Assembly: GCA_937904325.1 (NCBI GenBank) | Contig: CALGTK010000278.1 | Location: 1 to 53,647 of the forward strand | Length of the DNA: 53,647 nt | Origin: an uncultured Planctomyces sp. | Lineage (GTDB): Bacteria > Planctomycetota > Planctomycetia > Planctomycetales > Planctomycetaceae | Reading direction: 5' to 3' | Shown here: piece by piece, positions 1-53,647 of the stretch | Position numbering within the stretch: the stretch's first letter is position 1 | Layout: every line of letters starts with the position of its first letter | Notes under the pieces: model-generated | Told to the model about the DNA's origin: nothing | Seen by the model: the letters and a program-made list of their open reading frames with translations, nothing else | Databases searched by the model: none | Position numbers and translations under genes: made by a program

Positions 1-2282
1 GCGAAGTTAAGGTCAGCACTGTCGAGCGTCATGTCACTGAAGTTAGGGAAGAAGTTAAATCCTAAGAGACCACCAGTGCCTCCCAGATCATCGCCGCCAA
101 TTCGGACATCTGGCCGCACAACGATGACGCCGGGGTTTCCGTTGTCAACATTCATTCCGTCATCGGCTGGTTCGTAGATATATGTTAGGCCTGAGATTTC
201 CTGGTATCGGTCAAAGACCTGCTGAAAGAGCGCGAACCATGTGCGGTTCGTAACGTCGACACCTGTTGCTGTTTCGTTATAAAAGACATCAAACTGGGCA
301 ATCATATCACTGGCACCAAGACCCGTGAGACCGGGGATCATTGTGCCGTCCGGCACAATTCCCCATGTTAAGGTCATTGGGTCTCCCTGGTTAAATCCGG
401 GCGTCCCATCAGTGGCAGTTGTCGTCCAACGATTTGCGTCACGTGTCGCAAACAGACTGTTGTTCGTAGTAATTCCAAACGGTAATGCACCGTCATCATT
501 CAGAATCGTACCAATTCCCTGTCCGTCGCTGAGGGAGTAGTCACTGGTTGCGATGAGATTAACGAAGAAGTTTTCGTCATCTTCAGGCGTTCCATCACCT
601 GTTACGGTGACGGATAATTGAGCCGACGTTGTTCCTGGTGCGACGGTGACGCTACCAGCCGTTCCGTCAAAGTCGACTCCTGCGAGAGCGTTGCCATTTC
701 CAAATTCGTAATCAACGGTAATGGCATTCTGCGGGACTCCATTCAGGCTTACGGTAAAGTTGAATGTTGTCGAGCCGTTTGTTTCTGTTTGCGCGATGTC
801 ATTGATAGAGGCAACTACGTCGTCATCCAGAATTGAAATTTCTCCGCGGGAATCGGAGATTCCGACCGGTGACGTCGTTGACAGATCGACAAAAAATGAT
901 TCGCCACCTTCACCTATCAGGTCGCCCAGTACGGTGACTGTAATCGTTTTTGATGTTTCTCCAGGGCCATAGGTAAGGGTGCCACTTGTGGCGAGGAAGT
1001 CTTGTCCAACGAGGGCTGTTCCGCTGGTCGTTACGAAGGAGACCGTCAACCCGATGATCGTTGGTTGTGTTAAAGATACGGTTAGCGTGGCGCTGACACC
1101 GCCACTATCTCCTTCCGTGACAGTTGTATCTGAGATGAAGGCAAATGTTCCGATGCCTTCGACGATGTCGTTTCCATCGCCACCGTCCACGGAGTCGGCA
1201 CCACCACCGCCAAATACGATGTCATCACCACTTTGACCTTTTACGACATCGTTATCAGTACCTCCTGACAGTGTATCCTTGCCACCACCACCAAGGATTG
1301 TGTCGCCTTCGCTACCGCCGTTGATGTCGTCATTCCCAGACTGGCCGTTCAGAATGTCGGCTCCAGCGTCGCCTTCAATGACGTCGTTGCCGCTGCCGCC
1401 GTGTATCTGGTCACTCCCGTCGCCTCCACTGATGACGTCGTTCCCTGCGTTTCCTTCAATCAGGTCGTTCCCCGTGCCTCCCGAGACGATGTCATTATCC
1501 GCACCGCCAAGCAGGGTGTCATCACCGTCTCCTCCGATGAGTTCGTCGAGTCCTGACATTCCGTTGATGACGTCATTGCCAGTTCCGCCGTCGATTGTGT
1601 CGGCGCCGTCATCTCCTGAAAGCGTGTCTACCCCATCGCTACCAGTTACCGAGTCGTTTCCATCCCCAGCGTCGATGCTGTCATCGCCTGTGCCCGCATC
1701 GATGATGTCATTGCCATCACCACCAAGTACTGTGTCGTTGCCATCGCCAGCGATAACGGAGTCAGCACCGTCTCCCGCGTTAATTAATTCGTTGCCAGCG
1801 GAACCGGTGATCGTGTCCGATCCATCGCCCCCGATCAGTGTGCTGCCCAGGTCGAGGCTGCCGATGATCGTATCGTTACCGTCGTCACCATCGACCGAGA
1901 TTTGGATACCGAGTCCAGTGCCGGCGTCGAAGAACGAATAATCGGCGGCGGTCATGCCGCTGAGATCGATGGTGTTTTCCGTATCGCTCCCGACAATGAC
2001 CAGCGAAGTGACCGAGTTGGCCTGAACTGTGCCAAGCGTTGGATCGTTCGCCCCATTGACGATCACCTGCACGGTGCCAGTTGAGAGTGGGTCCGTTCCG
2101 ACTGAGATGGTGTCCGGTCCATCAGAAACGATCTGGAGTTCGCCACCTGAAAACAGACTTGTGACAGACAGATACGTTCGTTCTTCTAGAACTTCCGTTG
2201 GTACCCGTTGTCTGTTTACTTTCCGTCGAGCCTGCTTAGTGGCAAGTTTCTGACGTAATCGATCCATCCAGTTCCTGGGCAT
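1..2282 (-). CDS. RTX / Calx-beta exoprotein with LEPR-like N-terminus and matrixin-like domain (C-terminus cut off)
   Basis: A continuous minus-strand frame of 760 codons runs off the left edge without a stop. The ATG at 2282 is chosen because GGGAG lies six bases upstream; in-frame ATGs at 2312 and 2324 are alternatives. A basic N-terminus is followed by LEERTYLS (residues 32-39), which resembles the LEPR-XLL motif of large planctomycete surface proteins. Residues 151-375 are 25 uninterrupted RTX-type nonapeptides (GGDGNDxxx), expected to bind calcium. Two Calx-beta-like domains follow (about 376-590; endings such as ILDDD and ILNDD). Residues 600-760 resemble the start of a matrixin-like metallopeptidase of planctomycete exoproteins, but any HExxH zinc motif would lie outside the window. 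Probably secreted or surface-attached. The gene sits downstream of, and on the same strand as, the SecA-like gene, with a 474-base gap. Confidence 0.85.
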   Translation of the reverse strand, partial: MPRNWMDRLRQKLATKQARRKVNRQRVPTEVLEERTYLSVTSLFSGGELQIVSDGPDTISVGTDPLSTGTVQVIVNGANDPTLGTVQANSVTSLVIVGSDTENTIDLSGMTAADYSFFDAGTGLGIQISVDGDDGNDTIIGSLDLGSTLIGGDGSDTITGSAGNELINAGDGADSVIAGDGNDTVLGGDGNDIIDAGTGDDSIDAGDGNDSVTGSDGVDTLSGDDGADTIDGGTGNDVINGMSGLDELIGGDGDDTLLGGADNDIVSGGTGNDLIEGNAGNDVISGGDGSDQIHGGSGNDVIEGDAGADILNGQSGNDDINGGSEGDTILGGGGKDTLSGGTDNDVVKGQSGDDIVFGGGGADSVDGGDGNDIVEGIGTFAFISDTTVTEGDSGGVSATLTVSLTQPTIIGLTVSFVTTSGTALVGQDFLATSGTLTYGPGETSKTITVTVLGDLIGEGGESFFVDLSTTSPVGISDSRGEISILDDDVVASINDIAQTETNGSTTFNFTVSLNGVPQNAITVDYEFGNGNALAGVDFDGTAGSVTVAPGTTSAQLSVTVTGDGTPEDDENFFVNLIATSDYSLSDGQGIGTILNDDGALPFGITTNNSLFATRDANRWTTTATDGTPGFNQGDPMTLTWGIVPDGTMIPGLTGLGASDMIAQFDVFYNETATGVDVTNRTWFALFQQVFDRYQEISGLTYIYEPADDGMNVDNGNPGVIVVRPDVRIGGDDLGGTGGLLGFNFFPNFSDMTLDSADLNF
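1158..1832 (-). repeat. Tandem 27-bp RTX repeat block (25 units)
   Basis: Twenty-five consecutive degenerate 27-bp units each encode a nonapeptide of the form GGxGxDxxx within the exoprotein gene. The array is continuous, with no insertions between units. The bases vary much more than the encoded Gly and Asp positions, so the repeat is kept at the protein level. Such arrays fold as calcium-bound parallel beta rolls. Confidence 0.85.
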
Positions 2283-2756
2283 CTTGAGCTCCCGTTGGCC
2301 TGCAAAGTCCATGAGCGGCAACATTCGGGGAACCTGCGCCAAACGATTACGCAGTTAGTTCGTTTATTCCCCGACAGTCGGATCGGCAGTCAGGAACGCG
2401 TAATCTGACACAACTGGTATGTGCCGTCGGAAGCGTAAGTTTCCGGACGATACGAGCGATTGTTTCAACACCTACTGGCTGCATAACCGGTACGCGGTAT
2501 TTGGCCTGTAGGGATTGCGAGGCCGCAGGATCGTTACAGCCGGCCAACCTGTTATGAACGACTACTGGCTGGCGGAGCGTTTGCGAAGGCGTGAATGCGT
2601 TGAGACGGACCGTTCGAGCGCGTGGCTCGTAATCTGGAAGGCGACACTGATCAGTGATTCCTGTTCAGGAATCAGGTAAAGGTCCGGTTATGACGATTCA
2701 GACGGATGCACGTGCAGCGTCAGCGATGGGTCGATGCAGATTTTCCTGTCGCGACG
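2283..2756. other. 474-base intergenic region with two overlapping inverted repeats
   Basis: No convincing gene is visible between the exoprotein start and the SecA-like stop. Short open frames here have no ribosome site or recognisable product. The main structure is at 2645-2673: a perfect 12-base palindrome (CACTGATCAGTG, 2645-2656) shares one base with a perfect 8-bp inverted repeat (GATTCCTG, TT, CAGGAATC, 2656-2673). There is no T-run on either side, so it is not a classical terminator. It could be an operator or a processing site. Confidence 0.5.
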
Positions 2757-4838
2757 TCAGTCCTGTGCGGCGTCGAGCCATGGATTCTGACCGAGTTGTT
2801 CAAGCTGGCTGGCGCGGTGCCGAGCATGAGCAAGGAGCAATTCACGATCCTGTTCGTGGCGGCGTTCGACCGACCGTTGTGCACGAAGAAACTTAGAAAG
2901 CATGGTCGTGGAAGTGTTGGACTGACGCTCGTTTCGTCGCTGAAACTGGCCGAGGGCAATTTTATCGAGACCCTCTTTAAGAATTTCGTCTTCCAGTGAC
3001 AGGAATTGCCGGTACGAGCCGGGGTCACCTTGTCTGGCGCATCGACCAATGAGCTGCCGATCGATTCTTGCGGCTGCGTGAAGTTCTCCGCAGATGACGT
3101 GCAACCCGCCGCGTTCTTCCGAGTCCCCATGTAGAGCGATGTCTGTTCCGCGGCCGGCCATGTTGGTGGCGACAGTGACTCGGCCTGGTTGTCCAGCGGC
3201 GGCGACGATTTCAGCTTCGCGAGCGTGGTTACGAGCATTTAACAGTTGGTGTTCGATGCTCAAATCCAGCAGCAAGGCGGCAAGACGTTCCGACTGTTCG
3301 ATCGTGCGAGTTCCGATCAGGATCGGGCGTCCGGCATTGTGTTGCCGTCTTGCTTCTTGAGCCACGTCAGCCCATCTTGCGTCTGCTGTGGAAAGAATTG
3401 TGACGGGCAGGGCTTCTCGTCGTGTTGGCCGTCTTGTGGGAATCCGGAAAACAGGCAGGCCGTAGACGTCCAGGAATTCATGAGCGGCTGTCGCTGCCGT
3501 GCCTGTCATGCCGGAAATGCGATTGTACTGGCCGAACAGCTCCTGAACGGTGATTCGGGCGTTGTGAGAGGTGAGCGGTGTGATCCCTACTTCCTCACGA
3601 GCTTCGACTGACTGATGAACGCCGTTTCGCCATTTTCGACCTTCGGCAATGCGACCGGAGTATTCGTCGACAATGTGGACTTTGCCGTCCTTAACAACGT
3701 AGTGTTCGTCGAGTTTCAATGAGTTGGCGACGTACGTGGCTCTGGCAACTCCGTCGGTGATGTCTGACATTGGAAGTTCGTTGAGCAGCGGCGGACGCGG
3801 CAATGATCTGACAAGTCGAAAACCTGAAGGAGTCAGATCGAATTGTCCGGAATCCTCGTCACGCGTGATGTGCTCGTCGAGGTGAAACTTCTTGGCTGCC
3901 GAAGCGCACCAGCGGAAAAGTGCTTCCTTAGTTCGATGGTCTCCGGATTCGCTGCTGATGATCAGGGGGGTACGTGCTTCGTCGATCAGCAGGCTGTCGG
4001 CTTCGTCGATCAACGCGAAGTGAAGTGGGTGTCGCTGAACCGTCGTCCGTTGTTTCGAGAGGTGCTCATCATGAGTGTCATTGCTGGCTGCGCTTTGGTG
4101 GAGGGTTGATGTGGGCAACAAGTCTGCAAACAGCGGTGATTCAGACTGCCCGCTGGCTCGAAGCGTCAGGCGGTCGCGGAGGAAGTCAAAGCCGAACTCT
4201 CTGGCGGTCCCGTAGGTGATGTCTGAATTGTAGGCTGCTCGACGCTCGACCGGAGCCATGTCGCCGGTGATTGATGAAACGGTCAGCCCCAGAGATTCGT
4301 AAACTGGTTTCATCCAGTTGGCGTCACGATGAGCGAGGTAATCGTTCGCGGTGGCGACGTGAATCGGCATCCCTCGCAAAGCATTCAGGAAGACCGGTAA
4401 GGTCGCGACTAGAGTTTTTCCCTCGCCAGTCTGCATTTCGGCAATGCATCCATGGTGAAGAGCGATCCCTCCGAGAATCTGAACGTGGTAATGAGTCAGA
4501 CCCAGATGTCTGCGTGACGCGTCGACGACTGCTGCGAATGCTTCTGGGAGGAGAGCGCCGAGCGGCTCACCAGTTCGGGCTCGATAACGAAGTGCCGCAG
4601 CTGCTTGACGCATGTCGGCGTCCGATTGAGAATGTAGTTTCTCCGCGGCCCGGTGAATGCGTTGGGCGAGCTGTTTCCAGCGCCGCGGTGGATTCCGTGG
4701 CGACCGGAAGGTGCGTGTCAGGACTTCGTCTACTCGCCGAAGAAGCATCGTTATCAGGCCGCCTCTTTCATGAGCTTTGCAGGGAGCGTCAGGCAGAACC
4801 ACTATGCGTTCTGTAAATTGATTTGCGTTGAGACGCAC
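2757..4838 (-). CDS. Short SecA-like translocase ATPase
   Basis: This 693-residue protein resembles the motor half of SecA, the ATPase that drives preproteins through SecYEG. Visible parts are Walker A (QTGEGKTL, about 136-143), the DEAD-type motif followed by LIDEARTPLI (about 278-293), a preprotein-crosslinking region, and NBD2 motifs (NMAGRGTDIAL about 559-569; QLIGRCARQGDPG about 595-607). Housekeeping SecA is about 800-950 residues. This one stops about 85 residues after motif VI, so the helical wing and scaffold regions are largely missing, as is the Cys-rich zinc tail. It is probably an accessory SecA2-type protein, not the essential copy. The start is uncertain: GTG at 4838 begins 17 bases after the acyltransferase stop, and ATG at codon 31 is an alternative. 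It is probably cotranscribed with the acyltransferase. Confidence 0.85.
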   Translation of the reverse strand: MRLNANQFTERIVVLPDAPCKAHERGGLITMLLRRVDEVLTRTFRSPRNPPRRWKQLAQRIHRAAEKLHSQSDADMRQAAAALRYRARTGEPLGALLPEAFAAVVDASRRHLGLTHYHVQILGGIALHHGCIAEMQTGEGKTLVATLPVFLNALRGMPIHVATANDYLAHRDANWMKPVYESLGLTVSSITGDMAPVERRAAYNSDITYGTAREFGFDFLRDRLTLRASGQSESPLFADLLPTSTLHQSAASNDTHDEHLSKQRTTVQRHPLHFALIDEADSLLIDEARTPLIISSESGDHRTKEALFRWCASAAKKFHLDEHITRDEDSGQFDLTPSGFRLVRSLPRPPLLNELPMSDITDGVARATYVANSLKLDEHYVVKDGKVHIVDEYSGRIAEGRKWRNGVHQSVEAREEVGITPLTSHNARITVQELFGQYNRISGMTGTAATAAHEFLDVYGLPVFRIPTRRPTRREALPVTILSTADARWADVAQEARRQHNAGRPILIGTRTIEQSERLAALLLDLSIEHQLLNARNHAREAEIVAAAGQPGRVTVATNMAGRGTDIALHGDSEERGGLHVICGELHAAARIDRQLIGRCARQGDPGSYRQFLSLEDEILKEGLDKIALGQFQRRNERQSNTSTTMLSKFLRAQRSVERRHEQDRELLLAHARHRASQLEQLGQNPWLDAAQD

Positions 4839-4855
4839 CTGCAGTTTAGTTGAAA

Positions 4856-5686
4856 CTAAGCGGATAGTTGATCCTTCGCAGTGTTGGGAACAACACGGCG
4901 ATCTGCACCCTCTTCGTCTTCCATTCCAACGGGGGTGTAGTCGACGCCTCCTGTTTCTGCCAGACGGGACATAATAAGATTTGTCACTTTGTTGAGAAGT
5001 TCCGGCGTTGTCTTCTTCCTGTGGAATTCAGAAAGATCAATCGGTTCACCATAACTTACTCGCACGCGGCAACGGTTAATGAACGGGGCGATCATGCTGG
5101 TCACCGGCTGTGGCGCGTCGTGAATGAAAACGGGGTAAACCTTGACGCGACTTTTTAAAGCCAGAAACGCAACACCAGGATTTGCCGATCGAAGACGCGT
5201 CCCCCAGTTGATGCCTCCTTCAGGAAACATGCCAACCAGTTCGCCATTTTTGAGACGCCGTAACGCTTCGCGAGTGGGGGCCATATCCTGACCGTCGCGG
5301 TTGACCGGAATCGATCGCATTGTTTGAACCAGCCATCGCATTCCGGCGACGTTGCAGAACTCACTTGCGGTTAGAAAGCCAGCGACACGAATGTTTCGTG
5401 GTTCACCGCTCGCATCACCACGGAGATGGTGGTTAGTCCAGATCATCATGGGGTCCACCGGGCTACGATGATTGGCAATGATCAGGCCGCTTCCTTCTGC
5501 TGGGATTGGACATGGGCCATTGTTGCAACGCCATCGGAAAATCAGACCGCCATAAATTCGTTGAATAACGTAAAGAAACCAGACGCCCCAGCCATCGCGG
5601 CACTGAAGAATGCTTCGCGCAACCAGTCCGAGGGCAATCGCCGAATAGACGGCCAGAGTGAGCATCGCTGTAACTTCAGAATCCAT
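4856..5686 (-). CDS. PlsC-like 1-acyl-glycerol-3-phosphate acyltransferase
   Basis: A 276-residue membrane-associated acyltransferase. It has one N-terminal hydrophobic segment (about residues 7-28), the catalytic HX4D motif as HRSPVD (73-78), and the glycerolipid-binding FPEG motif (154-157). The family transfers fatty acyl groups to lysophosphatidic acid or similar acceptors at the inner membrane; the exact substrate cannot be told from sequence. The ATG at 5686 has only a weak purine-rich stretch upstream. It is the first gene of a minus-strand unit with the SecA-like gene, 17 bases apart, and is divergent from the esterase at 5942. The C-terminal tail is short and charged. Confidence 0.85.
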   Translation of the reverse strand: MDSEVTAMLTLAVYSAIALGLVARSILQCRDGWGVWFLYVIQRIYGGLIFRWRCNNGPCPIPAEGSGLIIANHRSPVDPMMIWTNHHLRGDASGEPRNIRVAGFLTASEFCNVAGMRWLVQTMRSIPVNRDGQDMAPTREALRRLKNGELVGMFPEGGINWGTRLRSANPGVAFLALKSRVKVYPVFIHDAPQPVTSMIAPFINRCRVRVSYGEPIDLSEFHRKKTTPELLNKVTNLIMSRLAETGGVDYTPVGMEDEEGADRRVVPNTAKDQLSA

Positions 5687-5941
5687 TTCTTTAGGGCCTG
5701 TGTGCGGGAGATTGACCTGTAATCCAAGCAGAGCATAACGTAGACGTATGATAGTGCCTGACCGCGAATACGGCTAAATCAGGTTTAGATCGCGAGACAG
5801 GGGGTGGCGGGTTAGTCGGCTGCCGGTTGAGTTGCCGACCGGGTTACGATACACCGAGGGCTGATTCACTGATTCTTCGCTGAATTCTGCCAAAATCTAT
5901 CGCCGAAGTTCTCGGCGATGGCGCATCAAAGAGGCTCAGCC

Positions 5942-7474
5942 ATGCCACGGTTTGCTCATACATTCTCAATTCTGTGTCTTGTTGGCGTCTCGATGGCGAG
6001 TCATGGATTTGGTGCGGCGTCGGCGGCTGATCGATGGGAATTTCCGATCAAATTTTCCAAGGCTGTTCGTCAGACTCCTTATTCAGGTCGAGTCTACCTG
6101 ATCTTCACGAAACGAGATCGCGAGCCTCGTCTTGGTCCGAGCTGGTTCAGCCCTGAGTTGTTTGTTTCCGCGGAAGTCAAGAATTGGGCACCGGACACAT
6201 CGTTGACCATTGCAAGCGGAGCGTCGTCGTCAGCAGGTGTGGCGGATACTTTGCGGTCTTACCCGGAAGCATTCTCCAGTCTTGATCTGTCGGGATTTCG
6301 AGTGCAGTTAGTTGCCCGGTTCAATGCATGGCAGCGTGAAATTGGCAAGGGTGAAGGAAACGGCTTCAGCGCAACTGCAACGGTTGAAACAGAAGGACGG
6401 CAGCCCGAGTTGATCATCAATGCGCTCGCTCCGAAACACGAGTTCCAGGAGACGCAATGGTCAAAGCTCCTGAGAGTCAAATCAAATTTGCTGAGCAATT
6501 TCTACGGCCATGATGTTTTTATTCGTGCGTCGGTCACCGTGCCAGTCAGTTACGCAACCAGCCCGGAACGACGTTACCCGACCATCTATGAAATTCCAGG
6601 GTTTGGCGGCGATCACAATTACCGCGCCAGTGGTCAGACTCAGGCGGAACTGGAGGATGGCGGTGTTGAGTTTATTCGAGTAATGCTTGATCCATCATGC
6701 CCGCTCGGGCATCACGTCTTTGCCGATTCGGCGAACAACGGTCCACGAGGTCAGAGTCTGGTTGAAGAATTTTTACCGGCCTTCGACAGGCAGTATCGAA
6801 GCATCGCCAAACCCACGGCTCGTTTTGTCACCGGTCATTCATCAGGCGGATGGAGTAGTCTCTGGATCCAGGTGACGTATCCAGGTCACTTCGGCGGTGT
6901 GTGGAGCACTGCTCCGGACCCGGTTGACTTTCGCGACTTTCAGAGAATCAACCTCTACTCAGCGAATGAGAATATGTACTTGACCGCAGACGGAAAGTCA
7001 CGGCCGCTCGCTCGAATTGGTGGGCAGGTTCGGCTCTGGTACAAAGGCTTCGCCGATATGGAGTGGACGCTCGGCTCTGGTGGTCAGCTTCACAGTTTCG
7101 AAGCAGTCTTCAGTCCACGAGGAGAAGATGGTAAACCGAAGCTCGTCTGGGATCGCGATTCCGGGAAAGTGTTTACCGACGTTGCCAAGACGTGGGAGAA
7201 GTATGACATCCGGTTGATTCTTGAAAGCAACTGGAAGCAGCTCGAACCGAAACTGCGCGGCAAGCTGCATGTCTTTATGGGCGATCAGGACACATTCTAT
7301 CTTGAAGGAGCGACGATTCTGCTGAAGGAATCGTTAGCAAAGCTTGGCAGCGACGCCCAGGTCGAGATTATCGCCGGACGAGACCATTTCAATCTGCTGC
7401 CGCCGGAACTCCAGAAACGTATCCACAGCGAAATGGTTGCCGCCTTCAAGAAGTACCATCCAGACAGCCGTTGA
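5942..7474 (+). CDS. Secreted alpha/beta-hydrolase (putative esterase family)
   Basis: A 510-residue exported hydrolase. An upstream in-frame ATG at 5918 is possible, but the ATG at 5942 has AGAGG before it and gives a clean signal peptide (FAHTFSILCLVGVSMASHG, then cleavage near AASA). The N-terminal third is a beta-rich region without a recognised family. The catalytic half resembles the esterase D / enterochelin esterase-like family: nucleophile motif G298-H-S300-S-G302, a likely acidic residue in MGDQDTF (about 447) and a C-terminal His in GRDHFN (about 481). The substrate is unknown; family members cleave esters of siderophores, polysaccharides or S-formylglutathione. It stands alone between a divergent minus-strand unit and a 592-base region with no clear gene. 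Confidence 0.8.
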   Translation: MPRFAHTFSILCLVGVSMASHGFGAASAADRWEFPIKFSKAVRQTPYSGRVYLIFTKRDREPRLGPSWFSPELFVSAEVKNWAPDTSLTIASGASSSAGVADTLRSYPEAFSSLDLSGFRVQLVARFNAWQREIGKGEGNGFSATATVETEGRQPELIINALAPKHEFQETQWSKLLRVKSNLLSNFYGHDVFIRASVTVPVSYATSPERRYPTIYEIPGFGGDHNYRASGQTQAELEDGGVEFIRVMLDPSCPLGHHVFADSANNGPRGQSLVEEFLPAFDRQYRSIAKPTARFVTGHSSGGWSSLWIQVTYPGHFGGVWSTAPDPVDFRDFQRINLYSANENMYLTADGKSRPLARIGGQVRLWYKGFADMEWTLGSGGQLHSFEAVFSPRGEDGKPKLVWDRDSGKVFTDVAKTWEKYDIRLILESNWKQLEPKLRGKLHVFMGDQDTFYLEGATILLKESLAKLGSDAQVEIIAGRDHFNLLPPELQKRIHSEMVAAFKKYHPDSR

Positions 7475-8066
7475 TGGCTACATTGCCAAATGGTGGAGAG
7501 TCACTGTTGATCAAGGATTCGAGAATGAAGTTATGGCAACTTCGTATCGCCTGATCCGCTCAACTCATCACTAACTATGCAATGCCAATTCATCTGGAGC
7601 GGCCGTGGCTTTCCTGGCGTCGCCATCAAGGCGGGAAAATTTACCACACCAGGTCGTACGATGTCCGAAACAGTTCGGATGTTTCCAGTGGTGGCTGTCT
7701 CGGGCCCGTTGTTGAATGCTTTGTCCGTACGCTCGTAGAAGCTATCCCAATATTGCTGATCGAGAATTGACCTTACATACCCTGGTTTGTTCGAAGTGTA
7801 CGCGAGAAATTGAAGCCTGATTGTGTTGCAAGACTCTTTGGGCAGTTGGCTGACAGCTTGGTTTGATTGTTGGTGATGGTTTCTGGCATCCTGGCTTGAC
7901 CTCTTGAATGGCCGCTCGGTCGGAAAAATCTACCCAGATTACCTTTTTGCTCGGACCGACAACTTCTGCTCAACCGGACCGGTCTCGGCTTCCGATATCG
8001 CTAATGAAGATGGCGCGGCTCCGCGCGCATTCGTCTCCTGTCGCGATTTTACGGAAGAAGCGCAAG
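7475..8066 (+). other. Region without a clear gene; one hairpin
   Basis: Short open frames occur on both strands, but none has a ribosome site or a plausible product. The frame of the following coiled-coil gene is open back to 7908, but those residues look unlike protein. One hairpin is visible at 7664-7679: TCCGAA, loop ACAG, TTCGGA, with flanking wobble pairs. It has no T-run and its role is unknown. The promoter of the coiled-coil/HEAT unit should lie here, but I see no convincing -35/-10 pair. Confidence 0.4.
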
Positions 8067-10568
8067 ATGGGTCGATTAGTGAAAGCGTTTTCTAACAATG
8101 GTGATCAAGCAGGTTCGAAGCCGGATGAAGCACAATTTTTGCGCGAAGCGGGTGCGTTAGCTGTTCGAATCCAACAGGAATTGCAGGTCGAGGCCGACGA
8201 GTCTGCTCATAGTACGGGGTCTTCGGCGGAGCAAGACAGTGCAGACCACCAGGCAGAGTCTAAGGGGACTGTCGCTTTGAATTCATCCGGCAGTCAACTG
8301 GGTCGCGATGTCTATTCCGAGCTTGACGGAGAGTGGGCTCGGTTTGGCAGCTCACCAGAAGCTGAAGGAGTGAATCCTGACGTGCTTCGAATATTCAATG
8401 GGCCGAAGGATGCTTCGTTGCCAGAAGCATTGGAAACGACTGAGTCGAATAGCAATGCCGAAGCGATTCGCAGAGAACTGGTGGAAGAGCTGGTTCAGGA
8501 ACAGAGCCGTTGGACGGAGCGTCATGCCATGCAGGTGCGATCTATCGAGGAGCAAACGCGGCAGCTTGCGCAGGTTGATGCCGAGGTCAAACTTCGGGAG
8601 GATGAACTGGATCAGCGTGAGCGAGAACTCGATGTAAGGGCTCGCGAACTAGCGACGAAGGCCCCGACGGAAGTCCGCAGTGGCATTTCACGCGACAGGG
8701 AATTGACGCAAAAAGAAATGGATCGTCTCGCTTCCGAAGCGAGAGTCCATGCAGACCGGGCTTCTCAGTTTGAAGAGGAACTGATCGAAGTTCGGCGCGA
8801 ATATGCGGTCGAACTGGACAGCCTTAAGGGACAACTGAGTATTCATGATGATTCACGGGCCGACCGTGCGAAGTCTGTAATTGAAGAATGCGATCAGCGG
8901 ATGGCGGAGCTGACTGCTCAACGAGCGGCGTGGCAGGCGGAGCAGTCTAGCCGAAGAGAAGAGCTTGCCCTGGAGCGTCTTGAACAACGTGACGAGTATC
9001 GAAAACAAAGCGAAAAACTACAGGGTGAAGTGACTACGCAGCGCGAGGAGTTTGTAAAAGAGTGTGATGTGACGATCGTGCGTCTGGACGGAGAGCGTCG
9101 AGAATGGAACGAAAAATTTACGCGAGAACAGGATGAGCTGCTCGATTTGAAGCAAGTCGTGGAAAGTGAGGCCGAACGAGTTCGCGTTAATATTGCTCGT
9201 GAGAAATCAGAGTGGGCGACTCAGCAGGAGCACATGCGAGCGGCTCTTCGTCATGAGCAGGCGGGTGCACAGGAAGTTTTCAATGAGCGTATGTCAGACG
9301 CAGACAGGTTGATAGAAGAGCATACTGCGAACTTCGAGAACCTGACAAAGGAATTTGAATCGGAGCGCGCTGCCTGGTATCGCGAGCGCGGTCAGGAAGC
9401 GGCCATTCTTCAAGCGGAACGACGCGAGCTGGAAACCGAAGCGGATCGATTAAGAGCTGAGCGGAGCCTGGTCCAAGTCGAACGTCAGCAATTGGTCGGC
9501 GAACTCGAGCGACAACGTACTGAGCATGACGAAAGTCTGAGAGAATCGTGGCGGAGCCATCAGGCGTCTCTGCAGCAAGCTGAGCAGGAGTCGACGAATC
9601 GGCAACGCGTTCTGGCGGAGACGCTTCAGCAGCATAAGGATGAACTGGCAGCACGCATGCAGCACGCGGACCATGAGATTCGATCTGCTCGTGAACTATG
9701 TGCAAAACAGATCGCTCAGGACAAGGAACGCTTTTCGCAAACATGCGCGACTCACGAAGCCGAACTGGACCGGGCTCGTGCTGATCTCAACGTCCATCGG
9801 CAGCTGTTTGAAAGAGAGAAACTCGACTTCAACGACGAGATGTCTCGCAACAGGAAGCAGACCGAGCAGGACCGCAGCGTCATTCGAAACAGTCTCAGTC
9901 AAATGGATGCACAACTGCGCGTTGCCGCAACGAGTCTGTTGCCAGGGACGACGTCCGTAGAAGTATCGCACGAATTGTCGAATGTCCCAGTGTCATTATC
10001 TCAGACCACAGAGTCAGTTGAATGCGGGTCTGTTGAGTTGGAGATGGATGCTGTCAGCTCATCGGTGGATGGTGTTGCGTATACAGATGAGCCAGTAGAA
10101 GACCAATGGCAGACCAATGATCAAGAGGGTAGCGAAGAGTCAAAGTTTGAAGAACAGGGAGTTGTTGATGCTCAATTGGTTGCCTGGGAACCCGGCAAGA
10201 ATGCGACACTCGTCGAGAGTCCGTCTGGTGATCTGATCAGACGTTTTGATGCTCCGTCGGAAACCGGCGGCGTTTCTGGTTTGGAATACCGGCCTCGCAT
10301 TGGCAGTTATGGCGTACTTGCTCAGGCGGCTTCAGACGCTAATTCGGTAGAAGTTGTCCACGCCTTGGATGAACGCGAGTCTGAGTGGGTTGAGCCTGTT
10401 GATCATAGGGCTGATGAATTGCCCGTCGAGGTTGCTGCGGAGTCGCAGATTGAGGGGCGTCGTCAGGCGTTGGAAACGTACCGCTCAAAGCTCAGTAGTT
10501 TGCAGGATCAACTACGGCAACTTTCGGGACCATCAACTGACCAATCATCTCCGGATGAAACTGTTTAA
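8067..10568 (+). CDS. Large coiled-coil protein
   Basis: The start at 8067 gives 833 residues. The frame opens at 7908, but the first 53 codons look non-coding, and GGAAG lies upstream of 8067. Residues about 130-620 are almost continuously charged heptad-like sequence rich in Glu, Arg and Gln, typical of a very long alpha-helical coiled coil. This is followed by an acidic, less ordered tail and a short C-terminal helix. No signal peptide or membrane segment is visible, so it is probably cytoplasmic and structural. The HEAT-repeat gene begins 56 bases downstream and probably shares the transcript. A second protein of similar build is encoded at 40834-42741. I do not recognise a named family. 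Confidence 0.75.
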   Translation: MGRLVKAFSNNGDQAGSKPDEAQFLREAGALAVRIQQELQVEADESAHSTGSSAEQDSADHQAESKGTVALNSSGSQLGRDVYSELDGEWARFGSSPEAEGVNPDVLRIFNGPKDASLPEALETTESNSNAEAIRRELVEELVQEQSRWTERHAMQVRSIEEQTRQLAQVDAEVKLREDELDQRERELDVRARELATKAPTEVRSGISRDRELTQKEMDRLASEARVHADRASQFEEELIEVRREYAVELDSLKGQLSIHDDSRADRAKSVIEECDQRMAELTAQRAAWQAEQSSRREELALERLEQRDEYRKQSEKLQGEVTTQREEFVKECDVTIVRLDGERREWNEKFTREQDELLDLKQVVESEAERVRVNIAREKSEWATQQEHMRAALRHEQAGAQEVFNERMSDADRLIEEHTANFENLTKEFESERAAWYRERGQEAAILQAERRELETEADRLRAERSLVQVERQQLVGELERQRTEHDESLRESWRSHQASLQQAEQESTNRQRVLAETLQQHKDELAARMQHADHEIRSARELCAKQIAQDKERFSQTCATHEAELDRARADLNVHRQLFEREKLDFNDEMSRNRKQTEQDRSVIRNSLSQMDAQLRVAATSLLPGTTSVEVSHELSNVPVSLSQTTESVECGSVELEMDAVSSSVDGVAYTDEPVEDQWQTNDQEGSEESKFEEQGVVDAQLVAWEPGKNATLVESPSGDLIRRFDAPSETGGVSGLEYRPRIGSYGVLAQAASDANSVEVVHALDERESEWVEPVDHRADELPVEVAAESQIEGRRQALETYRSKLSSLQDQLRQLSGPSTDQSSPDETV

Positions 10569-10624
10569 TAGCCCTTCGTCGAAAAAACGACGGAAGTCAA
10601 TCGTCGAGATCAGGTGACGCAGAC

Positions 10625-12685
10625 ATGCATCGAATTTGGAACCTCACTTTGCTGGCAGTGGTGTGCGGCCTGCTTTTGTCGATGATAGCAGGAGCTGATT
10701 CATTTGATGCGTCTGTGAAAAATTTGTCAGAGCAACCTTCGTCCAGCAACACTATGACGAAGATCGACGACGCAACGGCACCAACAGTTGCCAGGGATGC
10801 GAACACAGACAGTCTGTCGAGTGCTATGGTTTTTGGCCTGACTGTTCCCGCGTGGATTCTCTGGCCGCTTGGTCTGGCCGAGTTGTGGCTTGTAGGATGG
10901 TTATGTGTCTGGTCCCTCGCACTTCTGGTAGCTCGACGGTTTTTGTTCAATATTGATGCATCGATGCGGAACATCAGGTTGGGCCGCATTCCGTTTTCTG
11001 ACGGAGTTCCGCTGACTCTCGCACACCTCACATTTGCGAGGGCCTTTGCTGGGCATCCGTGGGTTGCTGACCAATGGCTTGATGGGCATTCTTCGGCGAT
11101 CAACGACTGGCTGTCGAGCGGCGCTCGCGGCGTCGAGGTCGGAGATCGTGATCTTCTCGTGCGAGTCGACGGGCAGGCAATCGCTATCGCTGATTCGCTA
11201 ACGGTCCGAGCGATTCTTCCTGATTCGCCCTTTGTTCTGGCACTTCATGGCGATGGACGAAAATGGAACGAACAGGTGCTCAACATTGTCGTGCAGCAGT
11301 GCCTGCATGCAGAGCGTGGGCACCGATTGTTGTCGCATAAGACAATCCCAGTGATTCTTGATCGGAATTGTGTCGAGCGTCTCAGGGCCAGAGGGAGGTC
11401 TGCCGACAGTTTGTCTCACTGGTTGCAGGTTGTTCGAAATGAACTTTGTCGCATGCCAGGTGTCGCGGCAAACCTGGACGACGATTTGCTGCAGTGCCTT
11501 ATCAAAACGCGGCGAATTCTTCCGATTGCGGATCAGTGGAGTCAGACACCCTCCGGTTTTCAAGCTGCACTTCAGGCGGCTGTGAGTGTTGGCGACCTGC
11601 CATGTCTTCTCGTCTTTGATGATGAGGATACGGTTGCCGAGATGAAGTGCGTCGTTCGTGCGCGATCAACGAATTTGCCAGAGCCCCTGGCAGGAGATTC
11701 GACGCGAATTGTGCCGGTTGATCTAAGGTTGAGTGAGTTCAAGCCACGCCAAAGTACAAAAATTCTGTCGCCTTCATTTGATCCAGCGGCTGTGCCGCTG
11801 CTGATTCTGAATCTGGATGACTCGGTCGCGGATGTGCGATTGTCTGCCGCTCTGACACTTGGAGGATTAGGAGCAGTGGCCGCAGATTCGGTCGAGCGAC
11901 TCACATCCCTGCTGAACGATCCAGTTACTTCATGTCGTCAGGCCGCGGTCAACGCGCTGGGAGCAATAGGACCGGTTGCTGTTGAGACAACGCAGGCACT
12001 GGCGGAAGCCGCGAGAAAAGATCACCGGAAAGTCCGTGCGGCAGCCTGCAGAGCGTTAGGGGCAATCGGGCAGCCGAATGATGAAGTGTTGACTGCTCTT
12101 GTTGCAGCTTTGAGTGACAAAGATGTGGCTGTCAGGTGCCAGGCCACCCGTTCACTTGGAGGTTTTGGCATCGGACGATCAGACGTCGTGTCCGGGCTTA
12201 AAGGGGTACTGAGCGATGAAGCGGCCGATGTTCGAGGTCATGCCGTCGTGGCAATCGCTGCGATTCCGGAAGCCATCAATGATGCTGTGGCTGATCTAGT
12301 GAATGCGATTGCTGATCCGCTAGCGGAAGTCCGCCGCAAAGTCGTGGCAGCACTCGGAAATTCTCAAAGGTTTCGCGGTGCCATCGTACAGACGCTTGCC
12401 CATTCGCTCGCCGACCCGGATGCGGAAACTCGCCTGCGAGCTGCAGTTTCTTTGTCGGGATTCGGCAAGGAATCACGTGACGCGATTCCACAGCTTGTCA
12501 GGCTTGTGGGCGATTCAGTGGCAGAAGTTCGGCATGCTGGTGTCGAGGCATTGGACTCAATTTGCGTCCCGAGTCTAGAGTCGGTGTCTGCCCTGGAAGA
12601 GGCAACTCGCGACGTCGACGAACGTGTCCGATCAGCAGCGACGGCCGCTCTTGAACGAGCGATGCCTGCAGCCACAGCCGTGTAG
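10625..12685 (+). CDS. Membrane-anchored HEAT-repeat protein
   Basis: A 686-residue protein. It begins with a hydrophobic segment (residues 6-24, possibly a signal peptide) and has a strong membrane region at about 75-100. The middle part (about 130-370) has no recognisable family and no P-loop. From about residue 385 to the end are eight or more HEAT-like repeats of about 31-38 residues (recurrent patterns such as DVRLSAALTLGGLG and VRRKVVAALGN). HEAT arrays are usually protein-binding scaffolds. The ATG is preceded by AGGTGA at good spacing. It follows the coiled-coil gene by 56 bases, suggesting that the two act together, perhaps as a membrane-tethered scaffold. The function is unknown. 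Confidence 0.8.
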   Translation: MHRIWNLTLLAVVCGLLLSMIAGADSFDASVKNLSEQPSSSNTMTKIDDATAPTVARDANTDSLSSAMVFGLTVPAWILWPLGLAELWLVGWLCVWSLALLVARRFLFNIDASMRNIRLGRIPFSDGVPLTLAHLTFARAFAGHPWVADQWLDGHSSAINDWLSSGARGVEVGDRDLLVRVDGQAIAIADSLTVRAILPDSPFVLALHGDGRKWNEQVLNIVVQQCLHAERGHRLLSHKTIPVILDRNCVERLRARGRSADSLSHWLQVVRNELCRMPGVAANLDDDLLQCLIKTRRILPIADQWSQTPSGFQAALQAAVSVGDLPCLLVFDDEDTVAEMKCVVRARSTNLPEPLAGDSTRIVPVDLRLSEFKPRQSTKILSPSFDPAAVPLLILNLDDSVADVRLSAALTLGGLGAVAADSVERLTSLLNDPVTSCRQAAVNALGAIGPVAVETTQALAEAARKDHRKVRAAACRALGAIGQPNDEVLTALVAALSDKDVAVRCQATRSLGGFGIGRSDVVSGLKGVLSDEAADVRGHAVVAIAAIPEAINDAVADLVNAIADPLAEVRRKVVAALGNSQRFRGAIVQTLAHSLADPDAETRLRAAVSLSGFGKESRDAIPQLVRLVGDSVAEVRHAGVEALDSICVPSLESVSALEEATRDVDERVRSAATAALERAMPAATAV

Positions 12686-12716
12686 GTTTAAATCCGAATC
12701 TGGTAAGTATCTCCAC

Positions 12717-12728
12717 GATTGATCAATC
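12717..12728. promoter_or_regulatory. Perfect 12-base palindrome upstream of scpA
   Basis: GATTGATCAATC is a perfect palindrome in the 103-base gap between the HEAT gene and scpA. It has operator-like size and symmetry. No T-run follows, so termination is unlikely. No regulator is identifiable. Confidence 0.25.
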
Positions 12729-12788
12729 ACGTATCACGTTGAGAACTGATTTGCCGCTAGGATTCGCTAAATCTTTCGTTGTCACTTC

Positions 12789-13703
12789 ATGAAAATTCTG
12801 CGGCCACTCATGCAAATGTACCGGGTTGATCTCGATATTTTCAAAGGACCGTTGGACCTGCTTCTGTATCTGGTCCGGCGGGACGAACTTGATCCGCTCA
12901 ACCTGCCGCTTGCGAGGATTGTTCATGAGTTTGAGAAGTTTATCGATCTACTGGAGTTCATCGACCTGGAGATGATTGGCGACTTTGTGGTCATGGCCAG
13001 TACGCTGGCGGAGATCAAGAGTCGCGTTGTATTACCGGTTCCGGAAGAAGAGGAAGGGCCGGAAGGCGAGATCGTTGAAGACGATCCGAGTAGCGATCTG
13101 ATCAAGAGATTGCTTGAGTACCGAAAGTACAAGCAGGCAGCGTCCGCTTTGGAAGAGCACGCAGCTGAATGGCAGGAACGCTATCCGCGGATTTCCAGTG
13201 ATCGGCCGCGAGTTGGGAATGAACCTGCGGCTGATTTGATTAAAGAAGTCGAGTTGTGGGACCTTGTGAGCGCGATGGCTCGAGTTCTTGAGAAAAAGAT
13301 TCTCGAGCAGGAATCAAAGATTCGCGACGACGACACGCCGATGCACATTTACGTTGAGCGTGTGGGAACGCTAGTTCGAGAGAAAGAACGAGTCGCATTT
13401 ACGACCCTCTTTGACGATGCCAACCGCAAGAGTCAGATCGTTGGCGTCTTTCTTGCAATTCTCGAATTGCTCCGACACCACAGCTTTCGAGCTGAGCAGG
13501 ATGCTGACTTTGGCGAGATTTGGGTGATGCCGCCGTTGTCAGATGCATCACGGGACGAAGGGCGGATCGGCGACGACTCTTTTGGTGAGTCGTCTACCGA
13601 TTCTGCAAAGGACAGGAACTTGTCGGCGACAGAGCCCCCTGAAGTCGATGCCGGTTTCGTTGCAGATGGCGATGAGCCAGACGGCTCAGAAGGTCAGACG
13701 TAG
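12789..13703 (+). CDS. scpA: Segregation and condensation protein A (kleisin)
   Basis: The N-terminus carries the family signature YRVDLDIFKGPLDLLLYLV near residues 12-30, followed by the characteristic helix PLARIVHEFEKFIDLLE and MASTLAEIKSRVVLPV. ScpA is the kleisin that bridges the SMC ATPase heads and, with ScpB, forms bacterial condensin on the chromosome. The 304-residue length fits, with an acidic, variable C-terminal tail of about 55 residues. Three in-frame ATGs (12789, 12810, 12819) are possible starts and none has a strong ribosome site; homologues begin close to the YRV motif. No scpB or smc gene is adjacent. purE follows 111 bases downstream behind its own possible promoter. Confidence 0.93.
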   Translation: MKILRPLMQMYRVDLDIFKGPLDLLLYLVRRDELDPLNLPLARIVHEFEKFIDLLEFIDLEMIGDFVVMASTLAEIKSRVVLPVPEEEEGPEGEIVEDDPSSDLIKRLLEYRKYKQAASALEEHAAEWQERYPRISSDRPRVGNEPAADLIKEVELWDLVSAMARVLEKKILEQESKIRDDDTPMHIYVERVGTLVREKERVAFTTLFDDANRKSQIVGVFLAILELLRHHSFRAEQDADFGEIWVMPPLSDASRDEGRIGDDSFGESSTDSAKDRNLSATEPPEVDAGFVADGDEPDGSEGQT

Positions 13704-13747
13704 TCGTTCAGTCGAATAGAATTCCTGCGATGCTTGCTCAGCCTCAC

Positions 13748-13775
13748 TTGAACGCTGATTGGTACACCTTACAGT
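13748..13775 (+). promoter_or_regulatory. Possible sigma-70 promoter for purE-purK
   Basis: TTGAAC (13748-13753) and TACAGT (13770-13775) each match four of six consensus bases, 16 bases apart, about 39 bases upstream of the purE ATG. The placement is sensible, but the match is modest. Confidence 0.35.
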
Positions 13776-13814
13776 CTGCGTTTACGTTTCTAATACCGGT
13801 GTGTGGACTGAAGA

Positions 13815-14315
13815 ATGACTGAATCATCAAGTGAATCTCCCGTCGTCGGGGTCATTATGGGTAGCCGTTCTGACTGGGAAACCATGAAGAATGCAGCAGA
13901 CATGCTGGATCAGTTTGATGTCCCGCATGAATGCCGGGTCGTGTCGGCCCATCGCACGCCACAATGGATGGCAGAGTACGCAGAGTCAGCAGTCAAACGC
14001 GGGCTGAAAGTTATTATTGCCGGTGCCGGCGGAGCGGCTCATTTGCCAGGCATGGTCGCATCGCAGACCGTACTGCCTGTTCTGGGTGTGCCAGTTCAAA
14101 CTCAGGCACTTCAAGGACTGGATTCGCTTCTCTCAATCGTGCAAATGCCTGGTGGAATTCCTGTTGCGACGCTGGCGATTGGCACTGCCGGAGCAAAGAA
14201 TGCAGGGCTGCTGGCAGTCCGAATTCTTTCGACGGCCGACGATGACCTGCGTGCAGCGCTCGAAAAGTTTAACCAGGATCAGACTGAAATAATTCTCGCT
14301 GACTCACACCTATGA
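13815..14315 (+). CDS. purE: N5-carboxyaminoimidazole ribonucleotide mutase
   Basis: A 166-residue class I PurE. The core family motifs are present: [13 protein letters not shown] (about 12-24), VSAHRTP (about 43-49), and [16 protein letters not shown] (about 69-84). The enzyme moves the carboxyl group of N5-CAIR to C4 to make CAIR in de novo purine synthesis. It works directly after PurK, whose start codon overlaps this stop by four bases (ATGA), so the two are translationally coupled. Length is normal for the bacterial enzyme. Confidence 0.97.
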
Positions 14316-15448
14316 CAAATCCAATTCTTCCAGGGGCCACTCTCGGTGTGCTCGGCAGCGGCCAACTCGGGCGGATGTTTGCGATTGCCGCCAGGCGTCT
14401 CGGATACCGCGTGCACGTTTATTCACCGGATGTGAGTACTCCGGCCGGTCAGGTTTCCGATCGAGAATTCTCGGCAGCGTACAATGATCTTGAGCAGCTT
14501 GCCGAATTTGCTCGTAGTGTGGATGTCGTCACGTTCGAGTTCGAAAATGTTCCGGCGGCAGCGACAGACTGCATCCAGAAGTATTGCCCGGTTCACCCTT
14601 CGAAAGATGTGTTGTCGGTCGCTCAAAACCGGATACGCGAAAAGTTGACATTGCGAGATGCTGGCCTCGCGGTCCCCAGGTTTTGTGAAGTGACAACGGC
14701 AGAGGAATTACGTGCCGCGGTTTTGGAACTGGGGGTACCCTCTGTCGTTAAAACAGCGTCGAGTGGTTACGACGGCAAGGGGCAGGCGGTGCTTCACAAC
14801 GTTGGTCAGGTAGAAGAAATATGGGCCGAATTAGCGACGAATCAGGCGATCCTTGAACAGTTCGTCGACTTTGATTGTGAGCTGTCTGTCGTTGGGGCGA
14901 GGAATTCACGAGGGGAAATTGTCCACTATGGACCGTTTCTTAATACGCATACCGATCACATCCTCGATGTTACAATATGCCCTTCCGGACTTGCTACGGA
15001 TGTAGACGCTCGTGCTATCGACGTGGCTCATCAGGTTTTTGATTGCTTAGATGTTGTCGGTGTGTTGTGTGTTGAATTGTTTGTCACAAAGGATGGCCAG
15101 ATTCTCATCAACGAGATCGCCCCTCGGCCGCACAATTCGGGGCATTTGACAATTGATGCACACAATACATGCCAGTTCGAACAACAAGTGCGTGCGATCT
15201 GTGGTCTGCCACTTGGAGATACAACACAGCACACGAATGCAGCGATGGCCAACATCCTTGGGGACGTGTGGAATGATGTGGATCCGAATTGGAGTGCGTT
15301 GCTGGCGACCGATGTGAAATTGCATCTTTATGGGAAAGTCGAGGCACGCCCAGGCCGCAAGATGGGACACATTACTGCATTCGGCAATTCAATAAATGAT
15401 GCTGACAGAGCTGTACGCGAAGCTCGCGACAGCCTGCTGAACAAATAA
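14312..15448 (+). CDS. purK: N5-carboxyaminoimidazole ribonucleotide synthetase
   Basis: A 378-residue ATP-grasp enzyme that carboxylates AIR with bicarbonate and ATP to give N5-CAIR. It has the N-terminal nucleotide-binding start [17 protein letters not shown], the motif VTFEFENVP, the ATP-grasp loop [14 protein letters not shown] (about 145-158), and the metal-binding region [18 protein letters not shown] (about 262-279). It overlaps purE by ATGA. No obvious terminator follows; 224 bases separate it from the basic HTH-like protein. Confidence 0.97.
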
Positions 15449-15672
15449 CGTGTAAGTTTGTTCGCGTAGTTCCGGTTTTGTACCCAGCGATTGCTGTAAG
15501 TTGCTCGAAGCAGGTAGGAAATATCGCCTCAGTACATCAAACACGTTTGTGTTTGGGTAGGTACTTCGATAAGTATGCCGCCACTGGACGGGCTTCCCTG
15601 ATACTGATAGTTGTTGATCGCCCCGATTTATTGCGGGCGGCGGAGATTTCGATTCTTACGGAGTGTGAAGTA

Positions 15673-16260
15673 ATGGCGAAAAAAGGTGTGAAGCGCGACG
15701 GCAGCAAGAGTCAATCGATTCGTGATTATCTGAAATCGAATCCCGGAGCAAACTCAAAGACTGTTAAGGATGATCTTGCAAAGACCGGCCTGAGTGTTTC
15801 GGAAGGACTTGTGAATAAGGTCAAGTATTCAAAGCCTGCTGGTAAGAAAACAGGTGGACGGAAAGCGACTACCCGTAAGACGGCAGCGCCGAAGCAACAG
15901 GCAACTCGCCGCGGTCGGCCAGCCACGGGCGGCGTCAACATGAGCGACGCGATTCGTGATTTTATTACAGCGAATCCTATTGCCACGCGTCCAGAGATTC
16001 GAGACACGCTGCAGGCCCAGGGAGTTCCAGTATCGAACTCTTTGGTCAATGCTGTGTTCATGAAAGTCAAGAAGGGTGGCGGGAAGTCGGTCAGACGTAG
16101 ACCGGGACGTCCGAAAGCTGAAAAACCAGTAGCTGCACCCGCATCGTCCGGGGGCAATATGTCTGCAGCTGAACTGATCAACGCAAAACAACTGGTTGAT
16201 CAACTCGGTGGCATCGACAAGGTACGCGATGCTCTTTCTTTGCTGGAGCAACTTCAGTAG
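15673..16260 (+). CDS. Small basic protein with two HTH-like repeats and AT-hook-like linkers
   Basis: The start at 15673 (195 residues) is preferred over the open frame back to 15478, because GGAG lies nine bases upstream and the protein composition changes sharply here. Residues about 13-49 and about 91-131 are an internal duplication: SIRDYLKSNPGANSKTVKDDL...VSEGLVNKVKY versus AIRDFITANPIATRPEIRDTL...VSNSLVNAVFM. Each looks like a winged or HTH-type helical domain. The linkers are very basic and carry GRP cores (RRGRPATGG and RRPGRPKAE), as in AT-hooks that bind minor grooves. The C-terminus is an acidic/neutral helix (ELINAKQLVDQLGGIDKVRDAL) that may mediate self-association. The likely role is a nucleoid-associated or regulatory DNA-binding protein. 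A strong terminator follows. Confidence 0.8.
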   Translation: MAKKGVKRDGSKSQSIRDYLKSNPGANSKTVKDDLAKTGLSVSEGLVNKVKYSKPAGKKTGGRKATTRKTAAPKQQATRRGRPATGGVNMSDAIRDFITANPIATRPEIRDTLQAQGVPVSNSLVNAVFMKVKKGGGKSVRRRPGRPKAEKPVAAPASSGGNMSAAELINAKQLVDQLGGIDKVRDALSLLEQLQ

Positions 16261-16291
16261 TCGGAAGGAATGACAGACATCGGAAACGAAG

Positions 16292-16328
16292 AGGGCTGGT
16301 AGTTTTATACTGCCAGCCCTTTTAATTT
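16292..16328 (+). terminator. Rho-independent terminator
   Basis: AGGGCTGGTAG (16292-16302) and CTGCCAGCCCT (16310-16320) form an 11-bp stem with one wobble pair and a 7-base loop, followed by a T-rich stretch. It lies 31 bases after the stop of the HTH-like protein and ends that transcript. The opposite strand lacks a good T-run. Confidence 0.9.
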
Positions 16329-16377
16329 ACCGGATCGATTTTGAGCGGCAGATTTGAGTGGGGCGTTTTGGATACCA

Positions 16378-18609
16378 CTACACTAGATTCAGAGTTGGCT
16401 GCGTTGACGATTCAAGGAATCGGCCGATTGTCCAGGCGTCGACTCCTGCATCGCTGAGTCGATTGTGGAGTCGCTGTTCTTCTTCGGGTGAAATCGACAG
16501 GAGTAGGCCGCCAGACGTTTGAGGGTCAAACAATGCGGCGAATTCAGGACTGTTGGTCATACTTTCGTGGGCACATTTGGTTCTAATTGCCGTTTCCCGG
16601 TTAGCAGGGGCAAGGGTGCTTTCGAGGCCTTCCTGCAGTAACTGTTTTGCTCCGGGAAGTAATGGCAGATTACTGAGCCGAACTTCGGCATTTAGTTCGC
16701 TCGCGTCGAGGATTTCAAGCAGGTGTCCTGCCAGTCCAAAACCGGTGACGTCGGTTACAGCGTTTGCCTGAGTCTCACGCGCGACGATCGAGGCAGCTTC
16801 GTTAGACTTGATCATTGATGCCAGCAGGCTGTCGACCCACTCGCCCCTCGTGCGAGCTTGTGAGATTCCCGCCAGCAGCGTGCCTGTTCCCATTGCCTTT
16901 GTAATGATCAGGGAGTCGCCTGGTTTGGCTGCTGACTTTAGCAGCGACGGCTTACCGTCGAGTGTGCCCATCACTGTGAAGCCGACGGTTAATTCGGAGG
17001 CTTCAGTTGTGTGGCCGCCGAGGAGTTCGACTCCGCACTTGTCAAATTCGAACAAACAGCCGGAAAGGACCTGATAGAGCAGTTCAGTCTGCTGGTGCGG
17101 ATCGCCTTCCTGAAGCTGGACCATCGCCAGGGCCTGCGTCGGCTTGCCGCCTGTGGCCCAGACATCGCTGAGCGAGTTCAACGCGGCCACACGTCCAACG
17201 AGCCACGGGTCATCCATGAAGCCCTGGAAGAAGTCGATGGTAATCATTTCTGCCGGCGACTTCGGATCGAGCATCGCAGCGTCTTCCGGATGCTTTACCG
17301 CGTTGTGTTGCCGATCAGGATGTTCGTCGCCGATCCGTTCCAGTGCTGCGCGAAGAACGCCGGCACCGGCTTTGCCGCCACAGCCTCGGCAACGCATTAC
17401 GGGGCGGAGATTCACATCGTTTCCGGAATCGGTCTTGTGGACCGACATTCCGTCCATGCTTTCGTACTTCTGGTACATGCGCATGAACTTGCGATCGATG
17501 TGATCTTTCAGGTGCCACGCCCAGCGGCCGTGTGCCGAGACTCCTTTGTAATCAAGAAATGAACCGCCCTGGCCATCTGCGAGCAACGAGAGGAACCCCG
17601 GCTGCGGGGCGTACGACGTCAGTTGCTGGCCGCTGAGAAAACGCTTCAGATTTGTCCAAAGGAATGGGCCTTCGCGAACGGCGTAAACACCGGACTTCCT
17701 AACGGGGCTGTTCACGAGTGTTGCCGAATCACCGGCGGCAAAGACAGGCTTGTCGTCGGTTGTTTGCAAAGTGTTTCGGATTGCCAGGAAGCCGTCGTCA
17801 CCTTTTGCGAGCGGAATATTCTCGATAAGTGGTGGCGGAGTCGCTCCCGTTGCCCAGACCACGATATCAGCTTCGAGTGGTTGTCCATTGGAAAGCTCGA
17901 CAGTAGCGTCAGTGACGTTTTTGACACGGACCTTGGAGCAGACTTCAATCTGTCTGGCCGCGAAGTGGTCAGTGACCTTTCGAATCGTGCCAGGCAGGTA
18001 GCCTCGCAGAACGCTCTCGCCGGAATCGACCAGAGTCGTCTGCACGTTCAGGTTTTGCGATCGAAGTCTCGCTTCGAGGCAAAGAGTAACTTCGACACCA
18101 GCCGCACCGCCGCCTACGACGACTGCTTTTAACGGTATGCTTTTTCCTTTTTCCGTATCGGCTTTCTGAAGTTGCTGGAGTCGTGCTTCGAGTCGATCGC
18201 AAAACGTGGCCATCGGTTTGATTGGTAGAAACGCCGCGGAGTCGGACCACTGATCGAATCCGGCTGGAACAGACCCGATCCCGACGGATGCGACGTCAAA
18301 TCGAATTTCCGGTCGCGTTGCGAATTTTACTCGACGGCGGTCTGGATCGAGACTGACAACTTCGTCGATGATCACTCGGATGCCCATCGGAGCGGCAAAC
18401 CGAAACAGGTCAATCTCCATTTCTTCCGGTTTGTAGAGGCCGGCGAGAGTGCCTGGCAGCATGCCGCTGTATGTCGCGCGGCTGAAGGGGCTGATAAGTG
18501 TCAGGCGTGCGTCGGGGATGGGGGCCATCTTCCACATGCGCACGATGTGCATGTTTGTGTGGCCGGCTCCGATCAACACGATGTCGCGGCTGGCGAGTCG
18601 TTCTTCCAT
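16378..18609 (-). CDS. selD: FAD/NAD(P) oxidoreductase fused to selenide, water dikinase
   Basis: A 743-residue fusion. Residues about 10-375 form an NDH-2-like pyridine-nucleotide disulphide oxidoreductase (FAD-binding IVLIGAGHTNMH, NAD-binding AVVVGGGAAGVE, late FAD motif VFAAGDSAT). From about 405 on is SelD, which makes selenophosphate from selenide and ATP: catalytic C410-G-G-K413, ATP-binding LNSLSDVWATGGKPTQALAM, GGHT, and C-terminal FDPQTSGGLLLSI. The catalytic position is Cys, not selenocysteine. Such fusions are known, and the oxidoreductase is thought to help supply or control the selenium substrate. A TTG at 18615 is an alternative start. It lies 18 bases after the cupin stop and is probably cotranscribed with it. 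No selA, selB or selU is in the window. Confidence 0.93.
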   Translation of the reverse strand: MEERLASRDIVLIGAGHTNMHIVRMWKMAPIPDARLTLISPFSRATYSGMLPGTLAGLYKPEEMEIDLFRFAAPMGIRVIIDEVVSLDPDRRRVKFATRPEIRFDVASVGIGSVPAGFDQWSDSAAFLPIKPMATFCDRLEARLQQLQKADTEKGKSIPLKAVVVGGGAAGVEVTLCLEARLRSQNLNVQTTLVDSGESVLRGYLPGTIRKVTDHFAARQIEVCSKVRVKNVTDATVELSNGQPLEADIVVWATGATPPPLIENIPLAKGDDGFLAIRNTLQTTDDKPVFAAGDSATLVNSPVRKSGVYAVREGPFLWTNLKRFLSGQQLTSYAPQPGFLSLLADGQGGSFLDYKGVSAHGRWAWHLKDHIDRKFMRMYQKYESMDGMSVHKTDSGNDVNLRPVMRCRGCGGKAGAGVLRAALERIGDEHPDRQHNAVKHPEDAAMLDPKSPAEMITIDFFQGFMDDPWLVGRVAALNSLSDVWATGGKPTQALAMVQLQEGDPHQQTELLYQVLSGCLFEFDKCGVELLGGHTTEASELTVGFTVMGTLDGKPSLLKSAAKPGDSLIITKAMGTGTLLAGISQARTRGEWVDSLLASMIKSNEAASIVARETQANAVTDVTGFGLAGHLLEILDASELNAEVRLSNLPLLPGAKQLLQEGLESTLAPANRETAIRTKCAHESMTNSPEFAALFDPQTSGGLLLSISPEEEQRLHNRLSDAGVDAWTIGRFLESSTQPTLNLV

Positions 18610-18627
18610 GGTCAATTCGCGGGAGCC

Positions 18628-19392
18628 TTATCCGAACAGTTTGTGAGCTTCGCCGTAGTTCAGTCGTCGAGCACGGACGAGTCCACCATCCAGCGATTCG
18701 CCATTCGGATCAATGTAAACCCGTCCGGTGGGCAGAGCACTTCCCGGCCGGCAACCCAGCACGTGAATGTTGAAGATGAACGCAGATTTGCTGGTCGCTT
18801 TGAACCAGTGAATGTTGTCCTTGTAGTCCGATACGGTCGAGACTCCGCCGGGTTTGAATGACGCGTCGATCGTCGGTCGGATGACCAGGTGTTCGGACTC
18901 GTCTTCGATACGGTCGTAATGTCGACCGTGAAGTTCACCCTGCAGGACCAGGAACGCTGTCGCCATATTGTTGTGACCATGCGGGACGACCGATTGTCCC
19001 TTTTTGATGGCAAAGATTTGCTTGCCGAAGACAAGTTTCTTTGGCACCCCATCAATCTCCGGAAATTTTGGACGCAGGCTGCGGGCACCGTGATCAACGA
19101 ACTTCAAATCTTTCGTCAGGCCGTTGAAATCGACAAACTTCATCAACTCATCGACTTCGATCTGACCGTATAGTTCTTCGACTTTCTTCTGCCACGCGAC
19201 CTGACTGATCCGCTGTTCTTTGACGTCGCCTGCGAGTTCGTTCAATCCGGCCAGCCACTTCGCGGTAATCGGACTGACTTCTGCAGACCACGCATCGCGA
19301 GCGAAAATCGTTTCAAGCAACGAAAACATCAGTAGCGACTGGACTCCGGCTGTTCCGAATTCACGACGCGTTACGTTTGACGGTTCTGTCAT
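18628..19392 (-). CDS. Tat-exported cupin-like protein
   Basis: The start at 19392 gives 254 residues and has AGGAAG upstream; the open frame continues to 19560 but the extra residues look untranslated. The N-terminus has a twin-arginine-type signal (VTRREFGTAG, then a hydrophobic stretch and DAWSA), suggesting export of a folded, perhaps metal-bound protein. The middle contains a single cupin-like barrel: VVPHGHNNMATAFLVLQGELHGRHYDRI supplies His ligands and the G-containing turn. Function unknown. It is the first gene of a two-gene unit with the oxidoreductase-SelD fusion (gap 18 bases), so it may act in redox or selenium metabolism, though that is inference from position only. Confidence 0.75.
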   Translation of the reverse strand: MTEPSNVTRREFGTAGVQSLLMFSLLETIFARDAWSAEVSPITAKWLAGLNELAGDVKEQRISQVAWQKKVEELYGQIEVDELMKFVDFNGLTKDLKFVDHGARSLRPKFPEIDGVPKKLVFGKQIFAIKKGQSVVPHGHNNMATAFLVLQGELHGRHYDRIEDESEHLVIRPTIDASFKPGGVSTVSDYKDNIHWFKATSKSAFIFNIHVLGCRPGSALPTGRVYIDPNGESLDGGLVRARRLNYGEAHKLFG

Positions 19393-19456
19393 GGCAGAGC
19401 TTCCTGAGAATGGCTGAGGTGGGGGTCCGATTGCATCAGCAAAAACGAACATTCTT

Positions 19457-19484
19457 AGTTTAGCGGAATTTCGCCCCAGGTCAG
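19457..19484 (-). promoter_or_regulatory. Possible promoter of cupin-selD unit with dyad over the -35
   Basis: Read on the minus strand, CTGACC (19484-19479) and TAAACT (19462-19457) each match four of six sigma-70 consensus bases with 16-base spacing, about 60 bases upstream of the cupin start. The -35 element is one arm of a perfect inverted repeat, GGTCAG-TAGT-CTGACC (19479-19494), so a bound regulator would block it. Both the promoter and the operator role are predictions. Confidence 0.4.
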
Positions 19485-19496
19485 TAGTCTGACCGA

Positions 19497-19534
19497 CAGA
19501 TTGACACAGCGAAGTGCTGTGCAGCAGATTGACA
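19497..19534 (+). repeat. Direct repeat pair flanking an inverted repeat
   Basis: CAGATTGACA occurs at 19497-19506 and 19525-19534 as perfect copies 28 bases apart. Between and partly within them is the inverted repeat CACAGC-GAAGT-GCTGTG (19505-19521). The cluster sits in the divergent gap between the cupin-selD unit and the deacetylase gene and could bind a regulator of either. Confidence 0.5.
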
Positions 19535-19601
19535 GCCCAGTGGCCTGACGTAGGTTTCAATCGGTTTGGTACATCGACTTCGGTCAGATTGGGATCTTCG
19601 C

Positions 19602-20648
19602 ATGGCAGGCAGACTTAACAAACGCGAATTATTTCGGAGGACGCTTGCTGTCACCGGCGGGATCAAAGCCCTCGAAGCGATACCTGTCTGGAGTGGTCTG
19701 CTGGTCCTCAATTATCACCGGATCGGTACCCCGACTAATTCTCGGTTAGACGAAGCACTCTGGAGTGCAACGCAGGACGATTTTGACCAACAGGTCAGAC
19801 TGCTGAAAGATGGATTCGAAGTGATCGGTCTGTCTGAATTGCCTGAAGCGATCCGCGATTTACAGGCTGCCGGCAGGCAACTGTGGAAGTCGTCGCGATT
19901 CGCGATGATCACGTTTGATGATGGCTACGTTGACAATTACGAACTTGCGTATCCAGTTCTGAGGACGAATGATGCAACCGGTGTGTTCTTTGTCGCGACA
20001 GGGTTTATCGATGAGCCTCGACTGGCGTGGTGGGACGAGATTGCCTGGATGATCCGGTCAAGCAAACGCGACACGCTACGGCTCGCAGAGAACTGGCTCG
20101 ATGAACCGCTGAAGCTTGATCGTTCCGATCGACGACAAGTGATCAATCAATTGCTGCGTGCCTGCTATCGCCTGGATGGTTGTCGAACGAAGCAGTTTCT
20201 GGACGGGATCGCAGAAGAGACCGGCTCAGGGCGAGCTCCCAAAGAAGCAGCGAATGAGCAGTGGATGACGTGGGACATGATCCGTGAGATGAGCGCCGGC
20301 GGAATGGATTTTGGGGCTCACACCGTGACGCATCCGATTCTGGCCAACCTGACTGCGGAAGAACAGGGGATGGAAGTCTGCGAATCTCGCCTGCGTATTG
20401 AGAAGCAGCTCGATCGACCGATCACTTCGCTGAGCTACCCGGTTGGAAAGCGAGAATCATTCAACGACGAAACTCGAGCAGCACTTAGCAAGCACGGTTT
20501 CGACTGGGCCTTCAGCTACTATGGTGGCCACTCTTCGGGGGCAGACATCGATCGCTTCGATATTCCTCGCGTCGCCATCGAAAGTGATGTTTCAATGGCT
20601 GACTTCCGGTCCTGCTGTGCCTTGCCTCACGTTTTTGCCCGGCACTAA
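19602..20648 (+). CDS. Polysaccharide deacetylase family protein (NodB domain)
   Basis: A 348-residue protein with the NodB-homology fold that removes N-acetyl or O-acetyl groups from polysaccharides using a metal ion. It has VLNYHRIG (about 43-50), the catalytic TFDDGYVDNY (about 104-113), a metal-binding HxxxH in GAHTVTHPIL (about 238-247), and the SYPVGKRESF motif near 280. The ATG at 19602 is used; the frame is open to a TTG at 19566. There is no signal peptide or clear membrane segment. The substrate is unknown (peptidoglycan, exopolysaccharide or lipid-linked glycan). It is single-gene, divergent from the cupin-selD unit, and followed by a 458-base gap with a REP-like hairpin. Confidence 0.88.
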   Translation: MAGRLNKRELFRRTLAVTGGIKALEAIPVWSGLLVLNYHRIGTPTNSRLDEALWSATQDDFDQQVRLLKDGFEVIGLSELPEAIRDLQAAGRQLWKSSRFAMITFDDGYVDNYELAYPVLRTNDATGVFFVATGFIDEPRLAWWDEIAWMIRSSKRDTLRLAENWLDEPLKLDRSDRRQVINQLLRACYRLDGCRTKQFLDGIAEETGSGRAPKEAANEQWMTWDMIREMSAGGMDFGAHTVTHPILANLTAEEQGMEVCESRLRIEKQLDRPITSLSYPVGKRESFNDETRAALSKHGFDWAFSYYGGHSSGADIDRFDIPRVAIESDVSMADFRSCCALPHVFARH

Positions 20649-21106
20649 GCAATGTGTCGGGAACAAGATTTCCAATTCCTGAGCCGTCGGCACTAGCCAC
20701 GGGCCAACCAGTTGTAAACGTTTTGAGGGCCCGAGGCTGCCGACAAGGCTCACGGGTACGCGGTTTTGTGGATACCGGCCTCCCAGTCGGCAGTCCCATC
20801 TCGGGTGCGTTTTGCATGTTGTTTAAGCAGGTTTCGTGCCGAATTCCTGACCGTCGGCTTGATGGCGAAGAAGCTGCAGAATTTGTAGTTTGACGTTCCA
20901 CGCGTTGAAAATACTTCCAGCTTTCGTTGCAGATTCTGCAAGGGAAACGTGTGTCGAAGTGATTGGGCACTGGAAAATAAGTCGTATTCCGGGCACGTAC
21001 TTACGGTGGATGGCGGCCTGCTTCGCGATACACTTACCGCTTGCTGATCGTCGCGTCGGTTCCTGCAGTGTACATCGCCGGTATTCAGGTCGAGAAAAGG
21101 CTGACA
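20649..21106. other. 458-base intergenic region with REP-like hairpin
   Basis: No gene is visible; open frames on either strand lack ribosome sites. A hairpin with one bulge, CCGTCGGC-ACTA-GCCACGG, is at 20684-20702, 36 bases after the deacetylase stop. A GC-rich stretch to about 20830 has further short fragments of similar composition. The second half must hold the promoter of the CpaF-like gene, but none stands out. Confidence 0.4.
20684..20702 (+). repeat. REP-like hairpin
   Basis: The left arm CCGTCGGC pairs with GCCACGG around an ACTA loop, with one bulged C. The core GCCGTCGGC also occurs on the minus strand in the purF leader hairpin (27652-27690), so both may belong to one dispersed family. 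It lacks a T-run, so it is not an ordinary terminator. Confidence 0.35.
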
Positions 21107-22228
21107 ATGTCTCGTGACTCGGTGTTTGAATCGACCTTGGAATTCTTTCTGGCTCCACTGCGGGAATTCCTTGAAGACGACACGGTCACCGAAATCATGG
21201 TTAACGGTTACCGCGAGGTTTACGTCGAGCGACGCGGAAAGCTGTACGAGACGGATGCTCGGTTCGAGAGTGAAGACGCGTTGATTTCAGCGATCACGAA
21301 CATCGCTCAGTACGTCGGCCGTGAGATCGATCGTGATCGTCCGATTCTGGATGCAAGGTTGCCGAGCGGCTCTCGAGTTCACGCTGTCATTCCGCCGAGT
21401 TCACGGACCGGCACCTACCTGACGATTCGCAAATTCAAACGCGATATTTTCAGTCTGGAAGATTTCGTCCGGCTGGGGAGTATTTCAGTAGAGGCAAAAG
21501 AGTTTCTGGAGTTTTGTGTTCGTCTGAAGAAGAACATCGTCGTTGCCGGTGGAACGGGAACCGGTAAGACGACAATGCTGAATGCCGTGTCGACCGCCGT
21601 GCCCGAGAATGAGCGGATTGTCGTGATCGAAGACAGCTCTGAGCTGAAGCTCGCTCAGAAGCATTCGTTGTACCTGGAAGCTCAACAGGCTGACAGTTAT
21701 GGCCGGGGCGGTGTGACGATTCGGGATCTGTTTCGCGCCTCGCTCAGAATGAGGCCCGACCGGATCATCGTCGGCGAAGTCCGCGGTGGTGAGGCTTTGG
21801 ACATGGTCCAGTCCATGATCAGCGGTCACACCGGAAGTCTGACGACCGTTCATGCAACGTCACCTCGCGATGCACTGGTGCGGCTCGAAACGCTTTCGCT
21901 GATGTCCGACGTCGACATTCCTGTTTACGTCGCCCGTGCGCAGGTCGCATCGGCGGTCAACGTCATCGTTCAACTTTCCAGGTTTGCTGATGACGGCTCG
22001 CGGAAAGTGACCCGTGTCGCTGAAGCGTTTGGGCTCGGGGCAAACAACGAATATCAGTTCCACGATATCTTCAAATCACAAATGCGTGGTCGTTCAGAAT
22101 CTGGAGAATTGATTTCCGAGCTTGAGTTCACGGGCCAGCAACCAACCTTTGCTAGCGAGCCTTACGAGCACGGCCTCGAGGGCGATATTAATCACACGTT
22201 GCCCCTCTGGGAAAATTCGGACACGTAG
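21107..22228 (+). CDS. CpaF/TadA-family secretion ATPase
   Basis: A 373-residue type II/IV secretion ATPase of the CpaF group, which powers assembly of Tad pili or related secretion systems at the cytoplasmic face of the membrane. The start at 21107 has AAAGG upstream. Motifs include [17 protein letters not shown] (N-terminal domain), Walker [10 protein letters not shown] (about 148-156), Asp box [11 protein letters not shown], Walker [17 protein letters not shown], and the His box [12 protein letters not shown]. The usual partners (tadB/tadC, cpaE, cpaC, pilin) are absent from the window, so its system must be encoded elsewhere or it acts alone. Acidic, variable C-terminal tail of about 60 residues. 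Confidence 0.9.
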
Positions 22229-22264
22229 CGGAGTGCGAATCCGGTGGATGGGAATCGCCACTTG

Positions 22265-22831
22265 CTAGGGTTTCACGGGGACGCGTGGTATGTCTCCCCA
22301 GAGACCTCGACGAGAAGTTTTTGCTTCGTCTTCGGCAAGTTTGAAGCGGGCCTTCATTGATCGATCAAACGGGTACCGGGTAATGCACTTGCTATAGCCC
22401 GACCGAATGATTTCTTCGTTCAGGCACCAGCCGTCGAGGTAAACGTAGGCCAGCAGTCGCTGGTAACGGTCGCGTTTTTCGCGGTCGAACTTCAGTTGGA
22501 CGACCTTGCCTTCGACGGCTCGCTTGGTGAAGACCGACGCCTCGGGCCCGAATGGCTCGACGGGTTTCGTTGGGTGCTTGGTTTCGGGAGTGTCGACACC
22601 GATCAGCCGCACTCGGTCGTCATTCTGAAGGACGAGCGTGTCTCCATCGACGACTCGAATGACGCGCCACGAACTTTCGTCGTCGGTGACCGACTGTGTG
22701 GGAACAACCGCGTCGATCTGGTTCTGGATGCGGTCCCAGATTCCAAATCGCTGCAGCAGGAAGATGACAATTCCAAATGCAACAACGACGGTGCGCGGCA
22801 CTCGACGAGTTCGACGACGTTTTCCAGCCAA
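22265..22831 (-). CDS. Membrane-anchored thermonuclease-like protein (SNase fold)
   Basis: A 188-residue protein with a basic N-terminus and one membrane segment (about residues 13-28), followed by a staphylococcal-nuclease domain. It keeps the catalytic set: Arg and Glu in VRLIGVDTPETKHP and the second Arg in YQRLLAYVYLDG, plus the calcium-site Asp in VVDGDTL. The family hydrolyses DNA and RNA 5'-phosphodiester bonds with calcium. The anchor suggests action on the outer face of the membrane or in the periplasm. It lies 64 bases after the zinc-ribbon-like gene on the same strand. Good match to the family in length and motifs. Confidence 0.92.
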   Translation of the reverse strand: MAGKRRRTRRVPRTVVVAFGIVIFLLQRFGIWDRIQNQIDAVVPTQSVTDDESSWRVIRVVDGDTLVLQNDDRVRLIGVDTPETKHPTKPVEPFGPEASVFTKRAVEGKVVQLKFDREKRDRYQRLLAYVYLDGWCLNEEIIRSGYSKCITRYPFDRSMKARFKLAEDEAKTSRRGLWGDIPRVPVKP

Positions 22832-22895
22832 GGCTCCGCCTTTCTGAATCGTTTATTCGGGTGCTGCCGACGAATTGTGCTGACTCACCGAGACG

Positions 22896-23195
22896 CTAGT
22901 TCTCGCTGAAACGCATTCTTCCAGTGCGGTGTCGTCCCAGAGGATCTTTAGCGTAGTTGCGGCAGCATGTCTGGCACAGGTCAAAGCGGAATGACTTTGG
23001 CTCGGCGCCGTCAAGGTTGAGTTCCCCGGTCAGGGCCATGTCGGCCAGCATTTCTGATATTTCCGACAGGTTGTCTCGGTCCAGGTCTTCTTCCGTGATT
23101 TCGTCAGGATCAAAAGCCGGGTAGACCTCAACACGCGTGACGAATCGCTTCTCTTCAATTATTTGCCCGCACAGATCACAGGTGTGGTGCAGCAT
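22896..23195 (-). CDS. Small acidic protein with two CxxC pairs
   Basis: A 99-residue protein that starts MLHHTCDLCGQII and ends with DLCQTCCRNYAKDP. The CxxC pairs near residues 6-9 and 75-78 are spaced to form a zinc-ribbon across an acidic middle segment (DPDEITEEDLDRDNLSE). No named family is recognised. It could be a zinc-binding adaptor or regulatory protein. It precedes the thermonuclease-like gene by 64 bases, with which it may be cotranscribed. A 235-base upstream gap contains no clear promoter match. Confidence 0.75.
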   Translation of the reverse strand: MLHHTCDLCGQIIEEKRFVTRVEVYPAFDPDEITEEDLDRDNLSEISEMLADMALTGELNLDGAEPKSFRFDLCQTCCRNYAKDPLGRHRTGRMRFSEN

Positions 23196-23430
23196 TTCAA
23201 TCCCTTAAAAATGAGACCAGACAGGTTCTCAGTTCAGTAGATCCGCAAGATGCATTGAGTTGGACTCTACTTGGAACCCGACGAATGTCGTCTCGTCGAA
23301 GATATGTGACGTCGATTAGACCAAAATAAACGGGGGGGAAAAAGTGATCTTGGCAGCTTTTTTGAAAATCTAAAAACATCAGCAAAGACTGTTGCATTCG
23401 GCTAGGAAATTGTGGCGAATGCTTGGCGGA

Positions 23431-24552
23431 TCAGGCCAATCCTTCGTTCAGCGGTTGAAGATCGTCTGGAAGGAAGAAGCCGTCTTTGCGGATTAATTCA
23501 TCGTCGAACCAGACTTCTCCACCGCCATAAGCCTTCGTCTGAATCAGGACGATGTCCCAGTGCACCTTGCTGCGATTTCCGTTGTCCGCGTTGTCGTAAG
23601 CGTTGCCCGGCGTGAGGTGCAGCGAGCCTCCGATCTTTTCGTCAAACAACGTATCAAGCATTGGCTCATTAATTTCGTTGTTGAGGCCGAGCGACCATTC
23701 GCCGATATACCTCGCCCCTTCGTCGGTGTCGAGGATTTCATTCAGGCGTTTGGTCTGACCGTTGGTGCATTCAGCGTGGACGATCTTGCCGTCTTTGAAC
23801 TCGAAGTGAATTCGATCAAAGACGAGCCCCTGATTCAGCGTTTTTGTATTGTAGGTGATGACACCGTTGACGCTGTCTCGGACTGGAGCAGTGAAGATCT
23901 CGCCGTCAGGGATGTTGCGTCGCCCGTGGGAAGGTACGACAGGAATGCCTTCGATGGAAAACGTCAGGTTGGTATCCGGAGCGACGATGCGAACCTGCCT
24001 GGCGAATTCCATTCGCTTTTGCAGCGGTTTCTGATTCTCGGCGAGCTTCGGATAGTCGGCGGTGCAGACCTTGAAATAGAAGTCTTCGAACTCTTCCGAA
24101 CTTTTCTCAGCCGACTGTGCCATCGAGGCCGTCGGGTACCTCAGGACTACCCATTTAGTTTTGGGAACGCGCAGCGCAAGATGAACCTTTTGCCAGCAGT
24201 GTTCCTGGAAAAGCTGCATTTGCTCAGACGGTACATCCGCGAATTCGTTGCTGTTGGCGGATCCCCGGATCCCGATGTAAGCATCCATCTGTGCCATCGT
24301 ATGCGCTTCCAGGCTTCCCTGAAGCGCGAAGGTGGCGTCGTCGCCGCAGTGCAGCAGGCTGCGAGCGATCACGTTGCTTTTCCAACTGACTATTGGAATT
24401 CCACCTCGGGCACGTGCGACCTCCACGAGGCAGCAAACGAGTGACGGATCGGGCAGGTCGAAGGCTTCAATCAGCACTTTCTCGCCGGGCTGAAGTTGCG
24501 TGCTATGGTCGATAAGTAATTCGGCGAGCTTTTGGATACGTGGATCAAGCAT
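23431..24552 (-). CDS. M29-family metallo-aminopeptidase
   Basis: A 373-residue cytoplasmic aminopeptidase of the M29 (AmpS/PepS/aminopeptidase T) family, which removes N-terminal residues using two metal ions. The family start LAELLIDHSTQLQPGEKVLIEA is clear. Metal-binding and catalytic segments are visible near IPDGEIFTAPV, GARYIGEWSLGLN, GSLHLTPGNAY and SKVHWDIV, containing the Glu, Tyr, His and Asp residues expected. Length is close to the usual 370-410. It begins 33 bases after the UbiA-family stop, so the two are probably cotranscribed, though their functions are unrelated. Confidence 0.9.
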   Translation of the reverse strand: MLDPRIQKLAELLIDHSTQLQPGEKVLIEAFDLPDPSLVCCLVEVARARGGIPIVSWKSNVIARSLLHCGDDATFALQGSLEAHTMAQMDAYIGIRGSANSNEFADVPSEQMQLFQEHCWQKVHLALRVPKTKWVVLRYPTASMAQSAEKSSEEFEDFYFKVCTADYPKLAENQKPLQKRMEFARQVRIVAPDTNLTFSIEGIPVVPSHGRRNIPDGEIFTAPVRDSVNGVITYNTKTLNQGLVFDRIHFEFKDGKIVHAECTNGQTKRLNEILDTDEGARYIGEWSLGLNNEINEPMLDTLFDEKIGGSLHLTPGNAYDNADNGNRSKVHWDIVLIQTKAYGGGEVWFDDELIRKDGFFLPDDLQPLNEGLA

Positions 24553-24585
24553 GTTTCGAGTCCATTCGAATGATAGCAGCGGGGG

Positions 24586-25503
24586 CTACACCGCGATCAT
24601 CAGATCGGCCACGCCAAACGCGAGAAGTCCGAAACTGACGGCCGTGTTGACGTGGAAGAATGCGATGTTCACGCGAGTCAGGTTGTCGGCGCTGACGAGC
24701 GAGTGCTCGTAGATCAGTAATGTGGAAACGGCCACGACTCCAATAAGGAAGATCGTACCGAAGCCGGCGAAGTGCCAGAGGCCGAACAGCGCGGCGATGG
24801 TCAGAAGATGGCTGGCGAGAGCGATCCGTAACGCTCCTTTGATTCCCCAGCGGGATGGTACGCTGAAAAGTTTGCTGTCGCGATCGAAGTCCGTGTCCTG
24901 GCAGGCGTAAATAATGTCAAAGCCGCCGACCCAGAAGAAAATTACCAGGCCGAGCAGCGCGGGCACGATTGAAAACTCGTCACAAACGGCGATCCACGCG
25001 GCGACTGGAGAAAGCATCAACGCCGTCGACAGCCAGTAATGACACCACACAGTGAGTCGTTTGGCGTATGAATAGCTGAACAGAAACAGCAGTACTGGAA
25101 CAGAGAGAATGATCGGAAGCTGCTTCGGTAGAAAGATCAATGTCGATCCGATGAACGCTGCTGAGCAGACGACCGTAAACAGGGCGACTGACTTCGCAGA
25201 AAGAATTCCCGCAGGGATATGTCGCCCGGCAGTTCGAGGATTACCTGCGTCGATTTCCGCGTCGACGAGTCGGTTAAAGGCCATCGCGGCGGACCGGGCG
25301 AAGACCATGCAGAGCAGAATTCCGACAAGGTCCTGCCAGAAAAAATCCGTATCCGGACGAAACCACGCGATGGTTGCTGACAACAGAGCAAAGGGCAGGG
25401 CAAATACAGTATGGCTGAAACGGATCAGGTCCAGAAACTGGCGAATTCGATCTCCGAGCCCAGCAGAAGGCGTCTTTGTTTCCGGTGACGTTGCCGCACT
25501 CAC
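24586..25503 (-). CDS. UbiA-family polyprenyltransferase
   Basis: A 305-residue integral membrane enzyme with about eight or nine hydrophobic segments. Both Asp-rich motifs are present: NRLVDAEIDAGNPRTAGR (about 82-99) and DTDFDRDSKLFSVPSRWG (about 198-215). Together they bind the Mg-diphosphate of the prenyl donor. The family attaches a polyprenyl chain to an aromatic acceptor. The sequence fits the 4-hydroxybenzoate-polyprenyltransferase-like group, which in menaquinone-only bacteria includes MqnP of the futalosine pathway; a choice between them needs context outside the window. The GTG start at 25503 has AAGGAG upstream. First gene of a two-gene unit with the M29 peptidase. Confidence 0.9.
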   Translation of the reverse strand: MSAATSPETKTPSAGLGDRIRQFLDLIRFSHTVFALPFALLSATIAWFRPDTDFFWQDLVGILLCMVFARSAAMAFNRLVDAEIDAGNPRTAGRHIPAGILSAKSVALFTVVCSAAFIGSTLIFLPKQLPIILSVPVLLFLFSYSYAKRLTVWCHYWLSTALMLSPVAAWIAVCDEFSIVPALLGLVIFFWVGGFDIIYACQDTDFDRDSKLFSVPSRWGIKGALRIALASHLLTIAALFGLWHFAGFGTIFLIGVVAVSTLLIYEHSLVSADNLTRVNIAFFHVNTAVSFGLLAFGVADLMIAV

Positions 25504-25570
25504 CGTGCCACTCCTTGATTGAGGTTGCAGGATCGTTCAGGAAGATTACGACTCTGAATTCAATCTTTGC

Positions 25571-25939
25571 TTAATCAAAAAAACGAGAGTCATCGTCATG
25601 AGCGTCTACGACTGTAAATCCAGCGTTTCCATTTGGCGTCTCAATCACAATCGTCTGGCCATTGATCATTATGATTCCAAACAACGAAATAGCACCACAA
25701 ATGATCGCGATGCTTCACGCGATCCCTCTTACAGAAGTCGATAAATTTGCGATGACAGAAAGACCGGAAAAAGTTGCACCTGACAACAAAAGAAACGGGT
25801 AATCCGCAAATTCTTCGCACCAAATATCGGTGACGTCTTCCAGGTTCAACGTGGCGAGTGTTACATCGTCCTTTCCGAGGTTTCGAACAACGCCGTCAGA
25901 CAGCGTAAGTTTGATTTTTGGCTACTTACGGTTGGCCAT
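25571..25939 (-). pseudogene. Small single-span membrane protein gene with two in-frame stops
   Basis: From ATG at 25939 to TAA at 25571 one frame of 123 codons reads as a coherent protein except for TAG at codon 6 (25922-25924) and TGA at codon 75 (25715-25717). Residues 7-74 look like a soluble domain (IKLTLSDGVVRNLGKDDVTL, DIWCEEFADYPFLLLSG), followed by a membrane segment (SIAIICGAISLFGIIMI) and a polar tail (VIETPNGNAGFTVVDAHDDD). No frameshift is needed. It lies 63 bases downstream of purF on the same strand. The simplest reading is a recently decayed gene. Recoding of TGA as selenocysteine is conceivable, since SelD is encoded nearby, but would not explain the TAG. I do not recognise the family. 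Confidence 0.5.
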
Positions 25940-26002
25940 GTCAATTCTGTTCAGGGCGGGATGTCGAATTTTAGACACGTCGCGCCGTAAAACTAAGGAC
26001 TG

Positions 26003-27610
26003 CTAGGTTCGCGTTGTGACCAGCGGTGTGTCGTAGGTTCTGCCGCCGGTGTCATCGCCGTTGAGGCTGGCGTCCCAGGCGAGTTGGTACAGTTTCTGGC
26101 CACAGGGGGTTGGGTATTTGGTATCGACGCAGGCCTGGCAGAGGCTTGAACCCGGCAGGTCAACGCAGCGTGAGATGGCATCTTTAGGGAGATACTTCAG
26201 GCTGTCGGCACCCAGCTTTCTGGCCATCGCGGCTTCAACTTCGAGATTCATTTCGCCGCCGTTGAGGAATTGCGGAGCGAACAACTCGTTGATCGTCGAC
26301 ATGTCGATACCGTAAAAGCACGGAGCGATGATCGGCGGGCAGGCGACTCGAACGTGCAGTTCGCGAACCTTGCCTCGTTCTCGAAGTTGCGAGATCAACG
26401 CCTTCATCGTTGTGGATCGAACAATCGTGTCTTCAACGAGGATGACTTTTTTGTTTTCGAGAACTTCTCGAAGAGGCGTGTATTTCGCGCGGACTTTTTC
26501 GGCACGATTGCGGCCTTCGATAAATGTTCGGCCGATATAGCGGTTGCGGATCAGGCCTTCGAGCGACGGCACTCCCAATGCGTAAGCCATACTGTCGGCG
26601 GCGGCTTTGGCGGTGTCAGGGACCGGAACGACAACAGTGTCTGCGTCGACTTCGATGCCCGTAGCTTTTTCCTGAGCTGCCAGTTCTTCGCCGAGAGCTT
26701 TTCGCGTGAGATAGACTCCTCGGTCGTCGAGCGTGCTTGCGACATTGGCAAAGTAGATCCACTCGAAGAAGCAGTGAGCTTTGCGCGGACTTTCTGCAAA
26801 CTTCTCGATCCGCAGTTCACCTTTTTCAATGATGATCGCATGACCAGGTTCAAGGCTTTGGATGGCCGCGTCGCTGAATCCCATGTTTGACAGGGCGACG
26901 CTTTCGCTGGCGGCGGCGAACATGTTGTCTTCGATGGCGTAGCACATCGGCTTAATGCCGAGTGGGTCGCGGGCTACGAACATGTCGCCGAGAGCGTTCA
27001 GGAAGACGACGTTCCATGCACCGTCGAGTCGTTGTGCCAGACGTTCCAGGACGGTGATCAGATTCGTCTGGCCGTCGGTTTCGATTTCCTGCCGCAATTC
27101 CTGAGACAGGATGTGCATCAGGATTTCGGTGTCAGTCTCACGGGCGAGGTGGAACGAATCGTCGCGGAGAATTTCCTCACGCAATTCCTGATAGTTCGAG
27201 AGCTGCCCATTGAAGCCGAAGCTGAACCATTTGGCTTTTTCGATGTGATGCCGCTCGAACGGCTGAGCGTAGCTGCGGTCGTCCTTGCCGCAGGTGGCGT
27301 ATCGAACGTGCCCGATTGCGGCGGGGCCGGCGTATTCGGACATCAGGCTGTCATAGACGTCGTGATGGGCCATCTGGAAGACTTCGTTTACCGATCCCAC
27401 CTCTTTATGAGTATCGATCAGCTGTTTCCGCCCGGCACAGAATGTCGTTATGCCGGCGGAAAGCTGCCCGCGGTTTTGAATGTCGAGCAGAATTCGCGGG
27501 ATCAGCCGGGACGCCTGCTGGCCTCCCTGAGCGGGCGAAAAGCGACTTGGGGCGCCGTCGCCAAGGTAATAAACCGCTGCAACTCCGCATTCGTGAAAGA
27601 GCTCTGCCAT
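26003..27610 (-). CDS. purF: Amidophosphoribosyltransferase
   Basis: A 535-residue enzyme for the first committed step of purine synthesis: PRPP plus glutamine gives 5-phosphoribosylamine. The N-terminal class II glutaminase begins at Cys8 after a short propeptide (MAELFHE), which would be cleaved to free the nucleophile, as in Bacillus-type PurF. The PRPP loop is [13 protein letters not shown] (about 388-400). Cysteines in VACPPI and [17 protein letters not shown] fit the [4Fe-4S] cluster of the Bacillus-type enzyme. Divergent from the TolQ-like gene. A long imperfect hairpin lies 42-80 bases upstream. It is distant from purE-purK, so purine genes are scattered. Confidence 0.93.
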
Positions 27611-27651
27611 CGTGGATCCGCTCAGACATTGTGTGGGGGTGAAGAAGGCCC

Positions 27652-27690
27652 GACGCCAGCCGACGGCATGGTACAGAGCCGTGCGGCGTC
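27652..27690 (-). promoter_or_regulatory. Hairpin in purF upstream region
   Basis: Two stems, GACGCC/GGCGTC (27652-27657 with 27685-27690) and ACGGC/GCCGT (27663-27667 with 27678-27682), stack with a small internal loop and a 10-base apical loop. It lies 42-80 bases upstream of the purF ATG. It may be a leader structure or a dispersed REP-like element; its minus-strand core GCCGTCGGC matches the hairpin at 20684. No T-run follows on the purF strand. Confidence 0.4.
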
Positions 27691-27873
27691 AACCAACTGA
27701 GTCGGCAATGCCCCTTTCCGGGCTTCCCCATCACGAATTTGTGGACCTGACTGGTTGAGTTTGCCGATTCTGACGAATGAGACAGTCGGGGAAACGCTGC
27801 GCGAATTGGGTCGTGAGGACGGCGCTGCGTATCTGCATTTCTTCGATGTAATTCGAGGATCGGGAGAATTCGG

Positions 27874-29166
27874 GTGGAGAATCGTCAGATTTCAGACCGT
27901 ACAGGTGCGCACACTGCCGCGTCAGATAATGCGTCATTCGGCAGCGATGACCTGCAGTTGGAAGACGTGTTGCTGGATGATCACCATTCGGCTTCGGTTG
28001 CGGAGACACTGTTTCGTTCTTCCGTGCTGACGGGTGCGACGGTTGCAGTGTTGTTTTATCTCGGATTGATCAACGTCGTTCTGCCGTTGGTGCCGGGCTA
28101 TCAGGCTTCACTCGAAACGTTGTTCTGTGGCCATCCGCTGGCGTATGGGACGACGATTCTATTCTGGATTGGGATGGCGGCTCTGGGCGGAAAATGGTTG
28201 TCCGCAGGTGCTGACCGCGACGCGTTGAACTGGAACCCCGAGCTGAATGCAGCCGGAGCGACCGCCGTTTTAAACGCTGGGTTGCTTAACAAATCCTTCA
28301 CGGGGCTGCCGAGTAAGTCCCGAGAGACGTGGTTGGCTCAGCGGTATCAGGGAATCGCGAAGTTTGTGCTTGGACGACGTACCGCCGCCGGGCTCAACTC
28401 GCACCTCGAATATCTCGCTGAGTTTGCAGGTGAGCAGCTTTACGGCAGTTACGCACTTGTCCGAACGATTACCTGGGCAGTGCCGATCCTCGGCTTCCTC
28501 GGAACGGTTATTGGGATCACGCATGCCATCGAGAATCTTGACCCAGCTAAGCTGGAATCATCATTCGGGATGGTCGCGTCCGGGCTGGGTGTCGCCTTCG
28601 GAACGACGGCGTTATCGCTCAGTCTTTCGCTGGTACTGGTTTTTTTCTCGGCGTTTGTGGAGAAGACTCAAAAGTCTGTATTGGCCGACGTCGAAATTCT
28701 CGCCCTGGACCTCGTCACGAACTACTTCCCTGAAGAAGAACAGGCGCTGAGTCCTCTGGTCGAAGCGGAATCCGTAGCTGCAAGTCGACTGCTTGAGCAA
28801 ACGGAAACGCTGTTGAAAAGACACGTTTTGCTGTGGGAGTCGAGTCTCGGCGATCTGCGGAACAGCTGGGGTGAAATACTGATGCAACATCAGAATGAGC
28901 TGGAATCGTCGCTCAGCACGGCGGTGTCGCAATCACTCGCCGGTTGTCGAGACTCGCTTTCGCAACAGACGGCGGCTCAAAAAGTACTTGCTGCATCGCT
29001 CGAGCAAATGTCAGTCAGTCAGCGGCAGCTGGCAGAGACTCAGCAGGCGATCATTCTGCGACTGGAAAATAATGACTCAACTGAATCGCTGGATGAAACA
29101 CTGCACACGCTTAGCGCGGCAGTTCATCTTCTGACGTCGAGAGTAAGTTCGTCGAAGGCGGCGTGA
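27874..29166 (+). CDS. TolQ/ExbB/MotA-family proton channel protein
   Basis: A 430-residue membrane protein. The GTG at 27874 has GGGAG eight bases upstream. Hydrophobic segments lie at about 48-72, 88-108, 192-212 and 230-258. The last two carry the family signature (VPILGFLGTVIGITHAIE, then GLGVAFGTTALSLSLSLVLVFFS). These proteins form the inner-membrane channel that couples proton flow to work by a partner with a single membrane segment. The C-terminal 170 residues are helical and probably cytoplasmic, longer than in ExbB or TolQ. Two genes downstream (63- and 33-base gaps) encode single-span proteins, the natural B-type partners. The process served is unknown. Confidence 0.88.
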   Translation: MENRQISDRTGAHTAASDNASFGSDDLQLEDVLLDDHHSASVAETLFRSSVLTGATVAVLFYLGLINVVLPLVPGYQASLETLFCGHPLAYGTTILFWIGMAALGGKWLSAGADRDALNWNPELNAAGATAVLNAGLLNKSFTGLPSKSRETWLAQRYQGIAKFVLGRRTAAGLNSHLEYLAEFAGEQLYGSYALVRTITWAVPILGFLGTVIGITHAIENLDPAKLESSFGMVASGLGVAFGTTALSLSLSLVLVFFSAFVEKTQKSVLADVEILALDLVTNYFPEEEQALSPLVEAESVAASRLLEQTETLLKRHVLLWESSLGDLRNSWGEILMQHQNELESSLSTAVSQSLAGCRDSLSQQTAAQKVLAASLEQMSVSQRQLAETQQAIILRLENNDSTESLDETLHTLSAAVHLLTSRVSSSKAA

Positions 29167-29229
29167 GTGTCTTTGCGTCGGCCGTCGAGTTTGCCAATCG
29201 TTCAACATTAGATCCTGAGAGTTTGTCAG

Positions 29230-31695
29230 ATGGCCCGTTCGCAACGGACATCGAATCCTGTCACGCTTTTCCCGTTCCTGGCCGTGCTGCTGTGTACGAT
29301 CGGAGCGCTGGTTCTGATGCTCGTTGTTGTTTCGGCCGGAATCCGAAAAGACGCCGTCGCGATCGCCAAACAAAAGTTGAAAGCTGAGACTTTTGTGAAG
29401 TCAGAGCAAGACGCCCAACCGGCGGTTCCAGAACTGGCGGAGGCTGAACCGAAAGTCGAAGATTCAGTCGTCGTGGTTCAGAAACTGACTCCAGAGCAGC
29501 AGCCGATCGAGCCTCTGCTTGCTCGAGACCCACTTCTGACTCCGATCAAAGAAGCCGCGCCGAGGACGCTTGCTGAGATTGCCGAATTGGAGCAGGTCGC
29601 GAAGAAGCTGGAAGCAGAAGTCGCCAGCAGAGCAAGGCGACTGAACAGCGTGGCTGTGAAGACGCACGCTCTAAGAAAACAGTTGAGAACGGTGAAGGCT
29701 CAGCAGAACGACCTTCAGTTGCAGATCATTCGAACGGCGAATCAGCGAGCAAAGCTTGAAGAATCTACCGGGGAACTACGTGTCGAGAATCAGCAGATCA
29801 TCGAATGGCTGGATGAGTCGCGAAAGCTGATTGACGAGCACAAAGACCAGCTCGTCAGCCCCGTGCATTCGATTGTGCCGTATGATGGCCAGACGGGGAC
29901 CGTACGCAGGGCAATTATTATCGAATGTGTTGGCGACGTTGTGCGTTTCGAAGCCGAACAGATCGAAATTCCAGTTGCGATCCTTCAGAAGTTCAGCCCA
30001 CAGCAAAATCCTTTGGCGTCGGGAGTGCAGGCATTGTTTCGCTACTGGATGGCGAAGGAGCAGATTTCAGACCCGGGAAGACGACAGAGGAAACCCTACG
30101 CGTTGGTTCTGGTCCGACCGTCCGGAGCGGAAGCATTTTCATCGGCCGTATTTGCGATGGACGGAATGGTTGGCGACTTTGGTTACGAACTGGTCGAGAC
30201 CCAATTTTGTTACGAAATCCCCGAAACGACAGCCGACGCAGTGCGTGAATGCCGGGCAGCGGTCGCGGCTGAAATTCGACGAGGCCCGACTCGTGCGAGA
30301 CGAACACTCAATCCTCAGGGGCCGATTGATATCGCCAGAGTGGCGCGCGGACCGGCGGCTTCGCGGAGTTTCTTCGGGAGTTCGGATTTTCGGAATCGTA
30401 ATTCTGCCATAACGGCCAGTGACGCGGAGCTGGGCATAGGTCCGGCAGCGGTCGAGGCTGATGGAAACGCCGGCGAGTCCTTCGCTGCCGCGGCGGTACA
30501 CCGTGAAGCTGAAGCGAAGGCTGCTGTGGAGCGTGTAAAGCAACTGTTAAATGGTCGTAGTGCCGAAGCGTCGAATTTACTGAACAGAGGAACTCCCGCT
30601 CAGTTCGACGACGCAAGAGCGGCAGTTCTGACGGAAGCCGCGCGTATGGAAGCGGAACTCCGGCGAAACGGTCAAGCGGCCGCGTCCACTGGATTGTCGG
30701 AAGGCTTCCAGCAAGAGCTTGCAGCCAGAGATGGTCGTCCAGTTCGGTCAGATCAGCAGTCGCGGCAGCCTGATAATTCTTTCATTAGAAAAACGATGAC
30801 TGGGAATCTGGATCGATCAGCGCCGTCGGCTGGTGCGGCTTCACGCGATCGAATTTCGGCCGAGCCGGTCGTCGAGGCAGGGCAGAATGATTCAGAACGC
30901 CGAGGAGATTTGCCGGCGAATTCGAAATCAGGAAGCGGCACTTCGCGAAGGTTTGATAGTTCCGACGGCAGACCGGCTGTTGGCAATGGCGACAATGCCG
31001 GAGCAACTGGTCGTGAAGGCAAAATTGGAACCAGTGGTGGTGGGGAACGAGCGGGCTCTTCGACGCCTGATCCAACGTTAATCACCGGACGCAATGAGCG
31101 TGTCGAGTCGGGCAGTGTGCAGGGAGACTCACCCCCGCAAACGTCGGGCAGGGCCCCGAGGAATAATGCCTCAACAGACAGGCGGACATCTCAAGTCCAG
31201 CCGGTCGGGAAACGATCGGCTTCGACCGGTCAGGAAATTAGTTCGTTGATAAACAGGTCACCCGGCTCGACGGTGGGAAGCTCATCGTCGACGTCATTAT
31301 CCGGCGGTGAAAGTTCGACGGTTGCTTCCGGAAGACCGGTGATGCCGACAAGAAATCTGACGAATCGAATTCAATCGTTAAAGACTCAACGACGATGGGG
31401 ACGCAGTCACCCCAATGCGTCGCTCGGACTTGAAAAAATGGTCGAGATTCGAATTGAGTCGAATAGAATTGTGGTCGCGAATCAGTTTCAGGTAACACGG
31501 ACTGCGGAGCGTTCGAAAGAGGAACTCGTGAAGCTGACAATTCAGACAATCGAACATCTCGCCAATCAGTGGGGCTTGCCGCCGTCGAGATTTTACTGGG
31601 TGCCGTCGGTACGTCTTCTGTTTGAACCGGCGGAGAACCTGCTCGGGACGATTCTCGAAAAGGGAGTGGAAGATGCGGGAGCAGCTTTGGAATAG
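29230..31695 (+). CDS. Large single-span protein, partner of TolQ-like channel
   Basis: An 821-residue protein with one membrane segment right at the N-terminus (NPVTLFPFLAVLLCTIGALV, residues about 9-35), preceded by a short basic stretch, which is the topology of ExbD/MotB-type proteins. A coiled coil follows (about 105-205), then a folded region (about 215-345), a long Ser/Gly/Arg/Asn-rich low-complexity linker (about 480-710) and a compact conserved-looking C-terminal domain (about 735-821: ESNRIVVANQFQV through SRFYWVPSVRLLFEP). It lacks the Asp that ExbD and MotB carry in the membrane segment, whereas the next gene has one. No named family recognised. Operon position ties it to the channel protein. 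Confidence 0.8.
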   Translation: MARSQRTSNPVTLFPFLAVLLCTIGALVLMLVVVSAGIRKDAVAIAKQKLKAETFVKSEQDAQPAVPELAEAEPKVEDSVVVVQKLTPEQQPIEPLLARDPLLTPIKEAAPRTLAEIAELEQVAKKLEAEVASRARRLNSVAVKTHALRKQLRTVKAQQNDLQLQIIRTANQRAKLEESTGELRVENQQIIEWLDESRKLIDEHKDQLVSPVHSIVPYDGQTGTVRRAIIIECVGDVVRFEAEQIEIPVAILQKFSPQQNPLASGVQALFRYWMAKEQISDPGRRQRKPYALVLVRPSGAEAFSSAVFAMDGMVGDFGYELVETQFCYEIPETTADAVRECRAAVAAEIRRGPTRARRTLNPQGPIDIARVARGPAASRSFFGSSDFRNRNSAITASDAELGIGPAAVEADGNAGESFAAAAVHREAEAKAAVERVKQLLNGRSAEASNLLNRGTPAQFDDARAAVLTEAARMEAELRRNGQAAASTGLSEGFQQELAARDGRPVRSDQQSRQPDNSFIRKTMTGNLDRSAPSAGAASRDRISAEPVVEAGQNDSERRGDLPANSKSGSGTSRRFDSSDGRPAVGNGDNAGATGREGKIGTSGGGERAGSSTPDPTLITGRNERVESGSVQGDSPPQTSGRAPRNNASTDRRTSQVQPVGKRSASTGQEISSLINRSPGSTVGSSSSTSLSGGESSTVASGRPVMPTRNLTNRIQSLKTQRRWGRSHPNASLGLEKMVEIRIESNRIVVANQFQVTRTAERSKEELVKLTIQTIEHLANQWGLPPSRFYWVPSVRLLFEPAENLLGTILEKGVEDAGAALE

Positions 31696-31728
31696 CGAAT
31701 GTCTAAATCAAGTTAAGGACGCAGGCTA

Positions 31729-32907
31729 ATGCGCGGTCGCGTTGGACGCGGCGATCCAGATTTTGGATCGGATTCGTTTCTGGACATCATTGCGAACCTG
31801 GTTGGAATTCTCGTGATTCTGATCGTACTTGCCGGATTGCGCGCCGCCCAGGTTTCCGTAGCTCCAGAAGTAGTGGAAGTGGCCGCTGTTCGGGGAGAGT
31901 CGTCAAGTGTTTTGAATACGACCGCTCGGCCCGTTGAAACAATGACTCACTCTGGCGAGTCGGCCGCTGTTTTGGTTGCTGTCGCCTTGCCGAAGAGAGC
32001 CGAGGTCGGCATTCAGCCAAATCCTGAGTCGCAGCTAGGCAAGGACGCTGTGCCACTGGAAATTGCTGATTCGCAACGGCAGGAGTTACTGGGCGTTGTA
32101 GATGGGTTGGAAGCTCGACTGGCGGCACTGCCCGTGAATAGTGCACTGGCCGACTTGAAAGTGTTGCAGTCCGAGTTGGCGGTGGCGGCTGGACTGATGC
32201 CAGGGTTGCAGCAACGACTTGCGAAAGAGAACGCCGTACGACGCCAATCATTGATCGCAGCGTCGGAGTTCGATGCCGAGTATCAGGCCTTACGAACGCA
32301 ACTCGTCGAAGTTAACCAGACATTCGAAGAGTTAAAAACAGCCGATCGTCCTGTCGAGGAATTTGAGTTACGTATTAACCCTGTCGGAAGGCGAAGTCGC
32401 GGCGAAGAGCTGATGTTTCGAATTGAGGATGGCCGACTGGTTCATTTGCCTGCCGCAGCTTTGTTCGGGAAAGCGGAACTGCAGTCGGGACGATTAACAC
32501 CGCTGAGCGGAGCTTCTGATTTGGAATCCGGATCTGCAGGTCCGCTGAACGGGGTCACGCTGGATTATGAGACACAGGTGATTGCGGCTATGGTGCCGAC
32601 GTCGTCGGGATCGTCGACGTACGCTCTTCGTAAGCTGATGCGCGGCACGCTTCGAGTCACTCGGCTCTCTGTGGCGGAAGAATGGAGGAAGTCGATGAAT
32701 GATGAGGGAGTCGTCTCCCGGCTGATGCTGGCAGCACCGCCGAACGCGTTCGCTCGAATCTTTGTAACACCCGACAGCTTCGGAGCTGCTCGCCGTGTGG
32801 CTGCATTTATCCGGACGCTCGGCCACGGAGTGGCCACGATGCCGATCGAATCGGGTACGGACATTAAGCTGACGTACGGAAATGGCTCGGACGCGCTGGT
32901 GCAGTAG
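31729..32907 (+). CDS. ExbD/MotB-like single-span protein, second partner of TolQ-like channel
   Basis: A 392-residue protein with a short N-terminal cytoplasmic stretch and one membrane segment (SFLDIIANLVGILVILIVLA, about 16-35). Asp19 at the start of that segment matches in position the essential proton-handling Asp of ExbD, TolR and MotB. The extracytoplasmic part has a coiled coil (about 115-210) and a C-terminal globular domain (about 220-390). The ATG has AGG upstream and follows the 821-residue gene by 33 bases. Together with the two preceding genes it forms a TolQ-like channel with two different B-type subunits. No peptidoglycan-binding OmpA motif is visible. Confidence 0.8.
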   Translation: MRGRVGRGDPDFGSDSFLDIIANLVGILVILIVLAGLRAAQVSVAPEVVEVAAVRGESSSVLNTTARPVETMTHSGESAAVLVAVALPKRAEVGIQPNPESQLGKDAVPLEIADSQRQELLGVVDGLEARLAALPVNSALADLKVLQSELAVAAGLMPGLQQRLAKENAVRRQSLIAASEFDAEYQALRTQLVEVNQTFEELKTADRPVEEFELRINPVGRRSRGEELMFRIEDGRLVHLPAAALFGKAELQSGRLTPLSGASDLESGSAGPLNGVTLDYETQVIAAMVPTSSGSSTYALRKLMRGTLRVTRLSVAEEWRKSMNDEGVVSRLMLAAPPNAFARIFVTPDSFGAARRVAAFIRTLGHGVATMPIESGTDIKLTYGNGSDALVQ

Positions 32908-33191
32908 TCCGGCTATCTGCTGTTCGCCGACTGTCGTCGTCCGATTCGGATACTTATCATGGGACTCGCATAATCCCTGCTTATCCGAGAGCAGCTCGTT
33001 GCTTGGCGCGGCGATGAAATTCGTCCAAGCTTCGTTTCAATCGTTCGGTTGTTGATCATTTCACGCGAGTATTTCATTTATTTTCCACCTGAGCGATTTG
33101 GTTTCGATTTTTCGGTTCCGGTGGCAGCAGACTGAGTTCGACAGAGTACGCTGGCGGAGCCAGTCGTTTTCGTCGTTGAGGGAGCACGGCA

Positions 33192-33521
33192 GTGAGTAAT
33201 GTACGTTTAACTAACAAAGAGGATTCGTACGTCATCGCCGTTGATTTCTGGAACGAAGTGTTGGACTGGGCCGAGGACAATGGGTGGACTCCGGAGCACG
33301 AAGCGATTTGCTATCGCGGTCAGATGGAGCTTTCGGTCGGTCACGATGACGCCATAAATATTTCCGACGCCCTGGAGTTTATTGCGGGCGACATCGTCCT
33401 GCATGAGTACGAAGTTCCCGATCAGTTTCTGAGGCACCTGCTCGACAGTCTTTTAAAGTTGTCTGTCTTTTTTCAGGTGGGCGAGTTCCGTATTCTGCCA
33501 CAGGCTAAGACTGAATTCTGA
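33192..33521 (+). CDS. Small acidic hypothetical protein
   Basis: A 109-residue soluble acidic protein. The GTG start at 33192 has AGGGAG seven bases upstream, which strongly supports it. Sequence shows a mixed alpha/beta pattern (VIAVDFWNEVLDWAEDNGW, then SVGHDDAINISDALEFIAG) but no known motif. No signal peptide or membrane segment. It lies 284 bases after the TolQ-like operon, with no visible terminator in between, and 34 bases before the amidohydrolase gene, with which it may share a transcript. Function not recognised. Confidence 0.75.
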   Translation: MSNVRLTNKEDSYVIAVDFWNEVLDWAEDNGWTPEHEAICYRGQMELSVGHDDAINISDALEFIAGDIVLHEYEVPDQFLRHLLDSLLKLSVFFQVGEFRILPQAKTEF

Positions 33522-33555
33522 GAATTATTCTTTCGCACATTGAGGTTCATGAGTC

Positions 33556-34536
33556 ATGCAAAAGCCGATCGATCGTCGCGATTTTCTGAAATTATCTGCG
33601 GCAGCCGGAGCAACTCTGGCGGCAGCGAGTTCGCAGGCCATGGCCGCTGGAGGAAAAGTGAATCAGAAAACGATCCCGGTATGCGACACCCACCTGCATC
33701 TGTGGGATCTTGAAAAGTTCAATCTACCGTGGTTGTCGAATGATGGGGTGCAGTCGATCAGTCATAGCTACGTGATGAAGGATTATCTGAAGGCGACTGC
33801 AAGGCAAAATGTGGCCAAAGCTGTCTATATGGAAGTGAACGTCGCTCCGGAACTGCAGACGAAAGAGGCAGAGTACGTGCTCGCGCTTTGCAAGCGGGAC
33901 GATAACCCAATGGTTGGAGCGGTGATTGGAGGCTCTCCGCAGTCATCCGAATTTAAAGCGTATATCGAGAACTTTGCCGGCAACGCGCATCTGAAAGGTG
34001 TTCGCACAGTTCTGCACGATGCCGATCGTCCGAAAGGGATGTGTCTGGAACCTCAGTTTGTTGAGAACATAAAGATGCTCGGGAAAAACGGCCTGAGATA
34101 CGATCTGTGCATGCGACCGGACGATCTGCTAGACGGGGCAAAGCTGGCGGAGAAATGTCCGGAAACGAAATTCGTGCTCGACCATTGTGGCAATCTGAGC
34201 GTCCAGAATGAGGACGCAGATTTACGTGCCAAATGGGAACAGGGCATTAAAGAGCTGGCTGCGCTGCCAAACGTCATGTGCAAGATTTCGGGGATCATCG
34301 TTACTGTCGATCGGGAAAACTGGTCGGCCTCCGATCTTGCGCCAAACATGGACTTCTGCATGGACACGTTCGGCGAAGACCGTGTGATGTTTGCCGGGGA
34401 CTGGCCGGTCTGCACGCTGACGGCACCATTCGGTGGCTGGCTCGGAGCGTTGAAAGAGGTTGTCAAAGGCCGCTCGAAACGCTTCCAGCACAAACTCTTC
34501 CACGACAACGCAGTCCGCTTCTATGAACTGGGCTAA
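33556..34536 (+). CDS. Tat-exported amidohydrolase-2 family protein
   Basis: A 326-residue protein with a twin-arginine signal (DRRDFLKLSAAAGATLAAA, ending near SSQAMAA) and a TIM-barrel metal-hydrolase domain. The metal site starts with CDTHLHLWD (about 43-51), and further His and Asp ligands lie in KFVLDHCGN (about 208) and MFAGDWPVC (about 277-285). It resembles the lactonase branch (sugar lactone hydrolases such as L-fuconolactonase or rhamnonolactonase), but Tat export points to a periplasmic substrate. It follows a small hypothetical gene by 34 bases. Specific activity cannot be assigned. Confidence 0.85.
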   Translation: MQKPIDRRDFLKLSAAAGATLAAASSQAMAAGGKVNQKTIPVCDTHLHLWDLEKFNLPWLSNDGVQSISHSYVMKDYLKATARQNVAKAVYMEVNVAPELQTKEAEYVLALCKRDDNPMVGAVIGGSPQSSEFKAYIENFAGNAHLKGVRTVLHDADRPKGMCLEPQFVENIKMLGKNGLRYDLCMRPDDLLDGAKLAEKCPETKFVLDHCGNLSVQNEDADLRAKWEQGIKELAALPNVMCKISGIIVTVDRENWSASDLAPNMDFCMDTFGEDRVMFAGDWPVCTLTAPFGGWLGALKEVVKGRSKRFQHKLFHDNAVRFYELG

Positions 34537-34709
34537 GCCGCGGTTTTTCATGGGACGTTGAACGGTGTTTTTGTTGACGGGAACGCGAATTCCTGTTTGC
34601 TGGCTGGGCTCCAAAGGAAGCTGGTTTCGCAGGGGGGCGTCTGCTAGCCTTCGCGGCGCAATTTGTCCTCAGATAACGGTTTACCGTCGAAAACTCAGGA
34701 ACGAGATTT

Positions 34710-35213
34710 ATGGCTACGGCGATTATCGGAGTTTCCGCCAGCGGCGAAACAGAAATCAGGTCGAAGTACCCTTCTATTGCGTCCACTGGTTTAGGGCGTC
34801 TACTTGGCAGAATTTACGACTCATTTTCATTTCCAATCTGGGGAATTAAGCTGTCGAATCTGCTGTTTGTGCTACCGACTGCCCCGGTCGGCGTATTGCT
34901 TTATACGTTGAACAAGCTGACTGGCGAGCGTTATGTTCTGACGAACCGCTCGATTCAGCGATGGGCAGTTATTGGTTTGAGGCAGATTCAGTCGGTCACG
35001 CTGACCGACGTCAATGAGATTGAGTATGTGCAGCTGCCCGGTCAGGAATATTTTCACGCGGGTGACCTGCTCCTGAAGAATGCCAAAGGCGACACTGTGT
35101 TGAGAGTTCAAGGTGTCAAAGACGCCGACATCTTCCGTCAGATCATCGAGAAAGCTCGCGACGCCCGTATCGGTGCAGAGGAGTCGCTCGCCGTGATCGA
35201 GGCCCGAGCGTAG
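34710..35213 (+). CDS. Bacterial PH-like domain membrane protein
   Basis: A 167-residue protein with a hydrophobic stretch near residues 50-70 (LSNLLFVLPTAPVGVLLYTL) followed by a bacterial pleckstrin-homology-like region (YVLTNRSIQRW, VTLTDVNEIEYVQ, and DLLLKNAKGDTVLRVQGV), ending in a short helix. This YxLTnxri pattern is typical of the bPH2/DUF304 group, found in small membrane-associated bacterial proteins of unclear role. Single gene, convergent with glmS; a weak hairpin lies between them at 35288. Confidence 0.8.
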   Translation: MATAIIGVSASGETEIRSKYPSIASTGLGRLLGRIYDSFSFPIWGIKLSNLLFVLPTAPVGVLLYTLNKLTGERYVLTNRSIQRWAVIGLRQIQSVTLTDVNEIEYVQLPGQEYFHAGDLLLKNAKGDTVLRVQGVKDADIFRQIIEKARDARIGAEESLAVIEARA

Positions 35214-35287
35214 GCGTAGGTTTCCAGGCAGCAACGCACTAATCCGGTTTTGCTACGAAACTACCTCAATGGAATCAACAAAGGCGA

Positions 35288-35318
35288 CCAATTCATCGAA
35301 TGAGTTGGCCACTTTTAC
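35288..35318 (+). terminator. Possible terminator between PH-like gene and glmS
   Basis: CCAATTCAT (35288-35296) pairs with ATGAGTTGG (35300-35308) with one wobble pair and a CGA loop, followed by a T-rich run (CCACTTTTACTTT). The stem is AT-rich and the loop small, so this is a weak candidate for ending the plus-strand transcript. Confidence 0.35.
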
Positions 35319-35355
35319 TTTGTTGGAGGTTCTGTTCGGCAGAGAATTGAGTCGT

Positions 35356-37218
35356 CTACTCTACCGTAACGCTCTTGGCGAGATTTCGGGGTCGGTCCAC
35401 ATTGCAGCCGCGGAGCAGAGCAATGTGATACGCCAGTAGCTGCAGGGGCACTGAAGTGACCATTGGCTGCAGGAAATCGTCGACCTCCGGGACATAGATG
35501 ACGTCGTCGGCCATTTCTTTGACTCGAGTGTCCCCTTCGCAGGCGATAGCAATCACCGGGCCTTTGCGAGCTTTTACTTCTTCGAGGTTACTCATCACTT
35601 TCGGATAGATGCCACCCTTTGGGATGACAAACACACTGGGAGTCTTTTCGTCGACAAGAGCAATCGGGCCGTGTTTCATCTCGGCAGCCGGGTAGCCCTC
35701 GGCGTGGATGTAGCTGATTTCTTTCAGCTTCAGAGCACCTTCCAAAGCGGCAGGGAAATTGTAGAGACGTCCGAGGTAAAGGAAGTTGTCGAAGCCGTAA
35801 TACTTATCGGCGACAGCCTGAACCTGTTCATGGCATCTTAGTGTCTGTTCCATTACGGCGGGCATATCCCGCAGTCGGCTGAGCATTCTCGTGCCGGCAG
35901 GATATGAGAGGCCTCGCAGTCGGCCGAGGTGGATCGCCAGCAATGTCAGCGCGGTGACCTGCGAAGTAAAAGCCTTGGTCGATGCTACTCCGATTTCTGG
36001 ACCGGCGTGCAGGAAGATTCCGCCGTCTGATTCACGGGCGATCGTCGAGCCGACCACGTTGCAGATTGCCAGGCTCTGATGACCTTTTCGTTTGCACTCA
36101 CGCAGAGCCGCCAGTGTGTCGGCAGTTTCACCACTTTGAGTAATGGCGAAGACCATCGTGTTCTGAGTCATCGGCGGATTGCGGTAACGCAACTCGCTGG
36201 CGTATTCGACTTCGGTAGGCATGCGAGCGAATTCTTCCAAAAGGTACTCACCGACGAGCCCTGCGTGCCAGCTCGTTCCGCATGCAGTCAGGACGACACG
36301 GTCGACCTGTCGAAGCTGCTGAGGGTCAAGGTCCAGCCCACCAAATTTGGCGGTCGCAGCGTCATCGTCGATGCGGCCTCGCATGCAGTTTTCGAGAGCT
36401 TCGGGCTGCTCAAAGATTTCCTTCAGCATGTAATGGTCGTAGTGACCCAGGTCCAGATCGTTGGCTACTTGATCAAGCACATGGATTGATGGTTGCTGTT
36501 TTCCACTGTCGCGATGATGAAGTTCCAGACCTTCGGGACGCATGACGGCGAGTTCGTTGTCGGAGAGGTAAATCACTTCGTCCGTGTAGCCGACAAGTGG
36601 GCTGGCGTCGCTGGCGAGGAAGTATTCATCTTTGCCGACGCCGATGACCATCGGGCTTCCGACGCGGGCGGCGATCAGCAGGTTTGTGAATTCGCGGAAC
36701 AGGACACCAATGCCGTACGTTCCTTTAAATTCATTCAGCGAGGCTTCGACTGCCTTCAGGCATGTTTCGGACGAGTCTGGATCGCCGCCCAGTTTGATTT
36801 GCTCAAGCCATTTGTGGCAGACCATATGAGCAATGACTTCGCTGTCTGTTGTCGTTCGGAAAACGTAGCCGATCGTCTGAAGCTGCTCTTTCAGTTTGGC
36901 GTAATTTTCGATCACCCCATTGTGGACGATCACGATTTCGCCATTACCGCCGACGTGCGGATGAGAGTTCAGGTCGGTCGTTTCACCGTGAGTTGCCCAA
37001 CGCGTGTGTCCGATGCCAGTCGTTCCGTCGAGTGGGTTGGCAGTAACCAGCTGACTCAACTCTTTGACTTGACCTTTCCGCTTCCGGATTCCGATTTCAC
37101 CGTTGTTTTGAATGGCAATTCCGGCGCTGTCGTACCCTCGATATTCAAGGCGCCGCAGGCCTTCCAGAAGAAATTCGGGAGCCGAACGAAATCCAACGTA
37201 ACCAACGATACCACACAT
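35356..37218 (-). CDS. glmS: Glutamine-fructose-6-phosphate aminotransferase (isomerizing)
   Basis: A 620-residue enzyme that makes glucosamine-6-phosphate, the entry point to peptidoglycan and amino-sugar synthesis. The start at 37218 places the glutaminase Cys as residue 2 (MCGIVGYVG), with GGAG eight bases upstream; the frame extends to 37275, but this would bury the catalytic Cys. The N-terminal class II amidotransferase (GHTRWATHGETTDLNSHPH) is followed by two SIS sugar-isomerase domains (TACGTSWHAG; ITQSGETADTLAAL) and ends with the canonical RNLAKSVTVE tail. Length is normal. Nothing upstream (293-base gap) looks like a glmS ribozyme core, though this was judged by eye. Confidence 0.97.
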   Translation of the reverse strand: MCGIVGYVGFRSAPEFLLEGLRRLEYRGYDSAGIAIQNNGEIGIRKRKGQVKELSQLVTANPLDGTTGIGHTRWATHGETTDLNSHPHVGGNGEIVIVHNGVIENYAKLKEQLQTIGYVFRTTTDSEVIAHMVCHKWLEQIKLGGDPDSSETCLKAVEASLNEFKGTYGIGVLFREFTNLLIAARVGSPMVIGVGKDEYFLASDASPLVGYTDEVIYLSDNELAVMRPEGLELHHRDSGKQQPSIHVLDQVANDLDLGHYDHYMLKEIFEQPEALENCMRGRIDDDAATAKFGGLDLDPQQLRQVDRVVLTACGTSWHAGLVGEYLLEEFARMPTEVEYASELRYRNPPMTQNTMVFAITQSGETADTLAALRECKRKGHQSLAICNVVGSTIARESDGGIFLHAGPEIGVASTKAFTSQVTALTLLAIHLGRLRGLSYPAGTRMLSRLRDMPAVMEQTLRCHEQVQAVADKYYGFDNFLYLGRLYNFPAALEGALKLKEISYIHAEGYPAAEMKHGPIALVDEKTPSVFVIPKGGIYPKVMSNLEEVKARKGPVIAIACEGDTRVKEMADDVIYVPEVDDFLQPMVTSVPLQLLAYHIALLRGCNVDRPRNLAKSVTVE

Positions 37219-37511
37219 GTGGAACGCTCCATCGCTTAGGACAGCACAAGATGCAGGGGAATGGGGTCTCGACAAGAACTGCCGGGAAGGGACATAGGAA
37301 GGTTCGACACGCTATGCGTGATCGATATTGAGCGTCAAGATGAGTCGTCTGGCATCATCGGATGCCTGATATTCATCCGCGGCCGCATTTAAGTGCAGGC
37401 GGTATCGTAAGAAATGCTCCTTTTTGTACACGAGAACGTCTTTGTCCGTTGGTTGTGGAAGGTTTTCTGGCAGGTGCCTGTCATGTTGTTTGATACTCGT
37501 ATGAGGTACCC

Positions 37512-38237
37512 ATGAAGTTCTTGATTACGAATGATGACGGGATCTCTGCTCCCGGCATCAGCGCATTAGCTACAGCGGCCAGTCGTTTTGGCGAGATTGT
37601 CGTCGTTGCTCCCGAAGATGCTCATTCTGGTTGCGGGCATCGCGTGACGACTTACGAGCCGATTTCGGTTCGCGCAGACCAGGCAGACTGGTGGGCGATT
37701 GGTGGTACGCCGGCTGATTGTACTCGGGTCGGGATTCGCGAAATCGCCTCCGACTGTGACTGGGTGCTGGCTGGTGTTAATGCGGGAGCCAATCTTGGCG
37801 TCGACGTCTTCATGTCCGGGACGGTGGCCGCAGTTCGTGAAGGTGCTCTTCTCGGCCTGCCGGGCATTGCATTCTCGCATTACAGGACTCGTGAAGGGGT
37901 ATTCGACTGGGGTTTCGCCGCCGACACGGTCGGCAGGGTCATGGAACGGATTCTTGCAGGTAAGATCGATCCAGGCCTCTTTTGGAACGTCAATCTGCCG
38001 GATCTATCGGCTGAGAAAATCGGGCGAGAGTCGGTGCAGCCGAGAAAGTTGGGAAGTCCGTGCCCCGAACTGATCGATTGCTCTCTTGGTCGCGGACACC
38101 TTCCTGTCGAATTTGCCAGGCATCACGGTGCACTGATCTATCAAGGTGTTTATCAGGATCGGCCTCGTGAATCTGGTGACGATGTCGACGTTTGTTTCGG
38201 CGGGAATGTTGCCGTTACGAAGATGTCAATCTGGTAG
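37512..38237 (+). CDS. surE: 5'-nucleotidase SurE
   Basis: A 241-residue stationary-phase survival phosphatase that dephosphorylates nucleoside 5'-monophosphates using a divalent metal. Metal-binding motifs are all present: ITNDDGI (Asp8, Asp9), the Ser of AHSGCGH (about 38-44), and Asn in GVNAGANLGVDVFMSGTVAA (about 94-113). The length is close to the usual 250 residues. Single plus-strand gene; the CBS-GGDEF gene follows after 200 bases with its own possible promoter. Confidence 0.95.
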   Translation: MKFLITNDDGISAPGISALATAASRFGEIVVVAPEDAHSGCGHRVTTYEPISVRADQADWWAIGGTPADCTRVGIREIASDCDWVLAGVNAGANLGVDVFMSGTVAAVREGALLGLPGIAFSHYRTREGVFDWGFAADTVGRVMERILAGKIDPGLFWNVNLPDLSAEKIGRESVQPRKLGSPCPELIDCSLGRGHLPVEFARHHGALIYQGVYQDRPRESGDDVDVCFGGNVAVTKMSIW

Positions 38238-38292
38238 GATGTGTCACGTTGTGCCGGTTCGGTGATGTTTTGAACGTCAGAATTTGACGGTT

Positions 38293-38320
38293 TTGAAGCT
38301 GCTCGTGCCTCGCTTATTCT
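38293..38320 (+). promoter_or_regulatory. Possible sigma-70 promoter for CBS-GGDEF gene
   Basis: TTGAAG (38293-38298) and TATTCT (38315-38320) each match four of six consensus bases, with 16-base spacing, about 118 bases before the start codon. Moderate match only. Confidence 0.3.
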
Positions 38321-38437
38321 GTGACGATGTACAATTGCAGAAGAATGGTGTCGGTCTGCGCGTGTCGCATCACGCAGTCATCAGCGGGCAGTATTTACGG
38401 TCGAGTGAGTCAGGCAGATTGAAGCCGGAGCTGAGAA

Positions 38438-39445
38438 ATGGATAGCAGAATCAGTGGTTCAGCGAGTCAGCTTCGAGATACGGGAGCTGAGCTTGGGCAG
38501 GTGCCGATTGTTCCTACAGGGACTGTGTTGGTTGACCTGGCGCAGGTTTTCGCTCGCCACGAAACTCAGCATGTGCTTGTACAGGATTCGGCAGGCGGTT
38601 TGTTGGGAATCGTTTCTGCGGATGACTTGCAGAATGCCATGCGAACGACATCCGATGCAGGCCTGACGGCCTGGCATCATCGGGCCGTTGAGTCTCTGAT
38701 CTCGGTGGCGTTGGAGTTGGAAGAAACGCCTGCTGACAAAGGTGAATCTTTGAATCTAAGTCCGGCGTCCGAAATGGATTGCGTTTCGATACGAGACGGT
38801 TCGGATCTACTTGCTTTGATGACGAATGAAGATGTTCTGCTTAGTTGGAACCGGCTCGAACCGGCGCTGGCTCGTGCGGCAACCGATGCGTTAACCAGTC
38901 TTCCTAATCGCGCTCATTTCGAGCGACGGTTTCAGGAAGAGTGGCAAAGAGCGTCGCGTCTTGGCTTAACACTTGGTCTGTTGATCATTGATGTCGACCA
39001 TTTCAAGCAGGTCAACGACACGTTCGGGCATCTTCGGGGTGACATGGTGCTGGCCGCGGTTGCTCAGTGCTGCCAGAAACAGTTTCGTTCATACGATCTG
39101 GTTGCTCGTTACGCCGGAGACGAATTTGTCGCCGTGACCTGTGGATGCAGTGTCGAAGATATTGATCTACCGATTCGCCGATTGCAGGAATCAATCCGGT
39201 CTTTAGATCTACGATTCAACGATGTGCATGTGCCGACATCTTTATCGATTGGTGCATCAGTCATTTGTTCCGGTCTTAACCAGCTGAACGCTAACGACTT
39301 GCTTGAGTCAGCAGACCAGTGTCTCTATCGTGCTAAACACAGCGGTCGCAACCGGGCCTATCGAGTTGAACTGTTCGGCAATGGAAGTTCTGGAACACCG
39401 ACCCGAGTTGATGCGACACCGCAGGTTGTTGAGCATGCTGACTGA
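38438..39445 (+). CDS. Diguanylate cyclase with CBS-like sensor
   Basis: A 335-residue soluble signalling protein. The N-terminal part has a CBS-type segment (VLVQDSAGGLLGIVSADDLQNAM, which usually binds adenine nucleotides, about 46-68); the second CBS unit appears degenerate (about 75-145). Residues about 145-320 form a GGDEF domain that would make cyclic di-GMP from GTP: DALTSLPNRAHFE, DVDHFKQVNDTFGH, and the signature as YAGDEFV (about 224-230), with Ala replacing the first Gly. Other substrate and metal residues remain, so it may be active. The C-terminus is short. Ends two bases from the convergent methyltransferase stop. Confidence 0.88.
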   Translation: MDSRISGSASQLRDTGAELGQVPIVPTGTVLVDLAQVFARHETQHVLVQDSAGGLLGIVSADDLQNAMRTTSDAGLTAWHHRAVESLISVALELEETPADKGESLNLSPASEMDCVSIRDGSDLLALMTNEDVLLSWNRLEPALARAATDALTSLPNRAHFERRFQEEWQRASRLGLTLGLLIIDVDHFKQVNDTFGHLRGDMVLAAVAQCCQKQFRSYDLVARYAGDEFVAVTCGCSVEDIDLPIRRLQESIRSLDLRFNDVHVPTSLSIGASVICSGLNQLNANDLLESADQCLYRAKHSGRNRAYRVELFGNGSSGTPTRVDATPQVVEHAD

Positions 39446-39447
39446 AT

Positions 39448-40695
39448 TTATCGAGGGATGAACGACAGTCTAAGGTCGTCGACGCTCATTGTCCCAGCGG
39501 CGCCGTTCAGGCCGATGCGCAGAATTGCTTCGCGTGTGCCGATCGGAACCGGAATACGCCGCCCTGTCCGTTCCCAGTCCTGAGACCTCAGCCAGGGGCC
39601 AGCTTTGAAGTCTCCGAGTGTGCGACGAATTTTGTCGTAGAAGTGAATGTAGAAAGCCGGCTTTTCCCATTCCTCACTGCCGGCACGGATGTTTTCGAGT
39701 TTCAGGTCAAGCGAAAGATTAACAAAAGCGATCTTGCGTCCGTCAATGGCCACTCCCTGCATCATTCTTGACGGTCGGCCCTGTTTTTCGTTTTGGAACG
39801 TGACGAAGTAGTCTCCTTCTGGAGCGTCGCCTTTCACGTGTTCGGCCTGACGCTGGTAGTACCAACTGTCGACTTTACCGTCGTCGTTGTCGTCGATCTC
39901 CAGACTTCCGTTGATGATCTGGGGGTTCGCAGGGTCCGGCAGTACTCGACGACGATCTTCTGATGCGCCGGTCATTGGTACGAATAGTGTCGGGATAAGA
40001 CGCTCAGGAACGAGTTTGCCGTCCTTCTTTTCGAACAGGTAGAAGATCTGCTGGTAGCGTTGGCCTAGTGGCACGATCATTCGCCCGCCTTCGCGGAGCT
40101 GATTGATCAGAGGTTGCGGCACACTTTCTGGCGAGCATGTGACGATGATTCGGTCGAACGGTGCGTGTTCTGGCCAGCCTTTGTAACCGTCTCCAGCGAG
40201 TGTATACACATTGTCGTAGCCCAGTTTTTTCAGCCGGCGGCCGGCCTCGCGACTGAGTTGCGGTACGATCTCGATCGAGTAGACCTCTTTGACGATCTCT
40301 GCCAGAACGGCTGCCTGGTAACCGCTCCCTGTCCCGATCTCCAGCACTTTGTCAGTTGGTTTGGGGTCAAGTGCTTCCGTCATGTAAGCCACGACGAACG
40401 GTGGTGAGATTGTCTGCTGATAGCCGATCGCCAGAGCTTTATCGATGTACGCTTCGCGAAAAAGTTTCGACGGCACAAACTCATGCCGTTTCACGGTGTT
40501 TAGTGCCTGAAGAACCAGTCGATTGGTGATTCCTTCTCCGGCAACGTCCTGAGCTACCATTTTTGCTCGCGTCTCACGATATTTGTCGTCGGCACCGTTT
40601 GAGTGTGTGGACGCAATCGTTAGGACAAGAGTTGCCGGTAGCAGCACTGTCAGGAGCAAGGTTGCTGTTACCTGGTGAGGCGATTGGTTACGCAT
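39448..40695 (-). CDS. Exported PCMT-like methyltransferase with extra C-terminal domain
   Basis: A 415-residue protein. The ATG at 40695 has GGAG seven bases upstream and gives a clear signal peptide (VTATLLLTVLLPATLVLTIA); the open frame to 40761 is less likely. Residues about 35-235 match protein-L-isoaspartate O-methyltransferase (PCMT), which repairs isoaspartyl residues using SAM: YQQTISPPFVVAYM (about 92-105) and SAM-binding VLEIGTGSGYQAAVLAE (about 117-133). The last 180 residues form a beta-rich domain not found in cytosolic PCMT (LEIDDNDDGKVDSWYYQ; carbohydrate-binding-like). Export is odd because SAM is cytoplasmic. It follows the coiled-coil gene after 138 bases. Confidence 0.85.
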   Translation of the reverse strand: MRNQSPHQVTATLLLTVLLPATLVLTIASTHSNGADDKYRETRAKMVAQDVAGEGITNRLVLQALNTVKRHEFVPSKLFREAYIDKALAIGYQQTISPPFVVAYMTEALDPKPTDKVLEIGTGSGYQAAVLAEIVKEVYSIEIVPQLSREAGRRLKKLGYDNVYTLAGDGYKGWPEHAPFDRIIVTCSPESVPQPLINQLREGGRMIVPLGQRYQQIFYLFEKKDGKLVPERLIPTLFVPMTGASEDRRRVLPDPANPQIINGSLEIDDNDDGKVDSWYYQRQAEHVKGDAPEGDYFVTFQNEKQGRPSRMMQGVAIDGRKIAFVNLSLDLKLENIRAGSEEWEKPAFYIHFYDKIRRTLGDFKAGPWLRSQDWERTGRRIPVPIGTREAILRIGLNGAAGTMSVDDLRLSFIPR

Positions 40696-40833
40696 GACAA
40701 GGCTCCATGGCGGATGAGTGAACCGGCGAAATCGAATCTTCTGCAGGGAGCGACGCGACATATTGCAACGTCGCGTGAAGCAGTGACACGCAAGCTGCGC
40801 GGAACGCCCGGCACCTGTTGTTTCAGGGGCGTG

Positions 40834-42741
40834 CTACGCTGCATTATTCTCAAGGAAACGTGACAGCGCGAGCAAGCCTGGAGTTTCAGGAAGTCCGCTG
40901 AAATCTGCACCACTGATGTTCGAATCGTTGGACAGTGACAGTTGTGCCAGCAGATCGCGGATGATTCGCTCTGCTTCAAGACGTTCCCGCTGCCAGGTGT
41001 CTCGTGACTGCTGCCAGGCCGTTTCCTGGGTTTCGATCTGTGTGAACTGTGTTTGTAACTGTTCTTCGTGGCGTCGCAGATGTGACTCTCGATTGGCGAC
41101 CCAGTCCGTAAGCTGCTGCTTCTCACCGCGGAAAGTTTCTTTCTGAGACTCAAACTGTGCGCGTGCCTCGTCGAGTTCGCGTCGCTGCTGGTTGAGTCCG
41201 TCTCTTAGATTTCGGATGTAGTCAGCGAGTTGTTCACGAGCCTGCTCGACTCGGTCTTTCGCTCCTTCGTCGCCGGTCACGTGGGCCATCTGAGCCCACG
41301 CCTCGTTGATGGCAATCTGAGTTTGAAGCAGGTCCTGATGTCGCGTCTCAAGGTCCTCTCGGAGTTGGTCGAGGCGGTCACGCCGCTTCTCCAGATTCTC
41401 AGCATGCAGCGACATCATGTCAGCTTGCCTGCGGTTTTCAGTGGTCTGTGTCTGAACTTTAAGTTCCCAGGATTGTCGCTCTGCTGTCAGTCGCTCGCGT
41501 TCACGCGCCGCATGTTCGTCTACAGATTTCTGAATTTTTGACAGCGTGCTTTGCTGACGTTCGAGCGAATGTTTCAGCTCTTCGAGAATGACACGCCGTC
41601 GTGAAAGTTGTCGATCGCGTTGTCGCTGGATTTGAACAAGGTTTTCCAGTCGCTGTCTGGCTCGCTGGTATTCGCTGCGAAATTCGTCTCGAGCCTGTTC
41701 CAGTTCCTCGCGGGAACGTTCCAGGTGATCCTGTTGAAATCGGATCCGGCTTTCGAGTAACGCTCGCTGCTTTCTTAGCTCGGCTTCCAAAGCGTGCCGC
41801 TGTTCTTCGAGTTTTTCGGATTCGACATGCGCTCGACGCTGCTGTTCGGTCTGCTCTTGCTCGATCTCTTCCCACGTGCGGCGTCGGAGTTCGTCGATCT
41901 CCTGCTGGAAACGCTGGTGTTCATCGTCAAGGCGGTCCTGTCGTCGCTTCAGATCTGTTTCAGAATTCAGCTTCTGCTGCTGCCAATCATCGATCGATTC
42001 CTGCAGGGCTTCCCGTTCGCGGGCAAGAAGGGTTCGCTCGGCGACTATCTCGTCGGTTAATGACTCCGTGGTGATTGCGTCAGCGAGTTGTTGTCGTTCA
42101 GATTCTAAACGCTGAGCGAGCGATTGCTGCTCGGTTTCGAGTTGCTCGACCATTCGGGCTTGCTGTTCAGCGAGCTGCCGTCGCTCGCGTTCAAGAGTTT
42201 CTCGCAGTTCGGTTTCCTGGTCGACCAGACGCTGCTGCGATTGTGAAAACTCCTGTCGCTCAGCTTCGGATTTGGAGATGGACTCCAGCAGTACCGCACG
42301 TTGTTCTTCGAGTTCGGCCTGTACTTCCTGCCGGAGTCGCTCCCGTTGCTCGTTCAATTCAGTTCGGTCGCGCTCAACGGTCGCCGCGTGTTCAGCCATT
42401 GTGGCCCGCTCATCGTCGAAGTCCGCTCTTCGCGCGTCATGCTCCTGCTGGATGCTGCGCAGCCGATCTTGTTTGTCCAGGACTTGCTGCTCGTGTGCCT
42501 GCTTTTCCAGTCGGAACGCGCGGCTGTCTTGTTCGAGCTGCCCTGTCTGAGCATTTAATGCCTGCTCGCGACGATTCAGATCGGCCAGTTGCTTCTGGAC
42601 CTGCTCGACGAGTTCCGCAGTTTGAACTAGCAGATCTTCTTCGAGATTGTCCAGCTCTGCGTTGCCGCCAGTTGTCTGGGGCGGGGCAGGGACGGACGAC
42701 CATGCATCAGGCTGATGAGGAGAGCGGAATTCCTCGCTCAT
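40834..42741 (-). CDS. Coiled-coil protein
   Basis: A 635-residue protein that is charged alpha-helical coiled coil from about residue 30 to 585, with Glu/Arg/Gln-rich heptads (NRREQALNAQTGQLEQDSRA; repeated RQQLAEQQARM-like units). A short non-helical N-terminus and a C-terminal hydrophobic helix (GLLALSRFLENNA) follow. No signal peptide or membrane segment is seen. It resembles the 833-residue protein at 8067-10568 in composition and organisation, perhaps as a distant paralogue. It lies between trxA (97 bases upstream) and the exported methyltransferase (138 bases downstream), all on the minus strand. No named family recognised. Confidence 0.8.
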   Translation of the reverse strand: MSEEFRSPHQPDAWSSVPAPPQTTGGNAELDNLEEDLLVQTAELVEQVQKQLADLNRREQALNAQTGQLEQDSRAFRLEKQAHEQQVLDKQDRLRSIQQEHDARRADFDDERATMAEHAATVERDRTELNEQRERLRQEVQAELEEQRAVLLESISKSEAERQEFSQSQQRLVDQETELRETLERERRQLAEQQARMVEQLETEQQSLAQRLESERQQLADAITTESLTDEIVAERTLLAREREALQESIDDWQQQKLNSETDLKRRQDRLDDEHQRFQQEIDELRRRTWEEIEQEQTEQQRRAHVESEKLEEQRHALEAELRKQRALLESRIRFQQDHLERSREELEQARDEFRSEYQRARQRLENLVQIQRQRDRQLSRRRVILEELKHSLERQQSTLSKIQKSVDEHAARERERLTAERQSWELKVQTQTTENRRQADMMSLHAENLEKRRDRLDQLREDLETRHQDLLQTQIAINEAWAQMAHVTGDEGAKDRVEQAREQLADYIRNLRDGLNQQRRELDEARAQFESQKETFRGEKQQLTDWVANRESHLRRHEEQLQTQFTQIETQETAWQQSRDTWQRERLEAERIIRDLLAQLSLSNDSNISGADFSGLPETPGLLALSRFLENNAA

Positions 42742-42837
42742 TCCGGGAATCCTTTCCCTGCGGCGAGTTAGTGTCTGGAAGACTCACCCTCGCTCACAAC
42801 GAGCACAGGGCGGTCGATATGTACGCTGATCCGTAGC

Positions 42838-43155
42838 TTACAGGTGTGCGTCGAGCTTCTCAGTGATTTTTTCTTTAGGCAGTGCGCCGACCAGCCGCTC
42901 AACAACTTCGCCGCCTTTGAAGATCATCATCGTGGGAATTGAGTTAATCTGGTGTTGAGTGGCGATTTGTGGATTTTCGTCGGTGTTGACTTTTCCGACC
43001 TTAACTTTGCCTTCGTATTCTTCTGAAATTGCGTCGACAGTCGGAGCCAGCATGCGGCAAGGCCCGCACCACGGAGCCCAGAAATCAACCAGTACCGGGG
43101 TGTCACTTTTCAGAACGTCTTCTTCAAAAGAGGCGTCTTTGAATTCCTGTGCCAT
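42838..43155 (-). CDS. trxA: Thioredoxin
   Basis: A 105-residue thioredoxin, a small dithiol protein that reduces disulphides in the cytoplasm. The redox motif W29-C-G-P-C33 sits in [10 protein letters not shown], with the cis-Pro in SIPTMM and the conserved VGALPKEKI near the C-terminus. Length and residues are canonical. It has a near-consensus promoter 150 bases upstream (43305-43332) and a structured leader. The coiled-coil gene follows after 97 bases. Confidence 0.97.
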
Positions 43156-43298
43156 TGTGTCGTTCCCCAGTTTGTAACGTTAAACGTGACCGCGTCAGCC
43201 ATTCAGTAGATGCCATTACTGACACTTTTGTCGGAACCCGACCTAACGTCTCAGGTTCGCCTGTGGTCACGTGAGATTTGCTCTAAATACAGCGGAGT
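43156..43298 (-). promoter_or_regulatory. Long structured trxA leader
   Basis: From the predicted start site near 43298 to the trxA ATG is about 143 bases of untranslated leader, long for a thioredoxin gene. It holds a perfect 8-base inverted repeat with distant arms (ACGTGACC 43184-43191, GGTCACGT 43265-43272) enclosing smaller inverted repeats (on the minus strand, GTCAG...CTGAC and CAGTA...TACTG). It may fold as a regulatory RNA element. No known riboswitch class is recognised. Confidence 0.4.
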
Positions 43299-43304
43299 AG
43301 CCAG

Positions 43305-43332
43305 ATTATAGGTGGATGCCGAAGTGTGTCAA
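43305..43332 (-). promoter_or_regulatory. Sigma-70 promoter of trxA (perfect hexamers)
   Basis: On the minus strand TTGACA (43332-43327) and TATAAT (43310-43305) are both perfect consensus hexamers separated by 16 bases. This is by far the best promoter match in the window and points toward trxA, with a predicted start site near 43298. Confidence 0.8.
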
Positions 43333-43419
43333 CGTGCGCCTGAACAGCCTGAGACCGCTTGTTTTTTACCAGTTTTGTACCAGGCTGTCGGTGAATTACC
43401 GGAATTGTCAGCACGTAAG

Positions 43420-43683
43420 TCATTCGTTCCAGATCATCGGGTTGACGTATCCAATTGCCAGGCAGAGTCCGAAGGCGGCGCCGGTGGCCAGCAGGAACTG
43501 CCAGAGTCGCACGGCCTTCCGCTCACCGAACGTTCTGGCCAGCCATCGGCCTTTTGAAGTTTGATGGATGAACCACTGGTCATATCGAAGAGCGGCGGTG
43601 CAGAGGATGGCAACTGCTCCTCCAATGAAAAGCTGTGGGTTGACCAGGAGATTGGCCCTTTTGGTTAATGTGGGTTTGAAAAT
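43420..43683 (-). CDS. Small two-span membrane protein without a standard start codon
   Basis: A minus-strand frame of 87 codons plus TGA (stop 43420-43422) reads as a convincing small membrane protein: hydrophobic segment LFIGGAVAILCTAALRY, a basic loop (HQTSKGRWLARTFGERKAVR), a second hydrophobic segment LLATGAAFGLCLAIGYV and the end NPMIWNE. No ATG, GTG or TTG occurs early in the frame; the first is an internal GTG that would leave only the second segment. Translation would need ATT (43683) or CTG (codon 13), or the gene has lost its start. The upstream in-frame stop is TAA just before 43686. Lies 264 bases beyond trxA, 43 bases after the DJ-1/PfpI gene. The protein resembles small two-span immunity-type proteins in layout only. 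Confidence 0.5.
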   Translation of the reverse strand: MFKPTLTKRANLLVNPQLFIGGAVAILCTAALRYDQWFIHQTSKGRWLARTFGERKAVRLWQFLLATGAAFGLCLAIGYVNPMIWNE

Positions 43684-43726
43684 ACCGATTTAAGAAGTTC
43701 TCTGATATCTGAAAGGCCGTCACGAA

Positions 43727-44296
43727 TCAGGCATCGAGAAGTTTAAGGAACGCGGCCAGCCAGGCTGGATGAGCGGGCCAGGCTGGAGCCGTGACCAGGT
43801 TCCCGTCAACATGCACGCTGTCGACGGCCGTTTCGACATAAGTTCCGCCAGCGAGTTTCACTTCCGGGCTACATGCAGCGTACGAAGTGCAGCTTCGACC
43901 TTGAAGCAGGTTTGCGGCAGTCAACAACTGAATTCCGTGACAGATCGCGGCGATGGGTTTTCGGTCTTCAGCGAACTGCCGGACAACATTCAGTACCTGC
44001 TCGTTAAGACGCAGGTACTCGGGAGCACGGCCTCCAGGCAGCAACAGGGCGCTGTAGTCAGCGGCGTTTACATCATCGAAAGTGGCATTGAGCGTGAAGT
44101 TATGCCCTGGTTTTTCTGTGTAAGTCTGATCGCCTTCGAAGTCGTGTACGGCGGTGCGGATTTGATCGCCGGTTTTCTTGTCAGGGCAAACAGCGTGAAC
44201 CTCATGGCCGACCATTTGCAACGCCTGGAACGGCACCATGATTTCGTAGTCTTCGACGTAATCGCCCGTCACGATCAGAATTCTTTTGCTAGCCAT
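43727..44296 (-). CDS. DJ-1/PfpI family protein
   Basis: A 189-residue protein of the DJ-1/PfpI superfamily, whose members act as glyoxalases, deglycases, peptidases or chaperones. The start at 44296 has AGGA upstream; the frame runs to 44353 but the extra residues look untranslated. It has the nucleophile elbow [10 protein letters not shown] (Cys about 116) with a typical partner His in the elbow, the acidic residue in VEDYEI (about 14-19), and [13 protein letters not shown] (about 80-92). Exact activity unknown. Followed after 43 bases by the small membrane protein. Confidence 0.88.
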
Positions 44297-44604
44297 CGAT
44301 GAAGTTTCCTGGTGAGTGCCCAAGTGAAGTTGACAGTTTCGAAGTGAGTTCACAGGTTAGCAACTGCGCGATCAGCAGGGAATTTACTACAGAGGCTATG
44401 GTGCAGCAGCACTCAGTAGATTTTCTGAGCCACGCAGGGCACACAGTTCTCAATGGAGAGCGTTCGGCTGTCTCCGTGAATTCCGGGGCAGATCTGCAGG
44501 GTGTGTCTTGCCGTACCGGTGGTTCAGGTGTTGCGCTGATGCGTCGAGACGAACTCTGCGAAGAATTTGCTTCTCAGTGCTTTTCAGATGCGGTAGAGGC
44601 GTAC
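44297..44604. other. 308-base intergenic region without clear gene
   Basis: Between the DJ-1/PfpI gene and the toroid protein stop. A plus-strand open frame begins here, but it mostly runs antisense to the toroid gene and has no ribosome site. A short run GCCACGCAGGGCACACAG (near 44430) resembles the ACGCAGAG-type repeat units seen at 49561. Nothing else is recognised. Confidence 0.35.
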
Positions 44605-46890
44605 TTATTTGCCGGCTCGTTCAAGTTCGTCGCCGATCTGATAGAGCGGCAGGAAGCGGTAATAGACTTCCAGGCAAAGCGTGCTGAGAGCTGTCGAGAA
44701 GACTCGGCCTCCGTATGGCCCCCAGGGAGCTTTGGGATCCCAGCTTCCGGCAGCGTGGCCGGTCGTTCGCTGGTCGTCAACGAGGTGGTCTCGCAGGGCG
44801 GTGTTCCATGCTCGCCATTCGCTACCGCCGTACTGGTACATCGCCAGCGTTCCGTAGTACCAGTAGTAGAGGTCTTCTGACTGCCGATTTGGAAGCCTGT
44901 CCATCAGGTATTCGACCGCTTCGAGGCTTTGTGGGTTTGAACGGTTCAGCCCGAGCATCTGTTTGCAGAACAAGGCTTCGGCCGTCATTGATGGCGAAGG
45001 CGGAAGAGGATCGAACTCCGGCGGGAGTACTCGGTAAGCAGCCAGTCCTTTGCGATCCCCGAGGCTGCGATCGCGCAGGAACTTGATAAGTCCCTGACGC
45101 GTTGCAACCGGAACCTGAACGCCGGCAATTTCGGCACTTTTCAGCGCCATCAATTGCCAGCCGAACATGCTCATGTCGCTGCGTTGCCCTTTGAGGTATC
45201 GCCAGCCTCCGTCATCTTTGTTCTGGGCATCAATGATGTATGCGACGGCTTTGGTCAGAGGGATGCGGAGTCGGCGGTCGTTGGAGCGGTCAGTCTGCAT
45301 GCCCAACGCTTCGGCCATGGCGTAAGTGGCGATGGCGTGGCAGTACATTTTCGCATACCGAGTTGCCTTGCCACCGAAGAAGCCGTTCGAAGATTGCTCG
45401 CGGACCAGCCATCTCAACGCTCGGTCAACCTGGTCAGCGTACTGGCCTTCTTCGTGCGTGTAGCCCGCTCCGAGGAACGCCAGAATCGCCAGCCCCGTCA
45501 CACCGGCATCAGCCTGCAGTCCGGCGTTCAATCGGTCGACTTTGTCTTCGTCGATTTTGATTCGGCCTGATCGACCGGTGCAGCGATCGCCGTCCGGGCA
45601 CATTCCCGAGAAGCCGTCCGCATCCCAGTACCCGGCCGGATTCTGGTGCAGCGCGAGCCACTGCAGGCTTGTCTCGACCGCTTTTTCAGACTCTTCGGTG
45701 CCTCCGTATCGACGAGCCGTTTCCTGTCGCCGAGCCAGCGATCGCAGGCGGTAGGTCGGAGGAATCTTGGTCGTGACGCCTGGATCGACCGATTCAAAGT
45801 TCGGCCGAATTACGTTCGGCTGCGGAGCGTCTGTCGGGAACGGGCTCGGCAGTCCGCTGCGAACGGCGACGACCGGCGACGGCAGCGGAGTTTTCGCTTG
45901 CGGAGTCAGGTCCGGGCGAAACCGCTCGATGCCGCCAAGTTCTTCCATTTTCGGAGTTCTTGTTCGCAGGCGGCTGAATTTTGGAGTTGTCGCTCCGCCA
46001 CTGACCGATCCGCTGGTCGAGTTCTCGGCAACTGTTCCTGCCGTCTTTTCCTGTAGCGTCGACGGAGCAGGGGCCGTGCGGCGTTTGATTGGCTCGTCAG
46101 TGACGCCTCGTTCAAGGAACGAAGTCGGATCGACGGTCTTACCGATTTTTGCAAGCTGTCGAGTGGCGTTGAAGTCAGGAGCGATCTTGTCGACGGAACC
46201 ACGATTCGGAGTTCGTTTGACGCTGACATCTTTGAGGCCGCTTTCGCGAACGGTGCGCTTAATCGATGACAGCGATGGAAGGTTGATGTCAGGCCTGGCT
46301 TCGGCGGTGGAGTCGTTGACTGTCCGGGGGGCTGCCGATTCGATTTTTCGTCCGGTGTTTCCAAAGTCGCGAGGTTCGGGCCGCGAGACTTCAAGTTCGG
46401 GCAGCGACCTTGCGTCAGGGATCATGATATCAGGTCGCGTGATCGGCTCGGGAAGCCGTTCCGGACTTTCGAGGGGTTCGAATTCCATCGGCGCGTGATC
46501 GCTGCGTGAGAGTTGCTGATTCGGCTTGCTGAGCACCTTTTCCCAGACGGGAGTGTTGCCGGAAGTGTCGGCTTCGATCGGCTCTTCACCTTCGAGGAGA
46601 ATCTTCCGAATCTGAAACGGTTTCTCAACGCTGGCCATCACGAGTTGCTCAGGCGGAGAAACGGCGACCGCTCCGAAAGCCAGTGACAGGTGCAGCAGCA
46701 CCGAGCACATAAATGCTTTGCCGGTCGGATCGCTGTCGCCCCACTTGGTCACCATCATTGTGATGAAGTGGATCGTTGCGAACAGCATTCCCGCGAGCAG
46801 CGAGACCCACAACGCCACTTCGACTTCTTCGGTTGTTGAGCCGAAGGTTGAAGCCAGCCATTCGACGAATTCGATGGCAGCCAGAATCAT
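44605..46890 (-). CDS. Membrane protein with prenyltransferase/squalene-oxidase-like toroid
   Basis: A 761-residue protein. The N-terminus holds two membrane segments (about 25-50 and 60-78), followed by a long, Pro/Arg/Glu-rich, probably unstructured region to about residue 390. The C-terminal 370 residues form an alpha/alpha-toroid of the terpene-cyclase/prenyltransferase type: repeated ALHQNPAGYWDADGF, REQSSNGFFGG, AQNKDDGGWRYL and DLYYWYYGTLAMYQYGG units with QW-like motifs. No DxDD or DCTAE cyclase motif is seen, so it is probably a binding domain rather than a cyclase. Its ATG overlaps the exbD stop by four bases (ATGA), so the two are translationally coupled. Function unknown. Confidence 0.82.
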   Translation of the reverse strand: MILAAIEFVEWLASTFGSTTEEVEVALWVSLLAGMLFATIHFITMMVTKWGDSDPTGKAFMCSVLLHLSLAFGAVAVSPPEQLVMASVEKPFQIRKILLEGEEPIEADTSGNTPVWEKVLSKPNQQLSRSDHAPMEFEPLESPERLPEPITRPDIMIPDARSLPELEVSRPEPRDFGNTGRKIESAAPRTVNDSTAEARPDINLPSLSSIKRTVRESGLKDVSVKRTPNRGSVDKIAPDFNATRQLAKIGKTVDPTSFLERGVTDEPIKRRTAPAPSTLQEKTAGTVAENSTSGSVSGGATTPKFSRLRTRTPKMEELGGIERFRPDLTPQAKTPLPSPVVAVRSGLPSPFPTDAPQPNVIRPNFESVDPGVTTKIPPTYRLRSLARRQETARRYGGTEESEKAVETSLQWLALHQNPAGYWDADGFSGMCPDGDRCTGRSGRIKIDEDKVDRLNAGLQADAGVTGLAILAFLGAGYTHEEGQYADQVDRALRWLVREQSSNGFFGGKATRYAKMYCHAIATYAMAEALGMQTDRSNDRRLRIPLTKAVAYIIDAQNKDDGGWRYLKGQRSDMSMFGWQLMALKSAEIAGVQVPVATRQGLIKFLRDRSLGDRKGLAAYRVLPPEFDPLPPSPSMTAEALFCKQMLGLNRSNPQSLEAVEYLMDRLPNRQSEDLYYWYYGTLAMYQYGGSEWRAWNTALRDHLVDDQRTTGHAAGSWDPKAPWGPYGGRVFSTALSTLCLEVYYRFLPLYQIGDELERAGK

Positions 46891-47306
46891 GGCGACTCTC
46901 TAAGTCGGTTTGCTAGTGAAATGTGGCTGATCTTCGCACGATGGCACGCGGTCAGCACGTCCACCACATTCTGATACGGATCCGGTCCAGAGCCTCGCAC
47001 AACGACTGACTGATCTGGATAGTTGTCACGAGCCTCGCTGAGTCGCTGTTCAAGCGCGGCGATACTCAACTGCTCGTCACTAATCGAAACCTGACCTTCG
47101 GCGTCAACATTAACGATGATCTCGTCCGGCCGACTGGTCAGCGGCGGCGCGTCACTGACGGACGGAACCTGCACGTCGAATTGACGTTCCTGCTCGGTGA
47201 ACTGAGTTCCGACCATGAAAAAGATGATCAACAGAAAAACGATGTCGATCATCGGCGTAAGATTAAGAGTCGGCTCGCTCGATGGGTCAGCGACTTTCAG
47301 CGGCAT
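46887..47306 (-). CDS. ExbD/TolR-family biopolymer transport protein
   Basis: A 139-residue ExbD/TolR protein with a short cytoplasmic start, one membrane segment with the essential Asp (NLTPMIDIVFLLIIFFMVG, about 15-33) and a periplasmic domain with the family fold (IIVNVDAEGQVSISDEQLS, VVVRGSGPDPYQNVVDVL). It normally works with an ExbB/TolQ channel to couple proton flow to outer-membrane or envelope tasks. No exbB gene is adjacent; 390 bases upstream are empty. The stop overlaps the toroid gene start (ATGA). Confidence 0.93.
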   Translation of the reverse strand: MPLKVADPSSEPTLNLTPMIDIVFLLIIFFMVGTQFTEQERQFDVQVPSVSDAPPLTSRPDEIIVNVDAEGQVSISDEQLSIAALEQRLSEARDNYPDQSVVVRGSGPDPYQNVVDVLTACHRAKISHISLANRLRESP

Positions 47307-47696
47307 GGCTTCCAGGCTCCCGCCAGAACAGCGAGACGCGGCTAATGATGGGGAATCGTCAAGGGGTGCCGGTCAGTGAAGTCAGCCCGTTCTACTTCGG
47401 ATCGGCCTCCGATAGCCTGTAATAGTTACTGTTTAGTACAGACGCGGTCAATTGCGGCGATCGTCGTTGGCAGTAATCGACGGCACCGACTTCGCAGGTA
47501 TGGAAGAACAGGGGTGATGGGGGGTGTTTGATGATTGGTGGCTGGGTATTAATGGGGTCACTCCGTTTTTTCCGATCGATTGGGAGGGACACCGCGGTAG
47601 TCAGCGGCGAGCGTGAAGGGTTCGCAGACACGGATGGACCTGAATTAATGCTGACACTTTCAGACGAATATCGATGAGATTAGTGGCTCGACGATT
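47307..47696. other. 390-base divergent intergenic region, no gene
   Basis: Lies between exbD (minus) and the lipoprotein gene (plus). A 79-codon minus-strand frame has no ribosome site and unlikely composition. This is where an exbB gene would be expected; no TolQ-like sequence is visible in any frame. Promoters for both neighbours should be here, but I cannot pick convincing ones. Confidence 0.45.
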
Positions 47697-48263
47697 ATGG
47701 CAAACACTGTATCTTTGACTCGGTTTAAGACGAGAAATACGGCAATGGCACCGGCGATTCGTCTGTCAGTTGCTTTTGTTCTGGTCGCATTGTCAGTAAT
47801 CCTGACGGGCTGCAGTTTTGAACGACAATGGCAGGCCGCGAATCGTTATGCGTACCCTGAGCAGGAGTTGGCCGGCTGTTGGGAAGGAGCCTGGCAAAGC
47901 GACTACAACGGACACCACGGTGGCTTACGAGCGATCATCACCAAGCAGGGCGAGGGCTACTATGACGCGCATTTTCACGCGACATACGCGGCCGTTATTC
48001 CGTTTGAATTTGATTTGCCGTTACTCGTGACCGATGACGGTACGGCGTACGCGCTGCAGGGTGAGGCCGATCTCGGCTGGCTAGCTGGTGGCTTGTACAG
48101 CTACAGCGGTAATGCGACCGCGACCGACTTCATCGCTGGTTACTCGGCCGAGAACAAAGACCACGGCACCTTCACGATGCAGAAAAAACGACCGTGTGCC
48201 GAATGTTGCGGCAGCGGAACGTGCGGAGCGACTGATGCAGCCTGCGGCGCCTGCGGAAGGTAG
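47697..48263 (+). CDS. Lipoprotein with Cys-rich C-terminal tail
   Basis: A 188-residue predicted lipoprotein. The hydrophobic stretch AIRLSVAFVLVALSVILTGC ends in a lipobox (LTGC), so the Cys near residue 39 should be lipidated and the protein anchored to a membrane. The mature part is beta-rich (CWEGAWQSDYNGHHGGLRA; GEGYYDAHFHATYAAVIPFE). The last 22 residues carry seven cysteines (CAECCGSGTCGATDAACGAC), unusual and possibly metal-binding or cross-linked. The start is 47697 or, alternatively, 47745, which would give a shorter signal. Precedes the lactonase by 93 bases on the same strand. Confidence 0.8.
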   Translation: MANTVSLTRFKTRNTAMAPAIRLSVAFVLVALSVILTGCSFERQWQAANRYAYPEQELAGCWEGAWQSDYNGHHGGLRAIITKQGEGYYDAHFHATYAAVIPFEFDLPLLVTDDGTAYALQGEADLGWLAGGLYSYSGNATATDFIAGYSAENKDHGTFTMQKKRPCAECCGSGTCGATDAACGACGR

Positions 48264-48356
48264 TTGCAGCCAATCCTTCGCACTGTGTTGAATGATGCGG
48301 GGCCGCGTCGTCATGATTTGACGCCCCTGCAAATTCAACCGCTAAGGAGAAGTGCC

Positions 48357-49526
48357 GTGCTGACTTTGATTGACCGTGCTGCCGTTGCGTTGCTGTGTGT
48401 CCTGCCTGCCGTACTGGTTGGTCTGAATGCAGCTTCATTGTCCGCCGCGGACGAACCTGTATCGATTGATGTCTGGATTGGGACTGGCGGTAAGCCGAGC
48501 AAGGGGATTTACCATTGCACGCTGAATCTAAAGACAGGACGACTTTCGGAGTCAGAACTCGCAGCGGAAATCGGTCGTCCAGGTTTCTTAGCCATGCACC
48601 CGAACGGCCAGCACATTTACGCTGTCGGAAGTCTCGAAGGTGAAGCGGTCGTCGCGGCCTACGAGATTAAGAAAACTAAAGGCAAAGCGACGCTCAGTTT
48701 TCAGAACGCTGTTGAGATCGGCGATGGCGGAGCGGCTCACGTTTCGATCGATTCAACAGGTCGAACAATTCTGACCGCGCAGTACGGCGCCGGTTCGACG
48801 GCCGTCTTTTCCGTTAACAAAGATGGATCAATCAAAGAGCGTACTCAAATCGTCAAGCACGGAGCCGGTTCGAAAGTCACTGGCACTCGCCAGAACGCCT
48901 CGCATGCTCACTGGACGGGATTTTCTCCGGACGAACGATTTGCGTTTGTCCCGGACCTCGGCATGGACAAAGTCGTGATCTACGAAGTCGACACCGCGAA
49001 GTCGAAAGTCGAGCAACACGGATACGGAGTCGTGCCTCCCGGCGGCGGACCTCGCCACATGAAGTTTCACACAAATGCCAAATGGGCATACGTGCTCAAC
49101 GAACTCGATCTGAGCATCACTCATTTTGACTACGACGCAAAGGCCGGCACGATGACTGCGAATGAAACCGTGCTGACCGTACCGAAGGACGAACTGGAAA
49201 AAGAAAAGTTCAAAAGTTGCTCAGAAATCCGAGTTCATCCGAGCGGCCGCTTCGTCTACGCCGCCAACCGAGGTCACGACACCGTTACGGTCTTCAGGGT
49301 CGACCAGTCAACCGGCAAACTGACTTTCGTCGAACGCGAAAATGTCCGTGCAGCAACGCCGCGAAACGTCAACCTGAGCCCAGACGGTCGCTGGCTGATT
49401 GCCGCCGGTCAGGATTCACACAACCTTTCTGTGTTTGAGGTCAATCAGGAAACCGGCGAGCTGACCTACAACCGAAGCAACGTCCACACTCCGTCGCCAA
49501 TCTGCGTGCTGTTCGAGCATGAGTAA
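48357..49526 (+). CDS. Exported 6-phosphogluconolactonase-like beta-propeller
   Basis: A 389-residue seven-bladed beta-propeller of the lactonase (Pgl-type) family. The GTG at 48357 has AGGAGAAG upstream and is in the frame that continues to an upstream TTG. It is followed by a signal peptide (AAVALLCVLPAVLVGLNA, then SLSAADEP). Blade motifs include FLAMHPNGQHIYAVGS, GGAAHVSID, NASHAHWTGFSPDERFAFV, GGGPRHMKFH and RVHPSGRFVYAANRGHDTV. The cytosolic homologue hydrolyses 6-phosphogluconolactone, but an exported enzyme must have another substrate, perhaps a sugar lactone. Convergent with the PAP2 gene across a structured gap. Confidence 0.88.
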   Translation: MLTLIDRAAVALLCVLPAVLVGLNAASLSAADEPVSIDVWIGTGGKPSKGIYHCTLNLKTGRLSESELAAEIGRPGFLAMHPNGQHIYAVGSLEGEAVVAAYEIKKTKGKATLSFQNAVEIGDGGAAHVSIDSTGRTILTAQYGAGSTAVFSVNKDGSIKERTQIVKHGAGSKVTGTRQNASHAHWTGFSPDERFAFVPDLGMDKVVIYEVDTAKSKVEQHGYGVVPPGGGPRHMKFHTNAKWAYVLNELDLSITHFDYDAKAGTMTANETVLTVPKDELEKEKFKSCSEIRVHPSGRFVYAANRGHDTVTVFRVDQSTGKLTFVERENVRAATPRNVNLSPDGRWLIAAGQDSHNLSVFEVNQETGELTYNRSNVHTPSPICVLFEHE

Positions 49527-49560
49527 CGATTTGACACGGTGCTGTTATTCGAGATTGGGT

Positions 49561-49639
49561 GAACGCAGAGGATTCGCAGAGAAACGGAGAGTCGTTTCCG
49601 TTGTTTGCTGTGTTCTCCGACTCTGGAACCGCTGCGTTC
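49561..49639. repeat. Nested inverted repeat with ACGCAGAG-like units
   Basis: Outer arms GAACGCAG (49561-49568) and CTGCGTTC (49632-49639) enclose inner arms AGAGTCG (49588-49594) and CGACTCT (49618-49624). The left side has three degenerate units of ACGCAGAG. An A-run follows on the plus strand. It lies between the convergent lactonase and PAP2 genes and may act as a bidirectional transcript end or a mobile REP-like unit. Confidence 0.45.
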
Positions 49640-49672
49640 AAAAAGACAGCACTGGCGGGTGTAATGATTCGC

Positions 49673-50401
49673 TCAGGTGGCGTTTTCGTTTTCAATTGAC
49701 AGAGCCTTGCGGACTTCTCTGAAGGCTCGCCAGCGGCGGATGGCGAGCCAGCAGGCGAGTGACCAGCTGATGCCCAGCCACCAGCCGGCGACGACGTCAG
49801 TGGGATAGTGGACTCCCATGTAAACCCGGCTGAGACCGACGAGGGCTGAGATGGTCAGCGGTGCGACAACGACGAACGTTTTGACCAGACGACGGGAAGT
49901 CAGGTCTGAAAGCATCAGCCCGAGTGATAAATACACGACGGCCGACATCATCGAGTGACCGCTTGGAAAGCTCGACGAGTGGACGTGCGAAAGCCAGGGG
50001 ACGATGTCCGGCCGAGGCCTGGCGATCAGCGCTTTCAGGGTCATGCTGAGCGAGTAGCCTGCGACGATTGCGACGACGACAAAATGGGCACGAGCCGGGC
50101 GGCGTTCCAGATGCAGGAATGTCGTCACAAGGAGCGTAATTGTTGATAGAATTCCGTACCCACCCAGCGCGGTGAAGTCTCTGGCCAGTTCCTTGAACCA
50201 GGCCGGGCCGATCGGCTGTGCCAGGTCTTCGGCATTTCGAAGACTTCGCACGACTGTTTCGTCAAATCGTTGCACAGAAGGTGTGCCGAGCTGTGCTGCA
50301 AGTGCCGTGAAGACTGCCAGCCCGGTTAGCATCATGATTAGTCCGAACACCTCAGTCTTCTTCCACTGAGGTTGGATAATTGCCGAGTCGTCGTGGCCCA
50401 T
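49673..50401 (-). CDS. PAP2-family membrane phosphatase
   Basis: A 242-residue integral membrane phosphatase of the PAP2 superfamily (lipid phosphatases, undecaprenyl-pyrophosphate phosphatase-like). About five or six membrane segments. The three active-site motifs are present in order: KALIARPRP, SSSFPSGHSMMSA with catalytic His, and SRVYMGVHYPTDVVAG with the second His. It begins 12 bases after the transglutaminase stop, completing a three-gene envelope unit with DUF58 and TgpA-like proteins. Substrate uncertain; recycling of a lipid carrier is possible. Confidence 0.92.
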   Translation of the reverse strand: MGHDDSAIIQPQWKKTEVFGLIMMLTGLAVFTALAAQLGTPSVQRFDETVVRSLRNAEDLAQPIGPAWFKELARDFTALGGYGILSTITLLVTTFLHLERRPARAHFVVVAIVAGYSLSMTLKALIARPRPDIVPWLSHVHSSSFPSGHSMMSAVVYLSLGLMLSDLTSRRLVKTFVVVAPLTISALVGLSRVYMGVHYPTDVVAGWWLGISWSLACWLAIRRWRAFREVRKALSIENENAT

Positions 50402-50413
50402 TCTTTTTCCGCG

Positions 50414-52648
50414 TCAGGCGTTGTCTTGATGTTCGTCGGGCTGCCGCACGCGTTTTCGCAAAACTGTTGCGAGCTGGCTGGCTCGGGCGGCAATGTCGAT
50501 AACCGATCTATGGTCGGGACCTGGTGCAAAACGCAACTCAGCGTACTGCCTGTACCAGTCCGCTGCTTTGGTGAGCGGATCGTGCTGATCGATAGCCCCG
50601 TTTGCAAGCTGTTGAGCGTACTGATCGACAGTTTCGCCTGGCAGTCGTACTCTCCAGACACGTTTCAATGTAACGTCGATTTTCTGCCTCGATGTCTGCA
50701 GTTGCTCGACGATCGGAGTCGAGGCTGTGTAAGCCGCTCGGTCGACATGTCTATGCTGTTGCCAGAGTCGGAGCAGGATTCCTGTTGCGAACAGCGTCAC
50801 TATTGAGATCAAAGCGAGGCCGATCGGTGACAGAATGATCGCCTTCAGCGTGGCTCGGATCGACGCGAAGCCACGTTGTTGCCAGTCAGTTCGGATTCGG
50901 TGGAATTCGCCTCGCAGGTATTCGTAGAGCTGCGTCGACGACGAGACGGACGAATTATCAGGAACGCCGGAAGCAGGACACGAATCGACCGTGACCCAGC
51001 CGATGGTTTCGTCGTAAGCCTCGACCCAGGCATGGGCGTCTTCGTTGCGAGCGACCCATTCGCCGCTGTATTGATTCTGCTCAGATACGACGAAGCCGAT
51101 GATGTAGCGGCAGGGCACGCCCGCCATTCTAAGCAGGATAGCTGTGCCGGACGCAAAGTATTCGCAATGAGCCGGCGGTTGTTCAAGCAGGAACCATTCG
51201 AGTGGCTCGCGGCCTGGCTTCGCTGGGGGAGTAACCTGCAGGCTGTAGGTGTAGTTTTCTTTGAAGTATCGACGGGTAGCAGCCATTTTTTCGTCAACGG
51301 TTTCGCAGTTTTTGAACAGTGAATCTGCTAAATCAACGAGTTGTTTATTCTGCCGAGCCCAATCCGGAGGCGTTGCCAGCCGTTCGAGGCTGATCTTCGC
51401 TTTAAGCAGCGGCGCAGATTCGGTCGAGGCTTCCTTCACGTTCTTGTCCGAGCGAGGCCGAGCGTCGCTGACCAGCAGCGTGTACGGCACTCCGCTTCTG
51501 GCCTCGCTTGATCTCATCACGCCATACGTGTCGACTGTCACAATTCTGGCATCTGCAAACAACCAGGATGTTCTCAGTGGGCCAGCGAATGTGTCCCCGA
51601 GGTCTATGTCTGGCCAGACTTCAAACTTCTGAGTTCCGGGCTTGGTATTGCGAGCGATCTGGAATCCCTGGCCGGTATGAGTGTCTGATCTGGCAGCGCT
51701 GGGGACTGAGCCTTGAGGGTAGGTTGCGCTGCCGTCGATGTTAAATAGCCATTTTCGATTTTCGTAAGTATCGTACGCTCTGGCTCGGAAGTATCCCGGC
51801 TCGACGGAAGAGACCACTCGTAAGGCGGCCTGCTGCGAGTTTCGATCCTTCTGTAGCGACACCGAGCCAAGCGTGGCGGATTCTGAAAAGCCGATACTTG
51901 TAGACTCGTTTGGCTTTTGAAGGAATTGGTTGACCAGTCGTTCGACATGTCGTTCGTACTTGTGCATCGAAGATGCCATGAACCAGCCGAGGCTTCCGAC
52001 GAGGATCAGAACGAGCACCGTTGCGATCGGTCGTCCACGACGCCGAGCCGGCACGACCTTGATGAAACGTCGCGAAGCATCGCAATAGAGAGCTGAAAGA
52101 ATGGCGAACCCGACGCACATCGTCTGGACGTCGCTGCGATGACCACTTTCTCGAGACACCATCGTGGCACAGACCAGAGCGATGACACCGATGCCGGGAA
52201 AGCTGAATGGCAACCGGTCGTCGCGTCTTTTCAGGAAGAACTGCACGCTCTGCATCGCCAGGACATACTGAGCCAGTGTAAATCCTATCGATTGGCTTGG
52301 AATCAGCTCGTCATATCGGGGATCGTCCGGGGTGACCATGTATTTGACCACAAAGATCATCGCCATCAATGCGATGATGTCGTACGTTCGTTGTCGATCC
52401 ATGTTGAAGCGGAGGCTCGAAACGGTTCCGTACATTGCGACGACGACGATCATCGCAGGATAGACGATCGTTTTTGACAGGTAGCCGACAGTGAATGCTT
52501 CGAGTGCAATCAGCGAGAAAGCCAGCCATCGTTGCAATGGAATTCGTGTTGCTGCGGCAGTCAGCCTGCGGGCACTGCTGAACAAGCGGCTGCTTCTTCG
52601 AAGCTGCTGGCTCCTCTGCGGTTGAGATTTGGCGGTGGATTCGTTCAA
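50414..52648 (-). CDS. TgpA-like transglutaminase membrane protein
   Basis: A 744-residue protein with about six membrane segments in the first 240 residues, a periplasmic domain, a transglutaminase-like core and one C-terminal membrane segment with a cytoplasmic tail (DUF4129-like). The papain-like triad is visible: Cys495 in HCEYFASG, His near 532 in NEDAHAWVEAYD, and Asp near 548 in WVTVDSC. TgpA-type enzymes are inner-membrane proteins with periplasmic transglutaminase activity, often paired with DUF58 and MoxR. The start overlaps the DUF58 stop by four bases (ATGA). Confidence 0.9.
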   Translation of the reverse strand: MNESTAKSQPQRSQQLRRSSRLFSSARRLTAAATRIPLQRWLAFSLIALEAFTVGYLSKTIVYPAMIVVVAMYGTVSSLRFNMDRQRTYDIIALMAMIFVVKYMVTPDDPRYDELIPSQSIGFTLAQYVLAMQSVQFFLKRRDDRLPFSFPGIGVIALVCATMVSRESGHRSDVQTMCVGFAILSALYCDASRRFIKVVPARRRGRPIATVLVLILVGSLGWFMASSMHKYERHVERLVNQFLQKPNESTSIGFSESATLGSVSLQKDRNSQQAALRVVSSVEPGYFRARAYDTYENRKWLFNIDGSATYPQGSVPSAARSDTHTGQGFQIARNTKPGTQKFEVWPDIDLGDTFAGPLRTSWLFADARIVTVDTYGVMRSSEARSGVPYTLLVSDARPRSDKNVKEASTESAPLLKAKISLERLATPPDWARQNKQLVDLADSLFKNCETVDEKMAATRRYFKENYTYSLQVTPPAKPGREPLEWFLLEQPPAHCEYFASGTAILLRMAGVPCRYIIGFVVSEQNQYSGEWVARNEDAHAWVEAYDETIGWVTVDSCPASGVPDNSSVSSSTQLYEYLRGEFHRIRTDWQQRGFASIRATLKAIILSPIGLALISIVTLFATGILLRLWQQHRHVDRAAYTASTPIVEQLQTSRQKIDVTLKRVWRVRLPGETVDQYAQQLANGAIDQHDPLTKAADWYRQYAELRFAPGPDHRSVIDIAARASQLATVLRKRVRQPDEHQDNA

Positions 52649-53647
52649 AGCGTTTCGACGCCTCCGCTTTGAATCTGCGAAGGGGTCAGGACAACGACTT
52701 CGCCAAGATCACCGGGCAGTGGGCTCGAAGTTGGCGTGTTTCGGACGATGATCAGTTTCAACTGGCACCCGGCTTCGACAATTGTTCGAGCCAATTCTTC
52801 GCGTGAATCGTCCCAGTCGAGAAACACGCAGATTGCCGTCGTGATTGACGTCAGCTCGTCCGCAACTGCTGGAGTGACTTTGCCGAACGGGTCTTTGTCG
52901 CACGGTGCGACAGACGCCAGAATCTCAAGCACGTTGTCAAAGTGCGCGAGCTGTCGGCCGGCTCGGAAGACGTAAAGTTCGGGGCCAGCCGCGAAGATAT
53001 CGATCAAGTGTTCAGTCGCGGAAAGCGAATCGGCGATCGAAGCGGAAAGACTGATGGCAGATTCGAGTTCTGGAAATCCTTCTTTTGGCATTCGACGCCT
53101 GGGAATCCAGGTGTCCAGAATCAACGCAATGCGGCAGTAGTATTCTTCCTGGAACTCACGAACGACCGGGCGAGCGAGTCTGGCCCAGCTTCGGAAATCG
53201 AGGTGTCTTACTGGCTCCCCAGGGACGTAGTCCCGGTTGCCGATGTATTCGGGAGATTCGCCAACGTTAGAACTGAGTGCGACGCCGCCTGGCTGGTAGC
53301 GCAGACCGACTGGGACATCGATTGACTGCAGAACGCGAAACTGCGGTATCACGATTAATGGCTTGAGCGGAAACTGAGTCGCGCCGCTCCGCATCAGGTT
53401 GAACGGAAAAGTGCTGTGCGGCCTGAGGTAAGGCAGCTTGTAAACGCCGCGCCGCATCGGGCGAAGTTCGAGCGGCAGCACGGCTGTCTGTCCAGGAGCC
53501 AGTCTGGGAATTGCTGTGAAGGCTGACTCAAGCTGGATCGATTTCTGAAGCCCGATTAACCAGAGCATTAGATCATAAGCCGGTCTCCATGATTCGTTTG
53601 TGAGTTGGATTTCTGTGGTGATTAGTTCGCCGACCGTCACCCGTCCC
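52645..53647 (-). CDS. DUF58 family protein (N-terminus beyond window)
   Basis: At least 331 residues, open to the right edge; the apparent GTG at 53640 is probably internal, since the frame continues upstream. It has the DUF58 pattern REYxxGDxxRxIDW as NRDYVPGEPVRHLDFRSWAR (about 150-169), with a von Willebrand-like fold after it (IALILDTWIP, then a Ser/Ala-rich helix). DUF58 proteins often sit next to TgpA-like transglutaminases and a MoxR AAA+ ATPase in one operon, which would lie just past the right edge. The stop overlaps the TgpA-like start (ATGA). Confidence 0.88.
   Translation of the reverse strand, partial: GRVTVGELITTEIQLTNESWRPAYDLMLWLIGLQKSIQLESAFTAIPRLAPGQTAVLPLELRPMRRGVYKLPYLRPHSTFPFNLMRSGATQFPLKPLIVIPQFRVLQSIDVPVGLRYQPGGVALSSNVGESPEYIGNRDYVPGEPVRHLDFRSWARLARPVVREFQEEYYCRIALILDTWIPRRRMPKEGFPELESAISLSASIADSLSATEHLIDIFAAGPELYVFRAGRQLAHFDNVLEILASVAPCDKDPFGKVTPAVADELTSITTAICVFLDWDDSREELARTIVEAGCQLKLIIVRNTPTSSPLPGDLGEVVVLTPSQIQSGGVETL

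Follow-up and report, generated by a model that had tools for sequence, protein, structure and literature searches.

The window analyzed here is a stretch of 53,647 nucleotides from an uncultured Planctomyces sp. (contig CALGTK010000278.1), and it contains three open reading frames, here called A, B1 and B2, which all lie on the + strand and are separated by gaps of 63 and 33 bases. This arrangement is the one given in an earlier note on the same DNA, made from the letters alone, which had described the first product as a four-span TolQ/ExbB-type channel and the other two as proteins with one N-terminal membrane segment followed by a coiled coil. The A gene (27874..29166, + strand) encodes a MotA/TolQ/ExbB-type channel subunit of 430 aa with a C-terminal cytoplasmic tail of about 170 residues, an assignment based on PF01618 and on a family-wide alignment (A3). 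Its match to PF01618 (MotA_ExbB) reaches 48.7 bits (E 8e-13) for a cut-off of 22.9. Hydropathy reveals three clear spans at residues 48-77, about 194-220 and about 233-265, and inspection of the sequence adds a fourth, weaker one at about 85-107, which makes a count of four reasonable. The earlier note had also attributed five- or four-span channels to the known systems of this kind; ExbB and TolQ have three spans and MotA has four, not five. By motif, Thr211 (28504..28506, + strand) and Thr245 (28606..28608, + strand) of A would be the equivalents of the pore residues Thr145 and Thr178 of TolQ, and Thr is found at these positions in 32/33 and 33/33 aligned A proteins, respectively.

The second gene, B1 (29230..31695, + strand), encodes a B-type subunit of 821 aa that is devoid of the characteristic Asp and carries two predicted ExbD/TolR-like heads, and the third, B2 (31729..32907, + strand), encodes a B-type subunit of 392 aa with the conserved Asp. 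In agreement with the earlier description, each of them has a single strong N-terminal span by hydropathy (residues 8-40 in B1 and 12-49 in B2) and, behind it, a long predicted helix in a near-identical place (111-205 and 110-204). The membrane helix of B1 maps to 29269..29349 (+ strand, motif LFPFLAVLLCTIGALVLML), and that of B2, delimited by alignment, AF2 model and hydropathy, to 31768..31851 (+ strand, motif SDSFLDIIANLVGILVILIV). In the AF2 models the stalk of B1 is one long helix (residues 111-205; 29560..29844, + strand), and that of B2 consists of the two helices 110-133 and 136-204 (32056..32340, + strand). Neither protein matches any Pfam family over its cut-off, and PF02472 (ExbD/TolR) has no match in either of them up to an E of 1. 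Profile matches to SMC, RecN, tropomyosin and 8qox_B were taken as generic coiled coils and set aside.

Beyond the stalks, AlphaFold2 models built from family alignments predict three confident heads, namely residues 221-392 of B2 (32389..32904, + strand; high pLDDT) and, in B1, residues 224-352 (head I; 29899..30285, + strand; pLDDT mostly 80-97) and 732-821 (head II; 31423..31692, + strand; pLDDT about 94). The C-terminal domain of the 821-residue protein had been regarded as novel in the earlier note, which is probably not the case. The top two structural matches of head II are the periplasmic domains of E. coli ExbD (8vgd and 8p9r, Z 7.5 and 7.4), with 67 residues aligned at 2.4-2.5 A, and the comparison of its profile with that of head I (96.2%, E 2e-9) indicates that the two heads of B1 are duplicates of each other. 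Head I matches TolR (5by4; Z 6.2, 83 residues aligned), and so does the B2 head (5by4; Z 5.7, 93/105 aligned), tied in this instance with other folds. These Z values of 5.7-7.5 are modest, unrelated folds scoring in the same range; Foldseek alone produced no PDB match for the heads at an E of 0.001 or better, and hhalign sequence profiles did not link them to ExbD. As modeled, the heads resemble the periplasmic domains of ExbD and TolR, in matches that arose without a sequence link and that make biological sense. The two heads of B1 are 368 residues apart in the window (over the cassettes this distance ranges from 91 to 558, with a median of 263), and the interval includes a low-complexity tether (residues 356-718; 30295..31383, + strand) that is mostly predicted to be disordered, with pLDDT values below 50 at 356-416 and in nearly all of 502-718 and a helical patch at 415-500.

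The three genes are conserved together. With B2 as the query, matches were obtained in 49 of 59 relatives, and among 40 loci of up to 20 kb each almost every one has A, B1 and B2 in collinear order; conservation of flanking genes in these loci does not extend past the genus, and the conserved unit is A, B1 and B2 alone. A scan of named genomes yielded 394 relatives, and all three genes are present in 71 of the best 80 of them; the carriers include Rhodopirellula, Gimesia, Thalassoglobus, Schlesneria and Thermogutta. Within the class of the host, B1 was detected in 182/199 genomes and 103/111 genera. The genomes of the class without B1 belong mostly to one family (f3), several other members of which do hold the cassette; their B1 has Ala, and their B2 has Asp wherever its gene is covered. 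Strong B2 matches outside the class are missing, the search beyond the phylum being one scan of named genomes in which the best 80 of 394 loci were kept. A collinear gene order conserved across dozens of genera is far beyond chance, and the idea of a three-gene unit put forward in the earlier note came through this comparison unrefuted. The cassette would be a core envelope machine of the Planctomycetes.

Comparison of B1 with B2 gives 98.8% (E 8e-17) for the whole profiles and 96.5% (E 9e-10) for the membrane helices only, which align without a gap; judged by these profiles, B1 and B2 are paralogs. The motif of the B1 helix is LFPFL-A-VLxCxMGAL and that of the B2 helix SDSFL-D-IxANxVGIL, and Ala18 of B1 (29281..29283, + strand) aligns exactly with Asp19 of B2 (31783..31785, + strand), the presumed proton-binding residue. 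That Asp occurs in B2 only had already been noticed from the window; what had been missed is that it is replaced at a homologous position in B1 and that most relatives have an extra Asp in A. Over 124 distinct cassettes, the key position of B1 is Ala in 110, Thr in 5, Asp in 8 and not covered in one (Ala or Thr in 115/123 scored cassettes), and the Asp of B2 is invariant in alignment A1. As a control, Asp is kept in 13/13 ordinary ExbD proteins of the same genome, paired ones included. On these alignments, the Asp has been lost specifically in B1. The cassettes that have Asp in B1 as well as in B2 (D/D clade) form one clade on the A tree with 100% support and are nested among members with Ala. 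The root of this tree is a very long branch, so that loss and regain of the B1 Asp both fit. The gene order is B1-B2-A in six of them, which combine Asp in both B proteins with AFNTT in A; in the others A precedes the B genes, has the opposite orientation or is found on a different contig. The existence of one clade with Asp in both B subunits implies that the asymmetry is not essential to the system.

The genome of the window is rich in such motors, with 12 MotA/TolQ/ExbB-type matches (A among them) and 13 ExbD matches, several of the ExbD proteins being paired. It also harbors a second A-B1-B2 cassette on another contig (C111, L202:5241-8934), whose products A', B1' and B2' measure 524, 267 and 374 aa, with Ser at the key position in B1' and Asp in B2'. 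The relatives of this second cassette display the same asymmetry in 12/12 loci in which both genes were read. Its A' protein has an N-terminal zinc-ribbon-like CPHC..CPYC segment.

The lengths of the two stalks bear on how B1 and B2 are assembled. Stalk spacing, defined as the distance from the membrane motif to the first head, is 185 residues in B1 and 182 in B2 of the window, with medians of 159.5 and 157 residues, and the two values, nearly equal within a genome, are correlated over 106 cassettes (rho 0.90) as well as in phylogenetic independent contrasts (PIC; r 0.73, 100 tips). The length of the A tail does not correlate with stalk spacing (r -0.02 and -0.06), and the B1-B2 correlation is absent when the longest Pro-free run is taken as a measure of the coil (rho -0.14); it is the full membrane-to-head spacing alone that correlates. 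Two chains reaching equal height side by side are the best explanation of this match, which argues for a B1:B2 heterodimer. The matched stalks could in part derive from shared linker drift, since the spacing in B2 is correlated with the tether of B1 as well (PIC r 0.43); overall, the correlation between tether and stalk spacing is weak to moderate (r 0.25 and the value just given). B1 and B2 could also exist as separate homodimers. A different arrangement would be an ordinary symmetric TolR-type motor, A5(B2)2, with B1 acting beside the pentamer as an accessory transducer like TonB or TolA. The lack of Asp in B1 and its long tether with a distal head do reproduce the TonB/TolA layout, and some PVC genomes pair TolQ and two TolR genes with a separate transducer (PMC12204202). 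Nevertheless, we consider this arrangement unlikely, given that the B1 helix is a gapless paralog of the B2 axle helix and not of a TonB-type helix, that the length of the B1 stalk tracks that of B2, and that the axle Asp is kept in B1 of one clade.

We think it probable that the three genes specify a motor of the TolQ/ExbB/MotA class that is driven by protons and has an asymmetric axle. The analogy with 5:2 motors suggests that it is most likely a 5:1:1 machine of the envelope whose axle carries a single proton site, and in which one B1 and one B2 helix would be enclosed by a wheel of five A subunits. The heteromeric stator proposed in the earlier note is the best supported reading because of the co-conservation of the genes, the B1/B2 paralogy, the B1-specific loss of Asp and the matched stalks, which, together with the gene content and the residue swap, are direct observations, the head folds being predictions; the load-bearing role that the note had assigned to B1 we can only infer. 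B1 and B2 would stand as adjacent stalks of equal length leading up to a pair of ExbD/TolR-like heads, with proton uptake by the Asp of B2 only and B1 behaving as a proton-dead helix. Protons passing via Asp19 would make the wheel and the axle rotate relative to one another, and B1 would transmit the movement to a fixed envelope target, its long flexible tether allowing the second ExbD-like head to reach peptidoglycan, the outer membrane or a partner. The tethered head may in this manner fasten the axle to a component of the outer envelope or pull on it, a job that in other systems is done by a separate TonB or TolA.

The wheel subunit may also have taken part in these changes. Gly243 of A (28600..28602, + strand) occupies a TM4 position two residues before Thr245. 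This position is Asp (AFDTT) in 107/113 scored cassettes with Ala or Thr in B1, Asn in all scored members of the D/D clade, and Gly in the window plus five relatives; it is Leu, Val or Phe in the ordinary ExbB proteins of the genome. With Gly at this position, the window's clade has one acid left. The pattern suggests that acids may have been exchanged between axle and wheel in evolution, and in the relatives with Asp in TM4 the A subunit may have taken over some of the handling of ions from B1. Since the tree provides only two independent contrasts, too few for significance, the exchange is offered as a hypothesis. Wheel acids are not without precedent, since ExbB and TolQ of E. coli have a TM3 Glu of their own nearby and the ion-binding acid of GldLM is located in the wheel subunit. 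It is conceivable, in our opinion improbable, that the main ion-carrying acid of the cassette resides in the wheel as well, in the TM4 Asp of A as in GldL, leaving the B subunits mainly mechanical. Such a wheel acid would fit the occurrence of Asp in A of most cassettes without a B1 Asp and of Asn wherever B1 has Asp. It would also fit another type of cassette found six times in family f2, with AFDST in TM4 of A and a single B (GEDSFVAVVVTKLTGALLF), where the wheel would carry the key acid because B has Ala at the Asp position. Against it, alignment A1 contains no exception to the Asp of B2, Gly takes this TM4 position in the clade of the window itself, the independent contrasts are just two, and one other f2 cassette possesses Glu in A (AFETT) together with Asp in both B proteins (LFSFQD, LDLLLD).

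Returning to the asymmetric motor, a tentative extension, which we hold to be possible without being probable, is that of a half-site rotary motor with an obligate B1:B2 axle, one proton-binding Asp and fewer and larger steps per turn, in which the second acid would have changed places during evolution between B1 in the axle and TM4 of A in the wheel, and the window's clade would run on a single acid. In models of 5:2 motors the two Asp sites are used in turn, with ten ions per turn and steps of 36 degrees (PMC9389320); with one site, and provided that the remainder of the scheme applies, each turn in the window's clade would take five ions and proceed in steps of about 72 degrees. According to a review (PMC9389320), it has not been established for any 5:2 motor whether the swap passes through a state with both sites protonated or one with both charged. 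A family near-universal in its class in which one Asp site has been removed by nature bears on the cooperation of the two sites, and its sister clades with two sites or an extra wheel acid constitute a ready-made variant series for this purpose.

Some members appear to have left the motor behind. Six B1-B2 pairs of family f2 have heads and neither Asp nor an adjacent A, and in one further f2 locus B2 likewise lacks Asp and an adjacent A, the upstream B1 being only partly on the contig. The six pairs are apparently motorless remnants or scaffolds. The same could be thought of the cassette as a whole, which would then be a non-energized scaffold with a mechanical stalk-and-head pair and a secondary channel. 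The persistence of B1-B2 pairs without Asp in either helix and without an adjacent A gene speaks for it, as does the fact that A-type matches elsewhere in those f2 genomes do not exceed 130 bits, compared with 296-548 for most intact genuine members. The strong constraint on A and on the B2 Asp elsewhere renders a scaffold very improbable.

As in ExbBD and TolQR, the cassette has a PF01618 wheel subunit, a single-span B with Asp and heads that resemble theirs in predicted structure; the B subunit of those systems is short, forms a symmetric dimer and works with a separate transducer (TonB, TolA), whereas here the axle would be a heterodimer and B1 contains a long tether of its own. Regarding the features of 5:2 motors, an Asp at the beginning of the membrane helix is present in B2 and its equivalent is absent from B1. 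GldLM provides an example of an ion-binding acid in the wheel and has a long periplasmic axle, but GldM dimers are symmetric and the protein is from a different family. The Tol-Pal genes tolA, tolB and pal are absent from the cluster, and the scanned neighbors in the window carry either different Pfam domains or no Pfam domain at all. Zorya ZorAB includes a MotA-like subunit with a long cytoplasmic tail in a 5:2 layout (PMC11890865), a layout that in our case would hold by analogy. A itself, besides its long tail, is weakly similar to ZorA profiles (PADLOC 37.6 bits, E 3e-10), as expected if the cassette were a Zorya-like anti-phage system. This identity was rejected because the ZorA scores and the neighboring genes do not fit: the NCBIfam ZorA cut-off is missed by far (15.5 vs 700 bits) and no ZorC/D/E-like gene is conserved beside the cassette. 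In addition, ZorB forms homodimers and has a domain that binds peptidoglycan, B1 and B2 have no OmpA-like domain match in Pfam, and near-universal presence in the class is unlike a mobile defense system; we therefore regard Zorya as extremely unlikely. By the tests run, the cassette is not Zorya, Tol-Pal or a PF02472 ExbD system.

The combination of one TolQ with two unlike TolR genes is already known from the AglRQS gliding motor of Myxococcus xanthus (PMC3169522) and from PVC vWA clusters (PMC12204202). The likeness to AglRQS is one of gene content alone, i.e., one TolQ-type and two unlike TolR/ExbD-type genes in a cluster; AglQ and AglS belong to PF02472 and measure just 162 and 194 aa, whereas the B proteins of the cassette are large and without a Pfam family, one of them lacking Asp and one having two heads. 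The PVC clusters also place a pair of unlike TolR-like genes by a TolQ-like gene, but TPR and vWA genes lie nearby there and no further conserved gene is found here; loss of Asp in one partner is not described in the part of that report available (PMC12204202). An incomplete coverage of the literature returned no functional description of the cassette, no publication on a B subunit naturally devoid of Asp, and no description of a lineage-wide Asp-less partner, a double-headed tethered B subunit or a coupled change in A.

Two other regions of the window deserve mention. Behind the cassette there is an ORF of 109 aa (33192-33521) without a Pfam match, which is kept in 2/3 loci of the same genus and was unseen outside the genus. 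Further along, an ordinary ExbD is encoded on the - strand (46887-47306; PF02472, E 3e-31), and the protein of 761 aa just downstream of it (44605-46890) has a weak match to a squalene-hopene cyclase domain.
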